A stretch of DNA of 64,000 bases from Actinopolymorpha cephalotaxi (lineage in GTDB: Bacteria > Actinomycetota > Actinomycetes > Propionibacteriales > Actinopolymorphaceae). The notes under the pieces are model-generated. The model was not told the DNA's origin. It was given only the letters and a program-made list of their open reading frames with translations, and did no database searches. Shown here piece by piece: positions 1 through 64,000 of the stretch. Positions within the stretch are counted from its first letter, which is position 1, and each line of letters starts with the position of its first letter. The DNA lies in contig NZ_JACBZA010000001.1 of assembly GCF_013408535.1 (NCBI RefSeq), positions 930,001-994,000 on the forward strand. The letters run 5' to 3'. The translations under genes and the position numbers were made by a program.

Positions 1-630
1 CGGGCGCGAGTCGTCGCGCAGCGCCCGGACCGCCGCCTGGAGCAGGTCGCGGCCGTGCGCCTCCTCACCGGGCAGGTTGGCGCCGGCGCGCTCGAGGACG
101 ATCGCGCCCTCGGCCAGCATCAGCTCGACGTCGACGCCGGCGGCGATCTTGACCTCGGCGGCGTGCCGCCAGGTCGCCACCGGGTGGCTCCACGCCTCCA
201 CGGAGTACGTCCAGTCGCCCTCGGCGTCGGGGCGGATCTGCGCCGACCATCGGTCGGTGCCCGGCTCGTCGCACCGCATCGGCGTCCAGCCGAGGGTGCG
301 GCCACCGGGTCCGCGGGTCACGACGTTGGCCCCGAGGGCGTCGTGGCCCTCCCGGAACACCGTCGCCTCGACCGTGAGGGACTCGCCGGCGACGGCCTTC
401 GCGGGCAGCCGCCCACCGGCGCGTACGTCGGGGGTGACGTTGATGATCGGGATCCGGCCGACGACCGTGTCGAAGACCGTGGACGTCGCCGCGGTCGCGG
501 CAGGGGAGGCGGGGCTGGGACTGGGACTGTTCGGGGTGCCGGAGGCGCCGCCGTCGGTGGCCGCGGTCACCGGACTGGCGGTCGGGGCGGTCCCGGTCGT
601 GGTCCTGGGCTGCTCGTTCTTGGCAGGCAT
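1..630 (-). CDS. glgE: Alpha-1,4-glucan:maltose-1-phosphate maltosyltransferase (GlgE), N-terminal part only
   Basis: GlgE transfers maltose from maltose 1-phosphate onto alpha-1,4-glucans in the cytoplasm (GH13_3). The minus-strand frame starts at the ATG at 630-628 and stays open for 210 codons to base 1, so the catalytic barrel lies outside the window. After a Thr/Pro/Ser/Ala-rich leader of about 52 residues comes the family N-terminal domain: GRIPIINVTPD (58-68), FREGHDALGANVV (92-104), GTDRWSAQIRPDAEGDWTY (124-142) and the ATWRH/VKIAAG segment (152-165). The long low-complexity leader is not conserved in the family, so the true start could be further in, but no better-placed start with a ribosome site is seen. 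It is divergent from glgP, which fits shared control of glucan turnover. The identification rests on the N-domain alone. Confidence 0.88.
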   Translation of the reverse strand, partial: MPAKNEQPRTTTGTAPTASPVTAATDGGASGTPNSPSPSPASPAATAATSTVFDTVVGRIPIINVTPDVRAGGRLPAKAVAGESLTVEATVFREGHDALGANVVTRGPGGRTLGWTPMRCDEPGTDRWSAQIRPDAEGDWTYSVEAWSHPVATWRHAAEVKIAAGVDVELMLAEGAIVLERAGANLPGEEAHGRDLLQAAVRALRDDSRP

Positions 631-917
631 CGGATTCCGAGTAGGGAGTCGGCGGGTTTTCTGTCGGCGCGCAGGCACATCGGTGAACCTACCTACCCCA
701 GTATCAGGGTTTGTGGCCGGGCGTCCACCTCGTCGATCTTCCGGTCGATCCTCTGGTCGACCTTCCAGGTGGTCCGGCCGGTCCCTGCGGGCATGCGATC
801 CGGGGGTGCTCATAACGGAGTGGTTCCCCCTGGAACGTTGCAAAACCTTGCTCTTCCTGCAACAGGAAGGCATGCCGACGGCGTGTCGGACCCTTCTCTG
901 GGTTAGCCTCTGCCCTC
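631..917. promoter_or_regulatory. Divergent glgE/glgP promoter region with a palindrome
   Basis: This 287-base gap separates the divergent glgE and glgP starts. It holds a perfect inverted repeat at 853-869, CTTCCTG-CAA-CAGGAAG, about 35 bases before the glgP -10 box. Just upstream lies GAACGTTGCAAAACC (833-847); TTGCAA-type half sites are reminiscent of LacI-family maltose regulators, but that is only a resemblance. A -10-like TAGCCT sits at 904-909. No gene is seen in the gap. Confidence 0.5.
904..909 (+). promoter_or_regulatory. -10 box for leaderless glgP
   Basis: TAGCCT lies 8 bases before the GTG start at 918, and there is no ribosome binding site between them. The spacing predicts a transcript that starts at or next to the GTG. 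The -35 region is not clear. Confidence 0.45.
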
Positions 918-3521
918 GTGCGTGCCATCCGTCGATTCACTGTCCGGCCGGTCCTACCCGAGCCGCTCGCGCCGCTCGGCGACCTTGCCATGAACCTCCG
1001 CTGGTCCTGGCACCCGCCGACCCAGGACCTGTTCGCCGCCGTCGACCCCAGACTGTGGGCGTCGACCGGGCACGACCCGATGCGGCTCCTCAGCGAGGTC
1101 GCCACCGACCGGCTCACCGAGCTCGGCTCGGACGAGACCTTCCTGTCCGACCTGCGCTCGGTCGCCGCCGACCTGGACGCCTACGTGCACCAGGACCGGT
1201 GGTACCAGACGCTGGGATCGGACGTACCCCGCCAGATCGCCTACTTCTCGCCGGAGTTCGGCCTGACCGCCGTCCTCCCGCAGTACTCCGGTGGCCTCGG
1301 CATCCTCGCCGGTGACCACCTGAAGGCGGCCAGCGACCTCGGCGCCCCGCTGATCGGCGTCGGCCTCCTCTACCGCCACGGCTACTTCAAGCAGTCACTG
1401 TCGGGTGACGGCTGGCAGCAGGAGCGCTACCCGATCGTCGACCCCCAGGCGATGCCCCTCAGCCTGCTGCGCGAGGCCGACGGCACCGCCGCCCGAGTCT
1501 CCGTGGGCCTGCCGGGCGACCGCCGCCTGGTCGCCCAGGTCTGGGTCGCGCACGTCGGCCGGGTGCCGCTGCTGCTGCTCGACTCCGGCATCGAGGACAA
1601 CGAGCCCGCCGAGCGCGACACCACCGACCGCCTCTACGGCGGCGGCACCGAGCACCGGCTGCTGCAGGAGATGCTGCTCGGCGTCGGCGGCGTGCGCGCG
1701 TTGCGCGCCTACTGCCGGATCACCGGCGCTCCCGCGCCCGAGGTGTTCCACACCAACGAGGGCCACGCCGGCTTCCTCGGGCTGGAACGCATCCGGGAGT
1801 ACGTCGAGGACCGAGGGCTGGACTTCGACGCCGCGGTGGAGGTCACCCGCGCCGGCACCGTGTTCACCACCCACACCCCCGTACCCGCCGGAATCGACCG
1901 GTTCGCCCGGGATCTGGTCCAGCAGCACTTCGGCGGCGACAACGAGGCGGACGGCGTCCCGGTCGACCGCATCCTCGCGCTCGGCGCCGAGGACTACGAG
2001 GGCGGCGACCCGGGCCTGTTCAACATGGCCGTGATGGGCTTCCGGCTCGGCCAGCGCGCCAACGGCGTGAGCGCCCTGCACGGCGTGGTGAGCCGCGGCA
2101 TGTTCGCCGGCCTGTGGCCGGGCTTCGACGAGACCGAGGTGCCGATTGCGTCGATCACCAACGGCGTGCACGCGGGGACCTGGGTGGCCCGGGAGATGAC
2201 CGAGCTGGTGTCCCGCCCCGAGGTGGACCCCACCGACCGCGACGGCGCGGAGGACTGGGCCGGCGTCGACCAGGTTCCGGAGTCGGCGATCTGGAAGACC
2301 AAGGCCGCCATGCGCGCCCGGCTGGTCGACTACGCCCGCGACCGGCTGCGGGAGTCGTGGCTCGCCCGCGGCGCCTCCGAGGCCGAGCTGGGCTGGGTGG
2401 CCGACGCGCTCGACCCGGACGTGCTCACCATCGGGTTCGCCCGCCGGGTGCCGTCGTACAAGCGGCTCACCCTGATGCTGTCGGACCGGGACCGCCTCAA
2501 GCGGATGCTGCTCGACCCGGAGCGGCCGATCCAGCTGGTCATCGCGGGCAAGTCGCACCCGGCCGACGACGGCGGCAAGCGGCTGATCCAGGAGATCGTC
2601 TGGTTCGCCGACGACCCCGAGGTCCGGCACCGGATCGTGTTCCTGCCCGACTACGACATGGGCCTGGCCCACCCGCTGGTCACCGGCTGCGACGTGTGGC
2701 TCAACAACCCGCTGCGGCCGTACGAGGCCTGCGGTACGTCCGGCATGAAGGCGGCCCTCAACGGTGGGCTCAACGTCTCCATCCGCGACGGCTGGTGGGA
2801 CGAGTGGTACGACGGCCAGAACGGCTGGGCGATCCCGTCCGCCGACGGGGTGAACGACCCCGACCGGCGCGACGACCTCGAGGCGCACGCGCTCTACGAC
2901 CTGCTCGAGCACCAGGTGGCGGCGCGGTTCTACGACCGCGACGAGCACGGCCTGCCGCGCCGGTGGCTGGAGATGGTCCGGCACACGCTGAAGTCGCTCG
3001 GGCCGAAGGTGCTGGCCACCCGGATGTTCGACGACTACGTGACCAAGCTCTACGCCCCGGCGGCGCTGAGCTCGCGGGCGATGAACTCCTCCTTCGACGG
3101 CGCCCGGCAGCTCGCCGCGTGGAAGCGGCGGGTCCGGGAGGGCTGGGGCGGCGTGCACGTCGACCACGTGGAGTCCGTCGGCACCGGCGAGGGCGCCGAG
3201 CTGGGCGGAGCCGCGCGGCTGCGGGTGTTCGTCAGCCTGGGCGGGCTCTCACCCGACGACGTGGACATCCAGGTCCTGCACGGCCGGGTCGACGAGGCCG
3301 ACCGGCTGCAGACCCCGAGCATGGTGTCGCTGGAGCGGGCCGAGGACTACGAGGCGGGCCGCTATCGCTACGAGGGACAGGTGCGCTTCGACCGGACCGG
3401 CCCGGTGGGCTACACCGTGCGGATCCTGCCGAAGAACGCCGACCTCAGCTCGCCGGCCGAACTCGGCCTGGTGGCCTGGCCGCCGGCGGCGTCGCCGATG
3501 GTCAACGGCGACCTGCGCTGA
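918..3521 (+). CDS. glgP: Alpha-glucan (glycogen) phosphorylase
   Basis: This PLP-dependent enzyme releases glucose 1-phosphate from the non-reducing ends of glycogen or maltodextrin (GT35). The protein has 867 residues, the length of the actinobacterial/Thermus-type phosphorylases rather than the roughly 800-residue E. coli type. Residues ~5-125 form a DUF3417-like N-terminal domain (AMNLRWSWHPP at ~25). The phosphorylase core follows (IAYFSPEFGL, SGGLGILAGDHLKAASDLG). The PLP lysine is expected at K611 in EACGTSGMKAALNG. The last ~170 residues are a C-terminal extension common in this subtype. The GTG start is preceded by a -10-like box but no Shine-Dalgarno, so leaderless translation is likely. 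GlgE, divergent from it, builds what this enzyme degrades, and a GH13 gene follows 49 bases later in the same direction. Confidence 0.95.
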   Translation: MRAIRRFTVRPVLPEPLAPLGDLAMNLRWSWHPPTQDLFAAVDPRLWASTGHDPMRLLSEVATDRLTELGSDETFLSDLRSVAADLDAYVHQDRWYQTLGSDVPRQIAYFSPEFGLTAVLPQYSGGLGILAGDHLKAASDLGAPLIGVGLLYRHGYFKQSLSGDGWQQERYPIVDPQAMPLSLLREADGTAARVSVGLPGDRRLVAQVWVAHVGRVPLLLLDSGIEDNEPAERDTTDRLYGGGTEHRLLQEMLLGVGGVRALRAYCRITGAPAPEVFHTNEGHAGFLGLERIREYVEDRGLDFDAAVEVTRAGTVFTTHTPVPAGIDRFARDLVQQHFGGDNEADGVPVDRILALGAEDYEGGDPGLFNMAVMGFRLGQRANGVSALHGVVSRGMFAGLWPGFDETEVPIASITNGVHAGTWVAREMTELVSRPEVDPTDRDGAEDWAGVDQVPESAIWKTKAAMRARLVDYARDRLRESWLARGASEAELGWVADALDPDVLTIGFARRVPSYKRLTLMLSDRDRLKRMLLDPERPIQLVIAGKSHPADDGGKRLIQEIVWFADDPEVRHRIVFLPDYDMGLAHPLVTGCDVWLNNPLRPYEACGTSGMKAALNGGLNVSIRDGWWDEWYDGQNGWAIPSADGVNDPDRRDDLEAHALYDLLEHQVAARFYDRDEHGLPRRWLEMVRHTLKSLGPKVLATRMFDDYVTKLYAPAALSSRAMNSSFDGARQLAAWKRRVREGWGGVHVDHVESVGTGEGAELGGAARLRVFVSLGGLSPDDVDIQVLHGRVDEADRLQTPSMVSLERAEDYEAGRYRYEGQVRFDRTGPVGYTVRILPKNADLSSPAELGLVAWPPAASPMVNGDLR

Positions 3522-3570
3522 CCCCGGCCTGATCACCGCCGGCACGTCCTGAGGTACGAACGGGGGAGCG

Positions 3571-4962
3571 GTGCCGACCTGGCTCGACGACGCGGTGCTG
3601 TGGCACCTCTATCCGCTGGGCTTCGTCGGCGCCGAGACCTCTGTTGGTGAGGTTCCCGGAGACGGTGCGGACCGGCCGGTTCAGCACAGGCTGGACCGGC
3701 TGGAGGCGTGGCTGGACTATGCCGCCGACCTGGGGTGTTCGGGACTGCTGCTCGGTCCGGTCTTCGCCTCCGGCACGCACGGCTACGACACCGAGGACCA
3801 CTTCCGGATCGACCCCCGGCTTGGCGACGAGGCGGACTTCGACCGGCTGGTGGCCGCCGCCCGGGCGCGCGGGCTGCGGCTCGTCCTGGACGGGGTGTTC
3901 AACCACGTCGGCCGGTCGTTCCCGGTGTTCGCCGAGGCGAAGCGGTCGGGCCCGCACTCACCGGCCGGCCGGTGGTTCCGGCGTACCGGCGGCGGGCCGG
4001 ACGACTACGCGACGTTCGAGGGCCACCACCAGCTGGTCGCCCTGGACCACACCGAGCCGGCCGTCGCCGACCACGTGACCCGGGTGCTGACGTACTGGCT
4101 GGACCGCGGGATCTCCGGCTGGCGGCTGGACGCGGCCTACGCCGTGCCGCCCGCGTTCTGGCGTACGGTGCTGGCGCCGGTCCGCGCCGCGCACCCCGAA
4201 GCGTGGTTCCTGGCCGAGGTGATCCACGGCGACTACGCGGAGTTCGCCACGGAGAGCACTGTCGACTCGGTCACGCAGTACGAACTGTGGAAGGCGATCT
4301 GGAGCAGCCTGAACGACCGCAACCTGTTCGAGCTGGAGTGGGCGCTGCGCCGGCACGGTGAGTTCGCGGCCGCGGAGCTGCCGCAGACCTTCGTCGGCAA
4401 CCACGACGTCACCCGCCTCGCCACCCGGCTGGACGACCAGCGCCACCTCGGGCACGCGCTCGCGGTGCTGATGTGCGTGGCGGGGGTGCCGAGCATCTAC
4501 GCCGGGGACGAGCAGGCGTTCCAGGGAACCAAGGAGGAACGCGAGGGCGGCGACGACGCGATCCGCCCCGAGTTCCCGCTCACGCCCGCCGGTCTCGCGC
4601 CGTCCGGCCGGCCGATGTACCACCTGCACCGGCGGCTGCTCGCCTTCCGCCGCCGCAACCCGTGGTTGACGCACGCCCACACCACCACCGAGCACGTCGT
4701 CAACCGCGGGTTGGCGCTGCGGTCGAGGCCGGCGAGTGGTGCGGCAGAGGGAGCGGCGGGCACGGAAACCCTGCTGCTGTTGAACCTTGACGACGAGGCG
4801 TACGACTTCCCGGTCGACGCCACCGGCTTCCACCTCGCCGAGACCGACCGGGGCGGCGGCTCCGACAGGGCATCGGCAGCGGCCGCCGCGACCGGCCGGG
4901 GCGAGGACACGCCGATCACGACGGTCCCCGCCCACGGCTGGTCGATCCTGCTCGGCGACTGA
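3571..4962 (+). CDS. GH13 alpha-amylase-family glycosidase
   Basis: A cytoplasmic (no signal peptide) alpha-amylase-family enzyme of 463 residues acting on alpha-glucosidic bonds; the exact substrate cannot be told. All four GH13 conserved regions are visible: DGVFNHVG (~110), GWRLDAAYA with nucleophile D187, FLAEVIHG with acid/base E216, and FVGNHD with D279. The GTG start has a good ribosome site (GGGGGAG). It follows glgP by 49 bases and probably belongs to the same transcription unit, so it may trim linear maltodextrins released during glycogen breakdown. It is shorter than debranching (GlgX) or branching (GlgB) enzymes and has no CBM48 domain, which argues against those roles. Its 3' end is 3 bases from that of the convergent valS-like gene. 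Confidence 0.88.
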   Translation: MPTWLDDAVLWHLYPLGFVGAETSVGEVPGDGADRPVQHRLDRLEAWLDYAADLGCSGLLLGPVFASGTHGYDTEDHFRIDPRLGDEADFDRLVAAARARGLRLVLDGVFNHVGRSFPVFAEAKRSGPHSPAGRWFRRTGGGPDDYATFEGHHQLVALDHTEPAVADHVTRVLTYWLDRGISGWRLDAAYAVPPAFWRTVLAPVRAAHPEAWFLAEVIHGDYAEFATESTVDSVTQYELWKAIWSSLNDRNLFELEWALRRHGEFAAAELPQTFVGNHDVTRLATRLDDQRHLGHALAVLMCVAGVPSIYAGDEQAFQGTKEEREGGDDAIRPEFPLTPAGLAPSGRPMYHLHRRLLAFRRRNPWLTHAHTTTEHVVNRGLALRSRPASGAAEGAAGTETLLLLNLDDEAYDFPVDATGFHLAETDRGGGSDRASAAAAATGRGEDTPITTVPAHGWSILLGD

Positions 4963-4965
4963 CGT

Positions 4966-7638
4966 TCAGTCTCCGGCGTCGCTGCTGTCGTCGCTGTCCT
5001 CGCTGCCATCGTCGATGCCGACGGTCACCGACAGACCGTCCGCGGCGGGGTCGGGTGCGAGGTCAAGCGTGCGGATCCGGCCGGCGGCGGCGAGGTCCGC
5101 ACGCGCCGACGCCAGCAGGTCGAGGTCGGCGGCCGGGCCGCGCACCTCCACCCGGTCCAGTTCGGTACGCATGGACAGCCTGCGGGCCGACTTCTCCCCG
5201 CGCACCGCCGACAGCGCCGAACCCACCAGGGCCAGCAGCCGCGCGTTCGCACCCCCGGTCGGCAGCTCCTCGGCGCGCGGCCACGGCTGCCGGTGGATCG
5301 AGCCGTCCTGCCACCACGACCACACCTCCTCGGTGACGAACGGCATGATCGGCGCGAACAGCCGCAGCTGCACCGACAGGGCCAGTGCCAAGGCCGCCTT
5401 GACAGACGGGTCGCCACGGTAGGCGCGGTCCTTCACCAGCTCGAGGTAGTCGTCGCAGAACGTCCAGAAGAACCGCTCGGTGACCTCCAGCGCGGTGGTG
5501 TAGTCGTACGCCTCGAACGCGCTGGTGGCGCGGGCGGCCACCTCGGCGAGTGCGGCCAGCATCGCCTGGTCGAGCGGCTGCGTCACCGCACCCGGGTCGG
5601 CCGCGCTCGACTTCCCGTTCGCGCCCAGGCCGAGCACGAACCTGCTGGCGTTCAGGATCTTGATCGCGAGGCGCCGGCCGACCTTCATCTGGGTCTCGTC
5701 GAACGGCGAGTCCAGGCCCGGCCGGGCCATCGCCGCCCGCCAGCGCACGGCATCCGCGCCGAAGGTGTCGATGATCTGCTCGGGCACCACCGCGTTCCCC
5801 TTGGACTTGCTCATCTTCTTGCGGTCGGGGTCGACGATGAAGCCGGAGATCAGCGCGTGCGTCCACGGCACGGTCTGGTGCTCGTGGTGGGCGCGCACCA
5901 TCCGGGAGAACAGCCAGGTGCGGATGATGTCGTGCGCGTGCGTGCACAGGTCCATCGGGAAGACCCGGGCGAACAGGTCCGGGTCGCGTTCCCAGCCGCC
6001 CGCGATCTGCGGGGACAGCGAGGAGGTGGCCCAGGTGTCCATCACGTCCGGGTCGCCGAGGAAGCCGTTCGGCCTGCCGCGCCGCGACTCGTCGTACCCT
6101 CGCGGCGCCTGCGCGGACGGGTCGACCGGGAGCTCGGCCTCACTCGGCAGCAGCGGGTGGTCGAAGTCCGGCTCGCCGTCGCCGTCGAGGGGATACCAGG
6201 CCGGGAACGGCACGCCGAAGAACCGCTGCCGGGAGATCAGCCAGTCGCCGTTCAGGCCGCCGACCCAGTTGTCGTACCGGTGCCGCATGTGGGTGGGCAC
6301 CCAGGTGATCCGCGCGCCGTCCTCCAGCAGCTCGGCCCGCAGGCCGTCGTCGCGGCCGCCGTTGCGGATGTACCACTGCCGGGTGGAGACGATCTCCAGC
6401 GGCTTGTCGCCCTTCTCGTAGAAGTTCGTCATCCGCTGCGTGGGCGTGGGTTCGCCGTCGAGGTCGCCGGACTCGCGCAGCAGGGCCACCGTCGCCTGTC
6501 GGGCACCGTGGGTGGTCTTCCCGGCGAGTTCGGCGTACGCGGAGGAGGCCGGCTCGTGCGCCAGCCACTCCGGGGTGTCGCGCAGCAGCCGGCCGTCGCG
6601 GCCGATGACCGTACGCACCGGCAGGCGTAGCTCACGCCACCACGTGACGTCGGTCAGGTCGCCGAACGTGCAGCACATCGCGATGCCGGCGCCCTTGTCC
6701 GGCTCGGCCGCCTCGTGCGCCAGCACCGGGATCTCCACCCCGAACACCGGCGAGGTCACCGTGCTCCCGAACAGCGGGGCGTAGCGCTCGTCGTCGGGGT
6801 GCGCGATCAGAGCGACCGCTGCCGGCAGGAGCTCCGGCCGGGTGGTTTCGACGTACACCGGTCCGGCCGGGCCGTGGAACGCGATCCGGTGGTAGTGGCC
6901 GGGGTACTCCCGGGACTCCAGCTCCGCCTGGGCGACCGCGGTCTGGAACGTCACGTCCCACAGGGTCGGCGCCTCCTGGAGGTACGCCTCGCCGCGGGCG
7001 TAGTTGCGCAGGAACGCCCGCTGGGACGCGGTCCGGGCCACCGGCCCGATGGTGGTGTAGGACTGCTCCCAGTCCACTGACAAGCCGAGCTTGCGCCACA
7101 GGGTGGCGAACGCCTCCTCGTCCTGTTCGACGAGCCGCTCGCACAGCTCCACGAAGTTCGGCCGGCTCACCGGCACCTGGCGCTTCGGGTCCGGCTTCTC
7201 CGGCGGGGTGAAGCCGGGGTCGTACGGGAGCGAGGGATCACAGCGGACGCCGAAGTAGTTCTGCACCCGGCGCTCGGTGGGCAGGCCGTTGTCGTCCCAG
7301 CCCATCGGGTAGAAGACCTCCTTGCCGCGCATCCGCTGGAAGCGGGCGATGAGGTCGGTGTGGGTGTAGGAGAACACGTGCCCGACGTGCAGGCTGCCGG
7401 ACACGGTGGGTGGGGGCGTGTCGATCGCGTAGATCTCCGAACGCTCCGCGGTTCGGTCGAAGCGGTAGAGGCCCTGCTCGTGCCAGCGCCGCGCCCAGGT
7501 CTGGTGCAGGCCGTCCAGGGTCGGCTTGTCCGGGATGGCGGACGTACCGGCCGCGGGTGTGCCGGCTTCGGGTGTGGCGTCGGGCGCGGTGGTGGCGCGG
7601 GTGGATCCGGGTGTTGTGGTCGTCGCGTGGGTAGTCAC
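4966..7638 (-). CDS. valS: Valine--tRNA ligase, archaeal/rickettsial-like type (second ValS)
   Basis: Class Ia aminoacyl-tRNA synthetase charging tRNA-Val; 890 residues from a GTG with AAGGTGAG as ribosome site. The HIGH motif is HVGH (84-87) within [19 protein letters not shown], and KMSKSKGN begins at K608. The insert [19 protein letters not shown] and absence of a C-terminal coiled-coil arm place it with the ValS branch found in Archaea and some Alphaproteobacteria, unlike the usual bacterial ValS encoded at 9526-12210. The first ~38 residues are a disordered Thr/Ala/Pro tail and the last ~20 an acidic tail ([12 protein letters not shown]). Two ValS genes 2 kb apart suggest a resistant or condition-specific copy, or lineage-specific transfer. 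Which copy is essential cannot be read from the sequence; the other one sits in the conserved valS-folC-ndk context. Confidence 0.9.
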
Positions 7639-7987
7639 GATGGCTCACCTTGGAGTCGCGGCGCCGCTGGAGGATGGTGGCGTACGCCGGAAGTGTGTGC
7701 GGTCGGCGAAGGCGCGCCGCGAGGATGCGCGTGAAGGTGTTGCTACGCGCCCTGGCGGCGCACGGTTACTCGCGCCCGGGCGCCGAGGGCGCGGCAGCGG
7801 GCGCGAGGGAGGAACGGACCGTTCGTAGCCATCGCCGCCGATAGTACGCGAGGGAGCCAACCGCGCGCGCGGCATTTGTACTACCAGGCGTAGGACATGT
7901 CCTCGCCTGTTCGTAGACTGACCGGCGGACCGGCCCGGAGGACCTTCCGGCCCGGCGACGGCGATCGGACCGGACGGAGGAGCAGCG
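7639..7987. promoter_or_regulatory. Divergent leader region: valS upstream peptide, hairpin, and palindromic site
   Basis: A 349-base gap. On the minus strand TACTAT (7846-7841) lies 8 bases before an ATG (7832-7830) that opens a 29-codon Arg-rich frame ending in TAG at 7743, inside which CGCGCCC/GGGCGCG (7771-7793) can form a hairpin; the valS GTG follows about 105 bases later. No T-box consensus (TGGNACCGCG) is present. On the plus strand a perfect 12-base palindrome AGGACATGTCCT (7892-7903) precedes a -10-like TAGACT (7914-7919) for the membrane-protein gene at 7988. Confidence 0.4.
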
Positions 7988-8347
7988 GTGATCGGCCCCC
8001 TGGCGGTCGCGGTGATGGTCGTGGCCCTGGCGTACGCCGTGCTGGCCCTGGTGAGCGCGGCGCTCAACCGGCTGCCCGGCACACTCCAGGTCGGCGGCGC
8101 CGCTCTGGTCGAACTCCTCGCCCTGGTCCAGCTCGTGACGGCGATCGTCCAGCTCGTGCTGGGGGAGCGGCCGGCGGAGTTCGGCACGTTTCTCGCCTAC
8201 CTCGTGGTGTCGGTGCTGGTGATGCCGGTCGCCGTGCTGTGGGCGGCCTCCGAACGCAACCGCTGGAGCAGCGTCGTCCTCGGCGTCGGCGGCCTGGTGG
8301 TCGTAGTGCTGGTCCTGCGGATGCAGCAGGTGTGGACCGGTGCCTGA
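7988..8347 (+). CDS. Small four-helix membrane protein, unknown function
   Basis: 119 residues, almost entirely hydrophobic, with about four membrane segments (roughly 2-25, 38-58, 66-86, 92-112) and a short basic turn ASERNRW before the last helix. I do not recognise a characterised family. The GTG start is well supported by GGAGGAG seven bases upstream. Its 3' end overlaps the next gene by up to 8 bases through a duplicated 18-base element, so the two membrane proteins are probably made together. The palindrome at 7892-7903 may control the pair. Confidence 0.72.
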   Translation: MIGPLAVAVMVVALAYAVLALVSAALNRLPGTLQVGGAALVELLALVQLVTAIVQLVLGERPAEFGTFLAYLVVSVLVMPVAVLWAASERNRWSSVVLGVGGLVVVVLVLRMQQVWTGA

Positions 8348-8783
8348 GGAGCGACCGGTGCCTGAGGAGGGACGGGTGCCGGCGAGCACTCGCTCCGGCC
8401 CGGGGCGGGTCCTGGTCGCGGTGTACGCGGTGTTCGCCGTGGCCGCGACGTCGCGGGCGGCGGTGCAGATGCTGACGAAGTTCGCCGAGGCCCCGCTGGC
8501 GTACGTCCTGTCGGCGTTCTCCGCGGTGGTGTACGTCGTGGCCACCGTGGCGCTCGCCCGCGGCGGCCCGACCGCCCGCAGGGTCGCCTGGTGCGCGTGC
8601 GGCGTCGAGCTCACCGGGGTGCTGGCAATCGGGTTCCTCAGCCTGTTCGACCCGGTGGCCTTCCCCGACGCCACGGTCTGGTCGGTGTTCGGGCGGGGCT
8701 ATCTGTTCGTGCCGCTGGTGCTGCCGATCCTCGGGCTGGCCTGGCTCAGGCACACCGGCCGCGCCGCGGCCGAGCCCGCCTGA
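8340..8783 (+). CDS. Membrane protein, unknown function
   Basis: 147 residues in the longest form, with four predicted membrane helices after a charged N-terminal tail. The start is ambiguous: GTG codons at 8340, 8358 and 8376 lie in successive copies of an 18-base repeat (8339-8374), and the latter two each have a GAGGAG/GAGGGA ribosome site that the first lacks; starts at 8358 or 8376 are therefore better supported, giving 141 or 135 residues. It overlaps or abuts the preceding membrane-protein gene and likely forms an operon with it. The region VVYVVATVALARGG and later GYLFVPLVLPILGLAWL are the clearest helices. No function is assigned. Confidence 0.68.
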   Translation: MPEERPVPEEGRVPASTRSGPGRVLVAVYAVFAVAATSRAAVQMLTKFAEAPLAYVLSAFSAVVYVVATVALARGGPTARRVAWCACGVELTGVLAIGFLSLFDPVAFPDATVWSVFGRGYLFVPLVLPILGLAWLRHTGRAAAEPA

Positions 8784-8817
8784 TCCACGCCTGATCCGCG
8801 CTGATCCGCGTGCGGCC

Positions 8818-9396
8818 TCAGACCTTCCGGACCATGGTGTCGGCGTTCTCGTCGCCGCCCACGACCTCGAACCCCTCGGCGGCGTAGAGCGCGGCGGCGT
8901 GGTTGGCGCGTTCGACGCTCAGGCTGAGCCGGGCAATCCCGGCCGCCCGCGCCTGGTCGACGATCGCCCGGATCAGTGCCCGGCCCAGTCCGCGTCCGCG
9001 CCAGTCCGGCGCCACAGCGATGCCCACCTCGGGCACGTCCTCGGCGACGAAGCCGTACCCGGGCCCGTCGGCGGGGAAGTAACGCCACCACGCCGCGCCG
9101 ACCGGCCGGCCCGGCGAACCGCCGCTCCCGGCGTCGTCCTCGGCGTCCCCGGATTCGGCGTCCCTGGATTCGGCCCTGGCCACCGCGACCACGCCCTGCT
9201 CACCCGGTGCCGGCCAGCCCTCGACGTACTTCCGCAGTGCCGGGTCCGCCCAGATCTGCTCGAGGGTGAACGCGGGCCGGTCCGGTGACCAGTTGAACGC
9301 CTCCAGGGTCATCTCGGCGACGAAGCCGGCGTCCTCGGCGGTGGCGGCGCGCAGGGCGTAGGCCGGGCGGCCGGCGCCGGGCTCGGCGGAGTTCAT
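8818..9396 (-). CDS. GNAT family N-acetyltransferase
   Basis: 192 residues from the ATG at 9396-9394. The acetyl-CoA binding motif is seen as [15 protein letters not shown] (pattern R/Q-x-x-G-x-G/A), preceded by the strand VPEVGIAV and followed by [24 protein letters not shown], the usual C-terminal GNAT pattern. Substrate unknown. An insert rich in Glu/Asp/Ser (around residues 75-95) lies between strands 2 and 3. It is divergent from the canonical valS; a GTG nine bases further upstream is an alternative start. Confidence 0.85.
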
Positions 9397-9512
9397 GGGG
9401 TGCACCCGGGCAGTGTGCCCGGCGGCCGGGAACCCCGCCAGCCCATTTCGTACGAAACCGGCATCGGCGCGGCACGCCGTTCCCGCGTGATCGGACCCCG
9501 GGAGCCGGTCCC

Positions 9513-9518
9513 TAAACT
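9513..9518 (+). promoter_or_regulatory. -10 box for the canonical valS
   Basis: TAAACT lies 7 bases before the ATG at 9526, with no Shine-Dalgarno between them. A leaderless transcript is expected. Confidence 0.45.
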
Positions 9519-9525
9519 TCACCGC

Positions 9526-12210
9526 ATGAGTGCGCCGCAGCGGCCCGAGTCCGCGCCCGAGCTTCCGCAGACGTTCGTTCCGGCCGAGGTGGAAGGCACG
9601 CTGTACGAGCGGTGGGTCGAGCGCGGCTACTTCACCCCGAGCGGCAAGCCCGACGCCACGCCGTACTCCATCGTCATCCCGCCGCCGAACGTCACCGGCT
9701 CCCTGCACGTGGGGCACGCGCTCGACCACACCATCCAGGACGTCCTGGTCCGCCGGCGCCGGATGCAGGGTTTCGACGCCCTCTGGCTGCCGGGCATGGA
9801 CCACGCCGGCATCGCCACCCAGAACGTCGTCGAACGCGAGCTCGCCAAGGAGGGTCTGTCCCGCCACGACCTCGGCCGGGAGGCGTTCGTCGAACGCGTG
9901 TGGCAGTGGAAGGCCGAGTCCGGCGGGAAGATCCTCGGCCAGATGCGCCGGCTCGGCGACTCGGTCGACTGGTCCCGCGAGCGGTTCACCATGGACGAGG
10001 GACTGTCCCGGGCCGTCGGGACGATGTTCAAGCGGCTGTACGACGACGGGCTGATCTACCGCGCCGAGCGGATCATCAACTGGTGTCCCCGCTGTCTCAC
10101 AGCGCTGTCCGACATCGAGGTGGAGCACTCCGACGACGACGGTGAGCTGGTCTCCATCCGCTACGGCGACGGCGACAACTCCCTCGTGGTCGCCACCACC
10201 CGCGCGGAGACGATGCTCGGCGACACCGCCGTCGCGGTGCACCCCGACGACGAGCGCTACGCCCACCTGGTCGGCACCGAGGTCGAGCTCCCGCTGACCG
10301 GCCGCCGGATCCCGGTGGTCGCCGACGAGCACGTCGACCCGGAGTTCGGGACCGGCGCGGTGAAGGTCACCCCCGCCCACGACCCCAACGACTTCGAGAT
10401 CGGCCGCCGGCACGACCTCCCCAGCCTGGTGATCATGGACGAGCACGGCGTGATCACCGCGCACGGGCCGTTCCAGGGGCTGGACCGGTTCGAGGCCCGG
10501 CCGGCCGTGGTCGCGGCGCTGCGGGCGGACGGGCGGATCGAACGCGAGGTCCGGCCGTACCGCCATGCCGTCGGCCACTGCCAGCGGTGCGACACCGTGG
10601 TGGAGCCGCGGGTTTCCCTGCAGTGGTTCGTGAAGGTGGAGCCGCTGGCCAGCGCCGCCAGCGAGGCCGTGCGGTCCGGGCGGATCGCGATCCACCCGCC
10701 CGAGCTCGCCAAGCGCTACTTCTCCTGGGTCGACAACATGCACGACTGGTGCATCTCGCGGCAGCTGTGGTGGGGCCACCGCATCCCGGTCTACTACGGG
10801 CCGGACGGCGAGGTGGTGTGCGTCGGGCCGGACGAGCAGCCGCCCAGCGGACCGGGCTGGACGCAGGACGAGGACGTGCTGGACACGTGGTTCTCCTCCG
10901 GGCTGTGGCCGATCTCCACTCTCGGCTGGCCCGCGCAGACACCCGACCTGGCGCGTTACTACCCGACCAGCGTGCTGGTCACCGGCTACGACATCCTGTT
11001 CTTCTGGGTCGTGCGGATGGCGATGTTCGGCCTGTACGCCATGCAGGACCGCGGCCCCGCCGACAGCGTGCCGTTCCGCGAGATCGTCCTGCACGGCATG
11101 GTCCGCGACGCGCACGGCAAGAAGATGTCGAAGTCGTTCGGCAACGTCGTCGACCCCCTGGACTGGATCGACCGCTACGGCGCCGACGCCACCCGCTTCA
11201 CCCTGGCCCGCGGCGCCAACCCCGGCTCCGACGTACCCATCACCGAGGACTGGGCGCAGGGCTCGCGCAACTTCGCCACCAAGCTGTGGAACGCCTCCCG
11301 CTTCGCGCTGATGAACGGCGCGTCCACCGCGCTGCCGGTGCCGCCGGCCGCGGGGTTGTCCAGTGCGGACCGGTGGATCCTGTCCCGCCTGCACACGGTG
11401 ATGGCCGAGGTCGACGCGTCCTACGACAACCACGAGTTCGCCAAGGCGTGCGAGACGATCCAGGCGTTCGCGTGGGGTGAGTTCTGCGACTGGTACGTCG
11501 AGCTTGCCAAGACGTCGTTGACAGCGGGCGGGGACGCGGCCCGGGCCACCCGGGCGGTGCTCGGGCACGTCCTGGACCGGCTGCTGCGGCTGCTGCACCC
11601 GGTGATGCCGTTCGTCACCGAGCAGTTGTGGCTCGCGCTGACGCAAGGCGGCGTTGACGGTGAGGCAGCGGTGGCCGGAGCGTCGGGTGAGGCGGAGCGG
11701 TCGCTGGTGGTGGCCGCGTGGCCGGTGCCGGAGCAGGCGTACGCCGACCCGGCCGCGGAGGCCGAGATCGCTGCCCTGCAACGGCTGGTGACCGAGGTCC
11801 GGCGGTTCCGTTCCGACCAGGGCCTGCGCCCCGGGCAGCGGGTCCCGGCCCGGCTGGCCGGTATCGAGGCGGGCGTCCTCGCCGCGCACGAGCCGGCGAT
11901 CCGCACGCTGCTGCGGCTGGAGGAGGCGGGCCCGGACTTCACCGCGTCGGCGTCCCTGCCGGTCGGCGACGTCCGCGTCGAACTCGACACCGCCGGCACG
12001 ATTGACGTGGCGGCCGAGCGGCGGCGCCTGGAGAAGGACCTCGGCAACGCCAACAAGGACCGCGACCAGGCCCAGCGCAAGCTCGGCAACGCCGAGTTCC
12101 TCGCCAAGGCACCGCAACCTGTGGTTGACAAGGTGAACCGCCAGTACGCCACGGCCGAGGCCGACATCGCCCGCCTGGAAGCCCAGCTGGCCGCCCTGCC
12201 CACCGGCTGA
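9526..12210 (+). CDS. valS: Valine--tRNA ligase, canonical bacterial type
   Basis: 894-residue class Ia synthetase. The HIGH motif is HVGH (61-64) in [19 protein letters not shown], the family marker [14 protein letters not shown] follows, and KMSKS is at 533-537 (KKMSKSFGN). The editing domain ([17 protein letters not shown]) and the C-terminal coiled-coil arm (about 830-894, [20 protein letters not shown]) are complete. Its place before folC, a DUF4233 gene and ndk is the conserved actinobacterial arrangement, so this is probably the housekeeping ValS, although a serine hydrolase and an M20 peptidase gene are inserted between it and folC. The ATG is chosen over upstream GTG/ATG codons because it matches the family N-terminus ([20 protein letters not shown]). 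Confidence 0.96.
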
Positions 12211-12213
12211 CCC

Positions 12214-13182
12214 ATGAGGGCTCGGGACTTGGGCTCCGCCGCCCCGGACGAGCGTTTCGGCGACCCGCCCGGCGCGCCTTCCGGCGACCGTTCCGGCCCG
12301 GGCGGTGACGTCTCGACACGGATTCGCGCCGTGCTCCGCGACGCGCACGCCGACGCCGCCCTGCATGCCAGGTCGATCTTCGGTGCGGGTGAGGTCGGGC
12401 TCGACGCCGACCGGCGCTCGGCGGCCGCCTCCACCTACAAGGTGGCGGTACTGCTCGAGGTCGCCTGCCAGACCGCCGAGGGCAGGATCGGGGCCGCCGA
12501 CCGGATCCGGGTGCCCTCCGATCGCCGCACCACCGGACCGACCGGAATCTCCATCCTGAACGACGACGTGGAGATGTCCGTGCGGGACCTCGCGATGCTG
12601 ATGATCCACGTGAGCGACAACACCGCGACCGACGTCCTGCACGAACTCGTGGGGCACGAGGCCGTCACGGCCCGGCTGCGCGCCCTCGGCCTGACGGACA
12701 CCAGCTTCGAGCTGGACTGCCACCACCTGATCGCCGCCCTGCTCGACGAACTCGGCGACGACCGGGACGCGCTGACGCCGGAGGAACTCGCCGAGCGGTT
12801 CCGCCGGAGCCCGTCCCTGCGGGGCGAACGCGGCAACACCACGACGCCGCGGGACATGACGAGCCTGCTGAGCGCCGTCTGGCGGGACGAGGCCGGACCA
12901 CCGGAGGCGTGCTCGGAGGTACGCCGGGTCATGGGCCACCAGTTCGCGCCGCACCGGCTGTCGACCGCCTATCCGAACGGTCCGAGCGTCTCCGGCAAGA
13001 CCGGAACCCTCTTCGGCGGGATCCGCAGCGAGGTCGGCGTGGTCGACTTCGGGGGCGGGGAGGCGTACGCGGTCGCGGTGTACCTCCGCGGGCACCGAGT
13101 CGCCCGGCGCGACCCCGACGCCGACCGGGCGATCGGCCGGGTCGCGCGGCTGGCCATCGACGCGATCCGGGAGGCACGGTGA
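12214..13182 (+). CDS. Class A beta-lactamase-fold serine hydrolase
   Basis: 322 residues with the three serine beta-lactamase/PBP motifs: S73-T-Y-K76, S134-D135-N136 and K262-T263-G264. RGNTTTPRDM matches the class A TTTP segment. The omega-loop ExxLN motif with the deacylating glutamate is not apparent, and no signal peptide is seen, so a true secreted beta-lactamase is unlikely; a cytoplasmic peptidase or esterase is a better guess. The ATG follows the valS stop by 3 bases, implying translational coupling, and the gene overlaps the M20 peptidase gene by 4 bases (GTGA). The first ~30 residues are Pro/Gly/Ser-rich and poorly conserved; a start near 12307 is possible. Confidence 0.82.
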   Translation: MRARDLGSAAPDERFGDPPGAPSGDRSGPGGDVSTRIRAVLRDAHADAALHARSIFGAGEVGLDADRRSAAASTYKVAVLLEVACQTAEGRIGAADRIRVPSDRRTTGPTGISILNDDVEMSVRDLAMLMIHVSDNTATDVLHELVGHEAVTARLRALGLTDTSFELDCHHLIAALLDELGDDRDALTPEELAERFRRSPSLRGERGNTTTPRDMTSLLSAVWRDEAGPPEACSEVRRVMGHQFAPHRLSTAYPNGPSVSGKTGTLFGGIRSEVGVVDFGGGEAYAVAVYLRGHRVARRDPDADRAIGRVARLAIDAIREAR

Positions 13183-14333
13183 CGCCCGAATCGTCCTCGC
13201 TCGCGGGGATACCGGCTCTGCTCGCGCACGCCCTGCCGGCGATGGTGGACGACCTGGCGCGGCTCGTGCGCCAGGAGTCGCCGTCGGCGGACCCGGCCGC
13301 GGTCGCCGCGAGCGCGGACGTCGTGGCCGAGCTGGGGGAACGCCTGACCGGGCAGGCGCCGGAGCGGATCGTCGTGGACGGGCGCTCGCACCTGCGGTGG
13401 CGCTTCGGCGGCGAGCCGAGTGGTCCGCGGGTGTTGCTGCTCGGGCACCACGACACGGTGTGGCCGGTGGGTTCGCTGGCCGAACACCCCTGGCGAGTAC
13501 GCGACGGACTGGCGTACGGCCCGGGGTGTTTCGACATGAAAGCCGGGCTGGTGCAGCTGTTCCACGCTCTGTCGGTCCTGCCCGGCCGCGAAGGGGTGAC
13601 CGTCCTGGTGACCGGGGACGAGGAGATCGGCGCCCCGAGCTCGCGCGGTCTGATCGAGGAGGAGGCCCGCCGCAGCGTCGCGGCGTTCGTGCTGGAGGCG
13701 AGTGCGGACGGAGGTGCGCTGAAGACCGCGCGCCGGGGCGTGTCCCACTACGAGGTGCGCGTGCGCGGCCGGGCGGCGCACGCCGGACTCGAACCCTGGA
13801 ACGGCGCCAACGCCGGCGTCGCACTGGCCCACATGGTGGTGGCGCTCGCCGAACTGGACGAGGGGCCGGACGGCCCGACGGTGACCCCGACCGTGCTGGC
13901 GGCCGGTACGACGAACAACACCGTGCCGGCCGACGCGTCTGTGCACGTGGATGTCCGGGTGTCCTCGGCGGCCGACCGGGACCGGATCGACGCCGCGATC
14001 CGCCGCCTTGCCCCGAAGGTCGCCGGTACCTCGGTGGAGGTGCTGGCCGGCTGGGCGCATCCTCCGCTGGAGCCCTCGGCCTCGGCGAAGCTGTTCGCCC
14101 TGGCCGAACGGGCGGCCGGTGAGCTCGGCCTCGAACCCCTGACCGGCGCGAGCGTCGGCGGCGCCTCCGACGGCAACATCGCGGCGGGCGTTGGCACCCC
14201 GACCCTGGACGGGCTGGGCGCGGTCGGTGCGAACGCCCACGCGCCCGGTGAGTACGTCGAGATCGCGCAGCTGCCCCGCCGCGCGGCGCTGCTGGCCCGC
14301 CTCGTCGAACTCGTCCGCGAGCAGAACCGATGA
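13179..14333 (+). CDS. M20 family metallopeptidase (carboxypeptidase G2-like)
   Basis: 384 residues from the GTG at 13179 that overlaps the upstream stop. Zinc-ligand and catalytic motifs of the M20/CPG2 family are present: LLLGHHDTVWP (H90, D92), GPGCFDMKAG, and VTGDEEIG with the catalytic and bridging glutamates. The dimerisation (lid) domain is the usual insert at ~175-290, beginning RRGVSHYEVRVRGRAAHAG. The family hydrolyses C-terminal amino acids (often glutamate) or N-acyl amino acids. Coupling to the serine-hydrolase gene suggests the two act on the same peptide or amide. No signal peptide, so cytoplasmic. Confidence 0.9.
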   Translation: MTPESSSLAGIPALLAHALPAMVDDLARLVRQESPSADPAAVAASADVVAELGERLTGQAPERIVVDGRSHLRWRFGGEPSGPRVLLLGHHDTVWPVGSLAEHPWRVRDGLAYGPGCFDMKAGLVQLFHALSVLPGREGVTVLVTGDEEIGAPSSRGLIEEEARRSVAAFVLEASADGGALKTARRGVSHYEVRVRGRAAHAGLEPWNGANAGVALAHMVVALAELDEGPDGPTVTPTVLAAGTTNNTVPADASVHVDVRVSSAADRDRIDAAIRRLAPKVAGTSVEVLAGWAHPPLEPSASAKLFALAERAAGELGLEPLTGASVGGASDGNIAAGVGTPTLDGLGAVGANAHAPGEYVEIAQLPRRAALLARLVELVREQNR

Positions 14334-14449
14334 CCCGGGATAACCGCGAGGTTGTGGCCCCTTCCGTCGACCCCGGGACCCCTTGCGGCGGCCCGGCGCC
14401 CGCGCGCGAAACAATGCCCGGGTGACTACACGAGCAGGAGCTGGTCGCC

Positions 14450-15847
14450 ATGGCACGCGGTGACGCCGGCCGGGCGGGCCAGGGCGCGCAGACCGACCGG
14501 GCCGCGCAGCAGGCCTACGTCGAGGTGGAGCGGGCGCTGCTGCGCCGGCTGCCCGAGCACAAGTCGGTCGAAGGCCCCACCCTCGAGCGGATCCGGCTGC
14601 TGTGCGAGCTGCTGGGTGAGCCGCAGCACGCGGCGCCGGTGATCCACCTGACCGGCACCAACGGCAAGACGTCCACCGCCCGGATGGTCGACTCCCTGCT
14701 GGCGGCGTTCGGTGTCCGGGCGGGCCGGCTGACCAGCCCGCACCTGGCCGAGATCCGGGAGCGGATCAGCCTGTCGGGGGAGCCGGTGTCGCCGGAGCGG
14801 TTCGTGCAGGCCTACCACGAGGTGATGCCGTTCGTGGACCTCGCCGACCCGCGGCTGGATCGCCCGCTGTCGTTCTTCGAGATCGTCACCGCCATCGGAT
14901 TCGCGGTCTTCGCCGACGCCCCGGTCGACGCGGCGGTGCTGGAGGTCGGGCTCGGCGGGCGCTTCGACGCCACCAACGTGGCCGACGGCCGGGTCGCGGT
15001 GGTGACCCCGGTGGCGGTCGACCACGCGCAGTACCTCGGCGACACGCCTGTCGAGATCGCCGGGGAGAAGGCCGGCATCATCAAGTCGGGCGCGGTCGCG
15101 GTGATCGCCCAGCAGGAGGTCGAGGTCGCGGAGGTGCTGATGCGCCGGGCCGCGGAGGTCGGCGCCTCGGTGGCGAGAGAGGGCCTGGAGTTCGGGGTCG
15201 TCAACCGCGACATCGCGGTCGGCGGGCAGCAGCTGACCCTGCAGGGCCTGCACGGCACGTACGGTGAGATCTTCCTGCCGCTGCACGGCGCCCACCAGGC
15301 GCACAACGCGTCGGTGGCGCTGGCCGCGGTCGAGGCATTCCTCGCCGGCGGGGTCACCGAGGGCGAAGGCCTGGACGCCGACCTGGTACGCGAGGGCTTC
15401 GCCAACGTCAGCTCGCCCGGACGGCTGGAGGTCGTCCGGCGCAGCCCGACGGTCCTGCTGGACGCGGCGCACAACCCGCACGGCGCGACCGCGACCGCGG
15501 CGGCCGTCACCGAGTCGTTCTCGTTCGAGCCGCTGATCGGCGTGGTCGGGGTGATGGCGGACAAGGACGTGGAGGGCGTGCTGGAGGCGTTCGAGCCGGT
15601 GCTCAGCCGGATCGTGGTCACCCAGAACTCCACCGCGCGCGCCATGCCGGCCGCAGAACTCGCCGAGATCGCGATGGACATCTTCGGCGAGGAGCGGGTC
15701 TCCCTCGCGCCGCGGCTGGACGAGGCGCTGGACCTCGGCATGCGGCTGGCGGAGGAGGAGGCCAGCGCACTCGGCTCCGGCGGGGTCCTGGTCACCGGCT
15801 CGGTCATCACCGCCGGCGAGGCCCGGGTCCTGCTCGGGGGACGGTGA
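14450..15847 (+). CDS. folC: Folylpolyglutamate synthase / dihydrofolate synthase
   Basis: 465-residue Mur-ligase-family enzyme that joins glutamate to dihydropteroate and extends polyglutamate tails on folates, using ATP. The P-loop is TGTNGKTS (68-75); LTSPHLAEIRERI is the folate-binding loop; GLGGRFDATN and the C-terminal LDAAHNPHGA confirm the family. The ATG has GGAGC eight bases upstream. The N-terminal ~25 residues are an unstructured extension. It lies 117 bases after the M20 gene and 4 bases before a DUF4233 gene, as in many actinomycetes (valS-folC-DUF4233-ndk). Confidence 0.95.
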   Translation: MARGDAGRAGQGAQTDRAAQQAYVEVERALLRRLPEHKSVEGPTLERIRLLCELLGEPQHAAPVIHLTGTNGKTSTARMVDSLLAAFGVRAGRLTSPHLAEIRERISLSGEPVSPERFVQAYHEVMPFVDLADPRLDRPLSFFEIVTAIGFAVFADAPVDAAVLEVGLGGRFDATNVADGRVAVVTPVAVDHAQYLGDTPVEIAGEKAGIIKSGAVAVIAQQEVEVAEVLMRRAAEVGASVAREGLEFGVVNRDIAVGGQQLTLQGLHGTYGEIFLPLHGAHQAHNASVALAAVEAFLAGGVTEGEGLDADLVREGFANVSSPGRLEVVRRSPTVLLDAAHNPHGATATAAAVTESFSFEPLIGVVGVMADKDVEGVLEAFEPVLSRIVVTQNSTARAMPAAELAEIAMDIFGEERVSLAPRLDEALDLGMRLAEEEASALGSGGVLVTGSVITAGEARVLLGGR

Positions 15848-15851
15848 CGGC

Positions 15852-16184
15852 GTGCGTTCGGTACTGGCGGCCGTCCTCGTCTTCGAGGCGATCATCGTCG
15901 GGCTGGCCATCCCGGTGGCCGTCTCGATCGAGGGCGTCGGCGGCGGCCAGGCCGGTGCGGTCGGCGGCGGGATCGCCGTCGCCTGCCTGGTCACCGCGGG
16001 CCTGCTGCGGTTCCCCGCCGGTCGCGTGATCGGGTCGGTGCTGCAGGTGGTGGCGATCGCGCTGGGAGTCTTCGTACCCCTGATGTTCTTCCTCGGCGGG
16101 ATCTTCGCCGTGCTGTGGTTCGTCTGCCTCGTCCTCGACCGGCGGATCGTCGCGCTCCGGGCCGAGCGGGACCGCGCCGAGTGA
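15852..16184 (+). CDS. DUF4233 membrane protein
   Basis: 110 residues with about four membrane helices and a charged C-terminal tail ([16 protein letters not shown]). The position between folC and ndk, together with size and topology, fits the DUF4233 family that accompanies these genes in actinobacteria. Function unknown. The GTG at 15852 is 4 bases after the folC stop, so it is co-transcribed and likely coupled. Confidence 0.82.
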
Positions 16185-16189
16185 CCGGT

Positions 16190-16195
16190 TACGCT
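16190..16195 (+). promoter_or_regulatory. Possible ndk -10 box
   Basis: TACGCT just after the DUF4233 stop could give ndk its own transcript with a leader of about 80 bases. No clear -35 element; weak support. Confidence 0.3.
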
Positions 16196-16281
16196 GCGCA
16201 TCCTGTCCGTCTGATCAGTTCTGTCCGTTCTTCCGGGCCGGCGTCCCCGCACGCAGGCCCGTCCCACCGCGAGGAGTACGC

Positions 16282-16689
16282 GTGTCCGAGCGCACCCTGG
16301 TCCTGATCAAGCCCGACGCCGTGAGCCGTGGCCTGGTCGGGGAGATCCTGAGCCGCTACGAACGCAAGGGGCTGGCGCTGGTCGCCGCCGAACTCCGCAC
16401 CATCGACGCGGCGACGGCTGACGTGCACTACGCCGAGCACGTCGAGAAGGCGTTCTACCCGCCGCTGCGCGACTTCGTGACCAGCGGTCCGCTGCTCGCG
16501 GCCGTGCTGGAGGGTGACCAGGCGATCGAGGTCGTCCGGGCGCTCAACGGCGCGACCGACGCGCGCAAGGCGGCCGCCGGCACCGTCCGCGGTGACCTCG
16601 CGCTGTCCAACCGGGAGAACCTCGTGCACGGCTCGGACTCGGCCGAGTCGGCCGCCCGCGAGATCGCCCTCTGGTTCCCTAAGCTCTAG
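16282..16689 (+). CDS. ndk: Nucleoside diphosphate kinase
   Basis: 135 residues. Transfers the gamma-phosphate of ATP to nucleoside diphosphates through a phosphohistidine, here H116 in [28 protein letters not shown] is the standard N-terminus, and [16 protein letters not shown] and RGDLALSN complete the family pattern. The GTG start is preceded by GAGGAGTACGC, a good ribosome site. It closes the valS-folC-ndk block and converges with mntH, leaving only 21 bases between the stops. Confidence 0.97.
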
Positions 16690-16710
16690 CTCGTTCCGGC
16701 GCGTCCTCGG

Positions 16711-18069
16711 CTAACCCGTTCCGGTGAACGTGAGCACCACCAGGCCGAGGTTCAGCGCGGTCACCACGGCGGCGACCACTCCCGCGGCCGCTGTGGTGGC
16801 CGGGTGGTTGGTCGCCTCGCCCATCAGCCGCCGTCGGGCGGTGAGGAGCACCAGCGGCACCACCGCGAACGGCACCCCGAACGACAGCACCACCTGGGAC
16901 AGCACCAGCGCGCGGGTGGGGTCGACGCCGGCCCCGAGCAGCAGCAGCGCCGGCGCCAGCGTCACCAGCCGCCGGACGAGAAGCGGGATCCGCCGGCGCA
17001 GCAACCCCTCCATGATCATCGCGCCGGCGTAGCAGCCGACCGAGGTGGACGCCAGCCCGGAGGCGAGCAGCCCGACCGCGAAGACCACCGCGATCCCGCC
17101 GCCGAGCTGGTCGGCGATCGCGGCGTACGCACCTTCCAGCCGGTCGGTGCCCGGCACGCCCCGCAGCGCCGTGGCGGCGGCCAGCAGCAGGCCGAGGTTG
17201 ACGGTGCCGGCCAGCACCATCGCCACCAGCACGTCGATCCGGGTGACGGCGAGGTAGCGGCGCACCACCCGGCCGGCACGGCGGCGCACCCGGGCAGCGG
17301 CGGGGTCCGCCGCCAGCAGCCTTGCCGGGTGCCGTCCCGCGGAGGTCCAGGCGGCGAGCCGGCGCGCGGCCGGACCGTCGGCGGACAGGCCGGAGTGCAG
17401 ATAGACCGCGTGCGGCATCAGGGTCGCGCCGAGCATCGCGGTGGCCAGCAGCACGCTGTCCAGGCCGGCGAACCCCGGAACCATGCCCGCCGCGACGTCG
17501 CCCGGCGCCGGTGGCGCGACGACCAGACCGGCGAGGAACCCGACCGTCACGATCAGCAGGAACGACACGATGACGCGCTCGAACGGTCGCCGGCCGAGCC
17601 GGTCGTGCACCGCCAGCACCGCCATCGACACCGTGCCGGTGACCAGCCCGCCGAGCAGCAGCGGCAGGTCGAACAGCAACGCCAGCGCGATCGCCCCTCC
17701 CACCACCTCGGCGAGGTCGGTGGCGACCGCGACCAGCTCCGCCTGCAGCCAGTACGCCAACCGGGCCGGCCGGGAGAGCTCGTCGGCGACCAGGGCCGGC
17801 AGGGACCGCCCGGTGACCAGCCCCACCTTGGCGGAGAGGTACTGCACCAGCCCGGCCATCAGGTTGGCGGTGACGATCACCCAGACCAGCAGGTAGCCGT
17901 ACGTCGCGCCGGCGGTGACGTTGGTGGCGACGTTGCCGGGGTCGACGTAGGCGACCGCGGCGACCAGCGCCGGACCGATCAGCGCCGCCCCGGAGCGCTT
18001 TCGCACCCCCGTCCGCGGCGCACGGGCCCGGCTGCGTGCGTCCCCCGTACCCCCGATCGTGGTCGGCAT
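16711..18069 (-). CDS. mntH: Nramp family divalent metal (manganese) transporter
   Basis: 452-residue, roughly 11-helix inner-membrane transporter that imports Mn2+ (and Fe2+) with protons. The metal-site motifs are intact: D43-P-G-N46 in the first helix (AYVDPGNVATN) and M218-P-H220 in helix 6 (GATLMPHAVYLHSGL). A basic loop of about 45 residues after helix 6 (AGRHPARLLAADPAAARVRRRAGRVV region) is longer than in E. coli MntH. No MntR/DtxR gene or obvious Mn box was found beside it. The gene is 25 bases downstream of gltX on the same strand and may be read through from it. Confidence 0.93.
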   Translation of the reverse strand: MPTTIGGTGDARSRARAPRTGVRKRSGAALIGPALVAAVAYVDPGNVATNVTAGATYGYLLVWVIVTANLMAGLVQYLSAKVGLVTGRSLPALVADELSRPARLAYWLQAELVAVATDLAEVVGGAIALALLFDLPLLLGGLVTGTVSMAVLAVHDRLGRRPFERVIVSFLLIVTVGFLAGLVVAPPAPGDVAAGMVPGFAGLDSVLLATAMLGATLMPHAVYLHSGLSADGPAARRLAAWTSAGRHPARLLAADPAAARVRRRAGRVVRRYLAVTRIDVLVAMVLAGTVNLGLLLAAATALRGVPGTDRLEGAYAAIADQLGGGIAVVFAVGLLASGLASTSVGCYAGAMIMEGLLRRRIPLLVRRLVTLAPALLLLGAGVDPTRALVLSQVVLSFGVPFAVVPLVLLTARRRLMGEATNHPATTAAAGVVAAVVTALNLGLVVLTFTGTG

Positions 18070-18094
18070 CGGGGTGTCGCGGCCCGCCTCGGCC

Positions 18095-19750
18095 CTACGC
18101 CTGGGCGCCGGTCAGCGCACGCACCCGCCGCAGCACCTCCGGCGCACCCAGCGCCCGGGCGACCGAGAACAGGTCGGGGCTGCGGGTGGAGCCGGTGAGC
18201 GCCACCCGGATCACCTGGGAGGCCTCCCGGATGGAGCCGGGGAAGGCGTCCGGGTCGCGCTTGTACTCCTTGGCGTTCTTGGCGAAGCCGTGCCGGGCGG
18301 CGAGCTCACGGATCTGGCCGAACCACTCCTGCGGGTCGTCCAGCTCCTGGTATCCGTCGGCGAACTCACCGGCCAGCGTGCGGACGATCTCCGGGTCCAG
18401 CCCGCCCAGCCGCTCGTCGCCCGGATCGGCGACCAGCGGGAAGAGCGCGGGGAAGAAGAAGCCGTACACCGGCCGGAAGTCCGACCACCGGCGCAGGTCC
18501 TTGCGCGGGTTCTCCACCCCTTCGCGCTCGACCGCCAGCGCGCGCAGCGCGAGGTCGCGGTCGTTCGCCACGACGTCCACCAGCTCCGGGTCGTAGGTCC
18601 GTGCCCAGACGGAGAGCTGGTCGAGGATCTCCTCACCGGACAGGGTGGCGATGTGGTCGGCGCTGATGTCGGACAGCTTCACCAGGTCGACCAGGGGACC
18701 GGCCACGCCGCAGTCCTCCAGCCGGATCGGCGCCGACAGCGCCTGCTCCATCGGCAGGTCGGCGAGCCGGCCGTTGGCCAGGCCGCGCAGGTAGTACTGC
18801 GTGGCCGGGGCGGGGTAGCCGGCCTCCAGGAAGAAGTCGACCGACGCCTCGGGATCCTTGCGCTTGGACAGCTTCCGCTTGCTGCCGCCGTCCTGCTTGT
18901 TCAGCGGCGCGATGTGGGCGTACTCCGGCGCCTCGAACCCCAGCGCCTCGAACAGCTGCAGGTGCAGCGGCACCGACGAGATCCACTCGTCGGCGCGGAT
19001 CACCAGGTTGACCCGCATCAGGTGGTCGTCCACGGCGTGCGCGAAGTGGTACGTCGGCAGCCGCGGCTCCTGGGCGGAGGTCTTCAGGATCACCACGTCG
19101 TTGCGGTTGGACTCGTGGGAGAGCTCGCCCCGGATGGCGTCGGTGAAGCGGGTCCGCGCGCCCGGACGGGCCGGCGCGCGGAAGCGGACGACGTACGGCG
19201 CGCCCTCGGCGAGCTTGGCCCGTACGGCGTCGGGCTCGGCGTCCCGCCAGATCGCCCACCGCCCGTAGTAGCCGGTCGGCAGCTTCGTCTTCTGCTGCGT
19301 CGCGGTGATCTGCGCCAGCTCCTCCTTGGTGGCGAAACAGAGGTACGCCCTGTCCTGGCGCAGCAGCTCGCGGACGTGGCTGAGGTAGATGTGCGAACGC
19401 CGGGACTGGCGGTACGGGCCGTAGTCGCCGCCCAGCTCGTCGGACTCGTCCGGCTTCACCGCGAAGTAGGCGAAGGCCCGGTCGAACTGCTCCAGCGCCC
19501 CCGGCATCTCCCGCGCCTGGTCGGTGTCCTCGATCCGGAAGAGGTAGCGCCCGCCGGACTCGTCGGCGACGGACCGGTCGATCGCCCCGACGTAGAGCAG
19601 GCCGAGGTGGGGCGACCCGGTGGGCGACGGACCGACCCGCGTCACCTTCGCACCCTCGGGCAGCTGCCGGGGCGGGTACTGCTGTTCCCAGTACGCCGGC
19701 TCGCGCAGGTCCGCGGGGAAGAGGGCGTCGATTTCGGCGCGGTCGAGCAT
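18095..19750 (-). CDS. gltX: Glutamate--tRNA ligase, clostridial-like type
   Basis: 551-residue class Ib synthetase for tRNA-Glu. The HIGH-type motif is PSPTGSPHLG (41-50), followed by the ADESGGRYLFRIEDTDQ segment, and the KMSKS-type motif is KLSKR (293-297) in KRKLSKRKDPEASV. The KRKDPEA extension, YWEQQYPPR N-terminus and overall length resemble the GluRS subgroup of clostridia rather than the shorter (~480-residue) GltX typical of actinobacteria. It may therefore be an additional copy; whether the genome also holds a standard gltX cannot be seen here. It follows the WYL regulator gene by 135 bases on the same strand, so the regulator may control it. Confidence 0.9.
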   Translation of the reverse strand: MLDRAEIDALFPADLREPAYWEQQYPPRQLPEGAKVTRVGPSPTGSPHLGLLYVGAIDRSVADESGGRYLFRIEDTDQAREMPGALEQFDRAFAYFAVKPDESDELGGDYGPYRQSRRSHIYLSHVRELLRQDRAYLCFATKEELAQITATQQKTKLPTGYYGRWAIWRDAEPDAVRAKLAEGAPYVVRFRAPARPGARTRFTDAIRGELSHESNRNDVVILKTSAQEPRLPTYHFAHAVDDHLMRVNLVIRADEWISSVPLHLQLFEALGFEAPEYAHIAPLNKQDGGSKRKLSKRKDPEASVDFFLEAGYPAPATQYYLRGLANGRLADLPMEQALSAPIRLEDCGVAGPLVDLVKLSDISADHIATLSGEEILDQLSVWARTYDPELVDVVANDRDLALRALAVEREGVENPRKDLRRWSDFRPVYGFFFPALFPLVADPGDERLGGLDPEIVRTLAGEFADGYQELDDPQEWFGQIRELAARHGFAKNAKEYKRDPDAFPGSIREASQVIRVALTGSTRSPDLFSVARALGAPEVLRRVRALTGAQA

Positions 19751-19885
19751 CGCTGGTGATCTCCGTCGACGACGTGGGGTGGGCGTGGGGGTGGGCCTGT
19801 GCCCGGCCTGGGGTTGGCCTCGGGTGGAATCTTGCGTCGACCCTATGCGAGCACCACCTCCGGGCGACGACCGGTAGGCCGGTGA

Positions 19886-20881
19886 TCACCCGCGTGGCGG
19901 GTGGCCGTGCCGCGCGGCCAGGCGGGCGCCGTGGTCGCGGACGGCGGCCCGCAACTCCTCCGGGCCGAGCACGTCGACCTCGCAGTCCAGCCCGGCGACG
20001 AACGACACCAGCGGTCCCAGCTCGTTGGCGGCCACCCGCAGGATCGCCGCCGGCTCCCCGCCGCCGGGACTCTCGTCCGGCTCCACGACGCCGACGCTGG
20101 GCGGAAACCTCCGGCGGGCCTCCGCCACGTCGAACGGCACCCGGAGCCGGGCCTGGATCGACCACGGCGCGAGGTTGGTCCCTTCCGACACCATGGCGAT
20201 CGCGTCCGGCGGGTCGGTGTGTTCGTACCGCCGGCCGGTCAGCACCGGATCCCGCACCCGGTCGACCCGGAACGTCCGCCAGTCGGCCCGGTCACGGTCG
20301 CGGGCGACGAGGTACCAGCGCCGGCCGGTGTGCACGATCCGGTACGGCTCGACCGTCCGTTCGCCGGCCCGCCCCTGGTGGTCGAGGTAGCCGAACCGCA
20401 CTTCCTCCGTACGCCGGCACCCGGTGGCCAGGGCCACCAGGACGTCGGCGTCCACCCGGGGGAGGTCTCGCCCGGGCAGTTGCACGGTGCTCGCCCGGAC
20501 GGCGCTCACGCGTTCCCGCAGCCTGGCCGGGAGCACCTGGTCCAGCTTCGCCAGCGCGGCGACCGCTCCGTCCGCCACACCGGAGACCGCGGTGGTCGCG
20601 GCGACGCCGAGCCCGACCGCGATCGCCACCGCCTCGTCGTCGTCCAGCAGCAGCGGAGGCAGCCTGCCCGCGGTGCCCAGCCGGTAGCCGCCGTGCGTAC
20701 CCAGGTCGGCCTGCACGGGGTAGCCGAGGGAGCGCAGCCGGGTGACGTCGCGGCGGACGGTACGCGGGGTGACGCCGAGGCGTTCGGCGAGCTCCTCGCC
20801 GGGCCAGTGTGGGCGGGCCTGCAGGAGAGAGAGCAGCCGGAGAAGCCGCACGGCGGTGTCCTTGACGTCCATGACATCCAT
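19886..20881 (-). CDS. WYL-domain transcriptional regulator
   Basis: 331 residues. An N-terminal DeoR/HTH_11-type winged helix (about 8-60; LAERLGVTPRTVRRDVTRL) is followed by a WYL domain (RRWYLVARDRD, ~175) and a C-terminal WCX-like domain. Such proteins sense small ligands or nucleic acid pieces and act as repressors or activators. Two in-frame ATG codons (20881 and 20872) are possible starts; AAGGA lies 11 bases before the first. It is divergent from the DUF2461 gene and upstream of gltX on the same strand. Confidence 0.85.
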   Translation of the reverse strand: MDVMDVKDTAVRLLRLLSLLQARPHWPGEELAERLGVTPRTVRRDVTRLRSLGYPVQADLGTHGGYRLGTAGRLPPLLLDDDEAVAIAVGLGVAATTAVSGVADGAVAALAKLDQVLPARLRERVSAVRASTVQLPGRDLPRVDADVLVALATGCRRTEEVRFGYLDHQGRAGERTVEPYRIVHTGRRWYLVARDRDRADWRTFRVDRVRDPVLTGRRYEHTDPPDAIAMVSEGTNLAPWSIQARLRVPFDVAEARRRFPPSVGVVEPDESPGGGEPAAILRVAANELGPLVSFVAGLDCEVDVLGPEELRAAVRDHGARLAARHGHPPRG

Positions 20882-21031
20882 GAGATCGCCGATCCTTGCG
20901 CGCACGCTCGCCGGGGGCCAGCCCCTGGTAGGTGCCGAGCGGTCGCGCGCTGCCGGTTGTCGGTGGGCGGTGGCATGCTCCGCACTCATCCAGCGATGTC
21001 CAGCGATCGCGCTTCCGCCCGGGAGGTCCCC

Positions 21032-21739
21032 GTGGGACGACCTGCTGACCACCAGCCCCCTGACCGAGCTTCGAAACCAACAGGCGAACGTCACTGCACC
21101 GGCTGGCCGGAGGAGGCGTTCGACGTGCTGCTGCGGCTGGACGGCGACCCGACCCAGGCCGAGCGCGAACGACATCGCGGCGACCGTGAGCGGCTGGTCC
21201 GCGGGCCGATGATCGCGTTGCTGCGAGACGTCGCCGGCGCCGACGAGGCCTACGAGGACTTCCACGTCTGGGGCTTCGCCAAGATGCTGTGGCCCTGGCA
21301 GCGGCAGGTCGGCATGGTCCGGGTCGCGCCCAACGTCGAGCTGGGGGTGTCGTTCGACCTCGACGGCCTGGCCGTCCAGTGCTCGTGGTGGTACGCGCCG
21401 GGTGAGCAGGTGGAGCGCTATCGGCACGCGGTGGCCGGGGAGGCCGGTGCGGAGCTGGCGGGGCTCGTCGAGGACCTGGCGGAGGAGGGGTACGAGATCG
21501 GCGGCGATCTGCTCAAGCGGGTGCCCCGCGGCTTCCCGCCCGGCCATCCCAGGGCGGACCTGCTGCGCCACCGGTCGCTGACCGCCGCCCGCCCGGTCGG
21601 CGGCGAGGCCTGGCTGCACACGCCGGAGGTGGTCGACCGGCTGCTCGCGGAGTTCGCCGCGCTGCGCCCGCTGACCACGTGGTTCGCCGAAAATACCGGA
21701 CCGGAGCTGTCCGCCACCGGGGCTAGCGTGCGGCCATGA
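21032..21739 (+). CDS. DUF2461 (TIGR02453) family protein
   Basis: 235 residues, unknown function. TGWPEEAFDVLLRLDGDPT near the N-terminus and the following RERLVRGPMIALL match the DUF2461 pattern (FTGFPxExLxFLxxL...). The GTG at 21032 is chosen because GGGAGG lies 5 bases upstream and it gives the usual family length; ATG codons at 20975 and 20996 are in frame but lack a ribosome site. The stop overlaps the start of the DinB-ankyrin gene (ATGA). Confidence 0.75.
   Translation: MGRPADHQPPDRASKPTGERHCTGWPEEAFDVLLRLDGDPTQAERERHRGDRERLVRGPMIALLRDVAGADEAYEDFHVWGFAKMLWPWQRQVGMVRVAPNVELGVSFDLDGLAVQCSWWYAPGEQVERYRHAVAGEAGAELAGLVEDLAEEGYEIGGDLLKRVPRGFPPGHPRADLLRHRSLTAARPVGGEAWLHTPEVVDRLLAEFAALRPLTTWFAENTGPELSATGASVRP
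21724..21729 (+). promoter_or_regulatory. -10 box inside the DUF2461 3' end
   Basis: TAGCGT lies 6 bases before the ATG of the DinB-ankyrin gene, so that gene may also have its own leaderless transcript. Confidence 0.35.
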
Positions 21740-22692
21740 CCACCCAGAACGACACCTCGGCCGGCTCCTCCACGAAGAACCCGGCGAGCAGTTCGATGAA
21801 GGCCCACCTGCTCGAACTCTCCGACTTCGCCTGGCAACGACTGCACCACCGGCTCGGTGGCCTCACCGACGAGGAATACCTTTGGGAGCCGGTGCCCGAC
21901 GCCTGGACGCTGAGACCGTCCGGAGACGGCACGTACGCCGCCGACGGGTCGGCCATGCCCCCGCAGCCGGCGCCGTTCACCACCCTGGCCTGGCGGATCG
22001 CCCACGTGGCGGACGTCCTCGGCGAGGACCGGACCGCCACCTGGCTCGGCCTGCCGGTCGGTGCCGACGAGGAGCCGGCGCCGCGGGGCACCGCCGCCGC
22101 GGCGGTCGCTGCGCTCGAACGCGCGCACGCGATCTGGCGCCGTCGCCTCGCCGCCGTGACCGACGAGGCGCTGGCCCGCCCGATGGGTGACATCGCCGGC
22201 CCGTTCGCCGAGTCCGACGGCGCGGCGTTCGCGCTGCACATCCTGGACGAGCTGATCCACCACGGCGCGGAGATCGGGGTCGTTCGCGACCTCTACCAGC
22301 ACCAGCGCCCCCAGGACCCGTTTGCCGACGCGTGCCTGCGCGGTGACCGGGCCGAGGCGCAGCGGCTGCGTGAGCAGGATCCCGGCGTGGTCGAGCGCCT
22401 CGGTGCGGACGATCCCGGGATCGTGTCCCGGGCTGCCTCCCGCGAGCGCTGGGACGCCGTACGCCTGCTCGTCGACCTCGGGTTCGGTGTGGACGCCCCC
22501 GAGCGTTCGCCGGCGCCGTCCCCGCTCCACTACGCGGCCGGGGCGGGCGCGCTCGAGGTCGTACGCCTCCTGGTCGAGCGCGGCGCCGACCTGGACCGCA
22601 CCGACCCGACCTTCGCGGCCACCCCGCTCGGCTGGGCCGAACACTTCGGCCAGGCCGAGACGGCCGCCTACCTCACGTCTGTGCGCCGGTGA
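21736..22692 (+). CDS. DinB-like domain fused to ankyrin repeats
   Basis: 318 residues. Residues ~22-190 form a four-helix DinB/YfiT-like domain, a family often using three histidines to bind a metal; WRIAHVADVL and the LDELIHHGAEIG segment carry candidate ligands, and PDAWTLRP is typical. Residues ~198-315 form about three ankyrin-type repeats (PFADACLRGDRAEAQRL, SPLHYAAGAGALEVVRLL, TPLGWAEHFGQAETAAYL). DinB domains act in thiol-dependent or detoxifying reactions, and ankyrin repeats usually bind proteins; joining the two in one chain is unusual. The ATG overlaps the DUF2461 stop, so the two are coupled. Confidence 0.85.
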   Translation: MTTQNDTSAGSSTKNPASSSMKAHLLELSDFAWQRLHHRLGGLTDEEYLWEPVPDAWTLRPSGDGTYAADGSAMPPQPAPFTTLAWRIAHVADVLGEDRTATWLGLPVGADEEPAPRGTAAAAVAALERAHAIWRRRLAAVTDEALARPMGDIAGPFAESDGAAFALHILDELIHHGAEIGVVRDLYQHQRPQDPFADACLRGDRAEAQRLREQDPGVVERLGADDPGIVSRAASRERWDAVRLLVDLGFGVDAPERSPAPSPLHYAAGAGALEVVRLLVERGADLDRTDPTFAATPLGWAEHFGQAETAAYLTSVRR

Positions 22693-22779
22693 CCCCGTGT
22701 GCACTCGAACCGCCTCCGGACCCGGCCGGAAACGCGGTCGGAGTCGGGGAAGGGCGCGGATCGTGCTGCCGCGGGTCGG

Positions 22780-22980
22780 TCAGGCGTCGGGGAGGACCGT
22801 CCGGCTGACGTTGACCGGGACGCTCAGCGTCGGCGGCTCGCCGCCGTCGGCCAGCGGGGGCTCGCCGACCACCACCTCGGCGTCGTCGCCGGCGCCGAGC
22901 GCGCGGGCGCGAGACGCCCAGTCTTCGATGTCGGCGAGAGTGAGTCCCGACCCTGCCGGGAGACACAGGAACGCGGCCAT
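22780..22980 (-). CDS. Small conserved-type hypothetical protein
   Basis: 66 residues from the ATG at 22980-22978, with GGGAAG nine bases upstream; the codons continue the genome's usual GC-rich third positions. The chain LPAGSGLTLADIEDWASRAR followed by GDDAEVVVGE and a short C-terminal strand region is reminiscent of small actinobacterial proteins of unknown role. No signal peptide or membrane segment. It is on the same strand as the DUF1707 gene located upstream of it and may be co-transcribed with it. Confidence 0.55.
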   Translation of the reverse strand: MAAFLCLPAGSGLTLADIEDWASRARALGAGDDAEVVVGEPPLADGGEPPTLSVPVNVSRTVLPDA

Positions 22981-23065
22981 GCGGCACATCTTCCCATCAG
23001 ACCCCGGCACCTCCTACCCGGACCGGCTCCAGGGGTGGCGGGTACCGCTTTTCCCGGTACGCCGG

Positions 23066-23878
23066 CTACCGGCCACGCCGGCGGTCGCGCCGGGCGTCCC
23101 GCCGGGCCTGCCGAGCGTCCCGGCGTCCGGCCCGGGCGTCGGCGAGTGCGGACCTGCGCTGGGACCGCGCGTCGGCGAGCGCCGCGCCACGCTGGGACCG
23201 GGCGTCGGCGAGGGCCTCCCGCCTGCTCTCCCGGGCGGCGCGAAACCCGTCGTACGGCCGCGAGCTCGACACCCGCAGACCACCGAGCACCGAGAACGAA
23301 CGAACCCGCAGGGTCGGTGCGTCGTCGCCGGCCACCTCGTCGACGTCGATCCGCCGGCCGCCGAGCAGGCTGAACCCCTCGGTCACCACCGAGACCCCGG
23401 GCGGCACGGTCAGGCTGACGCCGCCGATGACCGACACCGAGGTCAGGGTGACCTCCGGCGCGTCCAGCTGCGCCTCGCGCAGGTCGAGGTCGACACCACC
23501 GATCAGCGTCACCGAGACCAGCTGGTCGCGCATCCGCCAGCGGCCGCTCCGGCGCAGTCCGCCCAGTGGTGTCACGTGCCAGTCGGTGCGACCGCGGCCC
23601 GCGGAAGGGTGGACGGCGGGCTCGGCGGCTTGCTCGGCGCCCAGCGGCAGGTCGCGAAGGAGCGGTTCGAGCTCGCCGCGGGTGCGTGCGGTGTAGGAAC
23701 GCTCCAGTCGGTCGCTGAACTCCTCCAGCGTCAGCCGGCCCTCACCGCACGCGGCGTTGAGCCGGGAGACGACCGCCTCCCGCTCCGCGTCGGAGGCCAG
23801 GATGGAGGCCTCGCCCACCGCCGGGTGGTCAGGTCCCGACTGCTCGGACCGGCTGGGTTCGGGTTGCTGGTCGGTCAT
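23066..23878 (-). CDS. DUF1707 protein with LiaF-like C-domain and Ala/Arg/Asp repeats
   Basis: 270 residues. The DUF1707/SHOCT-like segment (about 27-80; REAVVSRLNAACGEGRLTLE) is followed by a beta-rich LiaF/DUF2154-like region (SVTLIGGVDLDL, SVSVIGGVSLTVPPGV, SFSVLGGLRV, 118-205), which recurs as GG-turn strands. No transmembrane helix is seen. The C-terminal ~55 residues are three tandem 11-residue units of ADARSQR type encoded by 33-base repeats (23136-23234), ending in a very basic tail. DUF1707 proteins are common in actinobacteria and have been linked to envelope-stress sensing only by association. The ATG at 23878 is the first good start. Confidence 0.82.
   Translation of the reverse strand: MTDQQPEPSRSEQSGPDHPAVGEASILASDAEREAVVSRLNAACGEGRLTLEEFSDRLERSYTARTRGELEPLLRDLPLGAEQAAEPAVHPSAGRGRTDWHVTPLGGLRRSGRWRMRDQLVSVTLIGGVDLDLREAQLDAPEVTLTSVSVIGGVSLTVPPGVSVVTEGFSLLGGRRIDVDEVAGDDAPTLRVRSFSVLGGLRVSSSRPYDGFRAARESRREALADARSQRGAALADARSQRRSALADARAGRRDARQARRDARRDRRRGR
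23136..23234. repeat. 33-base coding tandem repeat, 3 copies
   Basis: Three successive units each beginning GCGTCGGCGAG (23136, 23169, 23202) encode the Ala-Asp-Ala-Arg repeat in the tail of the DUF1707 protein. Copies 1 and 2 also share GCTGGGACCG near their ends. Confidence 0.8.
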
Positions 23879-24052
23879 GGCCGCCTTCCCCGTGCTGCGT
23901 CAGTAGAGGTGGGCGCTCCGCAGGCGACGGGCCGGGACTGCGTCCCTGCCCTGCCCACCGCGCGGACATTATCCCGCCGTACCCCAGATCCTGCCCGTGC
24001 CGCCAGGATTCCGCCCGCACCGGCAGGATCTACCTCAACCGCCAGACCTCGG

Positions 24053-25303
24053 CTACCGAGCCCGCGCTCCGCACCAGGTGCACCGCGGCCGGGTGAGCAG
24101 CCGGTAGGAGAGCGCGGCGACGCCGAGGCCGGCTCCCCACACGAGGTACGCCGACATGGCCACTCCCATGAACCAGGACGGGTACGGGTCGGCCTGCGCC
24201 GCGCTCGCCGGCTCGGTGAGGAGCTGGACCAGACCGGTCCCGAAGTACGCCGTCATTCCCACCGAGACGCCCAGCCCCGGGCCGAGGACCAGCCACCGCG
24301 GCACCCGGCGGCCGGCCAGGCCGAGCACCCAGCGGGGCCAGGTCCGCCCGAAGCGGTGGACCTGCGCCAGCGGCAGCAACGTGCCCGCGAGCGCGGCGGC
24401 CGCCAGGAACGCCAGGCCCGCCACCCTTCCCGCGGATCCGGTCGCGGGTGCCGCCTCCGGGCCGAACCCGATCAGGGCCTGGGCGCCGAACCGGATCACG
24501 CACCCGAGGACCGCCGCGTAACCGGCCGCGAACGCCCACCACGGTGCCCGCACCTCGCCGTCGGTCCCGGCGATCCCGGGGGTCTCCGCGCCGACGGGCC
24601 CGGTGGACCCGGACGACCCGGCCGGGGTGCGACGCGCCGGCCGCCCACAGCCCAGGCAGCCTCCCCGCAGCCGCCGGCCTGCCGCCAGCGCGGTCCCGCC
24701 CACCAGCACCGCGGCCGCCATGCAGCCGGCCCGGCTGAGCAGCGCACCCACGTCGAACGGAACGCGGGTGCCGACGAACAGCAGTCCCACGACGTCGAGC
24801 AGCAGGAGGCAGGCGGCGGAGGTGATCACCGCGCTCACGGCCCAGGCGAGCGCCACCACGGTCCAGCCGGCGACCGCCCGGGCCCCGGTGACCCGCGGCC
24901 CGGCCGGACCGCCGCGTCCGGAGACCACGCCGAGCGGGCCGACCAGCAGGCGGATGCCGAGCGCCACCACGGCCGCCGCCGCGCACAGGACGACCACGCC
25001 CCAGCCGGAGAACGCCAGCAGGTCCGGCCCGATCGGCGGGAACCACGGCCGGTGGCCGAGTGCCCAGTACGTCCGAAGTGCGCCGTACGCGAGGGCCCAC
25101 CCGATCACCAGCGCCGGCAACCGCGCCGACCAGTGGACCTCGGGTCGGGGCGGGTTCGCGGCGGCTTCCGGGCCTCGCCGGACCCCGGCATCTCCTCGCG
25201 GGTGGCACTCGAGGCAGTTCAGGGGATCCAGGCCGTCCAGCTTGTCGAAGCCGTCCGCGTCGCGGCCGATCCGCGTTCCGTCGAGAAATCGCATGGCTTT
25301 CAC
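24053..25303 (-). CDS. Multi-pass membrane protein with three CxxC pairs, unknown function
   Basis: 416 residues in the long form, with roughly eight hydrophobic segments starting near residue 62. Three Cys pairs lie outside the helices: C30-LE-C33-H34 near the N-terminus, C216-LG-C219 in a long loop, and C408-TW-C411 five residues from the end. The N-terminal start is uncertain: GTG at 25303 or ATG at 25294, neither with a good ribosome site; a shorter form lacking the first Cys pair is possible. ALRTYWALGHRPWFPPIGPD around the first helix appears characteristic of a family of actinobacterial membrane proteins, but I cannot name it. The Cys pairs could bind metal or be redox-active; no partner gene is evident. 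Confidence 0.7.
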   Translation of the reverse strand: MKAMRFLDGTRIGRDADGFDKLDGLDPLNCLECHPRGDAGVRRGPEAAANPPRPEVHWSARLPALVIGWALAYGALRTYWALGHRPWFPPIGPDLLAFSGWGVVVLCAAAAVVALGIRLLVGPLGVVSGRGGPAGPRVTGARAVAGWTVVALAWAVSAVITSAACLLLLDVVGLLFVGTRVPFDVGALLSRAGCMAAAVLVGGTALAAGRRLRGGCLGCGRPARRTPAGSSGSTGPVGAETPGIAGTDGEVRAPWWAFAAGYAAVLGCVIRFGAQALIGFGPEAAPATGSAGRVAGLAFLAAAALAGTLLPLAQVHRFGRTWPRWVLGLAGRRVPRWLVLGPGLGVSVGMTAYFGTGLVQLLTEPASAAQADPYPSWFMGVAMSAYLVWGAGLGVAALSYRLLTRPRCTWCGARAR

Positions 25304-25395
25304 GCTGGCCGGAGCAGACCTGGTGTTGCCTCCCTCTCGAGGGGGAACGGCCTCGCCCGCCCGGCCGACCCTGCGGCAAAGCCTCGTCGGACGCC

Positions 25396-25439
25396 CCGAA
25401 CCCGCCCCGAACCCGTGCCGAACCCGTGCCGAACCCGCC
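25396..25439. repeat. 11-base tandem repeat, 4 copies
   Basis: Four head-to-tail units CCGAACCCGCC, CCGAACCCGTG, CCGAACCCGTG, CCGAACCCGCC lie in the 227-base gap between the divergent membrane-protein and radical-SAM genes. Nothing else is evident in the gap. Confidence 0.85.
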
Positions 25440-25530
25440 CGGCGGACCGGCGGCCCGGGCCGGGACCCGGCCGGCGGTTACCCTGGATGCTTTGGCCGAC
25501 GAGACCCCGATCGAAGGTGTGCTGAGAACC

Positions 25531-27507
25531 ATGGCCGTGGAGTCGTTGTTCCCCCGGCTGGAGCCCCTGCTACCGGCGGTACAGAAGCCGATCCAGTACG
25601 TCGGCGGTGAGCTCAACTCGACCGTCAAGGAGTGGGACTCCACCCAGGTCCGCTGGGCGCTGATGTATCCCGACGCCTACGAGGTGGGGCTGCCCAACCA
25701 GGGCGTGCAGATCCTCTACGAGGTGCTCAACGAACGCGACTGGATCCTGGCCGAGCGCACGTACTCCGTGTGGCCGGACATGGAGAAGGTGATGCGGGAC
25801 AACGCCATCCCGCAGTTCACCGTCGACGGGCACCGCCCGGTCGGTGCGTTCGACCTTCTCGGTGTGTCGTTCGCCACCGAACTCGGCTACACCAACCTGC
25901 TCACCGCGCTCGACCTGGCCGGCATCCCGCTGGAGGCCTGCGAGCGCACCGACGAGCATCCGATCGTGCTGGCCGGCGGCCACTCGGCGTTCAACCCCGA
26001 GCCGATCGCCGACTTCCTCGACGCCGCCGTCCTCGGCGACGGGGAGGAGGTCGTCCTCGCGATCAGCGAGGTGGTCCGGGAGTGGAAGGCCGAGGGAAGC
26101 CCGGGCGGGCGGGACGAACTGCTGTTCCGGCTGGCCGTGTCCGGCGGGGTCTACGTACCCAAGTTCTACGACGTCGACTATCTCCCCGACGGCCGGATCA
26201 AGCGGGTCGCCCCCAACCGCAGCGGCGTTCCGTCGCACGTCGTCAAGCACACGTTGATGGACCTCGACAAGTGGCCCTACCCCAAGCAACCGCTGGTCCC
26301 GCTGGCGGAGACGGTGCACGAGCGCTTCTCGGTGGAGATCTTCCGCGGGTGCACCCGCGGCTGCCGCTTCTGCCAGGCGGGGATGATCACCCGGCCGGTA
26401 CGCGAACGCAACATCTCCACGATCGGTGAGATGGTGCAGAACGGCGTGGAGGCGTCCGGCTTCGAGGAGGTCGGCCTGCTGTCGCTGTCCAGCGCCGACC
26501 ACTCCGAGATCGGCGAGGTGGCCAAGGGGCTGGCCGACAGGTACGAGGGAAGCAACGTCTCCCTGTCACTGCCGTCGACGCGGGTCGACGCGTTCAACGT
26601 CACGTTGGCCAACGAGCTTTCCCGGAACGGCCGCAGGTCCGGGTTGACGTTCGCGCCCGAGGGTGGCAGCGAGCGGTTGCGCAAGGTCATCAACAAGATG
26701 GTCAGCGAGGACGACCTCATCCGCACCGTCGCCACCGCGTACGCCAACGGCTGGCGGCAGGTGAAGCTGTACTTCATGTGCGGGCTGCCGACCGAGACCG
26801 ACGAGGACGTGCTCGCCATCGCCGACCTGGCCCAGCGGGTGATCGCCACCGGACGCGAGGTGTCCGGGCGCAACGACATCCGGTGCACGGTGTCCATCGG
26901 CGGGTTCGTGCCCAAGCCGCACACGCCGTTCCAGTGGGCCGCCCAGGAGTCCTGGGAGAACGTCGACTCCCGGCTGTCCAAGCTGAGGTCCGCGATCCGC
27001 AGCGACCGGAAGTACGGCAAGGCGATCGGGCTCCGCTACCACGACGGGCAGCCCTCGGTGGTCGAGGGACTGCTGTCCCGCGGTGACCGCCGGGTGGGCC
27101 GGGTGATCCGGTCTGTGTGGGCCGACGGCGGCCGGTTCGACGGCTGGAGCGAGCACTTCTCCTACGACCGGTGGGTGAAGGCGTGCGAGGAGGCACTGGC
27201 CGGCGAGCCCGTCGACCTCGACTGGTACACCACCCGCGAACGCGGCGAGACCGAGGTGCTCCCGTGGGACCACCTCGACGCCGGCCTGGACCGGGAGTGG
27301 CTGTGGGAGGACTGGCAGGACTCGCTGGACGAGGTGGAGGTCGAGGACTGCCGCTGGACGCCGTGCTTCGACTGCGGTGTCTGCCCGCAGATGGGTACGG
27401 AGATCCAGGTCGGCCCGACCGGGCAGAAGATGCTCCCCATCGTGGGGGTCTCCCAGACCCGGCAGGCCGAGCTCGTCGCCCCCGCCGGCAGCCGTGACTC
27501 CGGCTGA
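25531..27507 (+). CDS. TIGR03960 family B12-binding-type radical SAM protein
   Basis: 658 residues. An N-terminal region (1-~230) resembling a cobalamin-binding domain is followed by the radical SAM barrel with its [4Fe-4S] ligands C274, C278 and C281 in RGCTRGCRFCQAG. A further Cys cluster near the end (CRWTPCFDCGVC) could hold an auxiliary site. The reaction is not known to me. In many bacteria this gene is followed, as here, by the TIGR03936 gene and rne/rng. The ATG at 25531 is preferred; a GTG twelve bases upstream is in frame. Confidence 0.92.
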   Translation: MAVESLFPRLEPLLPAVQKPIQYVGGELNSTVKEWDSTQVRWALMYPDAYEVGLPNQGVQILYEVLNERDWILAERTYSVWPDMEKVMRDNAIPQFTVDGHRPVGAFDLLGVSFATELGYTNLLTALDLAGIPLEACERTDEHPIVLAGGHSAFNPEPIADFLDAAVLGDGEEVVLAISEVVREWKAEGSPGGRDELLFRLAVSGGVYVPKFYDVDYLPDGRIKRVAPNRSGVPSHVVKHTLMDLDKWPYPKQPLVPLAETVHERFSVEIFRGCTRGCRFCQAGMITRPVRERNISTIGEMVQNGVEASGFEEVGLLSLSSADHSEIGEVAKGLADRYEGSNVSLSLPSTRVDAFNVTLANELSRNGRRSGLTFAPEGGSERLRKVINKMVSEDDLIRTVATAYANGWRQVKLYFMCGLPTETDEDVLAIADLAQRVIATGREVSGRNDIRCTVSIGGFVPKPHTPFQWAAQESWENVDSRLSKLRSAIRSDRKYGKAIGLRYHDGQPSVVEGLLSRGDRRVGRVIRSVWADGGRFDGWSEHFSYDRWVKACEEALAGEPVDLDWYTTRERGETEVLPWDHLDAGLDREWLWEDWQDSLDEVEVEDCRWTPCFDCGVCPQMGTEIQVGPTGQKMLPIVGVSQTRQAELVAPAGSRDSG

Positions 27508-27541
27508 CCGGCTGACCGACCGGCCGGCGCGGGCCGACCGA

Positions 27542-27547
27542 TAGGGT
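27542..27547 (+). promoter_or_regulatory. -10 box before the TIGR03936 gene
   Basis: TAGGGT lies 10 bases upstream of the ATG at 27558, allowing a nearly leaderless transcript independent of the radical-SAM gene. Confidence 0.35.
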
Positions 27548-27557
27548 CTGCGGCGAT

Positions 27558-28352
27558 ATGAGCCGGACACCGAAGCCACCCGACCGCAACACCCCGCCGA
27601 CCGTGCAGCGGTTGCGCTTCCGGTACGCCAAGCGGGGACGGCTGCGCTTCACCAGTCACCGCGACTTCCAGCGGGCGCTGGAGCGTGCCGTCCGCAGGGC
27701 CGGCGTACCCATCGCGTACTCCGCCGGCTTCAGTCCGCATCCGAAGATCTCCTACGCGGGTGCCGCGCCGACCGGGGCCGCCAGTGAGGCGGAGTACGCC
27801 GAACTCGGTGTCGCCGTGCGTTGCGACCCGCAGGCGCTGCGTGCCGGGCTGGACGCCGCGCTGCCCGACGGGCTGGACGTGCTGGAGGTCGTCGAGGCGG
27901 GGTCGGGCGCGCTGGCGGACCGGCTGCAGGCCTCGTTCTGGGAGATCGCCTGCCCGGTGGAAGCCGCCGGCGACCTGGCCTCGGCGGTCGAGGCGTTCCT
28001 CGCCCGCGACGTAGTGGAGGTGGAGCGTCTCACCAAGAACGGACTTCGCGTATTCGACATTCGGGACGCCGTCCGGCGGCTCGACCTGACCCGGCCGGAA
28101 CCGGCCGCGGGCGCACCGTCCGGCGGTACGACCGACCTCTCGATTCCTTGTGCGATACTGCAGGTGGTCGTGCGGCACGGAACGCCCGCTGTGCGACCCG
28201 ACGACGTCCTCGCTGGGCTCCGCCTGGCGTCTGGGCTCGAGCTTCCGCCACCACATCGCATGACCCGGCGGAGCCAGGGCCCGTGGGACGAGGAGTCCGG
28301 CACCGTGGGCGACCCGCTGGCCCCCGACCGCGACGCTTCCGTCACCTCGTGA
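27558..28352 (+). CDS. TIGR03936 / DUF2344 radical-SAM-associated protein
   Basis: 264 residues. VQRLRFRYAKRGRLRFTSH and the GVPIAYSAGFSPHPKISYA segment are hallmark sequences of DUF2344, which in some bacteria is fused to the TIGR03960 radical SAM protein. The fusion implies a shared pathway, perhaps RNA modification given the constant link to rne/rng, but the function is not established. It follows the radical-SAM gene by 50 bases and has a basic C-terminal third. Confidence 0.9.
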   Translation: MSRTPKPPDRNTPPTVQRLRFRYAKRGRLRFTSHRDFQRALERAVRRAGVPIAYSAGFSPHPKISYAGAAPTGAASEAEYAELGVAVRCDPQALRAGLDAALPDGLDVLEVVEAGSGALADRLQASFWEIACPVEAAGDLASAVEAFLARDVVEVERLTKNGLRVFDIRDAVRRLDLTRPEPAAGAPSGGTTDLSIPCAILQVVVRHGTPAVRPDDVLAGLRLASGLELPPPHRMTRRSQGPWDEESGTVGDPLAPDRDASVTS

Positions 28353-28553
28353 GTGACAGGAGCCGTTGACGCGGTTGGGGACACCGATCGGGAGCGATGC
28401 CGTGGCGAAGGCGCCGTCGCGGTTCCGAAGCGAAGCTACGGCTCTCGCTCGGGACTGACAAGCGACTTACGTCGAGGCCGCCTGCCGGTGACCCTGACGA
28501 CCGACACAGGCCTCCGCGCGGCTCACCAGCCCGGGGGCTGACAGGAGACAGAC
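28353..28553 (+). promoter_or_regulatory. Leader of the RNase E gene
   Basis: A 201-base untranslated stretch before rne. TTGACG at 28366-28371 could be a -35 element, but no convincing -10 follows. RNase E genes in other bacteria are autoregulated through their 5' leader; here no specific structure is assigned. Confidence 0.25.
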
Positions 28554-31500
28554 TTGCTCGAAAACGAGCCCGGCGCCGAAACGGGCGCGACACCCGAACA
28601 CTCCGATCGACCCGCTGCCGACACCGGCGGCTCGCCGCCGCAGGCAGACGGCCCGCCGCAGGAGGCGGAGCCCACCACGCCGCGCCGCACCACCCGTAAG
28701 CGTGTGAGCCGGGCGAAGAAGGCTGCCGCCGCGCCGGCCGAGCCCGCCGCGGAAGCGGAGTCCCCGTCAGGTTCGGCTGATGGCTCAGCCGACAGTGCGA
28801 CCGACAGTGCGCCCGACGGCGTGACCGACGGTCCGGCCGAGGAGCAGAAGCCGGCGCCCCGTAAGCGAGCCGCCGCCAAGCGCACCCGGGCCAAGAAGGC
28901 CGCCGCCCCGAAGGACGATCAGCCGAAGCCGGATCAGGCGGACGACACTCCGCAGGAGAACGCCCAGCCGGAGACCTCCTCGCCGGCCGAGTCGGTGCCG
29001 GCCGAGTCGGTGCCGGCCGAGTCGGCGCCGGTCACAGGTGGCGAGCCGGCAGTGACCCAGCCCGCCGCGACCACCGAGGCACCGCCGGTGGTGGCCTTCC
29101 AGCCGCCGACCGTGCTGTTCCAGCCGCCGGCGATCGAGACCGCACCGACGGCTCCCGCCGCGAAGTCTCCTGCGGGAGAGCAGGCCGAGTCCGGCGAGCA
29201 GAAGCCGTCGCGGCGCCGGCGTACCCGCGGCGGGGCGGCCGCGGAAGCCGCCGAGCCGGCGGCCACCTCCGAGACCGCGGCGACCTCGGTGACCTCCGAG
29301 ACCGCGGACACCGACCAGCAGGACCGGCAGGACCAGGCCGCCGAGGCGGACAAGTCCGCCGACGGCGCCGGCAGGTCCACCCGCGGACGGCGTGGCCGCA
29401 AGGCCGAGCCCGTCGCGGAGGAACCCGACAGCGACGACTCCGACGACGGCGAGGAGTCCGAGGGCGGACGCCGTCGCCGTCGCCGTCGTGGCGGGCGCCG
29501 CAGGAACAAGACCGGCGCCGACGACGACTCCACCGACTCCACCTCCGACGACGGGGGCCAGGCCGGCACCGACGACGCGGGGGAGTCCCCGGAGTCGCAG
29601 GCGTCGGACGACTCCGAGGACGACGACTCCGACGAGGACGGTGGCGGCTCGCGTCGCCGCCGGCGCCGTCGCCGCCGTCGCGGTGAGTCCGCGGACGCCT
29701 CGCCCGACGACCCCGAGCACACCGTCGTCAAGGTGCGCGAACCCCGTAAGGGCGACGACGAGCCGAGCGCCCTGGAGGGCTCGACCCGGCTCGAGGCCAA
29801 GAAGCAGCGGCGGCGCGAGGGCCGGGAGGCCGGGCGCCGTCGTCCGCCGATCCTCACCGAGTCGGAGTTCCTGGCCCGCCGTGAGGCCGTCGAGCGCACG
29901 ATGGTGATCCGTCAGCAGCGTGACCGGACCCAGATCGCGGTGCTCGAGGACGACGTACTCGTCGAGCACTACGTCACCCGCGAGTCGCAGTCGTCGATGA
30001 TCGGCAACGTCTACCTCGGGCGGGTGCAGAACGTTCTGCCCAGCATGGAGGCGGCGTTCATCGACATCGGCCGCGGCCGCAACGCGGTGCTCTACGCGGG
30101 CGAGGTCGACTGGACCAGCCTGGGCCACGAGAACCAGCCCCGCCGGATCGAGCTCGCGCTCAAGTCTGGGCAGAGCGTGCTGGTCCAGGTCACCAAGGAC
30201 CCGATCGGCCACAAGGGTGCCCGGCTGACCAGCCAGGTGAGCCTGCCCGGCCGTTACCTCGTCTACGTACCCCACGGCTCGATGAACGGCATCAGCCGCA
30301 AACTTCCCGACACCGAGCGCAGCCGGCTCAAGGCACTGCTGAAGGACATCGTTCCCGACGAGGCGGGTGTGGTCGTACGCACCGCTGCCGAGGGCGCGAG
30401 CGAGGACGAACTCTCCCGCGACGTCGCCCGGCTGAAGGCTCAGTGGGAGGCGATCGAGAAGAAGACCGCCAACGGCCAGGCGCCCAACCTGCTCTCCGCC
30501 GAGCCCGACCTGCTGATCAAGGTCGTACGAGACCTGTTCACCGAGGACTTCGCCCGCCTGGTCGTCTCCGGTGACGAGGCCTGGGAGATGGTCGAGGGGT
30601 ACGTCGAGCACGTGGCGCCGCACCTCGCCGACCGGCTGGAACGCTGGGCGAAGCACGACGACGTGTTCACCTCGTTCCGGATCGAGGAGCAGATCGTGAA
30701 GGCTCTGGACCGGAAGGTGTGGCTGCCCTCCGGTGGTTCGCTGGTGATCGACCGCACCGAGGCGATGACCGTCATCGACGTCAACACCGGGAAGTTCACC
30801 GGCGCCGGTGGCAACCTCGAGGAGACCGTCACCCGGAACAACCTCGAGGCCGCCGAGGAGATCGTGCGCCAGCTCCGGCTGCGCGACATCGGCGGGATCA
30901 TCGTCGTCGACTTCATCGACATGGTGCTGGAGTCCAACCGCGACCTCGTGCTCCGCCGGCTGGTGGAGTGCCTCGGCCGCGACCGGACCAAGCACCAGGT
31001 GGCAGAGGTCACCTCGCTCGGCCTGGTCCAGATGACGCGTAAGCGGATCGGCACCGGCCTGCTGGAGTCGTTCAGCGAGCCGTGTGAGGCGTGCTCGGGA
31101 CGCGGCGTGAAGGTCCGCCTCGAGCCCGTCGAGGCGCCCTCGCAGCCCAGCGGTGAGGAGGAGCCCGGCCGGCGCTCCCGCCGTCGGCGCCGTGGTGGCG
31201 GCGGTGGCGGCAACGGCGTCGCCGAGCCGATCGACGCCGAGCCCGTGGACGCCGAGCCGGTCGAGGCGGAGTCCGTGGACGCCGAGCCGGTCGAGGCGGA
31301 GTCCGCCGAGGCTGTCCAGTCCGAGGCTGTCGAGTCCGAGGCTGTCGAGTCCGAGGCAGCCGAGGTCGGGTCGGAGTCCGAGGACGCGATCGCCGACAAG
31401 GCCGAAGCTGAGCAGCCGCAGGCCGAGCCGGCGGAATCCGCACCGGTTGTCGCCGCGCCGGCGAAGGCCGCACCGGTCAAGACCGTGCCGGTGGCCACAT

Positions 31501-31865
31501 GGGTGGACGTCGGAGCTACCCGTCCGGAGGCAGCCGAGCCCGCGTCCCCCGGGCCGGCGGTCGGCATGCCCGGAACGTCCGGTACGCCGGAAGCGTCGGG
31601 TACGCCACAGCCGGTCCAGGAAGCGCAGCCGGCCCAGGAGGCGCAGCCCACCCAGGAAGCGCAACCGACCCAGGACGCGGAGCCGGGGCAGGACGCGACC
31701 CAGGACGCACACGAGACGCAGGAGACACAGGAGGCGGCCCGCAACGGCGCGGAGCCCGCAGCCACGTCCGAGGAACCGTCCGGCGCCCCCGAGGAGGAGT
31801 CGCCGGAAGACTTCGGTGGCCGTCCCGCCCGTCGGCGCGGCCGCCGTCGGGTGTCCGCCGAGTAG
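28554..31865 (+). CDS. rne: Ribonuclease E/G
   Basis: 1103-residue endoribonuclease for mRNA decay and rRNA/tRNA processing. A TTG start with AGGAGACAGAC upstream opens an N-terminal extension of ~440 residues, rich in Ala/Pro/Glu/Asp with several Arg blocks. The S1 domain is at ~478-560 (MIGNVYLGRVQNVLPSMEAA), the DNase-I-like catalytic domain holds metal ligands D742 (VIDVNTGKF) and D786 (IVVDFIDM), and the zinc link is C844-EA-C847. A C-terminal extension (~855-1103) contains VEAE/VDAE and TQEAQP-type repeats and ends in a basic RRGRRRV tail. Disordered tails flanking a central catalytic core are usual for actinobacterial RNase E, which uses them to bind RNA and partners. Followed by rplU-rpmA-obgE as in other actinomycetes. 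Confidence 0.96.
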   Translation: MLENEPGAETGATPEHSDRPAADTGGSPPQADGPPQEAEPTTPRRTTRKRVSRAKKAAAAPAEPAAEAESPSGSADGSADSATDSAPDGVTDGPAEEQKPAPRKRAAAKRTRAKKAAAPKDDQPKPDQADDTPQENAQPETSSPAESVPAESVPAESAPVTGGEPAVTQPAATTEAPPVVAFQPPTVLFQPPAIETAPTAPAAKSPAGEQAESGEQKPSRRRRTRGGAAAEAAEPAATSETAATSVTSETADTDQQDRQDQAAEADKSADGAGRSTRGRRGRKAEPVAEEPDSDDSDDGEESEGGRRRRRRRGGRRRNKTGADDDSTDSTSDDGGQAGTDDAGESPESQASDDSEDDDSDEDGGGSRRRRRRRRRRGESADASPDDPEHTVVKVREPRKGDDEPSALEGSTRLEAKKQRRREGREAGRRRPPILTESEFLARREAVERTMVIRQQRDRTQIAVLEDDVLVEHYVTRESQSSMIGNVYLGRVQNVLPSMEAAFIDIGRGRNAVLYAGEVDWTSLGHENQPRRIELALKSGQSVLVQVTKDPIGHKGARLTSQVSLPGRYLVYVPHGSMNGISRKLPDTERSRLKALLKDIVPDEAGVVVRTAAEGASEDELSRDVARLKAQWEAIEKKTANGQAPNLLSAEPDLLIKVVRDLFTEDFARLVVSGDEAWEMVEGYVEHVAPHLADRLERWAKHDDVFTSFRIEEQIVKALDRKVWLPSGGSLVIDRTEAMTVIDVNTGKFTGAGGNLEETVTRNNLEAAEEIVRQLRLRDIGGIIVVDFIDMVLESNRDLVLRRLVECLGRDRTKHQVAEVTSLGLVQMTRKRIGTGLLESFSEPCEACSGRGVKVRLEPVEAPSQPSGEEEPGRRSRRRRRGGGGGGNGVAEPIDAEPVDAEPVEAESVDAEPVEAESAEAVQSEAVESEAVESEAAEVGSESEDAIADKAEAEQPQAEPAESAPVVAAPAKAAPVKTVPVATWVDVGATRPEAAEPASPGPAVGMPGTSGTPEASGTPQPVQEAQPAQEAQPTQEAQPTQDAEPGQDATQDAHETQETQEAARNGAEPAATSEEPSGAPEEESPEDFGGRPARRRGRRRVSAE

Positions 31866-31900
31866 GTCCGCGGGTGCCCGGTCCGAGCAGAACACCCGAC

Positions 31901-31934
31901 GCGGGTGCCCGGTGGCAGGTCCACCGGCGCCCGC
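31901..31934 (+). terminator. Hairpin after rne
   Basis: GCGGGTGCCCGGTGG (31901-31915) pairs with CCACCGGCGCCCGC (31921-31934) across the loop CAGGT, with one G-U pair and one bulged C. No long U tract follows, as is common in GC-rich genomes. It separates rne from the rplU promoter. Confidence 0.55.
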
Positions 31935-31948
31935 CGGGTGGCCCGGCT

Positions 31949-31978
31949 TTGATCCGCGCCGAGGGCCTGCGGTAGTCT
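31949..31978 (+). promoter_or_regulatory. Promoter of rplU-rpmA
   Basis: TTGATC (31949-31954), an 18-base spacer, and TAGTCT (31973-31978) form a good sigma-70/HrdB-type promoter. The transcript would begin near 31985, leaving a leader of about 80 bases before rplU. Confidence 0.6.
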
Positions 31979-32064
31979 GATCCGTCGGCGCGGTGTCCGC
32001 GCCATCTTCGCGCGTCCGTTCCCCGCGACGCGCTCCCGAACGTCCGAAGAGAGTGAGACCAGCG

Positions 32065-32376
32065 GTGTACGCGATCGTGCGCAGTGGCGGCCGGCAGCAC
32101 AAGGTGGCCGTCGGCGACGTCCTCGAGGTCAACCGACTGGCCGAGCAGACGGGTTCGACGGTGCAGCTTCCGGCCGTCCTCGTCGTCGACGGTGAGAGCG
32201 TCACGTCCGACGCCGCGGCGCTCGGCAAGGTCTCGGTGACCGCTGAGGTGCTCGGTGCCGCCAAGGGCCCGAAGATCCATATCCTGAAGTTCAAGAACAA
32301 GACCGGTTACCGCCGGCGCCAGGGCCACCGCCAGGCGCTGACCAAGGTCAAGGTCACCGACATCAAGCAGGGCTAG
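32065..32376 (+). CDS. rplU: 50S ribosomal protein L21
   Basis: 103 residues starting at the GTG at 32065 ([18 protein letters not shown] follows it directly). The C-terminal [16 protein letters not shown] is the conserved rRNA-binding motif of L21. AAGAGAGTGAG lies upstream as ribosome site. The upstream codons from 31993 are in frame but do not belong to the family. rpmA follows after 57 bases in the same transcript. Confidence 0.97.
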
Positions 32377-32433
32377 TCCGTCAGGCACCACCTCCGGACC
32401 AACCCACCGAATAAGACCAAGGGCTGACATCTC

Positions 32434-32688
32434 ATGGCACACAAGAAGGGCGCCTCGTCCTCGCGGAACGGGCGCGACTCCACCTCCAAGCGACTCGGTG
32501 TCAAGCGCTACGGCGGCCAGCTCGTCAACGCCGGTGAGATCATCGTCCGCCAGCGCGGCACCCACTTCCACCCGGGCTTCAACGTCGGGCGGGGCGGCGA
32601 CGACACGCTGTTCGCGCTGTCCGCGGGCACCGTGGAGTTCGGGAGCCGCCGCGGTCGTCGCACCGTCAGCATTCTCCCGAGCGCGTAA
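32434..32688 (+). CDS. rpmA: 50S ribosomal protein L27
   Basis: 84 residues, beginning [16 protein letters not shown], whose N-terminus reaches toward the peptidyl-transferase centre. [20 protein letters not shown] and RGTHFHPG are invariant L27 segments. No N-terminal cleavage extension of the Firmicutes type is present. Co-transcribed with rplU. Confidence 0.98.
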
Positions 32689-32712
32689 GCCACACCCGGA
32701 CACACATGGGGC

Positions 32713-32737
32713 GGGGCGGGCCATCTGGGCCCGCCCC
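32713..32737 (+). terminator. Terminator after rplU-rpmA
   Basis: A perfect 10-base stem GGGGCGGGCC / GGCCCGCCCC (32713-32722, 32728-32737) with loop ATCTG, followed by TTACCTGTTT. It lies 25 bases after the rpmA stop. Confidence 0.8.
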
Positions 32738-32744
32738 TTACCTG

Positions 32745-32772
32745 TTTGACCAGCAGTCTTTGACCAGCAGTC
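32745..32772 (+). repeat. Perfect 14-base tandem duplication upstream of obgE
   Basis: TTTGACCAGCAGTC occurs twice head to tail (32745-32758 and 32759-32772). Each copy contains TTGACC, a good -35 hexamer, so the duplication may set the obgE promoter; a -10 match downstream (around 32783) is weak. Confidence 0.7.
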
Positions 32773-32832
32773 GCGCGAGTGGCGTAGGCGGTTGGCTCCA
32801 GTAGAGCGGTTCCAGCAGGGAGGAGGTGCGCC

Positions 32833-34194
32833 GTGGCGGTCCCCACGTTCATCGACCGGGTGACGCTGCATGTGTCCGGCGGTGACGGCGGCCATGGCTG
32901 CGCCTCGGTCCACCGGGAGAAGTTCAAGCCTCTCGGCGGCCCGGACGGCGGCAACGGCGGCCGGGGCGGCAGCGTCGTCCTCGAGGTCGCTCCCAACCTC
33001 ACCACGCTGGCCGACTACTACCACGCACCCCACCGCCGGGCGGCCAACGGCCGGCCCGGCCAGGGCAGCAACCGCGCCGGTGCCGACGGTGAGGACCTCG
33101 TGCTGCGGGTGCCCGACGGCACGGTCGTGAAGACCACCGGGGGCGATGTGCTGATCGACCTGGTGGGCGCCGGGACGTCCTACGTCGTCGCCGCGGGCGG
33201 CAACGGCGGTCTGGGCAATGCCGCGCTGGCCTCGGCTCGCCGCCGCGCCCCGGGGTTCGCGCTTCTCGGCGAGCCCGGCGACCGCAGCAGCATCGTGCTG
33301 GAGCTCAAGCTCGTCGCCGACGTCGGGCTGGTCGGGTTTCCCAGTGCCGGCAAGTCCAGCCTGATCGCCGCGATGTCCCGGGCCCGGCCGAAGATCGCCG
33401 ACTACCCGTTCACCACGTTGGTGCCCAACCTCGGCGTGGTGACCGCGGGCGACACGACCTTCACCGTCGCCGACGTCCCCGGCCTGATCGAGGGCGCGAG
33501 CGAGGGAAGGGGCCTCGGCCACGAGTTCCTGCGCCACGTCGAGCGCTGCAGCGCGCTGTGCCACGTGATCGACTGCGCGACGATCGAGCCGGGCCGCGAC
33601 CCGCTGTCCGACCTGGACATCATCGAGGCCGAGCTCGCCGCGCACGGCGGGCTGGAGGACCGGCCGCGCCTCGTCGTACTCAACAAGGTCGACGTGCCCG
33701 ACGCCCACGACCTGGCCGAGATGGTGAAGCCCGAGCTCGCCGCGCGCGGGCTGCTCGTCTTCGAGGTGTCCGCGGCCACGCACGCCGGCCTGGTCGAGCT
33801 GTCGTACGCCATGGCACGTCTGGTCCAGGGCCGGCGCGCGAGCGCCGAACCGGCCGAGCCCACCCGGATCGTGATCCGTCCCCGGGCGGTCGACGAGTCC
33901 GACTTCACCATCAACCGTGAGGGCGAGGTGTGGCGGGTGCGCGGGCGCCGTCCCGAGCGGTGGGTACGCCAGACCGACTTCAGCAACGACGAGGCCGTCG
34001 GCTACCTCTCCGACCGGCTGAACCGGCTCGGCGTCGAGGACAAGCTCCGCAAGCTGGGCGCCCAGCGTGGCGACGCGGTGGCGATCGGCGAGGAGGACAA
34101 CGCCGTGGTGTTCGACTTCGACCCCAGCGTGGAGTCCGGCGCCGAACTGCTGCAGGGTCCACGAGGCAGCGATCCCCGGCTGGACGGCCGGTGA
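32833..34194 (+). CDS. obgE: Obg family GTPase (CgtA)
   Basis: 453-residue ribosome-associated GTPase needed for 50S maturation and linked to growth and stress control. The glycine-rich Obg fold spans 1-~158 ([17 protein letters not shown]). The G domain contains the P-loop GFPSAGKSS (168-176), switch [20 protein letters not shown] and NKVD. A C-terminal OCT domain (about 345-425) is followed by an acidic tail. The GTG start has a strong GGGAGGAGG site. It lies 7 bases before proB, as in many actinobacteria. Confidence 0.97.
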
Positions 34195-34201
34195 CCGACC
34201 G

Positions 34202-35353
34202 GTGACCAGAGGGTTGCGCACCGACGTGACGGCCGCCGAACGCGTGGTCGTCAAGGTCGGGTCGTCCTCTCTCACCACCTCGCGCGGCGGCATCGCCCAG
34301 GACCGCATCGACGCGCTCGTCGACTCACTCGCCACCCGCCGCGCGGCCGGCACCGAGATCGTGCTGGTCTCCTCCGGCGCGATCGCGACCGGCTTCGCCC
34401 CGCTCGGACTGCGTACCCGCCCGCGTGACCTGGCCACCCAGCAGGCGGCGGCGAGCGTCGGCCAGGGACTCCTCGTGGCCCGCTACACCGAGGCGTTCGG
34501 CCGGCACGGCTTCCGGGTGGCGCAGGTGCTGCTGACCCTCGACGACGTGACCCGGCGTTCCCACTACCGCAACGCCTACCGCACGATGGCGCGGCTGCTG
34601 GAGCTCGGCGTGGTGCCGATCGTGAACGAGAACGACTCGGTGGCCACCGAGGAGATCCGGTTCGGCGACAACGACCGGCTGGCGGCGCTGGTCGCCCACC
34701 TCGTGCACGCCGACCTGCTCGTCCTGTTGTCCGACGTCGACGGCCTCCACGACGGCGACCCGCGCCGGCCCGGCACCGAACGGGTGGAGGAGGTACGCAA
34801 CGAAGCCGACCTGGCCCACGTGTCACTCGGCCGGTCGGGAAGGTCCGGCGTCGGCACCGGCGGCATGGCCACCAAGGTGGAGGCGGCCCGGATCGCGACC
34901 GCCGCCGGGGTTCCGGTGGTGCTGGCCGAGGCAGGCGACGCGGGCCGGGCGCTGGCCGGTGAGCGGGTTGGCACCTACTTCCACCGGACCGGCCGGCGAC
35001 GTCCCATCCGGCTGCTGTGGCTGGCCCACGCGACCACGCCGCGCGGTCGGCTCCGGCTCGACGCCGGCGCGGTGCGCGCGGTCTGCGAGCGCCGTGCGTC
35101 CCTGCTCCCGGCCGGGATCGTGGCGGTGGACGGGACGTTCGAGGTGGGGGATCCGGTCGACCTGGTCGATCCCGAGGGCCGTACTGTCGCCCGCGGGCTG
35201 GTCAACTTCGACGCCCACGAGCTTCCCGACCTGCTCGGCCGTTCCACCAGGGACCTCGCTCGTGAGCTCGGTCCCGCCTACGAACGCGAGGTCGTCCACC
35301 GCGACGATCTCGTGCTTCTGCCCGAACGTGACCGTACGATCGCGCACACCTGA
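34202..35353 (+). CDS. proB: Glutamate 5-kinase
   Basis: 383 residues; phosphorylates glutamate in the first step of proline synthesis. AERVVVKVGSSSLTT opens the amino-acid kinase domain, NENDSVATEEIRFGDNDRLAA is the signature, GTGGMATKVEAARIA the glycine-rich loop, and a PUA domain occupies about the last 100 residues. The GTG at 34202 (7 bases after obgE) is used; GTG 34226 is an alternative. proA follows after one intervening small gene. Confidence 0.95.
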   Translation: MTRGLRTDVTAAERVVVKVGSSSLTTSRGGIAQDRIDALVDSLATRRAAGTEIVLVSSGAIATGFAPLGLRTRPRDLATQQAAASVGQGLLVARYTEAFGRHGFRVAQVLLTLDDVTRRSHYRNAYRTMARLLELGVVPIVNENDSVATEEIRFGDNDRLAALVAHLVHADLLVLLSDVDGLHDGDPRRPGTERVEEVRNEADLAHVSLGRSGRSGVGTGGMATKVEAARIATAAGVPVVLAEAGDAGRALAGERVGTYFHRTGRRRPIRLLWLAHATTPRGRLRLDAGAVRAVCERRASLLPAGIVAVDGTFEVGDPVDLVDPEGRTVARGLVNFDAHELPDLLGRSTRDLARELGPAYEREVVHRDDLVLLPERDRTIAHT

Positions 35354-35379
35354 CTCACGCACTGAAGAAAGGCGGCGGT

Positions 35380-35736
35380 GTGAGCTCCGACGAGACGCGG
35401 ATGTGGCACATCACCGTGACGGTTGCCGGCGAACCCCACGATCCGGACGAAGTACGCGCCGGGCTCGAACGACTGGTCGAGGAGCGGCCGTTCCTGCTGA
35501 CCGTGCGCTTCCAGCCGAACCGGGCGGAGGTGCGCTACTGGGAGCAGGCCACCGATCTTCTGGACGCGGCCTCGCTGGCGTTGCGGCTGTGGACCGAGCA
35601 CCGCGACAGCGCGGGCCTGCCCCAGTGGGAGGTCATCGGCCTGGAGGTGCTCGACCGGGACACCTTCACCACCCGCGTGGACGAGGGAACCGCTCCGCCG
35701 CCGTTCGCCGGCATCGGCAGCGTCCGCCCGTACTGA
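35380..35736 (+). CDS. Conserved-type hypothetical protein between proB and proA
   Basis: 118 residues, soluble, starting with a GTG 7 bases after GAAAGG. WHITVTVAGEPHDPDEVRAGL and EVRYWEQATDLLDAASLALRL give an alternating strand/helix pattern, about beta-alpha-beta-beta-alpha. I do not recognise a named family. Its place within the proBA transcription unit suggests it is a stable member of the cluster rather than a chance insertion. Confidence 0.72.
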   Translation: MSSDETRMWHITVTVAGEPHDPDEVRAGLERLVEERPFLLTVRFQPNRAEVRYWEQATDLLDAASLALRLWTEHRDSAGLPQWEVIGLEVLDRDTFTTRVDEGTAPPPFAGIGSVRPY

Positions 35737-35798
35737 CCGGTTGATCTCGGCGTACGTCAGTAACCGGAGGGCCACGCGACCGCAATAGGATCGGGACC

Positions 35799-37103
35799 GT
35801 GACTGCTTCCGTGAACGCCGGCGCCGTGACCGCGGGCGCTGACACCGACCGTGAGCGCGCGGCCGTCCTCGACACCGCTGCCCGCGCCCGGGAGGCCGCC
35901 GTCGACCTGGCCGGCCGGTCCCGCGCCGACAAGGACGCCGCCCTGGCCGCGATGGGTGCCGCGCTGCGTACCGACGCGGCGACCATCGTCACCGCCAACG
36001 CGACCGACGTGGAGCGCGCCCGTGCGGCCGGGACACCGGACGCGATCATCGACCGGCTGCGGCTGGACGAGGGCCGGATCGCGGCGATGGCCGACGGCCT
36101 GACCCAGGTCGCCGCGCTGACCGACCCGGTGGGCGAGGTGGTCCGTGGCTTCACGTTGCCGAACGGTCTGGAGCTTCGCCAGGTACGCGTGCCGTTCGGC
36201 GTGGTCGGCATCATCTACGAGGCCCGTCCCAACGTGACCGCGGACGCGGCCGGCCTGTGCCTGAAGAGCGGAAACGCTGCCCTGCTGCGGGGTTCGTCCT
36301 CGGCGCGGGAGTCCAACGCCGCGATCGTCGACGTGCTCCGCAAGGCGCTGGTCGACGCCGGACTGCCCGCCGACGCGGTCCAGTTGGTGCCGGGCGACAG
36401 CCGCGAGTCGGTCGGGCACCTGATGCGGGCGCGCGGACTGGTCGACGTCCTCATCCCGCGTGGCGGCGCGAGCCTGATCCGCAGCGTCGTCGAGGGTTCC
36501 ACGGTGCCGGTGATCGAGACCGGCGTCGGCAACTGCCACGTGTACGTCGACGCCGACGCCGACCTGGACATGGCCGTCTCGATCCTGCTGAACGCGAAGA
36601 CCCAGCGCCCCAGCGTCTGCAACGCCGCGGAGACGTTGCTCGTGCACGCCGACGCCGCGGAGGCGTTCCTGCCGCGTGCGCTGGCGGCGCTGCGCGACGC
36701 GGGGGTGACGGTGCACGGCGACGCCAGAGTCGCGGCGTACGACGAGCTGGTCGTTCCGGCGACCGACACCGACTGGGACACCGAGTACCTCTCCCTCGAC
36801 CTTGCCGCGGCGGTCGTCGACTCACTCGAGGACGCCTGCCGGCACATCCGCCGGCACGGCTCGGGCCATACCGAGGCGATCATCACCCGGTCGCAGCCGG
36901 CCGCCCGGCGGTTCGTCCAGGCGGTCGACTCCGCCGCGGTGGTGGTGAACGCCTCGACCCGGTTCACCGACGGCGGGGAGTTCGGGTTCGGCGCCGAGAT
37001 CGGCATCTCCACCCAGAAGCTGCACGCACGCGGGCCGATGGGCCTGCCCGAGCTCACCTCGACCAAGTACGTCGTGGTCGGCGAGGGGCAGATCCGCGGC
37101 TGA
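35799..37103 (+). CDS. proA: Gamma-glutamyl phosphate reductase
   Basis: 434 residues; NADPH-dependent reduction of glutamyl 5-phosphate to glutamate semialdehyde, the second proline-synthesis step. The catalytic cysteine is C274 in [41 protein letters not shown] and [19 protein letters not shown] are family signatures. GTG start; it begins 62 bases after the small gene that separates it from proB. Confidence 0.96.
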
Positions 37104-37169
37104 GCGATCACCCGCCGGCAACGGGCGGCCGCCGGTCGGCCGGGGCGTCGTGCCCGCAGGGGTGCGGGG

Positions 37170-37175
37170 TAGGCT
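37170..37175 (+). promoter_or_regulatory. -10 box for leaderless small membrane protein gene
   Basis: TAGGCT lies 8 bases before the ATG at 37184 and no ribosome site intervenes. Confidence 0.45.
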
Positions 37176-37183
37176 TTGCGGCC

Positions 37184-37324
37184 ATGGCGTCCTTCGTACT
37201 TCTCGCACAGGAAGGCCCGGAGCTGCCCTTCCCCGGGCCGGTGTTCGGGCTCATCGCCTTCCTGATCCTGGTCGCGCTCCTGGCGATCCTGCTCGCCTTC
37301 GGCAAGGGCCGGCCGCACGCCTGA
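37184..37324 (+). CDS. 46-residue single-span membrane protein
   Basis: A short frame from ATG 37184 to TGA 37324. The chain has a Pro/Glu-rich start ([11 protein letters not shown]), one clear membrane helix (about residues 20-40, rich in Leu/Ile/Ala/Val) and a basic end (GKGRPHA). Its location between proA and nadD, the leaderless -10 box at the right distance and strong GC bias at third codon positions support it as a real gene. Function unknown. Confidence 0.6.
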
Positions 37325-37379
37325 GCCTGGACTGGACGACGCAGATGCGTACGCACAGCCCGGCGGTCCGGAGGGCCTG

Positions 37380-37979
37380 GTGAGCGACCGACGTCCCCGA
37401 CTCGGCGTGATGGGTGGCACTTTCGACCCCATCCACAACGGCCACCTGGTGGCCGCGAGCGAGGTCCAGGCCACGTTCGACCTGGACGAAGTGATCTTCG
37501 TACCCACCGGTCAGCCCTGGCAGAAGGGCGCCCGGCAGGTCGCGGAGGCCGAGGATCGCTATCTCATGACGGTGATCGCCACCGCGTCCAACCCGAGGTT
37601 CTCGGTGAGCCGGGTCGACATCGACCGGCCGGGGCTCACCTACACCGTCGACACGTTGCGTGACCTGCGGGCCGCGCGGGGGCCGGACGCGGAGTTCTTC
37701 TTCATCACCGGCGCGGACGCGCTGACCCAGATCCTGACCTGGCGCGACGTCGACGAGCTGTTCCAGATGGCGCACTTCGTCGGGTGCACCCGGCCCGGCC
37801 ACACCTTCGAGATCGACGAGATTCCTCCCGACGCGGTGACGCTCCTGGAGATCCCGGCGCTGGCCATTTCCTCCACGGAGTGTCGCGAACGCGTCGCCGC
37901 GGGTCGCCCGATCTGGTACCTCGTCCCCGACGGCATCGTTCAGTACATCAACAAGAGGCGGATGTACCTCAAGCCGTGA
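37380..37979 (+). CDS. nadD: Nicotinate-nucleotide adenylyltransferase
   Basis: 199 residues; makes nicotinic acid adenine dinucleotide from NaMN and ATP in NAD synthesis. The nucleotidyltransferase motif [11 protein letters not shown] lies at 13-23 with HNGH at 19-22, and the C-terminal [21 protein letters not shown] carries the ISSTxIR-like motif. The GTG start has GGAGGG upstream. Followed by rsfS, the usual order. Confidence 0.96.
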
Positions 37980-38056
37980 GATCCTGGAACGGACCTTACG
38001 CCGAACAGATACGCCGTTCCGAAACGTTTGTCCCGGAATCGGCGAGAAAGGACCTC

Positions 38057-38533
38057 GTGCCCGCAACGACCGAAGCCGTCGAGCTGGCACAGCTGGCCGC
38101 ATTGGCCGCTTCTGACAAGCAGGCCCGCGACGTCATCGCATTCGACGTCTCCGAGCGGCTCGCCATCGCCGACGCGTTCCTTCTGTGCTCTGCCACCAAC
38201 GACCGTCAGGTCGGCGCCATCGTCCGGGAGATCCAGGACCGACTGGCTGCCGCCGGCCACAAGCCGTCCCGCCGCGAGGGCGACCGGGAAAACCGCTGGG
38301 TCCTGATGGACTACGGCGATCTCGTCATCCACGTCCAGCACGTCGAGGAGCGCGCCTTCTACGCGCTCGAACGACTGTGGCGGGACTGCCCCGAGATCAA
38401 GCTCCCCGAGGCCGTCACCGTGGGCGGTGGCCCTCGTGACCTGGCCGGAGACATGCCGGGTGACATGCCGGGTGACCTCTCCGGCGGCCTCCGCGGCGCG
38501 GAGGGGCCGCGTCCCACCGGAACCGACGCGTGA
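38057..38533 (+). CDS. rsfS: Ribosome silencing factor
   Basis: 158 residues. RsfS binds L14 and blocks 30S-50S joining under starvation. VIAFDVSERLAIADAFLLCSA and RWVLMDYGDLVIHVQ are the family core. Start at GTG 38057 with AAAGGA five bases upstream. The C-terminal ~30 residues are an extension with a small 12-base repeat encoding GDMPGDMPGDL. Overlaps the next gene by 4 bases. Confidence 0.93.
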   Translation: MPATTEAVELAQLAALAASDKQARDVIAFDVSERLAIADAFLLCSATNDRQVGAIVREIQDRLAAAGHKPSRREGDRENRWVLMDYGDLVIHVQHVEERAFYALERLWRDCPEIKLPEAVTVGGGPRDLAGDMPGDMPGDLSGGLRGAEGPRPTGTDA

Positions 38534-39168
38534 CCGCCGCCAGGTTGGTGGTCTGGCGACACGGGCGGACCGGCTGGAACTACACGGACCGCTTCCAGGG
38601 GCAGACCGACATCCCGTTGGACGAGGTGGGGCTGCGGCAGGCCGAGGCCGCCGCGGCCCGGCTCGCCGCCCTGCGTCCGGCCGCCCTCGTGGCCAGCGAC
38701 CTGCAACGCGCCGCCCAGACCGCGGCGGCGCTGGCCCGGTTGACCGGGCTGGAAGTGTCGTACGACACCGACCTGCGGGAGATCCACGTCGGCTCCTGGG
38801 CGGGCATGACGAAGGTCGAGTTCGCTGCCCGTCACCCCGACCTGCACGCCCGGATGGAGGCGGGGGAGGACGTCCGCCGCGGTGGTGACGGCGAGACGGT
38901 CGCCGAGGTCGCCGAGCGCGCGGAGAAGGCGTTCCGGCGGGCCACCGAACTCGTCGCCGACGGCGAGACCGTCGTGGTCGCCTCGCACGGCCTCGCCACC
39001 CGGGTCGGAGTCGCCCGCCTTGTCGGTCTCGCACCGGCTCACTGGGACGCGTTCGGCGGGTTGAGCAACTGCTCGTGGGTGGTCTGCGAGCCGGGGCGGC
39101 GAGGCTGGCGGATCGTGGAGTGGAACGCCGGCACGCTGCCCGAGCCGGTGCTCAGCGACGACCGCTGA
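38530..39168 (+). CDS. Histidine phosphatase (GpgP-like)
   Basis: 212-residue member of the phosphoglycerate-mutase/histidine-phosphatase superfamily. The catalytic histidine is H11 in VWRHGRTGWN; REIHVGSWAG and VASHGLATRV supply the acid and second histidine. In mycobacteria the gene at this position after nadD-rsfS encodes glucosyl-3-phosphoglycerate phosphatase (GpgP), so that activity is plausible by synteny, but the superfamily is broad. Start overlaps the rsfS stop (GTGA). Confidence 0.85.
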   Translation: MTAARLVVWRHGRTGWNYTDRFQGQTDIPLDEVGLRQAEAAAARLAALRPAALVASDLQRAAQTAAALARLTGLEVSYDTDLREIHVGSWAGMTKVEFAARHPDLHARMEAGEDVRRGGDGETVAEVAERAEKAFRRATELVADGETVVVASHGLATRVGVARLVGLAPAHWDAFGGLSNCSWVVCEPGRRGWRIVEWNAGTLPEPVLSDDR

Positions 39169-39265
39169 GGCCGCCGGCCGGGTGGGTTCGGAGTCGTCCG
39201 GGGGCCGCGGCGAGCGGTCGGGATCTCCGGGGGTGCCCGGTTTCGCCTGTGCCGGGTGGACCCGA

Positions 39266-39271
39266 TAGAGT
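39266..39271 (+). promoter_or_regulatory. -10 box of the tRNA-Ala gene
   Basis: TAGAGT sits 22 bases before the mature tRNA 5' end. The -35 element is unclear. Confidence 0.45.
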
Positions 39272-39293
39272 GGGCCGCGCCCACACGGGCAAA

Positions 39294-39368
<75 letters not shown>

Positions 39369-39376
39369 GCAGGTTC

Positions 39377-39409
39377 AGAGGCCGGTTTCCCACGTCGGGA
39401 CCGGCCTCT
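39377..39409 (+). terminator. Terminator after tRNA-Ala
   Basis: AGAGGCCGGT (39377-39386) pairs perfectly with ACCGGCCTCT (39400-39409), with TCT following. It lies about 10 bases after the tRNA. Confidence 0.82.
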
Positions 39410-39476
39410 TCTCATGCCGTACGGCAGTCATCGTCCGAGCCTGTCGAAGGCAGCCCCTCGCGTGGCCTCGCGCGGC

Positions 39477-40226
39477 TCATCCACGCGTAGCGTCACTGAG
39501 CCGGGTCGCCACCGCCGCGAGAAGCGCGTCGACCGCGGAGTCGGCCAGTGCGGCGTCCTCCCCGCGCCGAAGCGCCACCGCAGCATCGATCACGCCCGTG
39601 TCGGACCAGCGGGCACGAGCCCAGGCGGCACCTTCGAGTTTCGACCCGAGTACGTCGTCCTCGGCGAATCTCCATGCCCGGCACGCGTTCAGCACCGAGT
39701 AGAGAGTCGCCTTCTCGTGGGCGCGGTGCCAGGTCATGGATTCGTACATGGCGTCGAGGAGGGTGTGGCGGGGGACGTCGGCGAAGATCTCCCGCGCCGG
39801 GGGTCCGCTGATCGCGACACCGGACCGGTGCGCGATGGCCCGGTCCAGGACGTACCAGAAGCCGGATTCGGCAGCCGCGTCCAGATGGATGGCCGTCGGC
39901 ATCCGTGGTCCGCCGTTGGCATTGACCTCGAAGTCGGCGCCCGCGGGACGCGAGCCCGCGACGTCGCGGCGGTAGAGCGTGAACTCCACGCCGCGGGCCG
40001 GACAACCCGCACTCGCCTCGACGACGGCACTCGCCACCGACCGCCTCTGCTGATCGGTCAGTGCGGCGCTCGACACGGCGGCGATGTCGATGTCGCTCTC
40101 ACCGGGGACGTACCCGCCCAGGGCGACCGAGCCGACGAAGTACGTGCCGACAAGATCCGTGCCGAGGATGCGGAAGAGTGCGTCCGCCACCTGGTCGCCG
40201 AACGCTAGGACCTCGGGAATGATCAC
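39477..40226 (-). CDS. AadA-like nucleotidyltransferase (aminoglycoside adenylyltransferase family)
   Basis: 249 residues from the GTG at 40226-40224, chosen because GAGG lies 8 bases upstream; an ATG at 40289 would add 21 residues of non-conserved sequence. FVGSVALGGYVPGESDIDI (30-48) is the nucleotidyltransferase motif with G32-S33 and metal ligands D45 and D47. VEFTLYRRDV and the C-terminal DUF4111-like region (SVLNACRAWRF) match AadA/ANT(3'')-type enzymes. Actinomycete chromosomes carry many such homologues, and activity on streptomycin or spectinomycin is not proven by sequence. Confidence 0.82.
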   Translation of the reverse strand: MIIPEVLAFGDQVADALFRILGTDLVGTYFVGSVALGGYVPGESDIDIAAVSSAALTDQQRRSVASAVVEASAGCPARGVEFTLYRRDVAGSRPAGADFEVNANGGPRMPTAIHLDAAAESGFWYVLDRAIAHRSGVAISGPPAREIFADVPRHTLLDAMYESMTWHRAHEKATLYSVLNACRAWRFAEDDVLGSKLEGAAWARARWSDTGVIDAAVALRRGEDAALADSAVDALLAAVATRLSDATRG

Positions 40227-40359
40227 CTTCCCATCCTCGCCCGTCTCCCGGCTCGTGCAAACCTCACAGCACCACTTCCGTACTGCCATCGAACGCGGTG
40301 CGCTCGCTGCGCTGACCGGGCTACGGCGGCGCGTGTTCGGTGTCCTCGAGGGACACGGT

Positions 40360-41112
40360 TCAGGCGCCGACGTCCTGGCCGGGCGGGTTCGGGCTCTGCC
40401 GCGGCTGGACGACCTGCCGGGCGACCTCCCGCAACGTGAGGTTGCGGCTCTGGCAACGCTGCCGCAGCAGGCTGAGCGCGTGTTCCTTGTCGACCCGGTG
40501 GCGCTCCATCATGATCCCGATCGCCGTAGCGATCTCGGTCCGGCTGATCAGGGCGTCCTGCAGTCGCGTCGGCTGCCGGCTGAGGGCGAACATCATGGCG
40601 AGCTGGGAGGCGTACAGGCGCCCGGCGGACTCCGCACCCGCGGCGAAGGCGTCCGGCCGGTCGGCGTAGAAGTTCAGGGAGCCGGCCGTGCCGTCCCAGG
40701 CGAACACGTGCGCCGACAGCATGCCGCCGACGCCCAGAGCCACCGCGGCGGGCGCGAATGCCGGCCATCGTGGGTCGGTGGCCAGGTCACTGACCAGGTG
40801 AACGGGTCCACTGCGCAACGACGCGACACACGGTCCCTCACCGAAGCGGTACTGCACCGCGTCCACGTGCAGCACGAAGTCGTCGGTGACCGCGAAACTG
40901 TCCAGGGAGCCCTGTTGATCGCGCAGCGTGACCCCTGCTGCGACCGCGCCGGGCACCGCCGTCACGGCGGCCCTGGTCAGCCGGCCGAGGGACGACTCGG
41001 GGGACTCGTTGGAAGACAGGGCGTGGGTGAACCCGTCGAGCGCATCCGTGAGCCGCTGGTCGTCTGCCCCGTCCATCCACAATCCCAACGCCGCTGCCGG
41101 ATTTCCTCGCAC
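40360..41112 (-). CDS. GAF and ANTAR domain regulator
   Basis: 250 residues. A GAF sensor domain (~25-165; RFGEGPCVASLRSGPVHL, SAHVFAWDGTAGSLNFYA) is followed by a C-terminal ANTAR RNA-binding domain (~180-240; LQDALISRTEIATAIGIMM, then RHRVDKEHALSLLRQ and LTLREVARQVV). ANTAR proteins antiterminate transcription by binding paired hexaloop RNA hairpins, here probably in response to a small molecule or redox signal. The start may be GTG 41112 or the in-frame ATG thirteen codons later. A -10-like TAGCCT lies at 41162-41157. Its RNA target is not evident nearby. Confidence 0.88.
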   Translation of the reverse strand: MRGNPAAALGLWMDGADDQRLTDALDGFTHALSSNESPESSLGRLTRAAVTAVPGAVAAGVTLRDQQGSLDSFAVTDDFVLHVDAVQYRFGEGPCVASLRSGPVHLVSDLATDPRWPAFAPAAVALGVGGMLSAHVFAWDGTAGSLNFYADRPDAFAAGAESAGRLYASQLAMMFALSRQPTRLQDALISRTEIATAIGIMMERHRVDKEHALSLLRQRCQSRNLTLREVARQVVQPRQSPNPPGQDVGA

Positions 41113-41534
41113 CGTTCACCCGGCGGAAGTCGGTGGCTTCGGCCGAGGTTGCGGAAAGGCTAGACCGGGTTCGTCCCACTCGCTGGCGGAGATTTCCCTG
41201 CGGTGGTTCACGTTCGAACGGCTGTCCGAACCCGAGCGGGCACGCACACGTGCGCAGTTGCTGTCGGGGGCCCGATCCGCTGGACCACACGGAGGTCACC
41301 GCTCACCGGCGACGGGGGAACGCCGGGGGCAGTGATGTGATCCAGCGGATCGGTGCCCGAACGCTACTCCAACGCGGTCTAACCACGCACTTCGGGAGCG
41401 ATCATGACGAGCAACGTGGCCCACAACGGCCATCGCGGCCGTCCGAATCACGGATCGGCGCTGACAATAGCGAGTTGACACCACGCCGCGCGGTCGTACG
41501 CGAGCAGAACGTCAGAACGTCCGCTCGGGGACGG
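41113..41534. other. 422-base gap without a convincing gene
   Basis: Apart from the likely GAF-ANTAR promoter at its left edge, I see no gene. All reading frames are short or break composition. A perfect TTGACA (41475-41480) on the plus strand has no good -10 partner. The stretch is slightly less GC-rich than its surroundings around 41330-41480. Confidence 0.5.
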
Positions 41535-41888
41535 TCAGGGGGTGGGGATATGGGCGCGGACGGCCCGGGGGAGCTTGGCGACAACGAGTTCGTAGGAGTG
41601 GTCGATCATCCACCGCAGTTCGTCGTCATCGACGGAACCGTCCAGTTCGACGGTGTTCCAGTGCCGCTTGTTCTGGTGGTAGCCGGGTCGGACGGACGGA
41701 TGGCGGGCCCGCAACTCCAGCGCGACGTCCGGGTCGCACTTGAGGTTCGTGGTCGGGCTGCCCTCGAGTGGCACCAGCGCGAAGATCCGGCCGCCCACCT
41801 TGAACACCGCCACGCCCTCGCCGAAGGGATAGTCCTCGACCGCGCCGGGCATCGCGGCGCAGGTGGCGAGCAGGTCGTCTCGGGTCAC
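41535..41888 (-). CDS. MmcQ/YjbR family protein
   Basis: 117 residues of the CyaY-like/YjbR DNA-binding fold family. LLATCAAMPGAVEDYPFGEGV, FKVGGRIFALV and the HWNTVELDGSVDDDELRWMI segment are typical. Function in the cell is undefined. Its GTG start overlaps the stop of the upstream PPOX-family gene by 4 bases, so the two are co-translated. A second family member is at 62672-63022. Confidence 0.88.
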   Translation of the reverse strand: MTRDDLLATCAAMPGAVEDYPFGEGVAVFKVGGRIFALVPLEGSPTTNLKCDPDVALELRARHPSVRPGYHQNKRHWNTVELDGSVDDDELRWMIDHSYELVVAKLPRAVRAHIPTP

Positions 41889-42337
41889 GAGGTCTGGGCG
41901 TTGGTGTAGACGCGCCGGGGAACGACGAGCACGGCGGCCCGCCGCTCCTGTGCCATCACCCGGTCGTAGGTTTCCCAGTCGTCGTGCGTTCCACCGGCGG
42001 CGGAGAAGACGTCCCGCAACAACAGCCGCAGTGCCTCGTCGTCGACATCGGGATGCGGGTCGTCGGGGCCGATGATGTCGACGTCACCCTCGACGGCCGC
42101 CCACTGCCAGCCCGCCCGGACGACGACCGTGGCCCGGGGGTCGGCGCGCAGGTTGCTCAGTTTGCGGCTCCCGCCGATCGCGACGAGGCCGACCACCCGC
42201 CCGCCTCGCAGCGGGTGCTCCAGGTCCCCGGCGTTGACCACCGACGACTGGATGCTGCCGTCGCCTCGCAACGTGCTCAGCACGCACAGGCCGTGGTCGG
42301 CGGGGATCAGCTCCGCGAACGCGGTGAGGTCGTTCAT
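41885..42337 (-). CDS. Pyridoxamine-5'-phosphate-oxidase-fold (F420/FMN-dependent) protein
   Basis: 150 residues from the ATG at 42337. LIPADHGLCVLSTLRGDGSI followed by SSVVNAG, and GGSRKLSNLRADPRATVVV, are the split-barrel flavin/F420-binding pattern of the PPOX class; WETYDRVMAQERRAAVLV near the end fits TIGR03618-type F420-dependent proteins. Substrate unknown. TAGGCT (42350-42345) lies 7 bases before the start, predicting a leaderless transcript with the coupled MmcQ gene. Confidence 0.85.
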   Translation of the reverse strand: MNDLTAFAELIPADHGLCVLSTLRGDGSIQSSVVNAGDLEHPLRGGRVVGLVAIGGSRKLSNLRADPRATVVVRAGWQWAAVEGDVDIIGPDDPHPDVDDEALRLLLRDVFSAAGGTHDDWETYDRVMAQERRAAVLVVPRRVYTNAQTS

Positions 42338-42344
42338 GGCCCGG

Positions 42345-42350
42345 AGCCTA
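42345..42350 (-). promoter_or_regulatory. -10 box of the PPOX-MmcQ operon
   Basis: TAGGCT on the minus strand, 7 bases before the ATG at 42337; leaderless spacing. Confidence 0.45.
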
Positions 42351-42428
42351 CGAGGGCCCGCCGACACCTGTGCGGACTTACGTGGATTTTCGATCCCCGG
42401 TCGCGCGATCGCCGGTTACCGTGACCGG

Positions 42429-42761
42429 GTGGAGCTGGTCTTCGGGCTGACCGTTCCGGCGGTCGTCGTCCTCCTTGTCGTCTTCTGGGCGTACGACAAG
42501 GTGCAACAGCGGCGTGGCAGGCGGCAGGGTACGCCGCTGTCGTCGACGTACCTGAACGAGTTCACGGCGGTGTTCCACGCGACCAAGCGGACCGAGCTGG
42601 AGCACCGGGAGTCGGTCTCGCTGATCCGCGAGGAGGACCCCCAGGGAGCCCCGCCGGGCTTCGGCGTCGACCTGGACCGTGGCGTGGTCGTTCTCCCACC
42701 AGGCAAGGCAGATCCCCGCTCCCGCGCGGACTCCGGCAACGGCCCACCGCACCGCTCGTAG
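42429..42761 (+). CDS. Single-span membrane protein (DUF6191-like)
   Basis: 110 residues from the GTG at 42429. One N-terminal membrane helix (about 2-22, VELVFGLTVPAVVVLLVVFW) is followed by a basic stretch (KVQQRRGRRQG) and a polar region containing SSTYLNEFTAVFHATKRTEL, which recalls a small actinobacterial family I believe is DUF6191. TACCGT (42417-42422) lies 6 bases before the GTG, so the message is probably leaderless. Function unknown. Confidence 0.68.
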   Translation: MELVFGLTVPAVVVLLVVFWAYDKVQQRRGRRQGTPLSSTYLNEFTAVFHATKRTELEHRESVSLIREEDPQGAPPGFGVDLDRGVVVLPPGKADPRSRADSGNGPPHRS

Positions 42762-42783
42762 GGCGAAGGGCCCGGCATCGGGC

Positions 42784-42815
42784 TCAGCGGTCCAGGGGTT
42801 CAGCGGTCCAGGGGG
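42784..42815. repeat. 16-base tandem duplication across a stop codon
   Basis: TCAGCGGTCCAGGGGT (42784-42799) and TCAGCGGTCCAGGGGG (42800-42815) are adjacent copies. The second holds the stop and last codons of the lipoprotein gene; the first duplicates them just downstream. Confidence 0.85.
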
Positions 42816-43366
42816 ACGCTGGCCGGTGCGCCGGCAGGGACTCGGACGGCTCGCCAGACGAACGGTTTGGTAGGTCCGGTCCCCGTGACGAAGCCGTCGC
42901 CGCGTGCCTCACCCGGCCTCTCGTCGCCGACGAACGTGTACGCGCGGTGGCCGTCGATCGTCAGTTGGTGCAGCCCGCCGGGCCGGGGGAGTACGGAGAG
43001 TTCGAGGGAGAGGCCGGCGGGATGCCGTGGGACGTCCGGCACCCGGACAAGGACGGAGTGCCACACGTTGGTGCAGACGCCGACGCAACGCGGGACCTTG
43101 TTGTACGGCGTTCCGTTGTTGTGGTAGATCGTGTTGCCGGCCGCGTCGGTCAGCACCCGCCCGAGTCCCGGAACGACGCGCGTGTGCACCAGGTTCGGGC
43201 CCGCCGTCGGCTGGTAGGTCGCCGGCTGGCTGGGGGCCAGTCCGGCCGGTGAGCCAGGCGTCGTCTGTGACGGGGCCCGGCCCTGACAGCTCGCGATGAC
43301 CAGGCAGCCGACCAGGCAGGCGACGAGTACCGCCGCGGCTCGCTTCGGGATCGTTCGGTTGGTCAT
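42800..43366 (-). CDS. Secreted-repeat lipoprotein (Lipoprotein_15-like)
   Basis: 188 residues. A lipoprotein signal (basic MTNRTIPKR, hydrophobic core, lipobox VIAS-C27) predicts export and lipid anchoring on the outer face of the membrane. The mature part has repeats resembling PF03640 (secreted repeat of unknown function): GRVLTDAAGNTIY, then CVGVCTNVWHSVLV, then LPRPGGLHQLTIDGHRAYTF. Start at ATG 43366 with GAGGTGGAG directly upstream. It is 7 bases downstream of a paralogue (43374-43880) and in line with an HtrA-like protease gene. Role unknown; may be redox or metal related given conserved Cys pair CVGVC. Confidence 0.82.
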   Translation of the reverse strand: MTNRTIPKRAAAVLVACLVGCLVIASCQGRAPSQTTPGSPAGLAPSQPATYQPTAGPNLVHTRVVPGLGRVLTDAAGNTIYHNNGTPYNKVPRCVGVCTNVWHSVLVRVPDVPRHPAGLSLELSVLPRPGGLHQLTIDGHRAYTFVGDERPGEARGDGFVTGTGPTKPFVWRAVRVPAGAPASVPLDR

Positions 43367-43373
43367 CTCCACC

Positions 43374-43880
43374 TCAGCGCGGATGAGTGGGCGTGGCCCC
43401 CGGGGTGCCGGGGCGGAGGGGGAGGCTGTCCGGTGCCTTCGCCGGCAGTTGGACGACCCCCCAGGTGACCATCGGGCCGTTGGGCCCGATACCGGTGATG
43501 AAGTTGATGCCGTGGGCGTCCCCGGGCACCTTGTCGTCGACGAACGTGTACGCACGGCGGCCGCCGATCGTCAGCTGGTCGAGTCCGCCGGGTCGCGGAA
43601 GGACGGACACCTTCAGGCCGGTCCCCGGTAGGTCCGGTGCGAGGGTTCGGGCGGCGACGACGACCGGGTGCCACACGTTGGTGCAGACACCGATGCAGTG
43701 CGGTTTGCGCGGATCCTTCGGCCCGTCGTGGACGTAGACCGTGTGGCGGCTAGCGTCGGTCAGCACCCTGCCCACGCCGGGGATGACGAGGGTGCCCAAC
43801 CGTGGTCGATCCGTCTCAGGTCGGGCGGCGGGCGACCTGGAGCCCGGCGCCGACTTCCCGGCTCTCCGCATTCCTTCCAC
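43374..43880 (-). CDS. Secreted-repeat family paralogue without a signal peptide
   Basis: 168 residues. It repeats the neighbour's pattern: GRVLTDASRHTVYVHDG, CIGVCTNVWHPVVV and LPRPGGLDQLTIGGRRAYTF. Unlike its neighbour, no hydrophobic export signal precedes the domain; the N-terminus is basic and polar (MEGMRRAGKSAPGSRSPAAR). The start may be GTG 43880 or ATG 43871. Either the signal was lost, the protein is cytosolic, or a sequencing or frame change separates it from an original leader. It lies 43 bases after the protease gene. Confidence 0.72.
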   Translation of the reverse strand: MEGMRRAGKSAPGSRSPAARPETDRPRLGTLVIPGVGRVLTDASRHTVYVHDGPKDPRKPHCIGVCTNVWHPVVVAARTLAPDLPGTGLKVSVLPRPGGLDQLTIGGRRAYTFVDDKVPGDAHGINFITGIGPNGPMVTWGVVQLPAKAPDSLPLRPGTPGATPTHPR

Positions 43881-43922
43881 CCCCTGCCTGGTCCATGCCG
43901 TACGCCGTCCGGGTCGGACGGC

Positions 43923-45026
43923 TCAGCTGTGTGCGGTGAGCATGCGCGTCACCAGAGCCTTCGCGTCGTTGATGGGAATGGCGAAGTTCAGCCCTGTGGA
44001 GGCGCCGCCGGCGACCGGGTGATAGACCGAGGAGGTCATCCCGATCACTTCGCCACGCATGTTGACCAGGGCGCCGCCTGAGCTGCCGGGGTTGACCGCG
44101 GCGTCGGTCTGGATTGCCTTGTACGTGACCGGCGGGCCGTTCCCGGCGAGACCCGACTTGGCGCCGGCCACCCGGATGGTGCGGTTCAGGGCACTGACGA
44201 TCCCCTCCGACACCGACCCCTGCAGGCCCTCGGGCGAGCCCATCGCGATGACGGCCTCGCCGATCCGCGTTCTGCTGGAGTTGCCGAGTGGGGCGGGGGT
44301 GAGCCCACCGGTCTGCCGGACCTGCAGAACCGCCAGGTCGGCGGCCGGGTCCGCCCCCACGAGCGTGGCCTGACGCACCTGCTGGCCGCGCGCCAGCCGG
44401 ACGGTGAGGCTTCCGGCCGGCGAGGCGGGAGACACGACGTGGAAGTTGGAGAGGATCAGGCCGTTCGCGCTGAGCACGATGCCGGAGCCGACGGACGTTC
44501 CCGTGAGCGAGCGTGCGTGGATCTCCACCACGCTTGGGGTGAGCTTGGGGACGATGAGTGGAATCCGGACCGACGCGCCCCCGGGGAAGTCGCTGCCGAG
44601 CGCCCGGTTGGTGACGCTGGTCAGGTCGCCGGTGACCCTCAGCGGGCCATACCGCGTGGCGAGGTCGCTGACCGCTCCACCGAGAAGGCCGGCGAGCAGC
44701 AACGCGACCAGCAGGTGCTGACGCAGCCAGACCTGTAACCGCTCTACCCGCACCCACCGGCGGCCGTCGGAGGGCGTTCGCGGCGGCTCGGACGGCTCGG
44801 ACTCCGCCCTGTTCTCGCGCGCTGGAGGCGGAGTTCGAGCAGGAGCCGGGCGGGGCCGTTGCGGCGGCAACCACAGGCCGGAGCCGGGCGGTCCGGGCTG
44901 CTCCGACTGCTCCGACTGCTCCGACTGCTCCGACTGCTCCGACTGCTCCGACTGCTCGGACGGCTCCGGCGCGGAGGACGACGGGTCGGAGGCGGAGCCA
45001 GACCGCCTCGGCTTCCACCACGCCAT
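43923..45026 (-). CDS. Membrane-anchored HtrA/trypsin-like serine protease
   Basis: 367 residues from the ATG at 45026, which has GGAGGG eight bases upstream. A cytoplasmic Pro/Ser/Glu-rich head includes (Ser-Glu-Gln)7 at 23-43. One membrane helix (~100-122, WLRQHLLVALLLAGLLGGAV) leads to an extracytoplasmic S1C protease domain with H196 (LSNFHVV), D230 (AADLAVL) and S316 (NPGSSGGALV). Unlike DegP/HtrA, there is no PDZ domain; the chain ends soon after the protease fold. Two secreted-repeat proteins follow downstream on the same strand and may be substrates or partners. Confidence 0.9.
   Translation of the reverse strand: MAWWKPRRSGSASDPSSSAPEPSEQSEQSEQSEQSEQSEQSEQPGPPGSGLWLPPQRPRPAPARTPPPARENRAESEPSEPPRTPSDGRRWVRVERLQVWLRQHLLVALLLAGLLGGAVSDLATRYGPLRVTGDLTSVTNRALGSDFPGGASVRIPLIVPKLTPSVVEIHARSLTGTSVGSGIVLSANGLILSNFHVVSPASPAGSLTVRLARGQQVRQATLVGADPAADLAVLQVRQTGGLTPAPLGNSSRTRIGEAVIAMGSPEGLQGSVSEGIVSALNRTIRVAGAKSGLAGNGPPVTYKAIQTDAAVNPGSSGGALVNMRGEVIGMTSSVYHPVAGGASTGLNFAIPINDAKALVTRMLTAHS
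44901..44963. repeat. 9-base tandem repeat encoding (Ser-Glu-Gln)n
   Basis: Six perfect CTCCGACTG units (44901-44954) and one degenerate unit (44955-44963) lie in the cytoplasmic head of the protease. Copy number is a likely length polymorphism. Confidence 0.9.
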
Positions 45027-45326
45027 GTCCCGAGCCCTCCCCGCCCACGACTCCTCCGTACCCGCGTCCTCAGTACCTGCCCTACAGGCCGGGGGAGGGT
45101 CGGCGCGAGGACGGTTGGCCACCAGTACGGGGACAGTTCGTCCCGGGTGCTGACGGTGAGCCGCGCATTACGGCGCAACGGGCGGGTAAGTGCCGCGGCC
45201 GGTGCGCCGTGATCGCCTGACCGGTCGCCGCGAACGTCGACAGGTTTCCGGCAACGGTCCGCGGCGGTTACCGGGTTGCGCTTGTCGCGGTGGGCCTACC
45301 GCGTTGCGTCTACCAAGGCGCGCCGA
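45027..45326. other. 300-base gap upstream of the protease
   Basis: Holds the protease promoter on the minus strand (not precisely placed) and, near 45286-45303, a short hairpin CGCGGT/ACCGCG after the adenosine deaminase stop that could end its transcript. No gene is seen. Confidence 0.4.
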
Positions 45327-46409
45327 CTACGAGGAGGAGGTCCACGTCGTGAGGTAGCCGTCGATCTCCGCTGTCAAGCGCGTCTTGACATCCTCGGGCG
45401 CGAACGACGCGGTGACCGCGTTGCGTGCCAGGGCGGCGATGCCGCACTCGTCCAGGTCGAGCAGGTCGGCGGCCACTGCGTACTCGGTGTTGAGGTCGGT
45501 GGCGAACATCGGCGGGTCGTCGGAGTTGACGGTGACCAGGCAGCCGGCGGCGACCATGTCGGCGAGGGGGTGCTCGGCCAGCGTCGGCACCGCCCGGGTG
45601 GCGATGTTCGACGTGGGGCACACCTCGAGCGGGATCTGCTTCTCGGCGAGGTGGGCGAGCAGGTCGGGGTCGCGGGTGGCGGAGGTGCCGTGGCCGATGC
45701 GCTCGGCACCGAGGACGCGCAGCGCGTCCCAGATGGTCTCCGGCCCGGTCGTCTCACCGGCGTGCGGCACGCTGTGCAGTCCGGTCGCCCGGGCCGCGTC
45801 GAAGTGCGGCTTGAACTGCGGACGCCCGACGCCGATCTCCGGGCCGCCGAGGCCGAAGCTCACGAGTCCTTCCGGCGCCAGCCGGGTGGCCGCGTCCAGG
45901 GTGACGTCGGCGGCCGGGATCCCGGACTCACCGGAGATGTCGAAGCACCACCGCAGGACCAGGCCGAGGTCGCGTTCTGCCGCCAGCCGGGCGTCCTCGA
46001 TGGCCTCCATGAACGCCTCACCGGGGATGCCGCGGTGGATGTGGGAGTACGGCGTGACCGTGAGTTCGGCGTACCGAATGCCCTGCGCGTGCATGTTCTC
46101 CGCCACGCCGTACGTCAGCGTGCGGACGTCCTCGGCGTCGCGGACCAGCTCGACCACGCTGAGGTAGACGGTGATGAAGTGCGCGAAGTCGGTGAACGTG
46201 AAGTACTCCGCCAGCTCGGCCTCGTCGGCCGGCACCCCCGCCTTCGGGTGCCGGGCGGCCAGCTCCGCCACGATGCGCGGGGACGCCGAGCCGACGTGGT
46301 GCACGTGCAGCTCCGCCTTCGGCAGGCCCGCGATGAAGGCCTGGTGCCGGTGCGGAAGGGCGGAGTTGTGCGGGGAGGGCGTCGTGGGCGTCGCCGGCAT
46401 CGTGGACAT
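45327..46409 (-). CDS. Adenosine deaminase family protein (possibly aminodeoxyfutalosine deaminase)
   Basis: 360 residues. Zinc-dependent deaminase of the amidohydrolase superfamily: H35-V-H37 in LPKAELHVHHVGSASP, VPHAGETTGP with the catalytic glutamate, RIGHGT, and NSDDPPMF with paired aspartates. The HHVGSASP variant and length match a Streptomyces-type subgroup, some of which deaminate 6-aminodeoxyfutalosine for menaquinone synthesis; adenosine is the other likely substrate. Sequence alone does not separate these. The start is the ATG at 46409; a GTG at 46427 is possible. Divergent from a second deaminase gene. Confidence 0.85.
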   Translation of the reverse strand: MSTMPATPTTPSPHNSALPHRHQAFIAGLPKAELHVHHVGSASPRIVAELAARHPKAGVPADEAELAEYFTFTDFAHFITVYLSVVELVRDAEDVRTLTYGVAENMHAQGIRYAELTVTPYSHIHRGIPGEAFMEAIEDARLAAERDLGLVLRWCFDISGESGIPAADVTLDAATRLAPEGLVSFGLGGPEIGVGRPQFKPHFDAARATGLHSVPHAGETTGPETIWDALRVLGAERIGHGTSATRDPDLLAHLAEKQIPLEVCPTSNIATRAVPTLAEHPLADMVAAGCLVTVNSDDPPMFATDLNTEYAVAADLLDLDECGIAALARNAVTASFAPEDVKTRLTAEIDGYLTTWTSSS

Positions 46410-46532
46410 GGCCCGAGAGTCTCGCACAGCCTCCTGAGGCCCGGCGGCGAACCTGACGGCAGAATGTCAGGTAACGCGGCAGAACCCCGCTCAGGAGTGA
46501 CTTATCCCCTCGGAACGGCGGGCCACCCTGTG

Positions 46533-46538
46533 TAACCT
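46533..46538 (+). promoter_or_regulatory. -10 box for the second deaminase gene
   Basis: TAACCT gives a predicted start near 46545 and a very short leader that contains GGAGG (46546-46550) 11 bases before the ATG at 46562. Confidence 0.45.
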
Positions 46539-46561
46539 GCCCGCCGGAGGTGGTGCCGACC

Positions 46562-47584
46562 ATGACCGAGCTGGACGACCTGGGCGAGCTGCGCGCCCTG
46601 CCCAAGATCGAGTTGCACAGTCACCTCGACTGCGGCCTGAGCTACGACGCCGTACGCCGGATCGATCCCCGCATCTCGCGCGAGCACTACGACCGGCAAT
46701 TCGTCGCGCCGTCGGTGTGCGACTCCCTCGGCGACTACCTCACCCACACGTTCAACTACCGCGCCGTGCTGCAGTCCGAGCGCGCGTTGCGGATCGCGGT
46801 GGAGGACGCGTTCGCCCAGCTCGCCGCCGACGGCGCGGCGTACGCCGAACTCCGGTTCGCGCCGATGATCCACGTCGAGGACGGCCTGTCCGCCGACGAG
46901 GTGGTCGAGGCCGTCGGCGACGAGACCGTACGCCAGATCGAGGCGACCGGGGTCGACGCCGCCCTGATCCTGTGCACGTTGCGCGACTACGACGCGGAGC
47001 AGAGCCTGCGGACGGCGCGTCTGGCGGTGCGCCACGCCCGGATCGGCCCGGTGGCGGCGTTCGACATCGCCGGAGACGAGGCACGCCACCCGCTCGACAC
47101 CCACCTGCCGGCGTTCGGGCTGGTCGCCGACGCGGGGCTCGGCGTCACCGTGCACGCGGGTGAGGGCGGCGGTCCGGACAGCGTGACGGAGGCGCTGGAC
47201 AAGACCACCACCCGGCGCATCGGTCACGGCGTCCGCTCCGTCGAGGACGCCGACCTGGTGGCCCGGCTGGCGGCCGAGAGCATCCACCTGGAGGTGTGCC
47301 CGAGCTGCAACGTCCAGACCGCGGCGGTCGCGAGCTACGCCGCACACCCGGTCGACACCCTGCGGGCGGCAGGAGTGCCGGTGAGCGTCAGCACCGACAC
47401 CAGGGCCGTCACCGACATCGACCTGACCAGGGAGTACGCCAAGCTGGGCGAGGCGTTCGGCTGGACGCGCGCCGACTTCGGCGAGGTCAACCGCGCGGCG
47501 CTGGCCGCGAGCTTCGCCGATCCTTCCGTACGCCGGCGACTGGCCGGCGTTCTCGACGACGCCTACCCGAAGGTTCCGGCATGA
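46562..47584 (+). CDS. add: Adenosine deaminase
   Basis: 340 residues. LPKIELHSHLDCGLS carries H19 and H21; FRYAELRFAP-type strand YAELRFAPMIH, VTVHAGEGGGPDSV, RIGHGVRS and VSTDTRAVTDIDL complete the zinc and catalytic set (TDTR in place of the TDNR/SDDP of other members). It converts adenosine to inosine. The ATG at 46562 is used because GGAGG precedes it; GTG 46550 and 46553 are poorer. Its stop overlaps the HAD gene start by 4 bases, suggesting a purine-nucleotide salvage pair. Confidence 0.85.
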   Translation: MTELDDLGELRALPKIELHSHLDCGLSYDAVRRIDPRISREHYDRQFVAPSVCDSLGDYLTHTFNYRAVLQSERALRIAVEDAFAQLAADGAAYAELRFAPMIHVEDGLSADEVVEAVGDETVRQIEATGVDAALILCTLRDYDAEQSLRTARLAVRHARIGPVAAFDIAGDEARHPLDTHLPAFGLVADAGLGVTVHAGEGGGPDSVTEALDKTTTRRIGHGVRSVEDADLVARLAAESIHLEVCPSCNVQTAAVASYAAHPVDTLRAAGVPVSVSTDTRAVTDIDLTREYAKLGEAFGWTRADFGEVNRAALAASFADPSVRRRLAGVLDDAYPKVPA

Positions 47585-48318
47585 CCTCACCGACGACCCC
47601 GCCCGCCGCCACCACCACGTCCCTGCAGGTGCAGCCCGGCCAGGTGCTGATCTTCGACGCCGACGACACGTTGTGGGAGATGAACGTGCTGTTCGAGCGG
47701 GTCATCGAGGACTACGTCGACTGGCTGGAACACCCCACCCTCGACCGGGCCGAGATCCGGCGCATCCTCGACGACATCGAGGCCGCCAACGCCACCGCGC
47801 ACGGGTACGGCAGCAAGGTGTTCCTGCGCAGCCTCGGCGAGTGCCTGGAACACCTGCGCGCCCGACCCGCGACCGCCCGCGAGCGGGCCGAGATCGACGA
47901 GCTCGCGGTGGCGCTGATCGAGCACCGGGTCGAGCTGCTGCCCGGCGTCGCGCAGACCCTGGAATCCCTGGGCAGCCGGCACCAGTTGCGGCTGCTCACC
48001 AAGGGCGACCTCGACGAGCAGCAACGCAAGATCGACGTGTCCAACCTCGCGCACCACTTCGCCGGCATCCACATCGTCGCGGAGAAGCGGGTGGACACCT
48101 ACGTTGAGCTCGCCGCCAGCCACGCGCTGGAGCCCGCCCGCACCTGGATGGTCGGCAACTCGCCGAAGTCCGACATCAACCCGGCGCGGCAGGCCGGGAT
48201 GAACGCGGTCTTCATCCCCAACCCGCACACCTGGGTGCTCGAACACGACGAGGTGGACCCCGCCGACGACGGCGTACTCCGGCTGGACGCGTTCACCGAT
48301 CTGGTCACCCACTTCTGA
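47581..48318 (+). CDS. HAD family hydrolase
   Basis: 245 residues. The catalytic aspartates are D26 and D28 in LIFDADDTLWEMN; motif II is RLLTKGD, motif III includes K in AEKRVDTY, and WMVGNSPKSDINPA is motif IV. The long helical cap between motifs I and II marks subfamily IA (phosphoglycolate-phosphatase/nucleotidase type). Overlap with the adenosine deaminase gene suggests a nucleotide or sugar-phosphate phosphatase role, which is inference. Confidence 0.88.
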   Translation: MTSPTTPPAATTTSLQVQPGQVLIFDADDTLWEMNVLFERVIEDYVDWLEHPTLDRAEIRRILDDIEAANATAHGYGSKVFLRSLGECLEHLRARPATARERAEIDELAVALIEHRVELLPGVAQTLESLGSRHQLRLLTKGDLDEQQRKIDVSNLAHHFAGIHIVAEKRVDTYVELAASHALEPARTWMVGNSPKSDINPARQAGMNAVFIPNPHTWVLEHDEVDPADDGVLRLDAFTDLVTHF

Positions 48319-48369
48319 GCCCGTACTGACTTCTGAGCCGTGCAACCCGAGATCCACGTGGAGGTGGCG

Positions 48370-48822
48370 ATGTCCGGCCGGCGTGACCGCGCACTCACCG
48401 AACCCGTCGTGTCGTGCGTCTTCGTCTGCCACGACGGCCACGGCCGGGTGCTGCTGGCCCGGCGGAGCGCGGGCGCCCGGGACGAGCCCGGCTCGTGGGA
48501 CTGCGGCGCCGGTGCGCTCGAGCATGGTGAGACGTTCGAGGCGGCGGTGGCGCGCGAGGTGCGGGAGGAGTACGCCACGGCCGCGCGGACCGTGACGACT
48601 CTCGGCGTACGCAACGTCCTGCGCGGCGAGCCGGTCTCGCACTGGGTGGCGGTCGTGTTCGCGGTCGCGGTCGAACCGGACACGGTCTCGATCGGGGAGC
48701 CGCACAAGTTCGACGCCCTGGGATGGTTCCCGCTGGACGCGCTGCCCAGCCCTCGGCATTCCCAGCTGGACGACACCCTGGAGATGTTCGGTACGTGGCT
48801 GGCTGCGGAACCAACGGGGTGA
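48370..48822 (+). CDS. Nudix hydrolase
   Basis: 150 residues from ATG 48370, which follows GGAGGTGGCG; a GTG at 48340 would add 10 residues. The Nudix box reads GALEHGETFEAAVAREVREE followed by YAT, keeping the metal-binding REVREE but with Ala where the box usually has Gly near its end. The chain then shows GVRNVLRGEPVSHWVAVVFA. Members hydrolyse nucleoside diphosphate derivatives; the substrate is unknown. Confidence 0.85.
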   Translation: MSGRRDRALTEPVVSCVFVCHDGHGRVLLARRSAGARDEPGSWDCGAGALEHGETFEAAVAREVREEYATAARTVTTLGVRNVLRGEPVSHWVAVVFAVAVEPDTVSIGEPHKFDALGWFPLDALPSPRHSQLDDTLEMFGTWLAAEPTG

Positions 48823-48933
48823 CCAAGCGCCGAAGCGGTGAGATGATCTCGGGACACGTCCCATGCTCGACCGGCTCGGTGAGCTCGCCCCTGGCCTTGG
48901 CGGCTCGTCCCCTCATGACTGGTAGGGAGCCCC

Positions 48934-50634
48934 GTGATCGTTCTCCGCGCTCGCATCGCCTCCGCCCGGGTGGCGGCCAAGGTGGTGCCCGTGTGGGGTC
49001 CGGTGTGGCTCGCCGCGGTGTGGGTGCGGGCCGCCCAGCAGCTCGCGTTCCACTATCGGCGCGAGGAGGCGGCCGCGGCCGCGCGTTCGGGCGTGCACTG
49101 CTGGCGTGCGCTGGACTCCCGCCGCCCCGGCCGGCACGGCCCCGGGCTGGCGCGGGCCCTGGGGGTGCTCGCCGAGCGCCTGGCCGATCTCGGCTCGGCC
49201 GGTGAGGCGCTCGCGCTGGCAGAGGAGGCCGTCGCGCTCGCCGAACGCCAGGAGAGCGTGGACGTCGTGACGCTGGCCGCCACCAGGTCCGCCCTCTCGG
49301 TCGTGCACGCGCAGGCCGAGCGGCCCGACGAGGCGCTGGCCGCGGTCGAACGCGCGGTCAACCTGCTGCTCCCGCTGGACGTCGCGCCGAGCCGGACCGC
49401 GGTGGCGGTGCTGGCCGCGGGGCTGAGCCGGCTGGGCGGCCTGCTGGGCACCGCCGGGCGGCACGAGGAGGCGCTGGTGGCCTACGCCGAGGCGGTCGTG
49501 CGGTACCAACGGCTGTTCCGGCGGGGATGCTGGCGTTACACCGTCCCCTACCTCGGCGCCCAGGGTGAGCTGGCCCGTCAGCTGGGTGCCCTCGGGCGCT
49601 ACGCCGAGGCCCTGGAACAGAGTGCCCGGCCGCTGGCGTACTTCCAGCTGATGGCCGGTGCCTACCCCGCGGAGTACCGCTGCGTCCAGGCCTCGCTGCT
49701 CACCGAGGTGGCGCGGTGGCGCGGCGCCCTCGGCCAGCACGCGGAGGCGCTGGACGGCGCCGACCTCGCGGTGTCGCTGTTCCGGCACGAGCTCGACGTC
49801 CAGCCGGAGCGGGCCGGCGCGGGTCTGGCGTACGCCCTGCGGTGCCTCGCCGTCCAGTTGCGCGCCCAGGGCCGGCCCGACGACGCGATCGTCGCACTGG
49901 AGGAGGCGGTCGCTCTCCGCCGGAGACTGGCGACGGGTTCGCCCGCCCAGCTGTGGCCGCTGGCGGCGCTGCTGATGGAGTTCGCCGACCTGATGTGGGC
50001 GATGGGACGGCGGGTGCCCGCGATCCGGCTCACCGCCGAACGCGTTGCGGTCGACCGCCGGCTCCTCGCCGCGAACGTCGCCGGCACCGACGCCTCCGGT
50101 GCGGACGCCGAGCACCTGCTCGCGCGCGACCTCTACCTGCTCGGGGCCCGCTGCCGGACGACCGGCCAGCCCGAGGAGGCCGCCCAGGTGATCGAGGAGA
50201 CCATCGCGCTGCTGCGGTCCCGGGCGGCGCGGTTCGCCGGCGACCAGGCGATGCCGGCGGACGCCGTACTCTCAGAGGAGTCCCGGCGCGCCGACGACGG
50301 CGGCGCCCTGCCCGACGACGGGCGGCGCGATGACGTACGACCCGACAACGCGCTGATCGACGACGCGCTGATCGACGCCGTCCTCGACGACGACATGCTG
50401 GACAACCCGCTGACCGAGGACGAGCTGACCCATGCCGGGCCGGTGCACCTGAGCGAGCGGGCGTGGCTGGACGACCAGGCGCTGCTCGCCGACGCGCTGG
50501 AGGAGATGGCCCACCTCTACGACGCCCGCGGCTACCTCGTGGAGGCGTTCGTGGCGATCGACGAGTCGGTGGCGATCCGGGAGCGGCTGGCGTTCCCGCC
50601 GGTCAGGAACTCATCGGCACCCGGCGAGGCCTGA
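48934..50634 (+). CDS. TPR-repeat protein
   Basis: 566 residues, soluble except for a weakly hydrophobic N-terminal stretch (MIVLRARIASARVAAKVVPVWGPV). Repeated helix pairs of TPR type are clear: SAGEALALAEEAVALAERQ, RPDEALAAVERAVNLLLPL, RHEEALVAYAEAVVRYQRL, QHAEALDGADLAVSLFRHE, RPDDAIVALEEAVALRRRL. An acidic linker (~445-490) holds ALIDDALIDAVLDDDMLD. Such proteins are common scaffolds in actinomycetes. Its last 32 bases overlap, tail to tail, the hydrolase-fold gene on the other strand. Confidence 0.82.
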   Translation: MIVLRARIASARVAAKVVPVWGPVWLAAVWVRAAQQLAFHYRREEAAAAARSGVHCWRALDSRRPGRHGPGLARALGVLAERLADLGSAGEALALAEEAVALAERQESVDVVTLAATRSALSVVHAQAERPDEALAAVERAVNLLLPLDVAPSRTAVAVLAAGLSRLGGLLGTAGRHEEALVAYAEAVVRYQRLFRRGCWRYTVPYLGAQGELARQLGALGRYAEALEQSARPLAYFQLMAGAYPAEYRCVQASLLTEVARWRGALGQHAEALDGADLAVSLFRHELDVQPERAGAGLAYALRCLAVQLRAQGRPDDAIVALEEAVALRRRLATGSPAQLWPLAALLMEFADLMWAMGRRVPAIRLTAERVAVDRRLLAANVAGTDASGADAEHLLARDLYLLGARCRTTGQPEEAAQVIEETIALLRSRAARFAGDQAMPADAVLSEESRRADDGGALPDDGRRDDVRPDNALIDDALIDAVLDDDMLDNPLTEDELTHAGPVHLSERAWLDDQALLADALEEMAHLYDARGYLVEAFVAIDESVAIRERLAFPPVRNSSAPGEA

Positions 50635-52084
50635 GGTTCTTCTGCAGGAAGCCGACCACCTGGTCCTCCCAGGCCGCGATCCGGGTCGCGTACGCCTGTA
50701 GGTGCGGGGTGTCGGGCAGCTTCCACAAGGTGACCGTGCCCGGGGCGGTCCGCCGGTACAGCTGGCCCACCCGGATCTCGCCGCGTTCGGCGACCAGCAG
50801 GAGCTTGTGCGGGTGCATGGCCCGGATGTCGTGCCGCAGGCTCCGCGGCGGAAGTGAGCGCCGCAGTACGGCGGCCGTGGCGTACTCGACGTTCTCGGTG
50901 ACCCGTTGCAGCCAGCCGGTCGGCGTGCCCGGGATCCGCAGGGTGTCGCCGGGGGAGCGCCGCCCGACGCCCTCCGCGACGACCGCGCGGATCCGGCCGT
51001 CGTGCACCGACGCCGCCATCGCCGCCTCGCCGCCCCGGCCCAGGCCGATCACCCCGATCTTGGACCGCCGTACGCCGTAGTGGTGGGCGAGGAACTTCAC
51101 CCCGGCGTAGATGTCGCGCTCGCACTTCCAGCCGAGGTCCATCGCGTCGCCCTCGCTGGCACCGGTGCCACGCGGGTCGTACAGCAGGACGCCGTACCCG
51201 TGGTCGGCCAGCAGCGCCGCCTGCGGCAGGACGTTGGAGCGGGTCATGCCGGCGTCGGGGGCGAGGACGACCGCGGCTCCGTTGCGGGACGGGATGTACC
51301 ACCCGCGCAGGAGCACGCCGTCGGAGGTGTGCAGCTCCACGTCGTCGTACACGAAGCCCTTGTCGCCCGGGTCGAGCTTGTCCAGCGGCGCCGGCGGCGG
51401 GTTCACCGCGGCCACCCCGGACACGACCGGTGGCAGCAGCACCGCCGCCGCGACCGCCGACGCGAGCAGGACGGGAAGCCGCAGCCAACGGCGCACCGTT
51501 CTGCCGTACGCCAGGACGGCCGCCAGCAGCAGCGGCAACCCCACCACGACCAGGACCACCCCGAACATCGACCGCAACGACAGGCCGTCGGCGCTCGCGT
51601 GCGGCAGTCCGATGCCGAAGCCGGCGGCCACGTCCACCAGCCCGACCACGGCGGCCAGCTTCGCCCGCCTGCGCGGAGCGGCGCCACGCTGGGCGCGCAG
51701 GACCAGCAGCGCGACGGCCACGATCACCAGCAGCCGCACCACCCGGCCGAGGAACGTGCCGCCCGGCGCGAGCACGATCACCAGCCCGACGGTGGACACC
51801 TTCGTCGCCTGCGGGAGGAACCGCAGCGGGGGTTTCGGTTTCCGCCAGACGGGGCGGTGCCCGACCAGCCGCCCCAGCCGCCGAAGCACTCGCCGGTGAA
51901 CGGGCGTGCGCTTCGGGCGCTTGGGGTGCGGGCCGTTGTCGCCGTTGTGGCCGCGCTTGCGGAACCTGCCGGGCTTGCGGAACTTGCCATGTATGCCGGG
52001 CTCGCCGGCCTTGCGCCGTTTCCAGCGCCCTCGGCGCGACGGGCGTTCGGGGAGCTCGGGGCGCTCTGGAGCGATGACCGCCAC
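50603..52084 (-). CDS. Membrane-anchored alpha/beta-hydrolase-fold protein lacking the nucleophile serine
   Basis: 493 residues from GTG 52084, chosen for AAGGAGG six bases upstream. A basic, Arg/Lys/Pro-rich N-terminus (1-~95) precedes about four membrane helices (97-130, 143-160, 172-193, 202-222), then a soluble alpha/beta-hydrolase domain (~240-493). VVLAPDAGMTRSNVLPQAALL and YDPRGTGASEGDAMDLGW are normal for the fold, but the nucleophile elbow reads IGLGRGGEAAM, with Gly349 (codon 51040-51038) in place of Ser. The expected acid position is within AERGE and the histidine in DTPHLQAY. A catalytic role is therefore doubtful; binding or a non-canonical chemistry is possible. It overlaps the TPR gene by 32 bases. 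Confidence 0.82.
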   Translation of the reverse strand: MAVIAPERPELPERPSRRGRWKRRKAGEPGIHGKFRKPGRFRKRGHNGDNGPHPKRPKRTPVHRRVLRRLGRLVGHRPVWRKPKPPLRFLPQATKVSTVGLVIVLAPGGTFLGRVVRLLVIVAVALLVLRAQRGAAPRRRAKLAAVVGLVDVAAGFGIGLPHASADGLSLRSMFGVVLVVVGLPLLLAAVLAYGRTVRRWLRLPVLLASAVAAAVLLPPVVSGVAAVNPPPAPLDKLDPGDKGFVYDDVELHTSDGVLLRGWYIPSRNGAAVVLAPDAGMTRSNVLPQAALLADHGYGVLLYDPRGTGASEGDAMDLGWKCERDIYAGVKFLAHHYGVRRSKIGVIGLGRGGEAAMAASVHDGRIRAVVAEGVGRRSPGDTLRIPGTPTGWLQRVTENVEYATAAVLRRSLPPRSLRHDIRAMHPHKLLLVAERGEIRVGQLYRRTAPGTVTLWKLPDTPHLQAYATRIAAWEDQVVGFLQKNLRPRRVPMSS

Positions 52085-52439
52085 GTCCGGCCTCCTTGCG
52101 GCGCGCTGCCGGGTAGGAGGCACCCACCGACGGGGCGTCGCACGGACCGTGTGGGGCTTGGTTCGAGCCCGAGCCCGCCTCGGTCGGTCGTGACCGGACC
52201 GTCCCCCTCGCGGTGGTCGCGTACCTGTTCGCCGGTGGGTGCCACACCCACGATGCGGCTCTGGGTGCGAGGACACCCAGGGGACAAAGGACGGCGGGCG
52301 GGCCGGTCCGTCCCGAGCGGACCGGGACGAGGGTCACGCGGACAGATCTCACCCGGGTCGGATGTGGCACCGACCCGGGTGAGCGTGCTGCGTGCTGGGC
52401 TGCGTGCTGGTCCTGGCGCGCCGGCTGGTCCGCGGGCCC
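52085..52439. other. 355-base gap between hydrolase-fold and epimerase genes
   Basis: Contains the upstream region of the hydrolase-fold gene on the minus strand and the terminator described at 52348-52383. A GC-rich frame continues upstream of 52084 but lacks a ribosome site and family similarity, so I leave it untranslated. Confidence 0.5.
52348..52383 (-). terminator. Long perfect hairpin after the epimerase gene
   Basis: CTCACCCGGGTCGG (52348-52361) and CCGACCCGGGTGAG (52370-52383) form a perfect 14-base stem with an 8-base loop, 57 bases after the epimerase stop. It is symmetrical, so it may act on both strands. Confidence 0.8.
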
Positions 52440-53429
52440 TTACTGGCCGGCGGCGGCGATCAGCTTGTCGAACGTCGCGTTGAGGTCGTCGTCGACCTTC
52501 TGGCGTTCGGGGTGGGCGTCGTACCACTCGACGATCTCGCGGGCGCCCGCCGAGAACGGGATCGTCGCCACGTAGTCGGGCACCAGCGCCCTGACCTTGC
52601 TGTTGTCGAAGATCACCGAGTGCGCCTTGTCGCCGAGCAGCGCGCCCTCCAGCGAGGGTTCGGCGGCGACGATCGTGTCGGAGGCGACGTGCACCAGCTT
52701 CGCCTCGACGCCCAGGGCGGTGCCCAGGGCGGTGTAGATCTGGTTCCAGGTCAGCGACTCGTCGGAGGTGATGTGGAAGCTGTCGCCGACGGCGGCCGGC
52801 TTGCCCAGCAGGCCGACGAACGCCTTCGCGAAGTCGACGTGGTGGGTCAGCGCCCACAGCGAGGTGCCGTCGCCGTGCACCACGACCGGCAGGCCGCGGC
52901 GCATCCGGTCCAGGTCGGTCCAGTTGCCGGTGGTCGGGATGGCGGTCCGGTCGTAGGTGTGGGACGGGCGCACGATCGTGGCCGGGAAGCCGTTGTCGCG
53001 GTACGCCTCGACCAGGAGGTTCTCGCAGGCGATCTTGTTGCGGGAGTACTCCCAGCGCGGGTTGCGCAGCGGCGTCGACTCCACGATCGGCAACCGGGCC
53101 GGGGGAGTCTGGTACGCCGAGGCGGAGCTGATGAAGACGTACTGCCCGGTGCGGCCGGCGAACAGGTCGACGTCGGCCTGCACGTGGTCGGGGGTGAACG
53201 CCACGAAGTCGACCACCACGTCGAACTCGCGGTCACCGAGTGCCGCCCGTGCCGACTCGGGGTCGCGGATGTCGCCCTGGACCACCTCGGCGCCGTCGGG
53301 CACGGGGCGGATCGAGGTCGAGCCGCGGTTGAGGATGGTGAGGTCGACACCGGACTCGACGGCGCGGGCCCCGCACGCCGAACTGATGATGCCGGTACCG
53401 CCGATGAACAAGACCTTGAGCGACGTCAT
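52440..53429 (-). CDS. NAD-dependent epimerase/dehydratase (extended SDR)
   Basis: 329 residues from ATG 53429 with GAGGAG upstream. Rossmann motif FIGGTGIIS (8-16), NRGS for NADP/NAD ribose, and SSASAY with YSRNK (catalytic Tyr and Lys) are all present. SHTYDRTAIPTTGNWTDLDR and the C-terminal region resemble plant-chloroplast CSP41/SDR-a24-like and bacterial sugar-nucleotide enzymes. Substrate not assignable. No sugar-nucleotide genes lie beside it. Confidence 0.87.
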   Translation of the reverse strand: MTSLKVLFIGGTGIISSACGARAVESGVDLTILNRGSTSIRPVPDGAEVVQGDIRDPESARAALGDREFDVVVDFVAFTPDHVQADVDLFAGRTGQYVFISSASAYQTPPARLPIVESTPLRNPRWEYSRNKIACENLLVEAYRDNGFPATIVRPSHTYDRTAIPTTGNWTDLDRMRRGLPVVVHGDGTSLWALTHHVDFAKAFVGLLGKPAAVGDSFHITSDESLTWNQIYTALGTALGVEAKLVHVASDTIVAAEPSLEGALLGDKAHSVIFDNSKVRALVPDYVATIPFSAGAREIVEWYDAHPERQKVDDDLNATFDKLIAAAGQ

Positions 53430-53594
53430 ACGGTCGGAGACTCCTCTGCTTCGCTCTGCTCGCGGGACCCGGACCGCCGGGAATGGCGTACGGGTCTGGC
53501 CCTGCCATCCTTCCACCGGCCGACCGGACTCGCGCCGGCCGCTTCCGGTGCTGGTCGCCCGCGCCTGCCCCTGTGTGAGTCGGGCCTCGGGGGG

Positions 53595-54029
53595 TCAGCG
53601 TTCGGTGCCGGGGTCGAGCACCGGCTTCACGTCCAGGACCGGGGTGCCGTCCAGCGCCTCCAGGCCGGCGACCCGGATCCGGGTGCCGTCCACCGCGAGG
53701 ACGCGCACCCGGTGCAGGCCGATCGGGTTCGGGCGGTCGGGCGAGCGGGTGCTGAAGACGCCGGTGAGCGGCCTGCTCTCGTCGCCACGGGGGTGGACGG
53801 CGAGGACGTCCCGGTCGGCGAGGTGCAGCCAGGTGAGTACGAGAACGTCGGCGCCGGGCCGAAGGTCGCGCAGGCCGTCCTCGACCTCCGGGGCGAAGAC
53901 GATGGTCGCCTCGGGTGCGCCCTCGTCGCCCTGCCTGGGCGCGGACGCCGGGTCCCGCAACGGGGACTCGACCCGGCCGATCTGGCGTACGGCGAACTGG
54001 CCGGACCGCTCGTTCGTCTCCTGCTCCAT
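53595..54029 (-). CDS. trmO: TrmO-family tRNA m6t6A methyltransferase
   Basis: 144 residues. The signature TRSPDRPNPIGLHRVRVLAVD, QIGRVESPLRD at the N-terminus, and VLVLTWLHLADRD match the TrmO (VirR/YaeB) beta-barrel SAM-dependent methyltransferases, which N6-methylate t6A37 of some tRNAs. The protein lacks the C-terminal domain of E. coli TrmO (235 residues), as many short homologues do, so precise substrate remains open. Confidence 0.85.
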   Translation of the reverse strand: MEQETNERSGQFAVRQIGRVESPLRDPASAPRQGDEGAPEATIVFAPEVEDGLRDLRPGADVLVLTWLHLADRDVLAVHPRGDESRPLTGVFSTRSPDRPNPIGLHRVRVLAVDGTRIRVAGLEALDGTPVLDVKPVLDPGTER

Positions 54030-54145
54030 CTGGTTGCCCTCCTGTGCTCGCCGCCTGCCGCATGCGTCTCGCCGTATCGTGCCCGATTCCGGTCACCCGT
54101 CGCGCGCGGAGCCAACCTCCGTGACCCCCCACCGCACTATGGGGC

Positions 54146-55273
54146 ATGTCCCGGTCCGGTGCGGCGGTCGAAGGTCCCGACGAGGATGCCGGAGACGACG
54201 TGGCGGACACGTCGGATGACGTGCTGGTCGTACGTGCGCGGGCGGGTGACAAGGCGGCGTTCGCCACGCTCGTCCTCCGCCACCGCGACCAGGCGCGCCG
54301 ACTGGCCGAACGAGTGCTGAACGATCGCGACCTCGCTCGGGACGCGAGCCAGGAGGCGATCGTCGTCGCGCTGGTCAGCCTCGAGCGGCTCGCGAACCCG
54401 CGCAGCTTCGGGCCGTGGCTGTGCGGCATCGCGTTGAACGTCGCCCGCCGCTGGCTGCGGGAGTCGGGTCGGTTCGGGCAGTTGCCGGAGACGGACCTGC
54501 CGGACCGCGGCCCCGGGCCTGAGGACCTCGCCGAGACATCCGTACTCGCGCATCGAGTGCGTCGTGCGATCGGCGACCTCGCGCCAGGGCAACGCGATGC
54601 GGTGTTTCACTACTACCTGCAGGGACTGAGCCACCGCGAGGTCGCGGCCGAACTCGGTATCAGTCCCGGTGCTGTCAAGGCTCGCTTGCACCAGGCGCGG
54701 GCCGCGCTCGCGCCCCGGCTGTCTCCCTTCGTACAGGAGGATTCCATGTCACCCACTTCACCGCCCGAAACGCCGACGGAGCCTCGTTGGGTGGACGTCA
54801 GCGTCGCCGGGATCCGGCGGCCCGGCGGCGAGGACGCCGCCTTCAAGGTGCACGTCGTGCTTTTGCGGGAGAACGGTGGCCGGAGGGAACTCCCGATCGG
54901 CGTACTCGCCAACGCCGCGGTCGCGTTGACGATGATCGTGGAGAGCGTGGAGATGCCGCGCCCGATGACGCACCAGTTCACCGCGAACCTGCTCGGCGCG
55001 GCCGGCGCGCGGGTCACGGAGGTGCGGATCAACGAACTCGCCGGTGGGAGCTTCTACGCGTCCGTCCTGCTGGACGGTCCGGCCGGGCAAGGCGAGGTTG
55101 ACGCCCGGCCGAGCGACGCGCTGTGTCTTGCCTGCATCACGGGTGCGCCGATCCGCGTGGACGAGCGCATTCTCGCCGACCGGGCCGCGACCGGTGCCGG
55201 TGAGTGGCGCGACTACCCGACCACCGAGTCCGACCTGGCCGAGGAGATCCGCCGTGCCTCCGGGGCCAGGTAG
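54146..55273 (+). CDS. ECF-type sigma factor fused to a bifunctional nuclease (BFN) domain
   Basis: 375 residues. Sigma region 2 spans ~26-115 (FATLVLRHRDQARRLAERV, LARDASQEAIVVALVSLERL, NPRSFGPWLCGIALNVARRW) and region 4 spans ~135-190 (GQRDAVFHYYLQGLSHREVA, ELGISPGAVKARLHQARAAL). Residues ~201-375 form a DUF151/BFN nuclease domain (WVDVSVAGIRRPGGEDAAFK, LPIGVLANAAVALTMI, INELAGGSFYASVLLDG, RPSDALCLACITGAPIRV). BFN proteins show RNase and DNase activity in plants and bacteria. At the domain join AGGAGG (54735-54740) sits 5 bases before an in-frame ATG (54746), so the BFN part (175 residues, full family length) could also be made alone. No anti-sigma gene adjoins. It overlaps the dehalogenase gene by 61 bases. 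Confidence 0.88.
   Translation: MSRSGAAVEGPDEDAGDDVADTSDDVLVVRARAGDKAAFATLVLRHRDQARRLAERVLNDRDLARDASQEAIVVALVSLERLANPRSFGPWLCGIALNVARRWLRESGRFGQLPETDLPDRGPGPEDLAETSVLAHRVRRAIGDLAPGQRDAVFHYYLQGLSHREVAAELGISPGAVKARLHQARAALAPRLSPFVQEDSMSPTSPPETPTEPRWVDVSVAGIRRPGGEDAAFKVHVVLLRENGGRRELPIGVLANAAVALTMIVESVEMPRPMTHQFTANLLGAAGARVTEVRINELAGGSFYASVLLDGPAGQGEVDARPSDALCLACITGAPIRVDERILADRAATGAGEWRDYPTTESDLAEEIRRASGAR
54735..54748 (+). promoter_or_regulatory. Internal ribosome binding site and start codon for the BFN domain
   Basis: AGGAGG-ATTCC-ATG inside the sigma-BFN frame. The motif is stronger than that at the gene's own start and is placed exactly between domains. Confidence 0.6.
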
Positions 55274-56166
55274 CTGTCTGGGCTGCTGTGGTCGGCCGGC
55301 ACCGGTCGTATGAGCAGGTGCCGCTCCGCCCAGGCGGTGATGGCTCCGGCGATCGCCTCTGGCTGGTCCTCGGCCGCGTGGTGCCCGGCCGGGCCGCAGT
55401 GCAGGGTCTCCAGCGCGGTGATGTGGGCCCGGCACCACGCGGCCATCTCCTCCCCGATCAGCAAGGTCGGGGAGGAGTCGAAGGTGAGCAGGAGCTTGGG
55501 GACGTCGTGGCTGCCGGCCAGCCACCTGTCGTACTGCTCGACCCGCTCGGCCACGTCCGCCGGCTGACCGTCGAGTGGGAGCGACCGAGCCCATTCGAGG
55601 ATGGGTCGGCGACTCTCGCGGGTGGGGTAGGGGGCCAGGTAGGACGCGAGGTCACGCTCGTCGACCGGGTGCAGGACGCCACCGGTGAAGGCGGACTCCA
55701 CGAAGAAGGTCCCGTCGAGCACGAGTTCCTCTCCCTCGGGTCCGCGCATGGCCTGCGCGCGTGCGCGGGGCTGTTCACCGAGCTCGCTCCAGGACATGGG
55801 CCGAACGATGGTCTCGAAGAAGGCCACGCCACGCACCCGGTCCGGGTGCCGGGCTGCCCAGTCGAAGGCGAGTGCCCCACCCCAGTCGTGGCCGACCAGG
55901 ACCACCCGGTCCAGCCCCAGCGCGTCGAACCAGGCGTCCAGGTAGCGGGCGTGGTCGGCGAAGCGGTACGGCACGTCGGGTTTGCCGGAGCGGCCCATTC
56001 CGATCAGGTCCGCAGCGATGAGACGGGCAGGGAGGTCGACGGCGGGCAGCACCTTGCGCCACAGGCGCGAGGAGGCGGGGTTGCCGTGCAGGAACACGAC
56101 TGGCGTGCCGTCGCCGGGCAGCTCCTGGTGGTAGATGGTCGAGTCCAGCACGTTGGTGATCGGCAT
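55213..56166 (-). CDS. Haloalkane dehalogenase (DhaA-like, HLD-II)
   Basis: 317 residues. It cleaves carbon-halogen bonds through an aspartate ester: nucleophile D94 and halide-binding W95 in LVGHDWGGALAF, halide-binding N29 in HGNPASS, E118 in FFETIVRP as catalytic acid, and a histidine in GPAGHHAAEDQ. YRFADHARYLDAWFDALGL and MGRSGKPDVPYRF are close to Rhodococcus DhaA. A C-terminal extension of about 30 polar residues past the fold overlaps the sigma-BFN gene antisense. Divergent from a marR gene with shared operator-like repeats, so probably repressed by that protein. Natural substrate unknown. Confidence 0.9.
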   Translation of the reverse strand: MPITNVLDSTIYHQELPGDGTPVVFLHGNPASSRLWRKVLPAVDLPARLIAADLIGMGRSGKPDVPYRFADHARYLDAWFDALGLDRVVLVGHDWGGALAFDWAARHPDRVRGVAFFETIVRPMSWSELGEQPRARAQAMRGPEGEELVLDGTFFVESAFTGGVLHPVDERDLASYLAPYPTRESRRPILEWARSLPLDGQPADVAERVEQYDRWLAGSHDVPKLLLTFDSSPTLLIGEEMAAWCRAHITALETLHCGPAGHHAAEDQPEAIAGAITAWAERHLLIRPVPADHSSPDSYLAPEARRISSARSDSVVG

Positions 56167-56189
56167 GACACCTCAACTCGTTCGTCACA

Positions 56190-56234
56190 CTAACGGCTTT
56201 GTGAGGTCGACGCTAAACCGTTAGTCGTACTAAC
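56190..56234. promoter_or_regulatory. Operator-like repeats between dehalogenase and marR
   Basis: GTTAGT-CGT-ACTAAC (56220-56234) is a perfect palindrome, and a third half site CTAACGG (56190-56196) mirrors CCGTTAG (56218-56224). The palindrome overlaps the expected marR -35 region, and the third half site overlaps a -10-like TAGTGT for the dehalogenase. Confidence 0.65.
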
Positions 56235-56242
56235 ACAAGAGG

Positions 56243-56248
56243 TATGCT
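56243..56248 (+). promoter_or_regulatory. -10 box of leaderless marR
   Basis: TATGCT, close to consensus, ends 6 bases before the ATG at 56255. Confidence 0.5.
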
Positions 56249-56254
56249 GGCCGC

Positions 56255-56761
56255 ATGAACGACAAAGCGCCCGGTGACCCGTCCGGGGCGGCCGGTCCGG
56301 GAGGCCGGGCGGTGGGTGCGGAGCGGCTACGCGAGCTGCCCACCCGGCTGCTGTCCCTGGCCGCTGTCCATTCCGACCGCCGCGTCAACGAGGAGTTGGC
56401 ACGCGTAGATGCACGCAAGTGGCATTACGCGGTGCTCGCGACGCTGGAGGAGTTCGGGCCCGCGAGCCAGGCCGAGCTGAGCGCCCGTACGGGCATCTAT
56501 CGCAGCGACATGGTCGGGGTCCTCAACGAACTGGCCGGCCGTGGCCTGGTCGAACGCGCACCGGATCCTGCCGACCGCAGGCGGAACGTCGTCACGCCGA
56601 CCAGGTCGGGCCGACGCCATCTGCTCAGGCTGGACAGCCTGCTCGCCGCTGTGGAGGACGAGGTGCTGGCGCCGCTGACCTCGGCGCAACGCGCACAGCT
56701 GACCCGCCTGCTGGCGAAGCTCGTGGACCATCACGGCCGGCAGGGTGACCGATCGATGTAG
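56255..56761 (+). CDS. MarR family regulator
   Basis: 168 residues. Winged-helix DNA-binding region: KWHYAVLATLEEFGPASQAEL, TGIYRSDMVGVLNELAGRGLV, then wing DPADRRRNVVTPT. A 25-residue Gly/Pro-rich head precedes it. MarR proteins usually repress the divergent gene and themselves and release on binding a phenolic or toxic ligand; here the partner is a haloalkane dehalogenase, and paired CTAAC repeats lie between them. Confidence 0.9.
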   Translation: MNDKAPGDPSGAAGPGGRAVGAERLRELPTRLLSLAAVHSDRRVNEELARVDARKWHYAVLATLEEFGPASQAELSARTGIYRSDMVGVLNELAGRGLVERAPDPADRRRNVVTPTRSGRRHLLRLDSLLAAVEDEVLAPLTSAQRAQLTRLLAKLVDHHGRQGDRSM

Positions 56762-56800
56762 GCGGTCCGCGTCATCGTACCGGGGTGACAGGCCGTGCCC

Positions 56801-57646
56801 TCAGAGGTGGAGGCGTCCCCAGGTGACCTGGCCCTCGACTGACAGGTCGAGCCGGTCGCCGACGCGCCGGACATCTCCTGCCGCCACGAGATCGTCGAGC
56901 AGGTCGCGGACCGCCCGGTCGAACTCCGCCACGGTCGCCTCTCCCATGTGGGTGCGGGATCCACCTGCCTGCGAATGCCGGGCCTCGATGAACTCCTCCA
57001 CCGTCGGATGCCACGCCTCGGGCCCACACACCCGCTCACCCAGCTTGGTGAAATGGCCGTGGCGTTCCAGCTCACCGGGCACGTCACGCCGCCGGTACTC
57101 GCGTACGGGAGAAAGGCGGGAGAAGATCTCGCCCAGCTGTGAGCTCATCGCGGGCGGTCCGTCCCACGAGCGCTCGACCACGGCGAGCACGGCGTTCGGT
57201 GCCGCCGCCAGGGCGAACCGCGGTAGCGCGATGTCCCAGTCCATCCAGTGCAGGCTTTGGCCCGCGGTGATCAGGGCGTACGGCGGATCGAGTTCGGCGT
57301 CCTCCGCGGTGCCCTGCCGCCAGCGCAGGTTGGGGTTGTCGCCTCCGGGGAGCTCCCGGCCGCGCGCCAGCATCGCCGCCGAGCGGTCCACGGCGTCGAC
57401 CCGATCGGCGAGGGGAGCGATCCTTCGTGCGAGCTCGCCGGTCCCGCAGCCGATGTCGAGCACGGTTCGGTGGGGCGCGTCACCGGCGAGGTCGGCGAGC
57501 AGCCGAATCAGTTCTTCGGGGTAGGGCGGGCGACGGTCGTAGACCTCGACGATCAGTTCGTCCTGGAACCAGCCGCCGTAGTCGGTGTCGGTGTCGGTGT
57601 GGCCGGGAGCTTCGGATGGGTCGTCGGGCAGTGACTTCGTGGACAT
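56801..57646 (-). CDS. Class I SAM-dependent methyltransferase
   Basis: 281 residues from ATG 57646. The SAM-binding motif I is VLDIGCGTGELARRI, with acidic motif II DRVDAVDRSAAM. YGGWFQDELIVEVYDRRPPYP at the N-terminus is typical of methyltransferase_11/25-type proteins. LITAGQSLHWMDWDIALPRF lies after the fourth strand. The substrate is unknown. Neighbouring marR is convergent. Confidence 0.86.
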   Translation of the reverse strand: MSTKSLPDDPSEAPGHTDTDTDYGGWFQDELIVEVYDRRPPYPEELIRLLADLAGDAPHRTVLDIGCGTGELARRIAPLADRVDAVDRSAAMLARGRELPGGDNPNLRWRQGTAEDAELDPPYALITAGQSLHWMDWDIALPRFALAAAPNAVLAVVERSWDGPPAMSSQLGEIFSRLSPVREYRRRDVPGELERHGHFTKLGERVCGPEAWHPTVEEFIEARHSQAGGSRTHMGEATVAEFDRAVRDLLDDLVAAGDVRRVGDRLDLSVEGQVTWGRLHL

Positions 57647-57699
57647 GACTCTTTCTAGCAAGGTTCGCCGAAGGAGTCCCGAGGGTCGGCGCCCTGTCG

Positions 57700-57705
57700 T
57701 AGCGT
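57700..57705 (+). promoter_or_regulatory. -10 box retained by the GNAT pseudogene
   Basis: TAGCGT, 7 bases before the ATG at 57713. Confidence 0.35.
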
Positions 57706-57712
57706 GACCGCC

Positions 57713-57952
57713 ATGCCCACATGGACGATCAGCCCCGAGTCGGTGGACGGGCCCTGGGTGGACGACGCGATCCGGGACTAGGTGGCCCGGAAGCTCGGCG
57801 CCACCCGGATGGTCCTGGAGACCAACAAGCAACTGTCCGAGGCGCGCTCGTTGTACGAGGCACACGGTTACCGGGAAACCCAGTCCTACAAGGCCTCCCA
57901 CGACGGCGCCGACCACTGGTACGCCAGGACACTCGAGGCCGACCCCGGCTGA
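57713..57952 (+). pseudogene. GNAT acetyltransferase remnant
   Basis: An 80-codon in-frame relic. The first 22 codons read as the N-terminus of a GNAT protein (MPTWTISPESVDGPWVDDAI), then an in-frame TAG at 57779 follows, then the C-terminal end of a GNAT fold (LGATRMVLETNKQLSEARSL, YEAHGYRETQSY). The central half with the acetyl-CoA loop is missing, so an internal deletion plus a nonsense codon inactivated it. The promoter-like box and frame of the remainder are still intact, which suggests recent decay. Confidence 0.75.
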
Positions 57953-57979
57953 ACGCGCTCGATGTCCAGGCTCTCGTCC

Positions 57980-57985
57980 TACGCT
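57980..57985 (+). promoter_or_regulatory. -10 box of leaderless GNAT gene
   Basis: TACGCT, 7 bases before the ATG at 57993; no ribosome site between. Confidence 0.4.
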
Positions 57986-57992
57986 CTCGGGC

Positions 57993-58601
57993 ATGGCGTT
58001 GCGGGACGGAGAGGTTGGCTTCCGGGTGGCCGACAGCCGGGTGGCGGCGGCGGTGACCCTCGTGTACGAGCGGGCGACGGCGCGCCGGCTCGGTGCGGTC
58101 GAGCCCGTCGTGGCCGACCGGCGGCTGGTGGAGGTGCTCCGTGCCCGCCTGGACGCGCCGCGCACGGTGGTGGTCGTCGGGGAACGCGGCGCCGAGACGG
58201 TGGCCTGCTGTTTCGGGAGTCCGGCGCGGTCGGCCGACAACGTTCCGTCCGAGGTCGAGGCGCACGTCAGTCTGGTCGCGGTGGCGCCGCCGTACTGGGG
58301 ACTGGGCTACGGCCGGGCAGTGCTGGACTTCGCGGAGCGAGCGCTCGCGGCCGCCGGCTACCGGAGTGCGCAGCTGCACGTGCAGGCTGCCAACGGCAGA
58401 GCGCGAGGGTTGTACGAACGCTGCGGCTGGACGCTGCTCGGCCCGGGGGGACCGCACAAGGACGGCCCGCAGGTCGTGTACGGCAAGCACCTCGGCGACG
58501 GCGACATCCCGGCGGACGTCGCTCAGCCCGAGTCCTCCGCGGAGTCCGACGCCGAGTCCTCCTCGGAGTCCTCCCCGGGCGCGGGCGGCAGGGTCGGGTA
58601 G
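57993..58601 (+). CDS. GNAT family N-acetyltransferase
   Basis: 202 residues. The acetyl-CoA loop is VAPPYWGLGYGRAVLDFAE (normally R/QxxGxG/A; here YWGLGYG keeps the glycines but lacks the leading basic residue). LHVQAANGRARGLYERCGW is the canonical end. The last ~28 residues are a Ser/Glu/Asp-rich tail that overlaps, in antisense, the acidic tail of the ArsR-type gene over 79 bases. Substrate unknown. Confidence 0.84.
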   Translation: MALRDGEVGFRVADSRVAAAVTLVYERATARRLGAVEPVVADRRLVEVLRARLDAPRTVVVVGERGAETVACCFGSPARSADNVPSEVEAHVSLVAVAPPYWGLGYGRAVLDFAERALAAAGYRSAQLHVQAANGRARGLYERCGWTLLGPGGPHKDGPQVVYGKHLGDGDIPADVAQPESSAESDAESSSESSPGAGGRVG

Positions 58602-59149
58602 TCGGGCATCGGGTAGAGCCCGACCGCGAACCCGTAGACCGTGTCGCCGGAGCGGGGCAGTTGGTCGAACTCGTGGATCACCTGGTCGACGCGGCGCCAG
58701 AACTCCTTCGCGCGCTTCTCCGGGATCCGCGCGTGCCGGATGAACGCCCTCATCCGGCCGTCCTCGTACGCCGCCGCCGACTCCTTCGCCGCGACCTCGA
58801 AGTCGTTGAAGTCGTGCGGGAGCTTGTCCCCGGCGCCGGACTGCCGGCCGAGTCCGACATAGAACATCCGCGCCGTGCGGCCGTAGTAGCGCTCCTCGAT
58901 CGCCCTGACCCGCCGGGTGCGTACGACGCGCAGCAGGCCTGCCCGGGTGAGGAGGTTGACGTGGTGGGCGACCGTGCTCTTCGGGCGTTTCACCGCATCG
59001 GCCAGCTCGGTGACGGTGGCGGCCCGCTCGTGCAGCAGTCCGAGGAGGGTCGTACGCAACGGGTCGCTGATCGCCCGCACCTGCTCGGCGGTGGTGAGCT
59101 CGAGCCGGTCGTCGAGGTCGTAGTCCGGGGCAGGGGTATTGCTCGCCAT
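58523..59149 (-). CDS. ArsR-type winged-helix regulator
   Basis: 208 residues. HTH region TTAEQVRAISDPLRTTLLGL, then VTELADAVKRPKSTVAHHVN, LLTRAGLLRVVRTRRVRAIE, matches ArsR/HTH_20 regulators without a CxC metal site, so a small-molecule or redox signal is more likely than metal. The C-terminal helical region (EEKRAKEFWRRV-like PEKRAKEFWRRVDQVIHEF) probably dimerises. The tail is acidic (EDSEEDSASDSAEDSG). Divergent, by 70 bases, from the dienelactone-hydrolase-like gene, its probable target. Confidence 0.86.
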   Translation of the reverse strand: MASNTPAPDYDLDDRLELTTAEQVRAISDPLRTTLLGLLHERAATVTELADAVKRPKSTVAHHVNLLTRAGLLRVVRTRRVRAIEERYYGRTARMFYVGLGRQSGAGDKLPHDFNDFEVAAKESAAAYEDGRMRAFIRHARIPEKRAKEFWRRVDQVIHEFDQLPRSGDTVYGFAVGLYPMPDYPTLPPAPGEDSEEDSASDSAEDSG

Positions 59150-59219
59150 GGTCCGAACAGACTAGCATCGTCGATCGTTCGACAAATTTGGATCATTCGC
59201 ACCGAAAGTGAGTCGCGTC

Positions 59220-59795
59220 ATGGCCGAGGTCGTGCTGTTCCACCACGTGCAGGGGCTGACCCAGGGAGTGCAGGACTTCGCGGCGGAGCTGCGCGGCGCC
59301 AGCCACACCGTTCACGTGCCGGACCTCTACGAGGGGCACACGTTCGGGACCTTGGAGGAGGGCCTGGCCTACGCGAAGAAGACCGGGTTCGGGATCGTCG
59401 GTGAGCGCGGGATCGCCGCGGCCGAGGCGCTCGGCGACGCCCTCGTCTACGCGGGCTTCTCGATGGGCGTGATGCCGGCGCAACAGCTGGCCCAGACCCG
59501 TGCCGGCGCGAAGGGCGCGCTGTTCTTCCACTCCTGCCTGCCGGTGGAGGAGTTCGGCGCCTGGCCCGCGGGCGTTCCCGTGCAGGTGCACGGGATGGAG
59601 GGCGACCCGATGTTCGCCGACGAGGGTGACCTCGACGCTGCGCGGGAGCTGGTCGGCTCGGTCGAGGAGGCCGAGTTGTTCCTGTACCCGGGCAAGGAGC
59701 ACCTGTTCGCCGACTCCTCGCTGCGGTCGTACGACCAGGCCGCCACCGAGCTGCTGACCCGTCGCGTGCTCGACTTCCTCGACCGGATCAACTGA
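59220..59795 (+). CDS. Dienelactone-hydrolase family protein
   Basis: 191 residues from ATG 59220 (GTG 59208 possible). HHVQGLTQGVQDFAAELR, VHVPDLYEGHTFGTLEEGL and GFSMGVMPAQQLAQ are typical of the DLH family; the nucleophile is Ser in GFSMG where classical dienelactone hydrolase has Cys. D and H of the triad fall in HGMEGDPMFAD and PGKEHLFAD. Many such actinobacterial proteins have unknown substrates. It lies next to the divergent ArsR-type regulator. Confidence 0.86.
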   Translation: MAEVVLFHHVQGLTQGVQDFAAELRGASHTVHVPDLYEGHTFGTLEEGLAYAKKTGFGIVGERGIAAAEALGDALVYAGFSMGVMPAQQLAQTRAGAKGALFFHSCLPVEEFGAWPAGVPVQVHGMEGDPMFADEGDLDAARELVGSVEEAELFLYPGKEHLFADSSLRSYDQAATELLTRRVLDFLDRIN

Positions 59796-60255
59796 GCCCG
59801 GCTCGAGGGCGCGGTCGAGGAGCAGGATTGCCAAGAGCGGTGGCGAGTATGGTCGCCTGCCGGGTCAGTTCGTCAACGTGTACTGGGGTTTCTGCTCTTC
59901 TCGGATAGCCGTCTCCGGGTCGGCGAGGGATCACGTGGAAGTGCAGATGGGGCACGGACTGGCCTGGCTTGCCGTTGTTCTGAAGGACCGTCGTGCCGGT
60001 CGCGCCGAAGGCCTGTTGGACCGCGACCGACGTACGACGGGCCATTCTCAGCATCGGCCCGCACAGGTCTTCGGGAAGTGCGGGCAAATCCTCGACGTGC
60101 CAGGAGGGTACGACGAGCGCGTAGCCGGGACCGGTCGGCTGATACCGGCCCACGAACACGCTGAAGCTCTCGTCGCAGAAGGCCCGCGGGGCCTCGGTGG
60201 TCCGCCCTCGCACCTCGTCGCAGAAGTGACAGCCGGGCACGTCGATCTCTGACAT
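59788..60255 (-). CDS. HIT family protein
   Basis: 155 residues. The histidine triad is HLHFHVIPR (HxHxH), preceded by VVPSWHVEDLPALPEDL and QNNGKPGQSVP. A Cys pair CHFC near the N-terminus suggests a zinc site as in other HIT hydrolases (with H in the triad region). HIT enzymes split nucleotide-ester or phosphoramidate bonds. Overlaps the dienelactone-hydrolase-like gene by 8 bases tail to tail. Confidence 0.9.
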   Translation of the reverse strand: MSEIDVPGCHFCDEVRGRTTEAPRAFCDESFSVFVGRYQPTGPGYALVVPSWHVEDLPALPEDLCGPMLRMARRTSVAVQQAFGATGTTVLQNNGKPGQSVPHLHFHVIPRRPGDGYPRRAETPVHVDELTRQATILATALGNPAPRPRPRAGLS

Positions 60256-60264
60256 GCGCCAGTT

Positions 60265-60735
60265 CTACAGGTCTGCCGGGTGCTCGTGGATGACCAGGGG
60301 ACCGGCCAGGAGCGCCTCGAAGGACGACCGCGACGCGCACTTCTGCAGGCGTTCGGCAAGCGGACGTGGCCGCAGGTCCGCAGTGAGCAGTGAGTCCGTC
60401 GGTAACCACACCGCTCGGTAGCTTCCCGAATCGGAGTCGACCGGGCTCCCCATCTCAGGTCCGTCGCCGGTGCCGAACGTGCCGCCCGTCGACCGGGCAA
60501 GAAAGTAGTGTTGCTCGCGGCCACGGAAACGCACGACGGCGACCAACCCGTCGATGCGCACGTCGACACCGAGTTCCTCGGCGGCCTCGCGTACCGCCGC
60601 GTGCGGGTAGTCCTCGCCGGGTTCGAGCTGGCCTCCGGGCAGCACGTGATAGCGCCTGCCCGATCGGACCCGCTCGATCGCCGCGACGCATCCGTTCTCG
60701 ACCATGATCACTCCCGCGCGTGGCACGTTGCCCAT
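60265..60735 (-). CDS. Nudix hydrolase
   Basis: 156 residues with an intact Nudix box: GGQLEPGEDYPHAAVREAAE followed by ELGV. MGNVPRAGVIMVENGCVAAI is the usual first strand. The substrate is unknown. It is 9 bases upstream of the HIT gene on the same strand; the pairing suggests joint nucleotide clean-up. A second Nudix gene is at 48370-48822. Confidence 0.88.
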   Translation of the reverse strand: MGNVPRAGVIMVENGCVAAIERVRSGRRYHVLPGGQLEPGEDYPHAAVREAAEELGVDVRIDGLVAVVRFRGREQHYFLARSTGGTFGTGDGPEMGSPVDSDSGSYRAVWLPTDSLLTADLRPRPLAERLQKCASRSSFEALLAGPLVIHEHPADL

Positions 60736-60768
60736 GCTAGGCGAGGTTCTTCGAAGTGCTCGGCGCGT

Positions 60769-61188
60769 TCAGAGGCGGCGAGTGGACGGGCGCAGTGCCC
60801 ACGACAGCAGGGTCAGGCCGGTGTACGCGGTCGGCACGACCAGTCCGCTTGCCGGCTGGTGCACGGCGATGGTCGACGCGATCGCGCCGACCAGGTTGAT
60901 CATGACTCCGGCGTACGCCCACTCCTTCAGCCGGGGCAGGCGAGGCGCCACCACCACCACGGCGGCGGCGATCTTCGCCGTACCCATGATGGTGGCGAGG
61001 TAGCCCGGGTATCCGAGCGCGATCATCACCGGGTAGAAGGGCGGCATCCGCAACAGGTCCATCGCGCCGCCGATCGCGCATTCGGCGACGACGAGTGTGG
61101 TGGCGCTCCAGTAGAGGCCCGCGCGCCAACGGGATCGCGTCGAAGGCGCTGGAGCCGTAGGCCGGAACGCGGTAGTCGTTCGGCTCAT
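60769..61188 (-). CDS. DoxX family membrane protein
   Basis: 139 residues with four membrane helices; LRMPPFYPVMIALGYPGYLA followed by MGTAKIAAAVVV is the DoxX-like pattern. Family members are linked to redox or thiosulfate metabolism in a few cases, but most have no defined role. Divergent from a tetR gene with an inverted repeat between, so probably repressed by that regulator. Confidence 0.85.
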   Translation of the reverse strand: MSRTTTAFRPTAPAPSTRSRWRAGLYWSATTLVVAECAIGGAMDLLRMPPFYPVMIALGYPGYLATIMGTAKIAAAVVVVAPRLPRLKEWAYAGVMINLVGAIASTIAVHQPASGLVVPTAYTGLTLLSWALRPSTRRL

Positions 61189-61234
61189 CGAGAAACCTCC
61201 CGCCGGAATCGGCCGGATCCTATCGATACGGTGC

Positions 61235-61254
61235 CGTTCCTATAGCATGGAACG
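61235..61254. promoter_or_regulatory. TetR operator candidate overlapping a -10 box
   Basis: CGTTCC-TATAGCAT-GGAACG is a perfect 6-base inverted repeat with an 8-base centre that includes TATAGC, the likely -10 of the tetR gene. An 8-base palindrome TATCGATA (61221-61228) lies just upstream. Confidence 0.6.
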
Positions 61255-61279
61255 CTACGCGTCCGATGGAGGTGGGGCA

Positions 61280-61921
61280 ATGCCTTCGGCCAAGTCGACC
61301 AAGCCCTCTTCGGCCAAGCCCGCTTCGGCCAAGCAGGGTGAGCCGATCTCGCGAGGTGCCGGTGCCCGGCAGCGGGTGCTGCGCGCCGCTTTGGAGGTTC
61401 TCGACGAGCACGGCCTGCCCGGCTTCACCATGGAGGCGGTGGCCCGGCGCGCGAACGCCGGCAAGGCCACGCTCTACCGCCACTGGGACAGCGCCGGCGC
61501 ACTCCTGATCGACGCCATGGACGCGACGTTCCAGCCGTTCCCCGTACCCGACACCGGTCAGGTCGAGACCGATCTCGCGCACCTGCTCACCGCGTTCGTC
61601 AGGTTGCTGGAGGAGACGCCGTTCCCGCGCCTGCTCGCCGCGTTCGTCGACGCCGCCGAGCGTGACCCGGCGCTGGCCGCACTGCACGCCGATCTCACCG
61701 AACGCCGCCGCGAGCCGGTCCTCGTCGTACTCGACCGCGCCCGCGAGCGCGGCCAGCTACCCGACCACCTCGACGCGGAGCTGGTCACCGACCTGCTCAC
61801 CAGCCCGTTCTTCTACCGCCGGTTCGTCGCCCACCGGCCCATCCCGGACGGGATGGTCGACGACGTGATCGCGCACGTACTGGGGACCCGGATCTCGGCC
61901 GGGCGCCGCAAATCGTCGTGA
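61280..61921 (+). CDS. TetR family regulator
   Basis: 213 residues from ATG 61280, which follows GGAGGTGGGGCA; the upstream ATG 61247 overlaps the -10/operator region and is unlikely. The HTH is LPGFTMEAVARRANAGKATLYRHW. The first ~28 residues are a Lys/Ser/Ala-rich tail with repeated SSAKPASAK units. TetR-C-type ligand domain follows. Probably controls itself and the divergent DoxX gene through the inverted repeat at 61235-61254. Confidence 0.88.
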   Translation: MPSAKSTKPSSAKPASAKQGEPISRGAGARQRVLRAALEVLDEHGLPGFTMEAVARRANAGKATLYRHWDSAGALLIDAMDATFQPFPVPDTGQVETDLAHLLTAFVRLLEETPFPRLLAAFVDAAERDPALAALHADLTERRREPVLVVLDRARERGQLPDHLDAELVTDLLTSPFFYRRFVAHRPIPDGMVDDVIAHVLGTRISAGRRKSS

Positions 61922-61954
61922 CGAACGAGCCGTCCGAGTGCGAGGCTTGCCCGC

Positions 61955-62554
61955 ATGGGTGCGGACCTTGGGCGGTGGGAGCCGATGTCGGTCGAGGAAG
62001 TCGCCGGACTCTTCGGCCAGGTGACGACGCCGTGGTGGATCGCGGGCGGGTACGCGATCGAGTTGTACCTCGGGCAGCCGTTCCGCTCCCATGACGACAT
62101 CGACGTACTCCTCCTGCGCCGTGACCAGGGAGTGGTCCACGAGGTGTTGCGGGGGTGGGACATCCACGCGGCCGATCCTCCCGGCACTCTCCGGCCGTGG
62201 CCCGCGGGGGAGACGCTGCCCGAGTCGGTGCACGACATCTGGTGCCGCGAACACCCGGACGGTCCGTGGCGCGTCCAGGTGATGCTGGACGTGGCCGAAG
62301 GCGAGGAGTGGGTGTCTCGCCGCGATCCCCGGATCCGTCGTCCGATCTCCACGCTGGGGCTTCGCTCAGCGGACGGTACGCCGTTCCTCCTGCCGGAGGT
62401 GCAGTTGTTCTACAAGGCCAGGGGTGCGCGGCCGAAGGACGAGGCCGACCGTGCCGCCGTCCTGCCACTGCTGAGCCCCGACGCACGTCGGTGGCTGGAC
62501 GACGCGCTGGCGCTCACCGCTCCGGACCATCCCTGGCGAGCGGGTCTCGCCTGA
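61955..62554 (+). CDS. Aminoglycoside-2''-adenylyltransferase-like nucleotidyltransferase
   Basis: 199 residues. WWIAGGYAIELYLGQPFRSH then DDIDVLLLRRDQ is the nucleotidyltransferase motif with the DxD metal ligands, in the form found in the ANT(2'')/PF10706 family, and the later FLLPEVQLFYKARGARPKDE is also typical. Many chromosomal members are not resistance enzymes, so drug modification is only a possibility. It follows tetR by 33 bases and may be co-transcribed. Confidence 0.82.
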   Translation: MGADLGRWEPMSVEEVAGLFGQVTTPWWIAGGYAIELYLGQPFRSHDDIDVLLLRRDQGVVHEVLRGWDIHAADPPGTLRPWPAGETLPESVHDIWCREHPDGPWRVQVMLDVAEGEEWVSRRDPRIRRPISTLGLRSADGTPFLLPEVQLFYKARGARPKDEADRAAVLPLLSPDARRWLDDALALTAPDHPWRAGLA

Positions 62555-62671
62555 GCCCGTCCGACCGGCGCCTGACAACCGTGGCTTGACACCTTGGGGC
62601 CTCGCAGGCCTCGCATCACCGAGATCCGTGACTGGTGAGCCAGTTCGCGGCTCCTATGCCGCCTACGCCGC

Positions 62672-63022
62672 CTATGCCTCGTGCGCCGGCCTGGCCTTGT
62701 AGGCCCGGACCAGGCGCGCGGGTGCCCGGTGGGCCCAGGCCTCTGTCACCAGCTCCACGACCACCGCGTCCGGCAGCCTCGGATAGGCGACGCGTACGGA
62801 TACGAGCCGTCTGCCGTGCCAGTCCTCGGTGCAGATCTCCGGCCATTCGGCGACGGCCTCCCGGATCGCGTCCTCGCCGGGCATCAGGCTGATGCCGTTC
62901 TCGTCCAGTCCGCTGGCGAAGCGCGGCCGGCCGTGGACGCGGAACGACGGCCGGCCGCCGTGGTCGTACTCCTCGGCGCCAGGAAAGCTCGCTGCGAGTT
63001 CCCGCACCTGGTCGGAATTCAC
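62672..63022 (-). CDS. MmcQ/YjbR family protein (second copy)
   Basis: 116 residues. VRELAASFPGAEEYDHGGRP, SFRVHGRPRFASGLDENGIS and the C-terminal YPRLPDAVVVELVTEAW follow the MmcQ/YjbR pattern. ATG start at 63022. Divergent from the MFS exporter gene by 156 bases. Function unknown. Confidence 0.86.
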   Translation of the reverse strand: MNSDQVRELAASFPGAEEYDHGGRPSFRVHGRPRFASGLDENGISLMPGEDAIREAVAEWPEICTEDWHGRRLVSVRVAYPRLPDAVVVELVTEAWAHRAPARLVRAYKARPAHEA

Positions 63023-63123
63023 GCGCCGATGCTACCGACCGGCGCGCCTCGCTCGGTGGACCTCCCACCCTCGCCGAACAGCACTCCGGTGGGTGGAAGT
63101 GAGCTCGACGGTCCCGGATAGGG

Positions 63124-63138
63124 TACCCCCGTAGGGTA
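63124..63138. promoter_or_regulatory. Operator-like palindrome before the MFS gene
   Basis: TACCC-CCGTA-GGGTA, within ATAGGGTACCCCCGTAGGGT; the heptamer TAGGGTA also occurs twice as a direct repeat. The right arm overlaps a possible -10 (TAGGGT). TACCC/GGGTA arms resemble sites of CsoR-family and some TetR repressors. Confidence 0.5.
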
Positions 63139-63178
63139 TGGTCATCTGGTCGTAGTCGAGTCGAGGAGAAGAGAACTG

Positions 63179-64000
63179 ATGGGTGCCGTCCACAGACCCG
63201 CGCGGCGGCGCGGGCTTGCGCTGGGGCTGATCGCCCTGGCGCAGTTCATGGTGATCATGGACACGTCGATCATCGGGGTCGCGCTGCCGAGGATCCAGAC
63301 CGATCTGGGCTTCACCCAGGAGAACCTGTCCTGGGTCTTCAACGCCTACGTCGTGGCGTTCGGAGGGTTGTTGCTCCTGGGTGGCCGGTTGTCGGACCTG
63401 TACGGTGCGCGCCGAGTCTTCGGAGCCGGCTGGGTGACCCTGCTCGCCGGGTCGCTGGCGGCCGGCCTGGCCACCAGCCCCGGTGTCGAGCTCGCCGCAC
63501 GAGCCGTCCAGGGTGCCGGCTCCGCGCTGATCGCGCCGTCCGCGCTGACGTTGTTGTTCATGCTGTTCGGGTCCGACCCGAAGGAGCTCACCAGGGCGCT
63601 GGCACTCTACGGGGCCGCCGCGCCGGCCGGTGGGACGGCGGGAGTGTTTCTCGGCGGGGTGCTCACGCAGTACGCGTCGTGGCCGTGGGTCTTCTTCGTG
63701 AACGTGCCGGTGGCGCTCCTCGCGTTGTTCGGCAGCCGGGCGCTGATGCCCGCCGGGGGAGGACGCGGCGGATCCGTCGACGTGGTGGGCGCGGTCACGG
63801 TCACCGCCGGCCTGGCTCTCGCGGTCTACGGCATCGTGCGCGCGCCGGAGGTGGGCTGGTTCTCCGGCTCGACCCTGGGCCTGCTCGGTGCGGCGCTGCT
63901 GCTGCTCGTGACCTTCGTCGTGGTGCAGGCCAACCGGCGTGAGCCGCTCATGCGGCTGACCATCTTCCGGCGGCCCGACCTGGCAGGGGCGAACCTCGCA
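63179..64000 (+). CDS. MFS drug exporter, DHA2 (EmrB/QacA-like), 5' part
   Basis: 274 codons are present and the frame is open at the window end. ALAQFMVIMDTSIIGVALPR is the first helix with motif D1-like features (FMVIMD-x-SI), GGRLSDLYGARRVF is motif A, and WPWVFFVNVP belongs to the motif C region; about eight helices are visible of the expected 14. A proton-driven exporter of toxic or secreted small molecules. The ATG has GAGGAGAAGAG upstream. A palindromic site lies in its promoter; no regulator gene of its own is adjacent in the window. Confidence 0.92.
   Translation, partial: MGAVHRPARRRGLALGLIALAQFMVIMDTSIIGVALPRIQTDLGFTQENLSWVFNAYVVAFGGLLLLGGRLSDLYGARRVFGAGWVTLLAGSLAAGLATSPGVELAARAVQGAGSALIAPSALTLLFMLFGSDPKELTRALALYGAAAPAGGTAGVFLGGVLTQYASWPWVFFVNVPVALLALFGSRALMPAGGGRGGSVDVVGAVTVTAGLALAVYGIVRAPEVGWFSGSTLGLLGAALLLLVTFVVVQANRREPLMRLTIFRRPDLAGANLA

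Follow-up and report, generated by a model that had tools for sequence, protein, structure and literature searches.

Analysis of the window (the whole stretch of 64,000 nucleotides that was analysed) showed one forward-strand gene in which an ECF sigma factor is joined to a BFN domain. The features of the gene and of its upstream region were as follows, with TM0160 of Thermotoga maritima as the reference for BFN residues:

54113..54118, + strand, -35-like half of a promoter motif, CAACCT (consensus YAACCY), upstream of all eight fusions (8/8)
54135..54140, + strand, -10-like half of the motif, CACTAT (consensus SACTAT), five bases before the start codon
54146..55273, + strand, ECF sigma factor-BFN fusion, 375 aa, open for 375 codons
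54269..54472, + strand, sigma region 2 (Pfam Sigma70_r2, residues 42-109), from Pfam and a structural match to 4lup
54554..54709, + strand, sigma region 4 (Pfam Sigma70_r4_2, residues 137-188), from Pfam and a structural match to 2h27
54735..54740, + strand, internal ribosome-binding site AGGAGG, five bases before the ATG at 54746-54748
54746..55273, + strand, possible free BFN product of 175 aa from the internal ATG
54857..55186, + strand, BFN domain (DUF151, PF02577), residues 238-347, from Pfam and a structural match to 1vjl_A
54968..54973, + strand, Thr275-His276, equivalent to Thr57-His58 of TM0160; the next residue is Gln, where Asp is usual
55115..55117, + strand, Asp324, equivalent to Asp115 of TM0160

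The Sigma70_r2, Sigma70_r4_2, and BFN_dom matches in the fusion were all above the curated Pfam cut-offs, and BFN_dom was matched over profile positions 1-108 of 112 (94.6 bits, cut-off 27). The sigma half showed the features of an ECF factor, with r2 and r4_2 lying 27 residues apart and no match to region 3, and the fusion scored 81.2 bits with the NCBIfam sigma70-ECF superfamily (cut-off 42.9). The single frame with sigma regions 2 and 4 and a full BFN domain, as reported in a preliminary description of this DNA, was confirmed by the ORF reading and by Pfam. The structural model of the fusion had a mean pLDDT of 87.4, mostly above 90 in the BFN domain, and the packing of the two halves is left loose in the model (pTM 0.51). 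Region 2 of the model matched region 2 of sigma-E (4lup) with Z 13.8 over 91 residues (rmsd 2.2), region 4 matched region 4 of sigma-E (2h27) with Z 10.0 over 69 residues (rmsd 1.9), and the tail matched TM0160 (1vjl_A) with Z 20.0 over 139 residues (rmsd 2.5), which is the DUF151 fold. The SigG1 structure 7qh5 was also among the structural matches. The genome of the window (G000; 6.86 Mb, one contig) contained a second, ordinary BFN elsewhere.

The four neighbours scanned on Pfam and NCBIfam were a divergent trmO, a convergent haloalkane-dehalogenase homologue, an epimerase-like gene, and a MarR gene, and no anti-sigma factor was present among them. The absence of an adjacent anti-sigma factor, which had been pointed out before, also held around five other fusions, where 20 frames were scanned; of these frames, 5 had no Pfam match, and an anti-sigma factor of an unrecognised type is possible among these five. 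The neighbour frames were picked by a crude rule: of the 60 listed, five of which were the fusions, 20 were scanned, none of them from around G001 or G838. Fusions of different lineages had no gene family in common among the neighbour frames scanned; DUF72 adjoined only the fusions of the close relatives G443 and G457. The last 61 bases of the fusion (55213-55273) are shared with the haloalkane-dehalogenase homologue, which lies at 55213-56166 on the - strand and scored 373 bits with NCBIfam PRK03592.

Intact fusions were found in eight genomes of the Actinomycetota, the window's own included, so that a search for the same architecture in other actinobacteria, as had been proposed, yielded seven further genomes. 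Six of the further fusions were scanned on Pfam and passed the cut-offs for all three domains, while the G838 fusion, outside that scan, was read directly and aligns along the fusion profile. The fusion of G001, from the same genus, was 87% identical to that of the window, and the Jiangella asiatica fusion was 70% identical over its whole length. The distribution was patchy, with the fusion in 1/12 Jiangella genomes and in 1/22 genomes of the Jiangella asiatica family. In the window's order, 6 of 293 genomes matched, namely G838, which has an intact fusion, G000, and G001 to G004. Intact fusions were present in 3/3 genomes available from another class and in one of 66 genomes (G500) of a further class. 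A phylum draw of 396 genomes gave five matching genomes, the window's included, and a second 396-genome search with a wider alignment gave the same four non-window genomes. When the BFN part alone was compared with 394 genomes of the class, 124 of them gave a match with an E-value of 1e-18 or below, among which only G000 (100%) and Jiangella asiatica (69%) stood out, the next being at most 48% identical. These wide searches scored 4 to 6 candidates per genome, and the fusion counts are lower bounds.

The whole-genome searches covered the Actinomycetota; other phyla were reached by one contig scan, confined to close relatives, and by searches of plasmid and viral collections. None of the 390 matching records in the plasmid collection covered 80% of the query, and among the 25 plasmid matches listed, 24 were to the sigma half and one was to the BFN. 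The best listed plasmid match to the sigma half was L069 (2965-3789, 43% identity), which comes from a plasmid, classed as mobilizable, of the cyanobacterium Tolypothrix sp. PCC 7910 and has no BFN annotated next to it. No match was obtained in one viral-contig scan.

Close relatives of the window showed other states of the locus. G002, of the same genus, had the sigma half deleted and the BFN kept; in Actinopolymorpha rutila (G004) deletions broke the sigma half into three frames and the internal start was lost; Actinopolymorpha pittospori (G003) had a free BFN only, 57% identical in that domain, with no sigma remnant seen; and G005, of the same genus, had no match of the fusion kind. The two halves were not found as separate neighbour genes at any locus tested, with the exception of the broken G004. 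By eye, the region corresponding to 55213-56761 of the window seems prone to deletion at loci L003 and L004. In G002 a MarR-like frame follows soon after the BFN, so that the dehalogenase, like the sigma half, seems to be missing, while in G004 the frames downstream of the BFN differ again.

A tree was built from 33 BFN domains (8 fused, 3 sigma-less, and 22 of the 43 ordinary ones). One branch, with support of 100/96, separated the 11 fused and sigma-less BFNs from the 22 ordinary ones. The sigma-less BFNs fell at three places within the fused group, of which the well-supported branches force only two, several branches inside the fusion clade being weak. The G003 BFN grouped with that of Jiangella asiatica (96/79), and remnants of the sigma half were still visible in G002 and G004. 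The preliminary description had counted a stop codon before 54746 in close relatives as evidence against a genuine fusion. The sigma half is indeed deleted or broken in G002 and G004, yet because both fall within the fusion clade and still have traces of the sigma half, they are sigma losses and not an ancestral two-gene state. The G003 BFN has perhaps also lost its sigma half, as judged from the tree alone.

The dN/dS between G000 and G001 was 0.110 for the sigma half (codons 30-196) and 0.142 for the BFN half (codons 213-375). The BFNs of G002 and G004 gave values of 0.19 to 0.25 against G000 and G001 and 0.36 against each other, which suggests that the sigma-less BFNs remain constrained, in pairwise values that include the time before the loss. 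For the same pair of G000 and G001 (window 54146-55270 and L002), dS fell from 0.51 over the sigma half to 0.32 over the BFN half.

A sequencing error, a recent chance fusion, or a functionless pseudogene might also be invoked for such a frame, and the broken sigma half of G004 and the patchy occurrence (1/22 in the Jiangella asiatica family) would fit. A frameshift error in the sequence had been named at the outset as one of two findings that would refute the fusion; since the same uninterrupted fusion recurs in seven other genomes and the low dN/dS shows purifying selection on both halves, sequencing error does not account for the frame. With eight intact fusions, a conserved promoter motif, and one deep clade in addition, this whole group of explanations is extremely improbable.

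A motif of the form YAACCY-N16-SACTAT, with a fixed spacing of its halves, was found upstream of all eight fusions (8/8). The -10 half was CACTAT or GACTAT in the window, G001, G004, Jiangella asiatica, and G838, and one base off the consensus in the others (GACTAC in G443 and G457, GACTCT in G500, and GACCAT in G470). G004 also had the motif, which in all eight fusions and G004 reads AACC, 17 bases, and [CG]AC followed mostly by TAT. In G500 and G470 the motif lay within the long open frame; for G470 the start codon was ambiguous. A de novo search of six upstream regions from separate lineages, for the highest-scoring pair of six-base blocks 12 to 19 bases apart, returned this motif, with a gap of 16 and 21.4 bits, and 60 dinucleotide shuffles gave 15.8 +/- 0.4 bits with a maximum of 17.1 (0/60 as good). 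The spacers were unlike one another by eye. An exact-word promoter test was not significant (68/200 shuffles).

The fate of the motif differed among the relatives. In G002, where the sigma half is deleted, the -35 half was kept and the -10 half had decayed (10.2 bits against 18.2 to 22.1), while in G004, where the sigma half is broken, the motif was intact (21.3 bits). G003 had no good match to the motif (best 9.6 bits), and its one exact match to a strict promoter pattern, built partly on the window's own site, lay far from the BFN gene. With at most one mismatch, the strict pattern occurred twice in G000, once exactly, and the exact match was the fusion locus; exact matches in G001 and G004 were found only at this locus, and G002 had none. 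No wider regulon was seen in G000, where the pattern was no commoner than its reversed control (9 against 25; strict, 2 against 4). Four of the eight other G000 pattern matches were inspected and all lay within open frames of at least 150 codons, which in GC-rich DNA are weak evidence of coding sequence.

Because the motif precedes eight fusions, decays with the sigma deletion, and has its sole exact G000 match at this locus, the gene probably drives itself, that is, the sigma half probably directs its own predicted promoter, as is common among ECF factors. In the window, as in Jiangella asiatica, the start codon lies five bases after the -10 half, so a leaderless mRNA is likely.

The AGGAGG-N5-ATG in frame at the join of the sigma and BFN parts, on which an internal start had been proposed, was borne out by the sequence. 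Of the 21 internal in-frame start codons that were examined, the ATG at 54746 is preceded by the best Shine-Dalgarno match. A start codon was present at the join in 8/8 fusions, and a Shine-Dalgarno run of at least five bases stood five or six bases before it in 7/8, the run being absent in G838. The join start alone had the longest run in five of the eight genes (G000, G001, G470, G443, and G457). The residue before the Glu at the join varied (Gln, Lys, Arg, or Pro, and Trp in G002) with a codon that always ended in G, and the linker between the halves otherwise varied in sequence and length among the fusions. In G002, which has no sigma half, GGGAGG-N5-ATG was kept at the aligned position, and this ATG was the first start after an in-frame stop, with no start in the 22 codons between.

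It is at best possible that the BFN is made only within the fusion and that the Shine-Dalgarno sequence and ATG at the join are a relic of two genes or an accident of the peptide E-[ED]-x-M. When synonymous codons were shuffled, an equally long Shine-Dalgarno run was retained in 36 to 100% of trials (combined p 0.99), so that nucleotide-level selection on the Shine-Dalgarno sequence beyond that on the protein is unsupported; the join in G838, which lacks the run, also suits a fusion-only product. Against it stand the retention of start and ribosome site in G002 after the sigma half was deleted, the join start as sole holder of the longest run in 5/8 genes, the otherwise variable linker, and a two-gene ancestor that was nowhere seen. 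The retained start in G002 is the main evidence for internal initiation, and a message that would yield both the fusion and a free tail from 54746 thus has strong indirect support from comparison of the sequences. The earlier proposal of a sigma-nuclease fusion plus a free nuclease survives in that the fusion is real and a second product is plausible, since G002 keeps the start and the ribosome site, while the identity of the tail as a nuclease is less supported. In G004 the promoter is kept despite the broken sigma half, and the internal start is lost, so that its BFN may not be made.

The residues of the BFN tail were compared with 43 of 49 ordinary BFN loci (L022, L024, L026, L027, L029, and L030 were left out, and two genes were counted twice, L006 being the same as L038 and L009 the same as L047), with TM0160 numbering set through an inferred 12-residue offset to the alignment. 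The putative triad of TM0160 is Thr57, His58, and Asp115, and TM0160 and Rv1829 are reported to be dimeric through the BFN domain (PMC7249048, consulted in part). Glu39, His58, Asp59, and Asp115 were invariant in 43/43 ordinary rows and Thr57 was present in 41. Among the fused domains, Asp115 was kept in 8/8, His58 in 3/8 (Tyr in five), and Thr57 in 5/8 (Ala or Val in three), while Asp59 was replaced in 8/8 (by Glu in G500) and Glu39 was kept in 5/8, being lost in the window, G001, and Jiangella asiatica. The window's tail had a complete triad (Thr275, His276, and Asp324), as in only 3/8 fusions, with Ala and Gln in place of Glu39 and Asp59. Judged from the alignment, every fused domain departs from the ordinary site, each in its own set of residues. 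A catalytic role of Glu39 and Asp59, both invariant in the ordinary BFNs compared, is putative. A second BFN type was observed in some Actinomycetes (L037 and L062; support 100/97), with Ser or Ala for the triad Thr and the usual Glu, His, and Asp.

These residues bear on whether the tail is the RNA/DNA nuclease that the preliminary description took it for. An active nuclease tethered to RNA polymerase could cut nucleic acid at opened promoters or cut nascent RNA, and the match of Thr275, His276, and Asp324 to the putative TM0160 triad, together with the DNase and RNase activity measured for plant DUF151 proteins (PMC7249048, in the part consulted), speaks for it. Such a tethered nuclease is nevertheless unlikely, for Asp59 is replaced in 8/8 fused domains, Glu39 in 3/8 including the window's, His is changed to Tyr in 5/8 and Thr to Ala or Val in 3/8, whereas the 43 ordinary rows never vary at Glu39, His58, Asp59, or Asp115. 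The nuclease claim was therefore weakened by the varied changes at Glu39, His58, and Asp59 across 8/8 fusions, with Asp115, kept in 8/8, as the point in its favour. Relaxed catalysis with the fold kept would fit a sensing or dimerising role of the tail.

A different function for the tail would be that of a degradation or adaptor module which passes the sigma factor to the ClpC protease, with the free tail competing for the protease. UVR-DUF151 proteins were highly enriched in a plant CLPC1 trap (PMC8889267, in the part consulted) and the ClpC1 interactome of Mycolicibacterium smegmatis includes a BFN protein (PMC10433963, likewise). The UVR domain could explain the plant contact, however, and the fusion has no UVR match, while a listing in an interactome is not evidence for an adaptor role, which makes such a module quite unlikely here.

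The reading we prefer, with a probability of roughly 0.6, is that of an autoregulated ECF sigma factor which carries, in the place of an anti-sigma factor, a regulatory tail made of a dimerising BFN domain with an altered site, and which is made together with a free copy of that tail. The first step is well supported by the upstream motif: the sigma half would bind YAACCY-N16-SACTAT and transcribe its own gene, with a leaderless mRNA in the window. The mRNA would then give the full fusion (from 54146) and the free tail (ribosome site at 54735, ATG at 54746), a step with strong indirect support. The free tail may pair with the tail of the fusion and set the activity of the sigma half; the pairing is proposed because BFN proteins homodimerise through this domain. 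A signal sensed by the tail, perhaps a ligand, might switch the positive feedback loop on or off. The lost residues suggest that the tail, its active site altered, would act in binding or sensing and not as an ordinary nuclease.

The sole exact strict match in G000, taken with the loss of the sigma half and the retention of the BFN in two, perhaps three, relatives, led to the further idea of a one-gene regulon, which we offer tentatively. The main or only target of the sigma factor would be its own gene, and the free tail from the same mRNA would damp the feedback loop, so that the device would serve to make and control the attached BFN domain through positive feedback.

The locus appears to encode a conserved sigma factor that promotes its own gene and carries a BFN tail. 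Of the preliminary description, the true ECF-BFN fusion stood, while the conserved self-promoter, the sigma losses in relatives, and the spread in the phylum had been overlooked. A review of ECF extensions names SnoaL, TPR, cysteine-rich, WD40, and anti-sigma-like types, and the words BFN, DUF151, and nuclease do not occur in its main text as far as consulted (PMC8999054). Literature searches on sigma factors with BFN or DUF151, in sources seen in part, gave no description of an ECF or other sigma-BFN fusion. The fusion is like ECF factors with C-terminal extensions in having regions 2 and 4, a folded tail, and no adjacent anti-sigma factor found, and unlike them in that the window's tail is a BFN/DUF151 domain which an internal start could release. 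It shares with ordinary BFNs (TM0160 and Rv1829 of Mycobacterium tuberculosis) the fold, Asp115, and, in the window, Thr57-His58, but it is sigma-fused, falls in a separate clade, and is changed at Glu39 and Asp59; compared with ordinary actinobacterial BFNs, the fused domain has a short insertion and a different C-terminal tail.

Phage endolysins offer an analogy, without kinship, for the two products: an in-frame internal ribosome site gives the full-length protein and a free C-terminal domain, which may form one complex (PMC9430671, in the part consulted). The endolysin design builds a lytic enzyme, whereas that of the fusion would tune a transcription factor.

The fusion adds to the known ECF factors with C-terminal extensions, and the self-promoter motif is newly found here. 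BFN/DUF151 would be a further type of domain that stands in for an anti-sigma factor, here in a gene that likely gives two products and has a defined self-promoter. The fusion also bears on what bacterial BFN proteins do, since a site-altered BFN that selection has maintained and that is coupled to the start of transcription suggests that the family binds or senses in addition to any cutting. Another frame, without a match to the BFN query (L008, 907-2019, - strand), encodes an ECF sigma factor in 371 codons with a possible long C-terminal extension.
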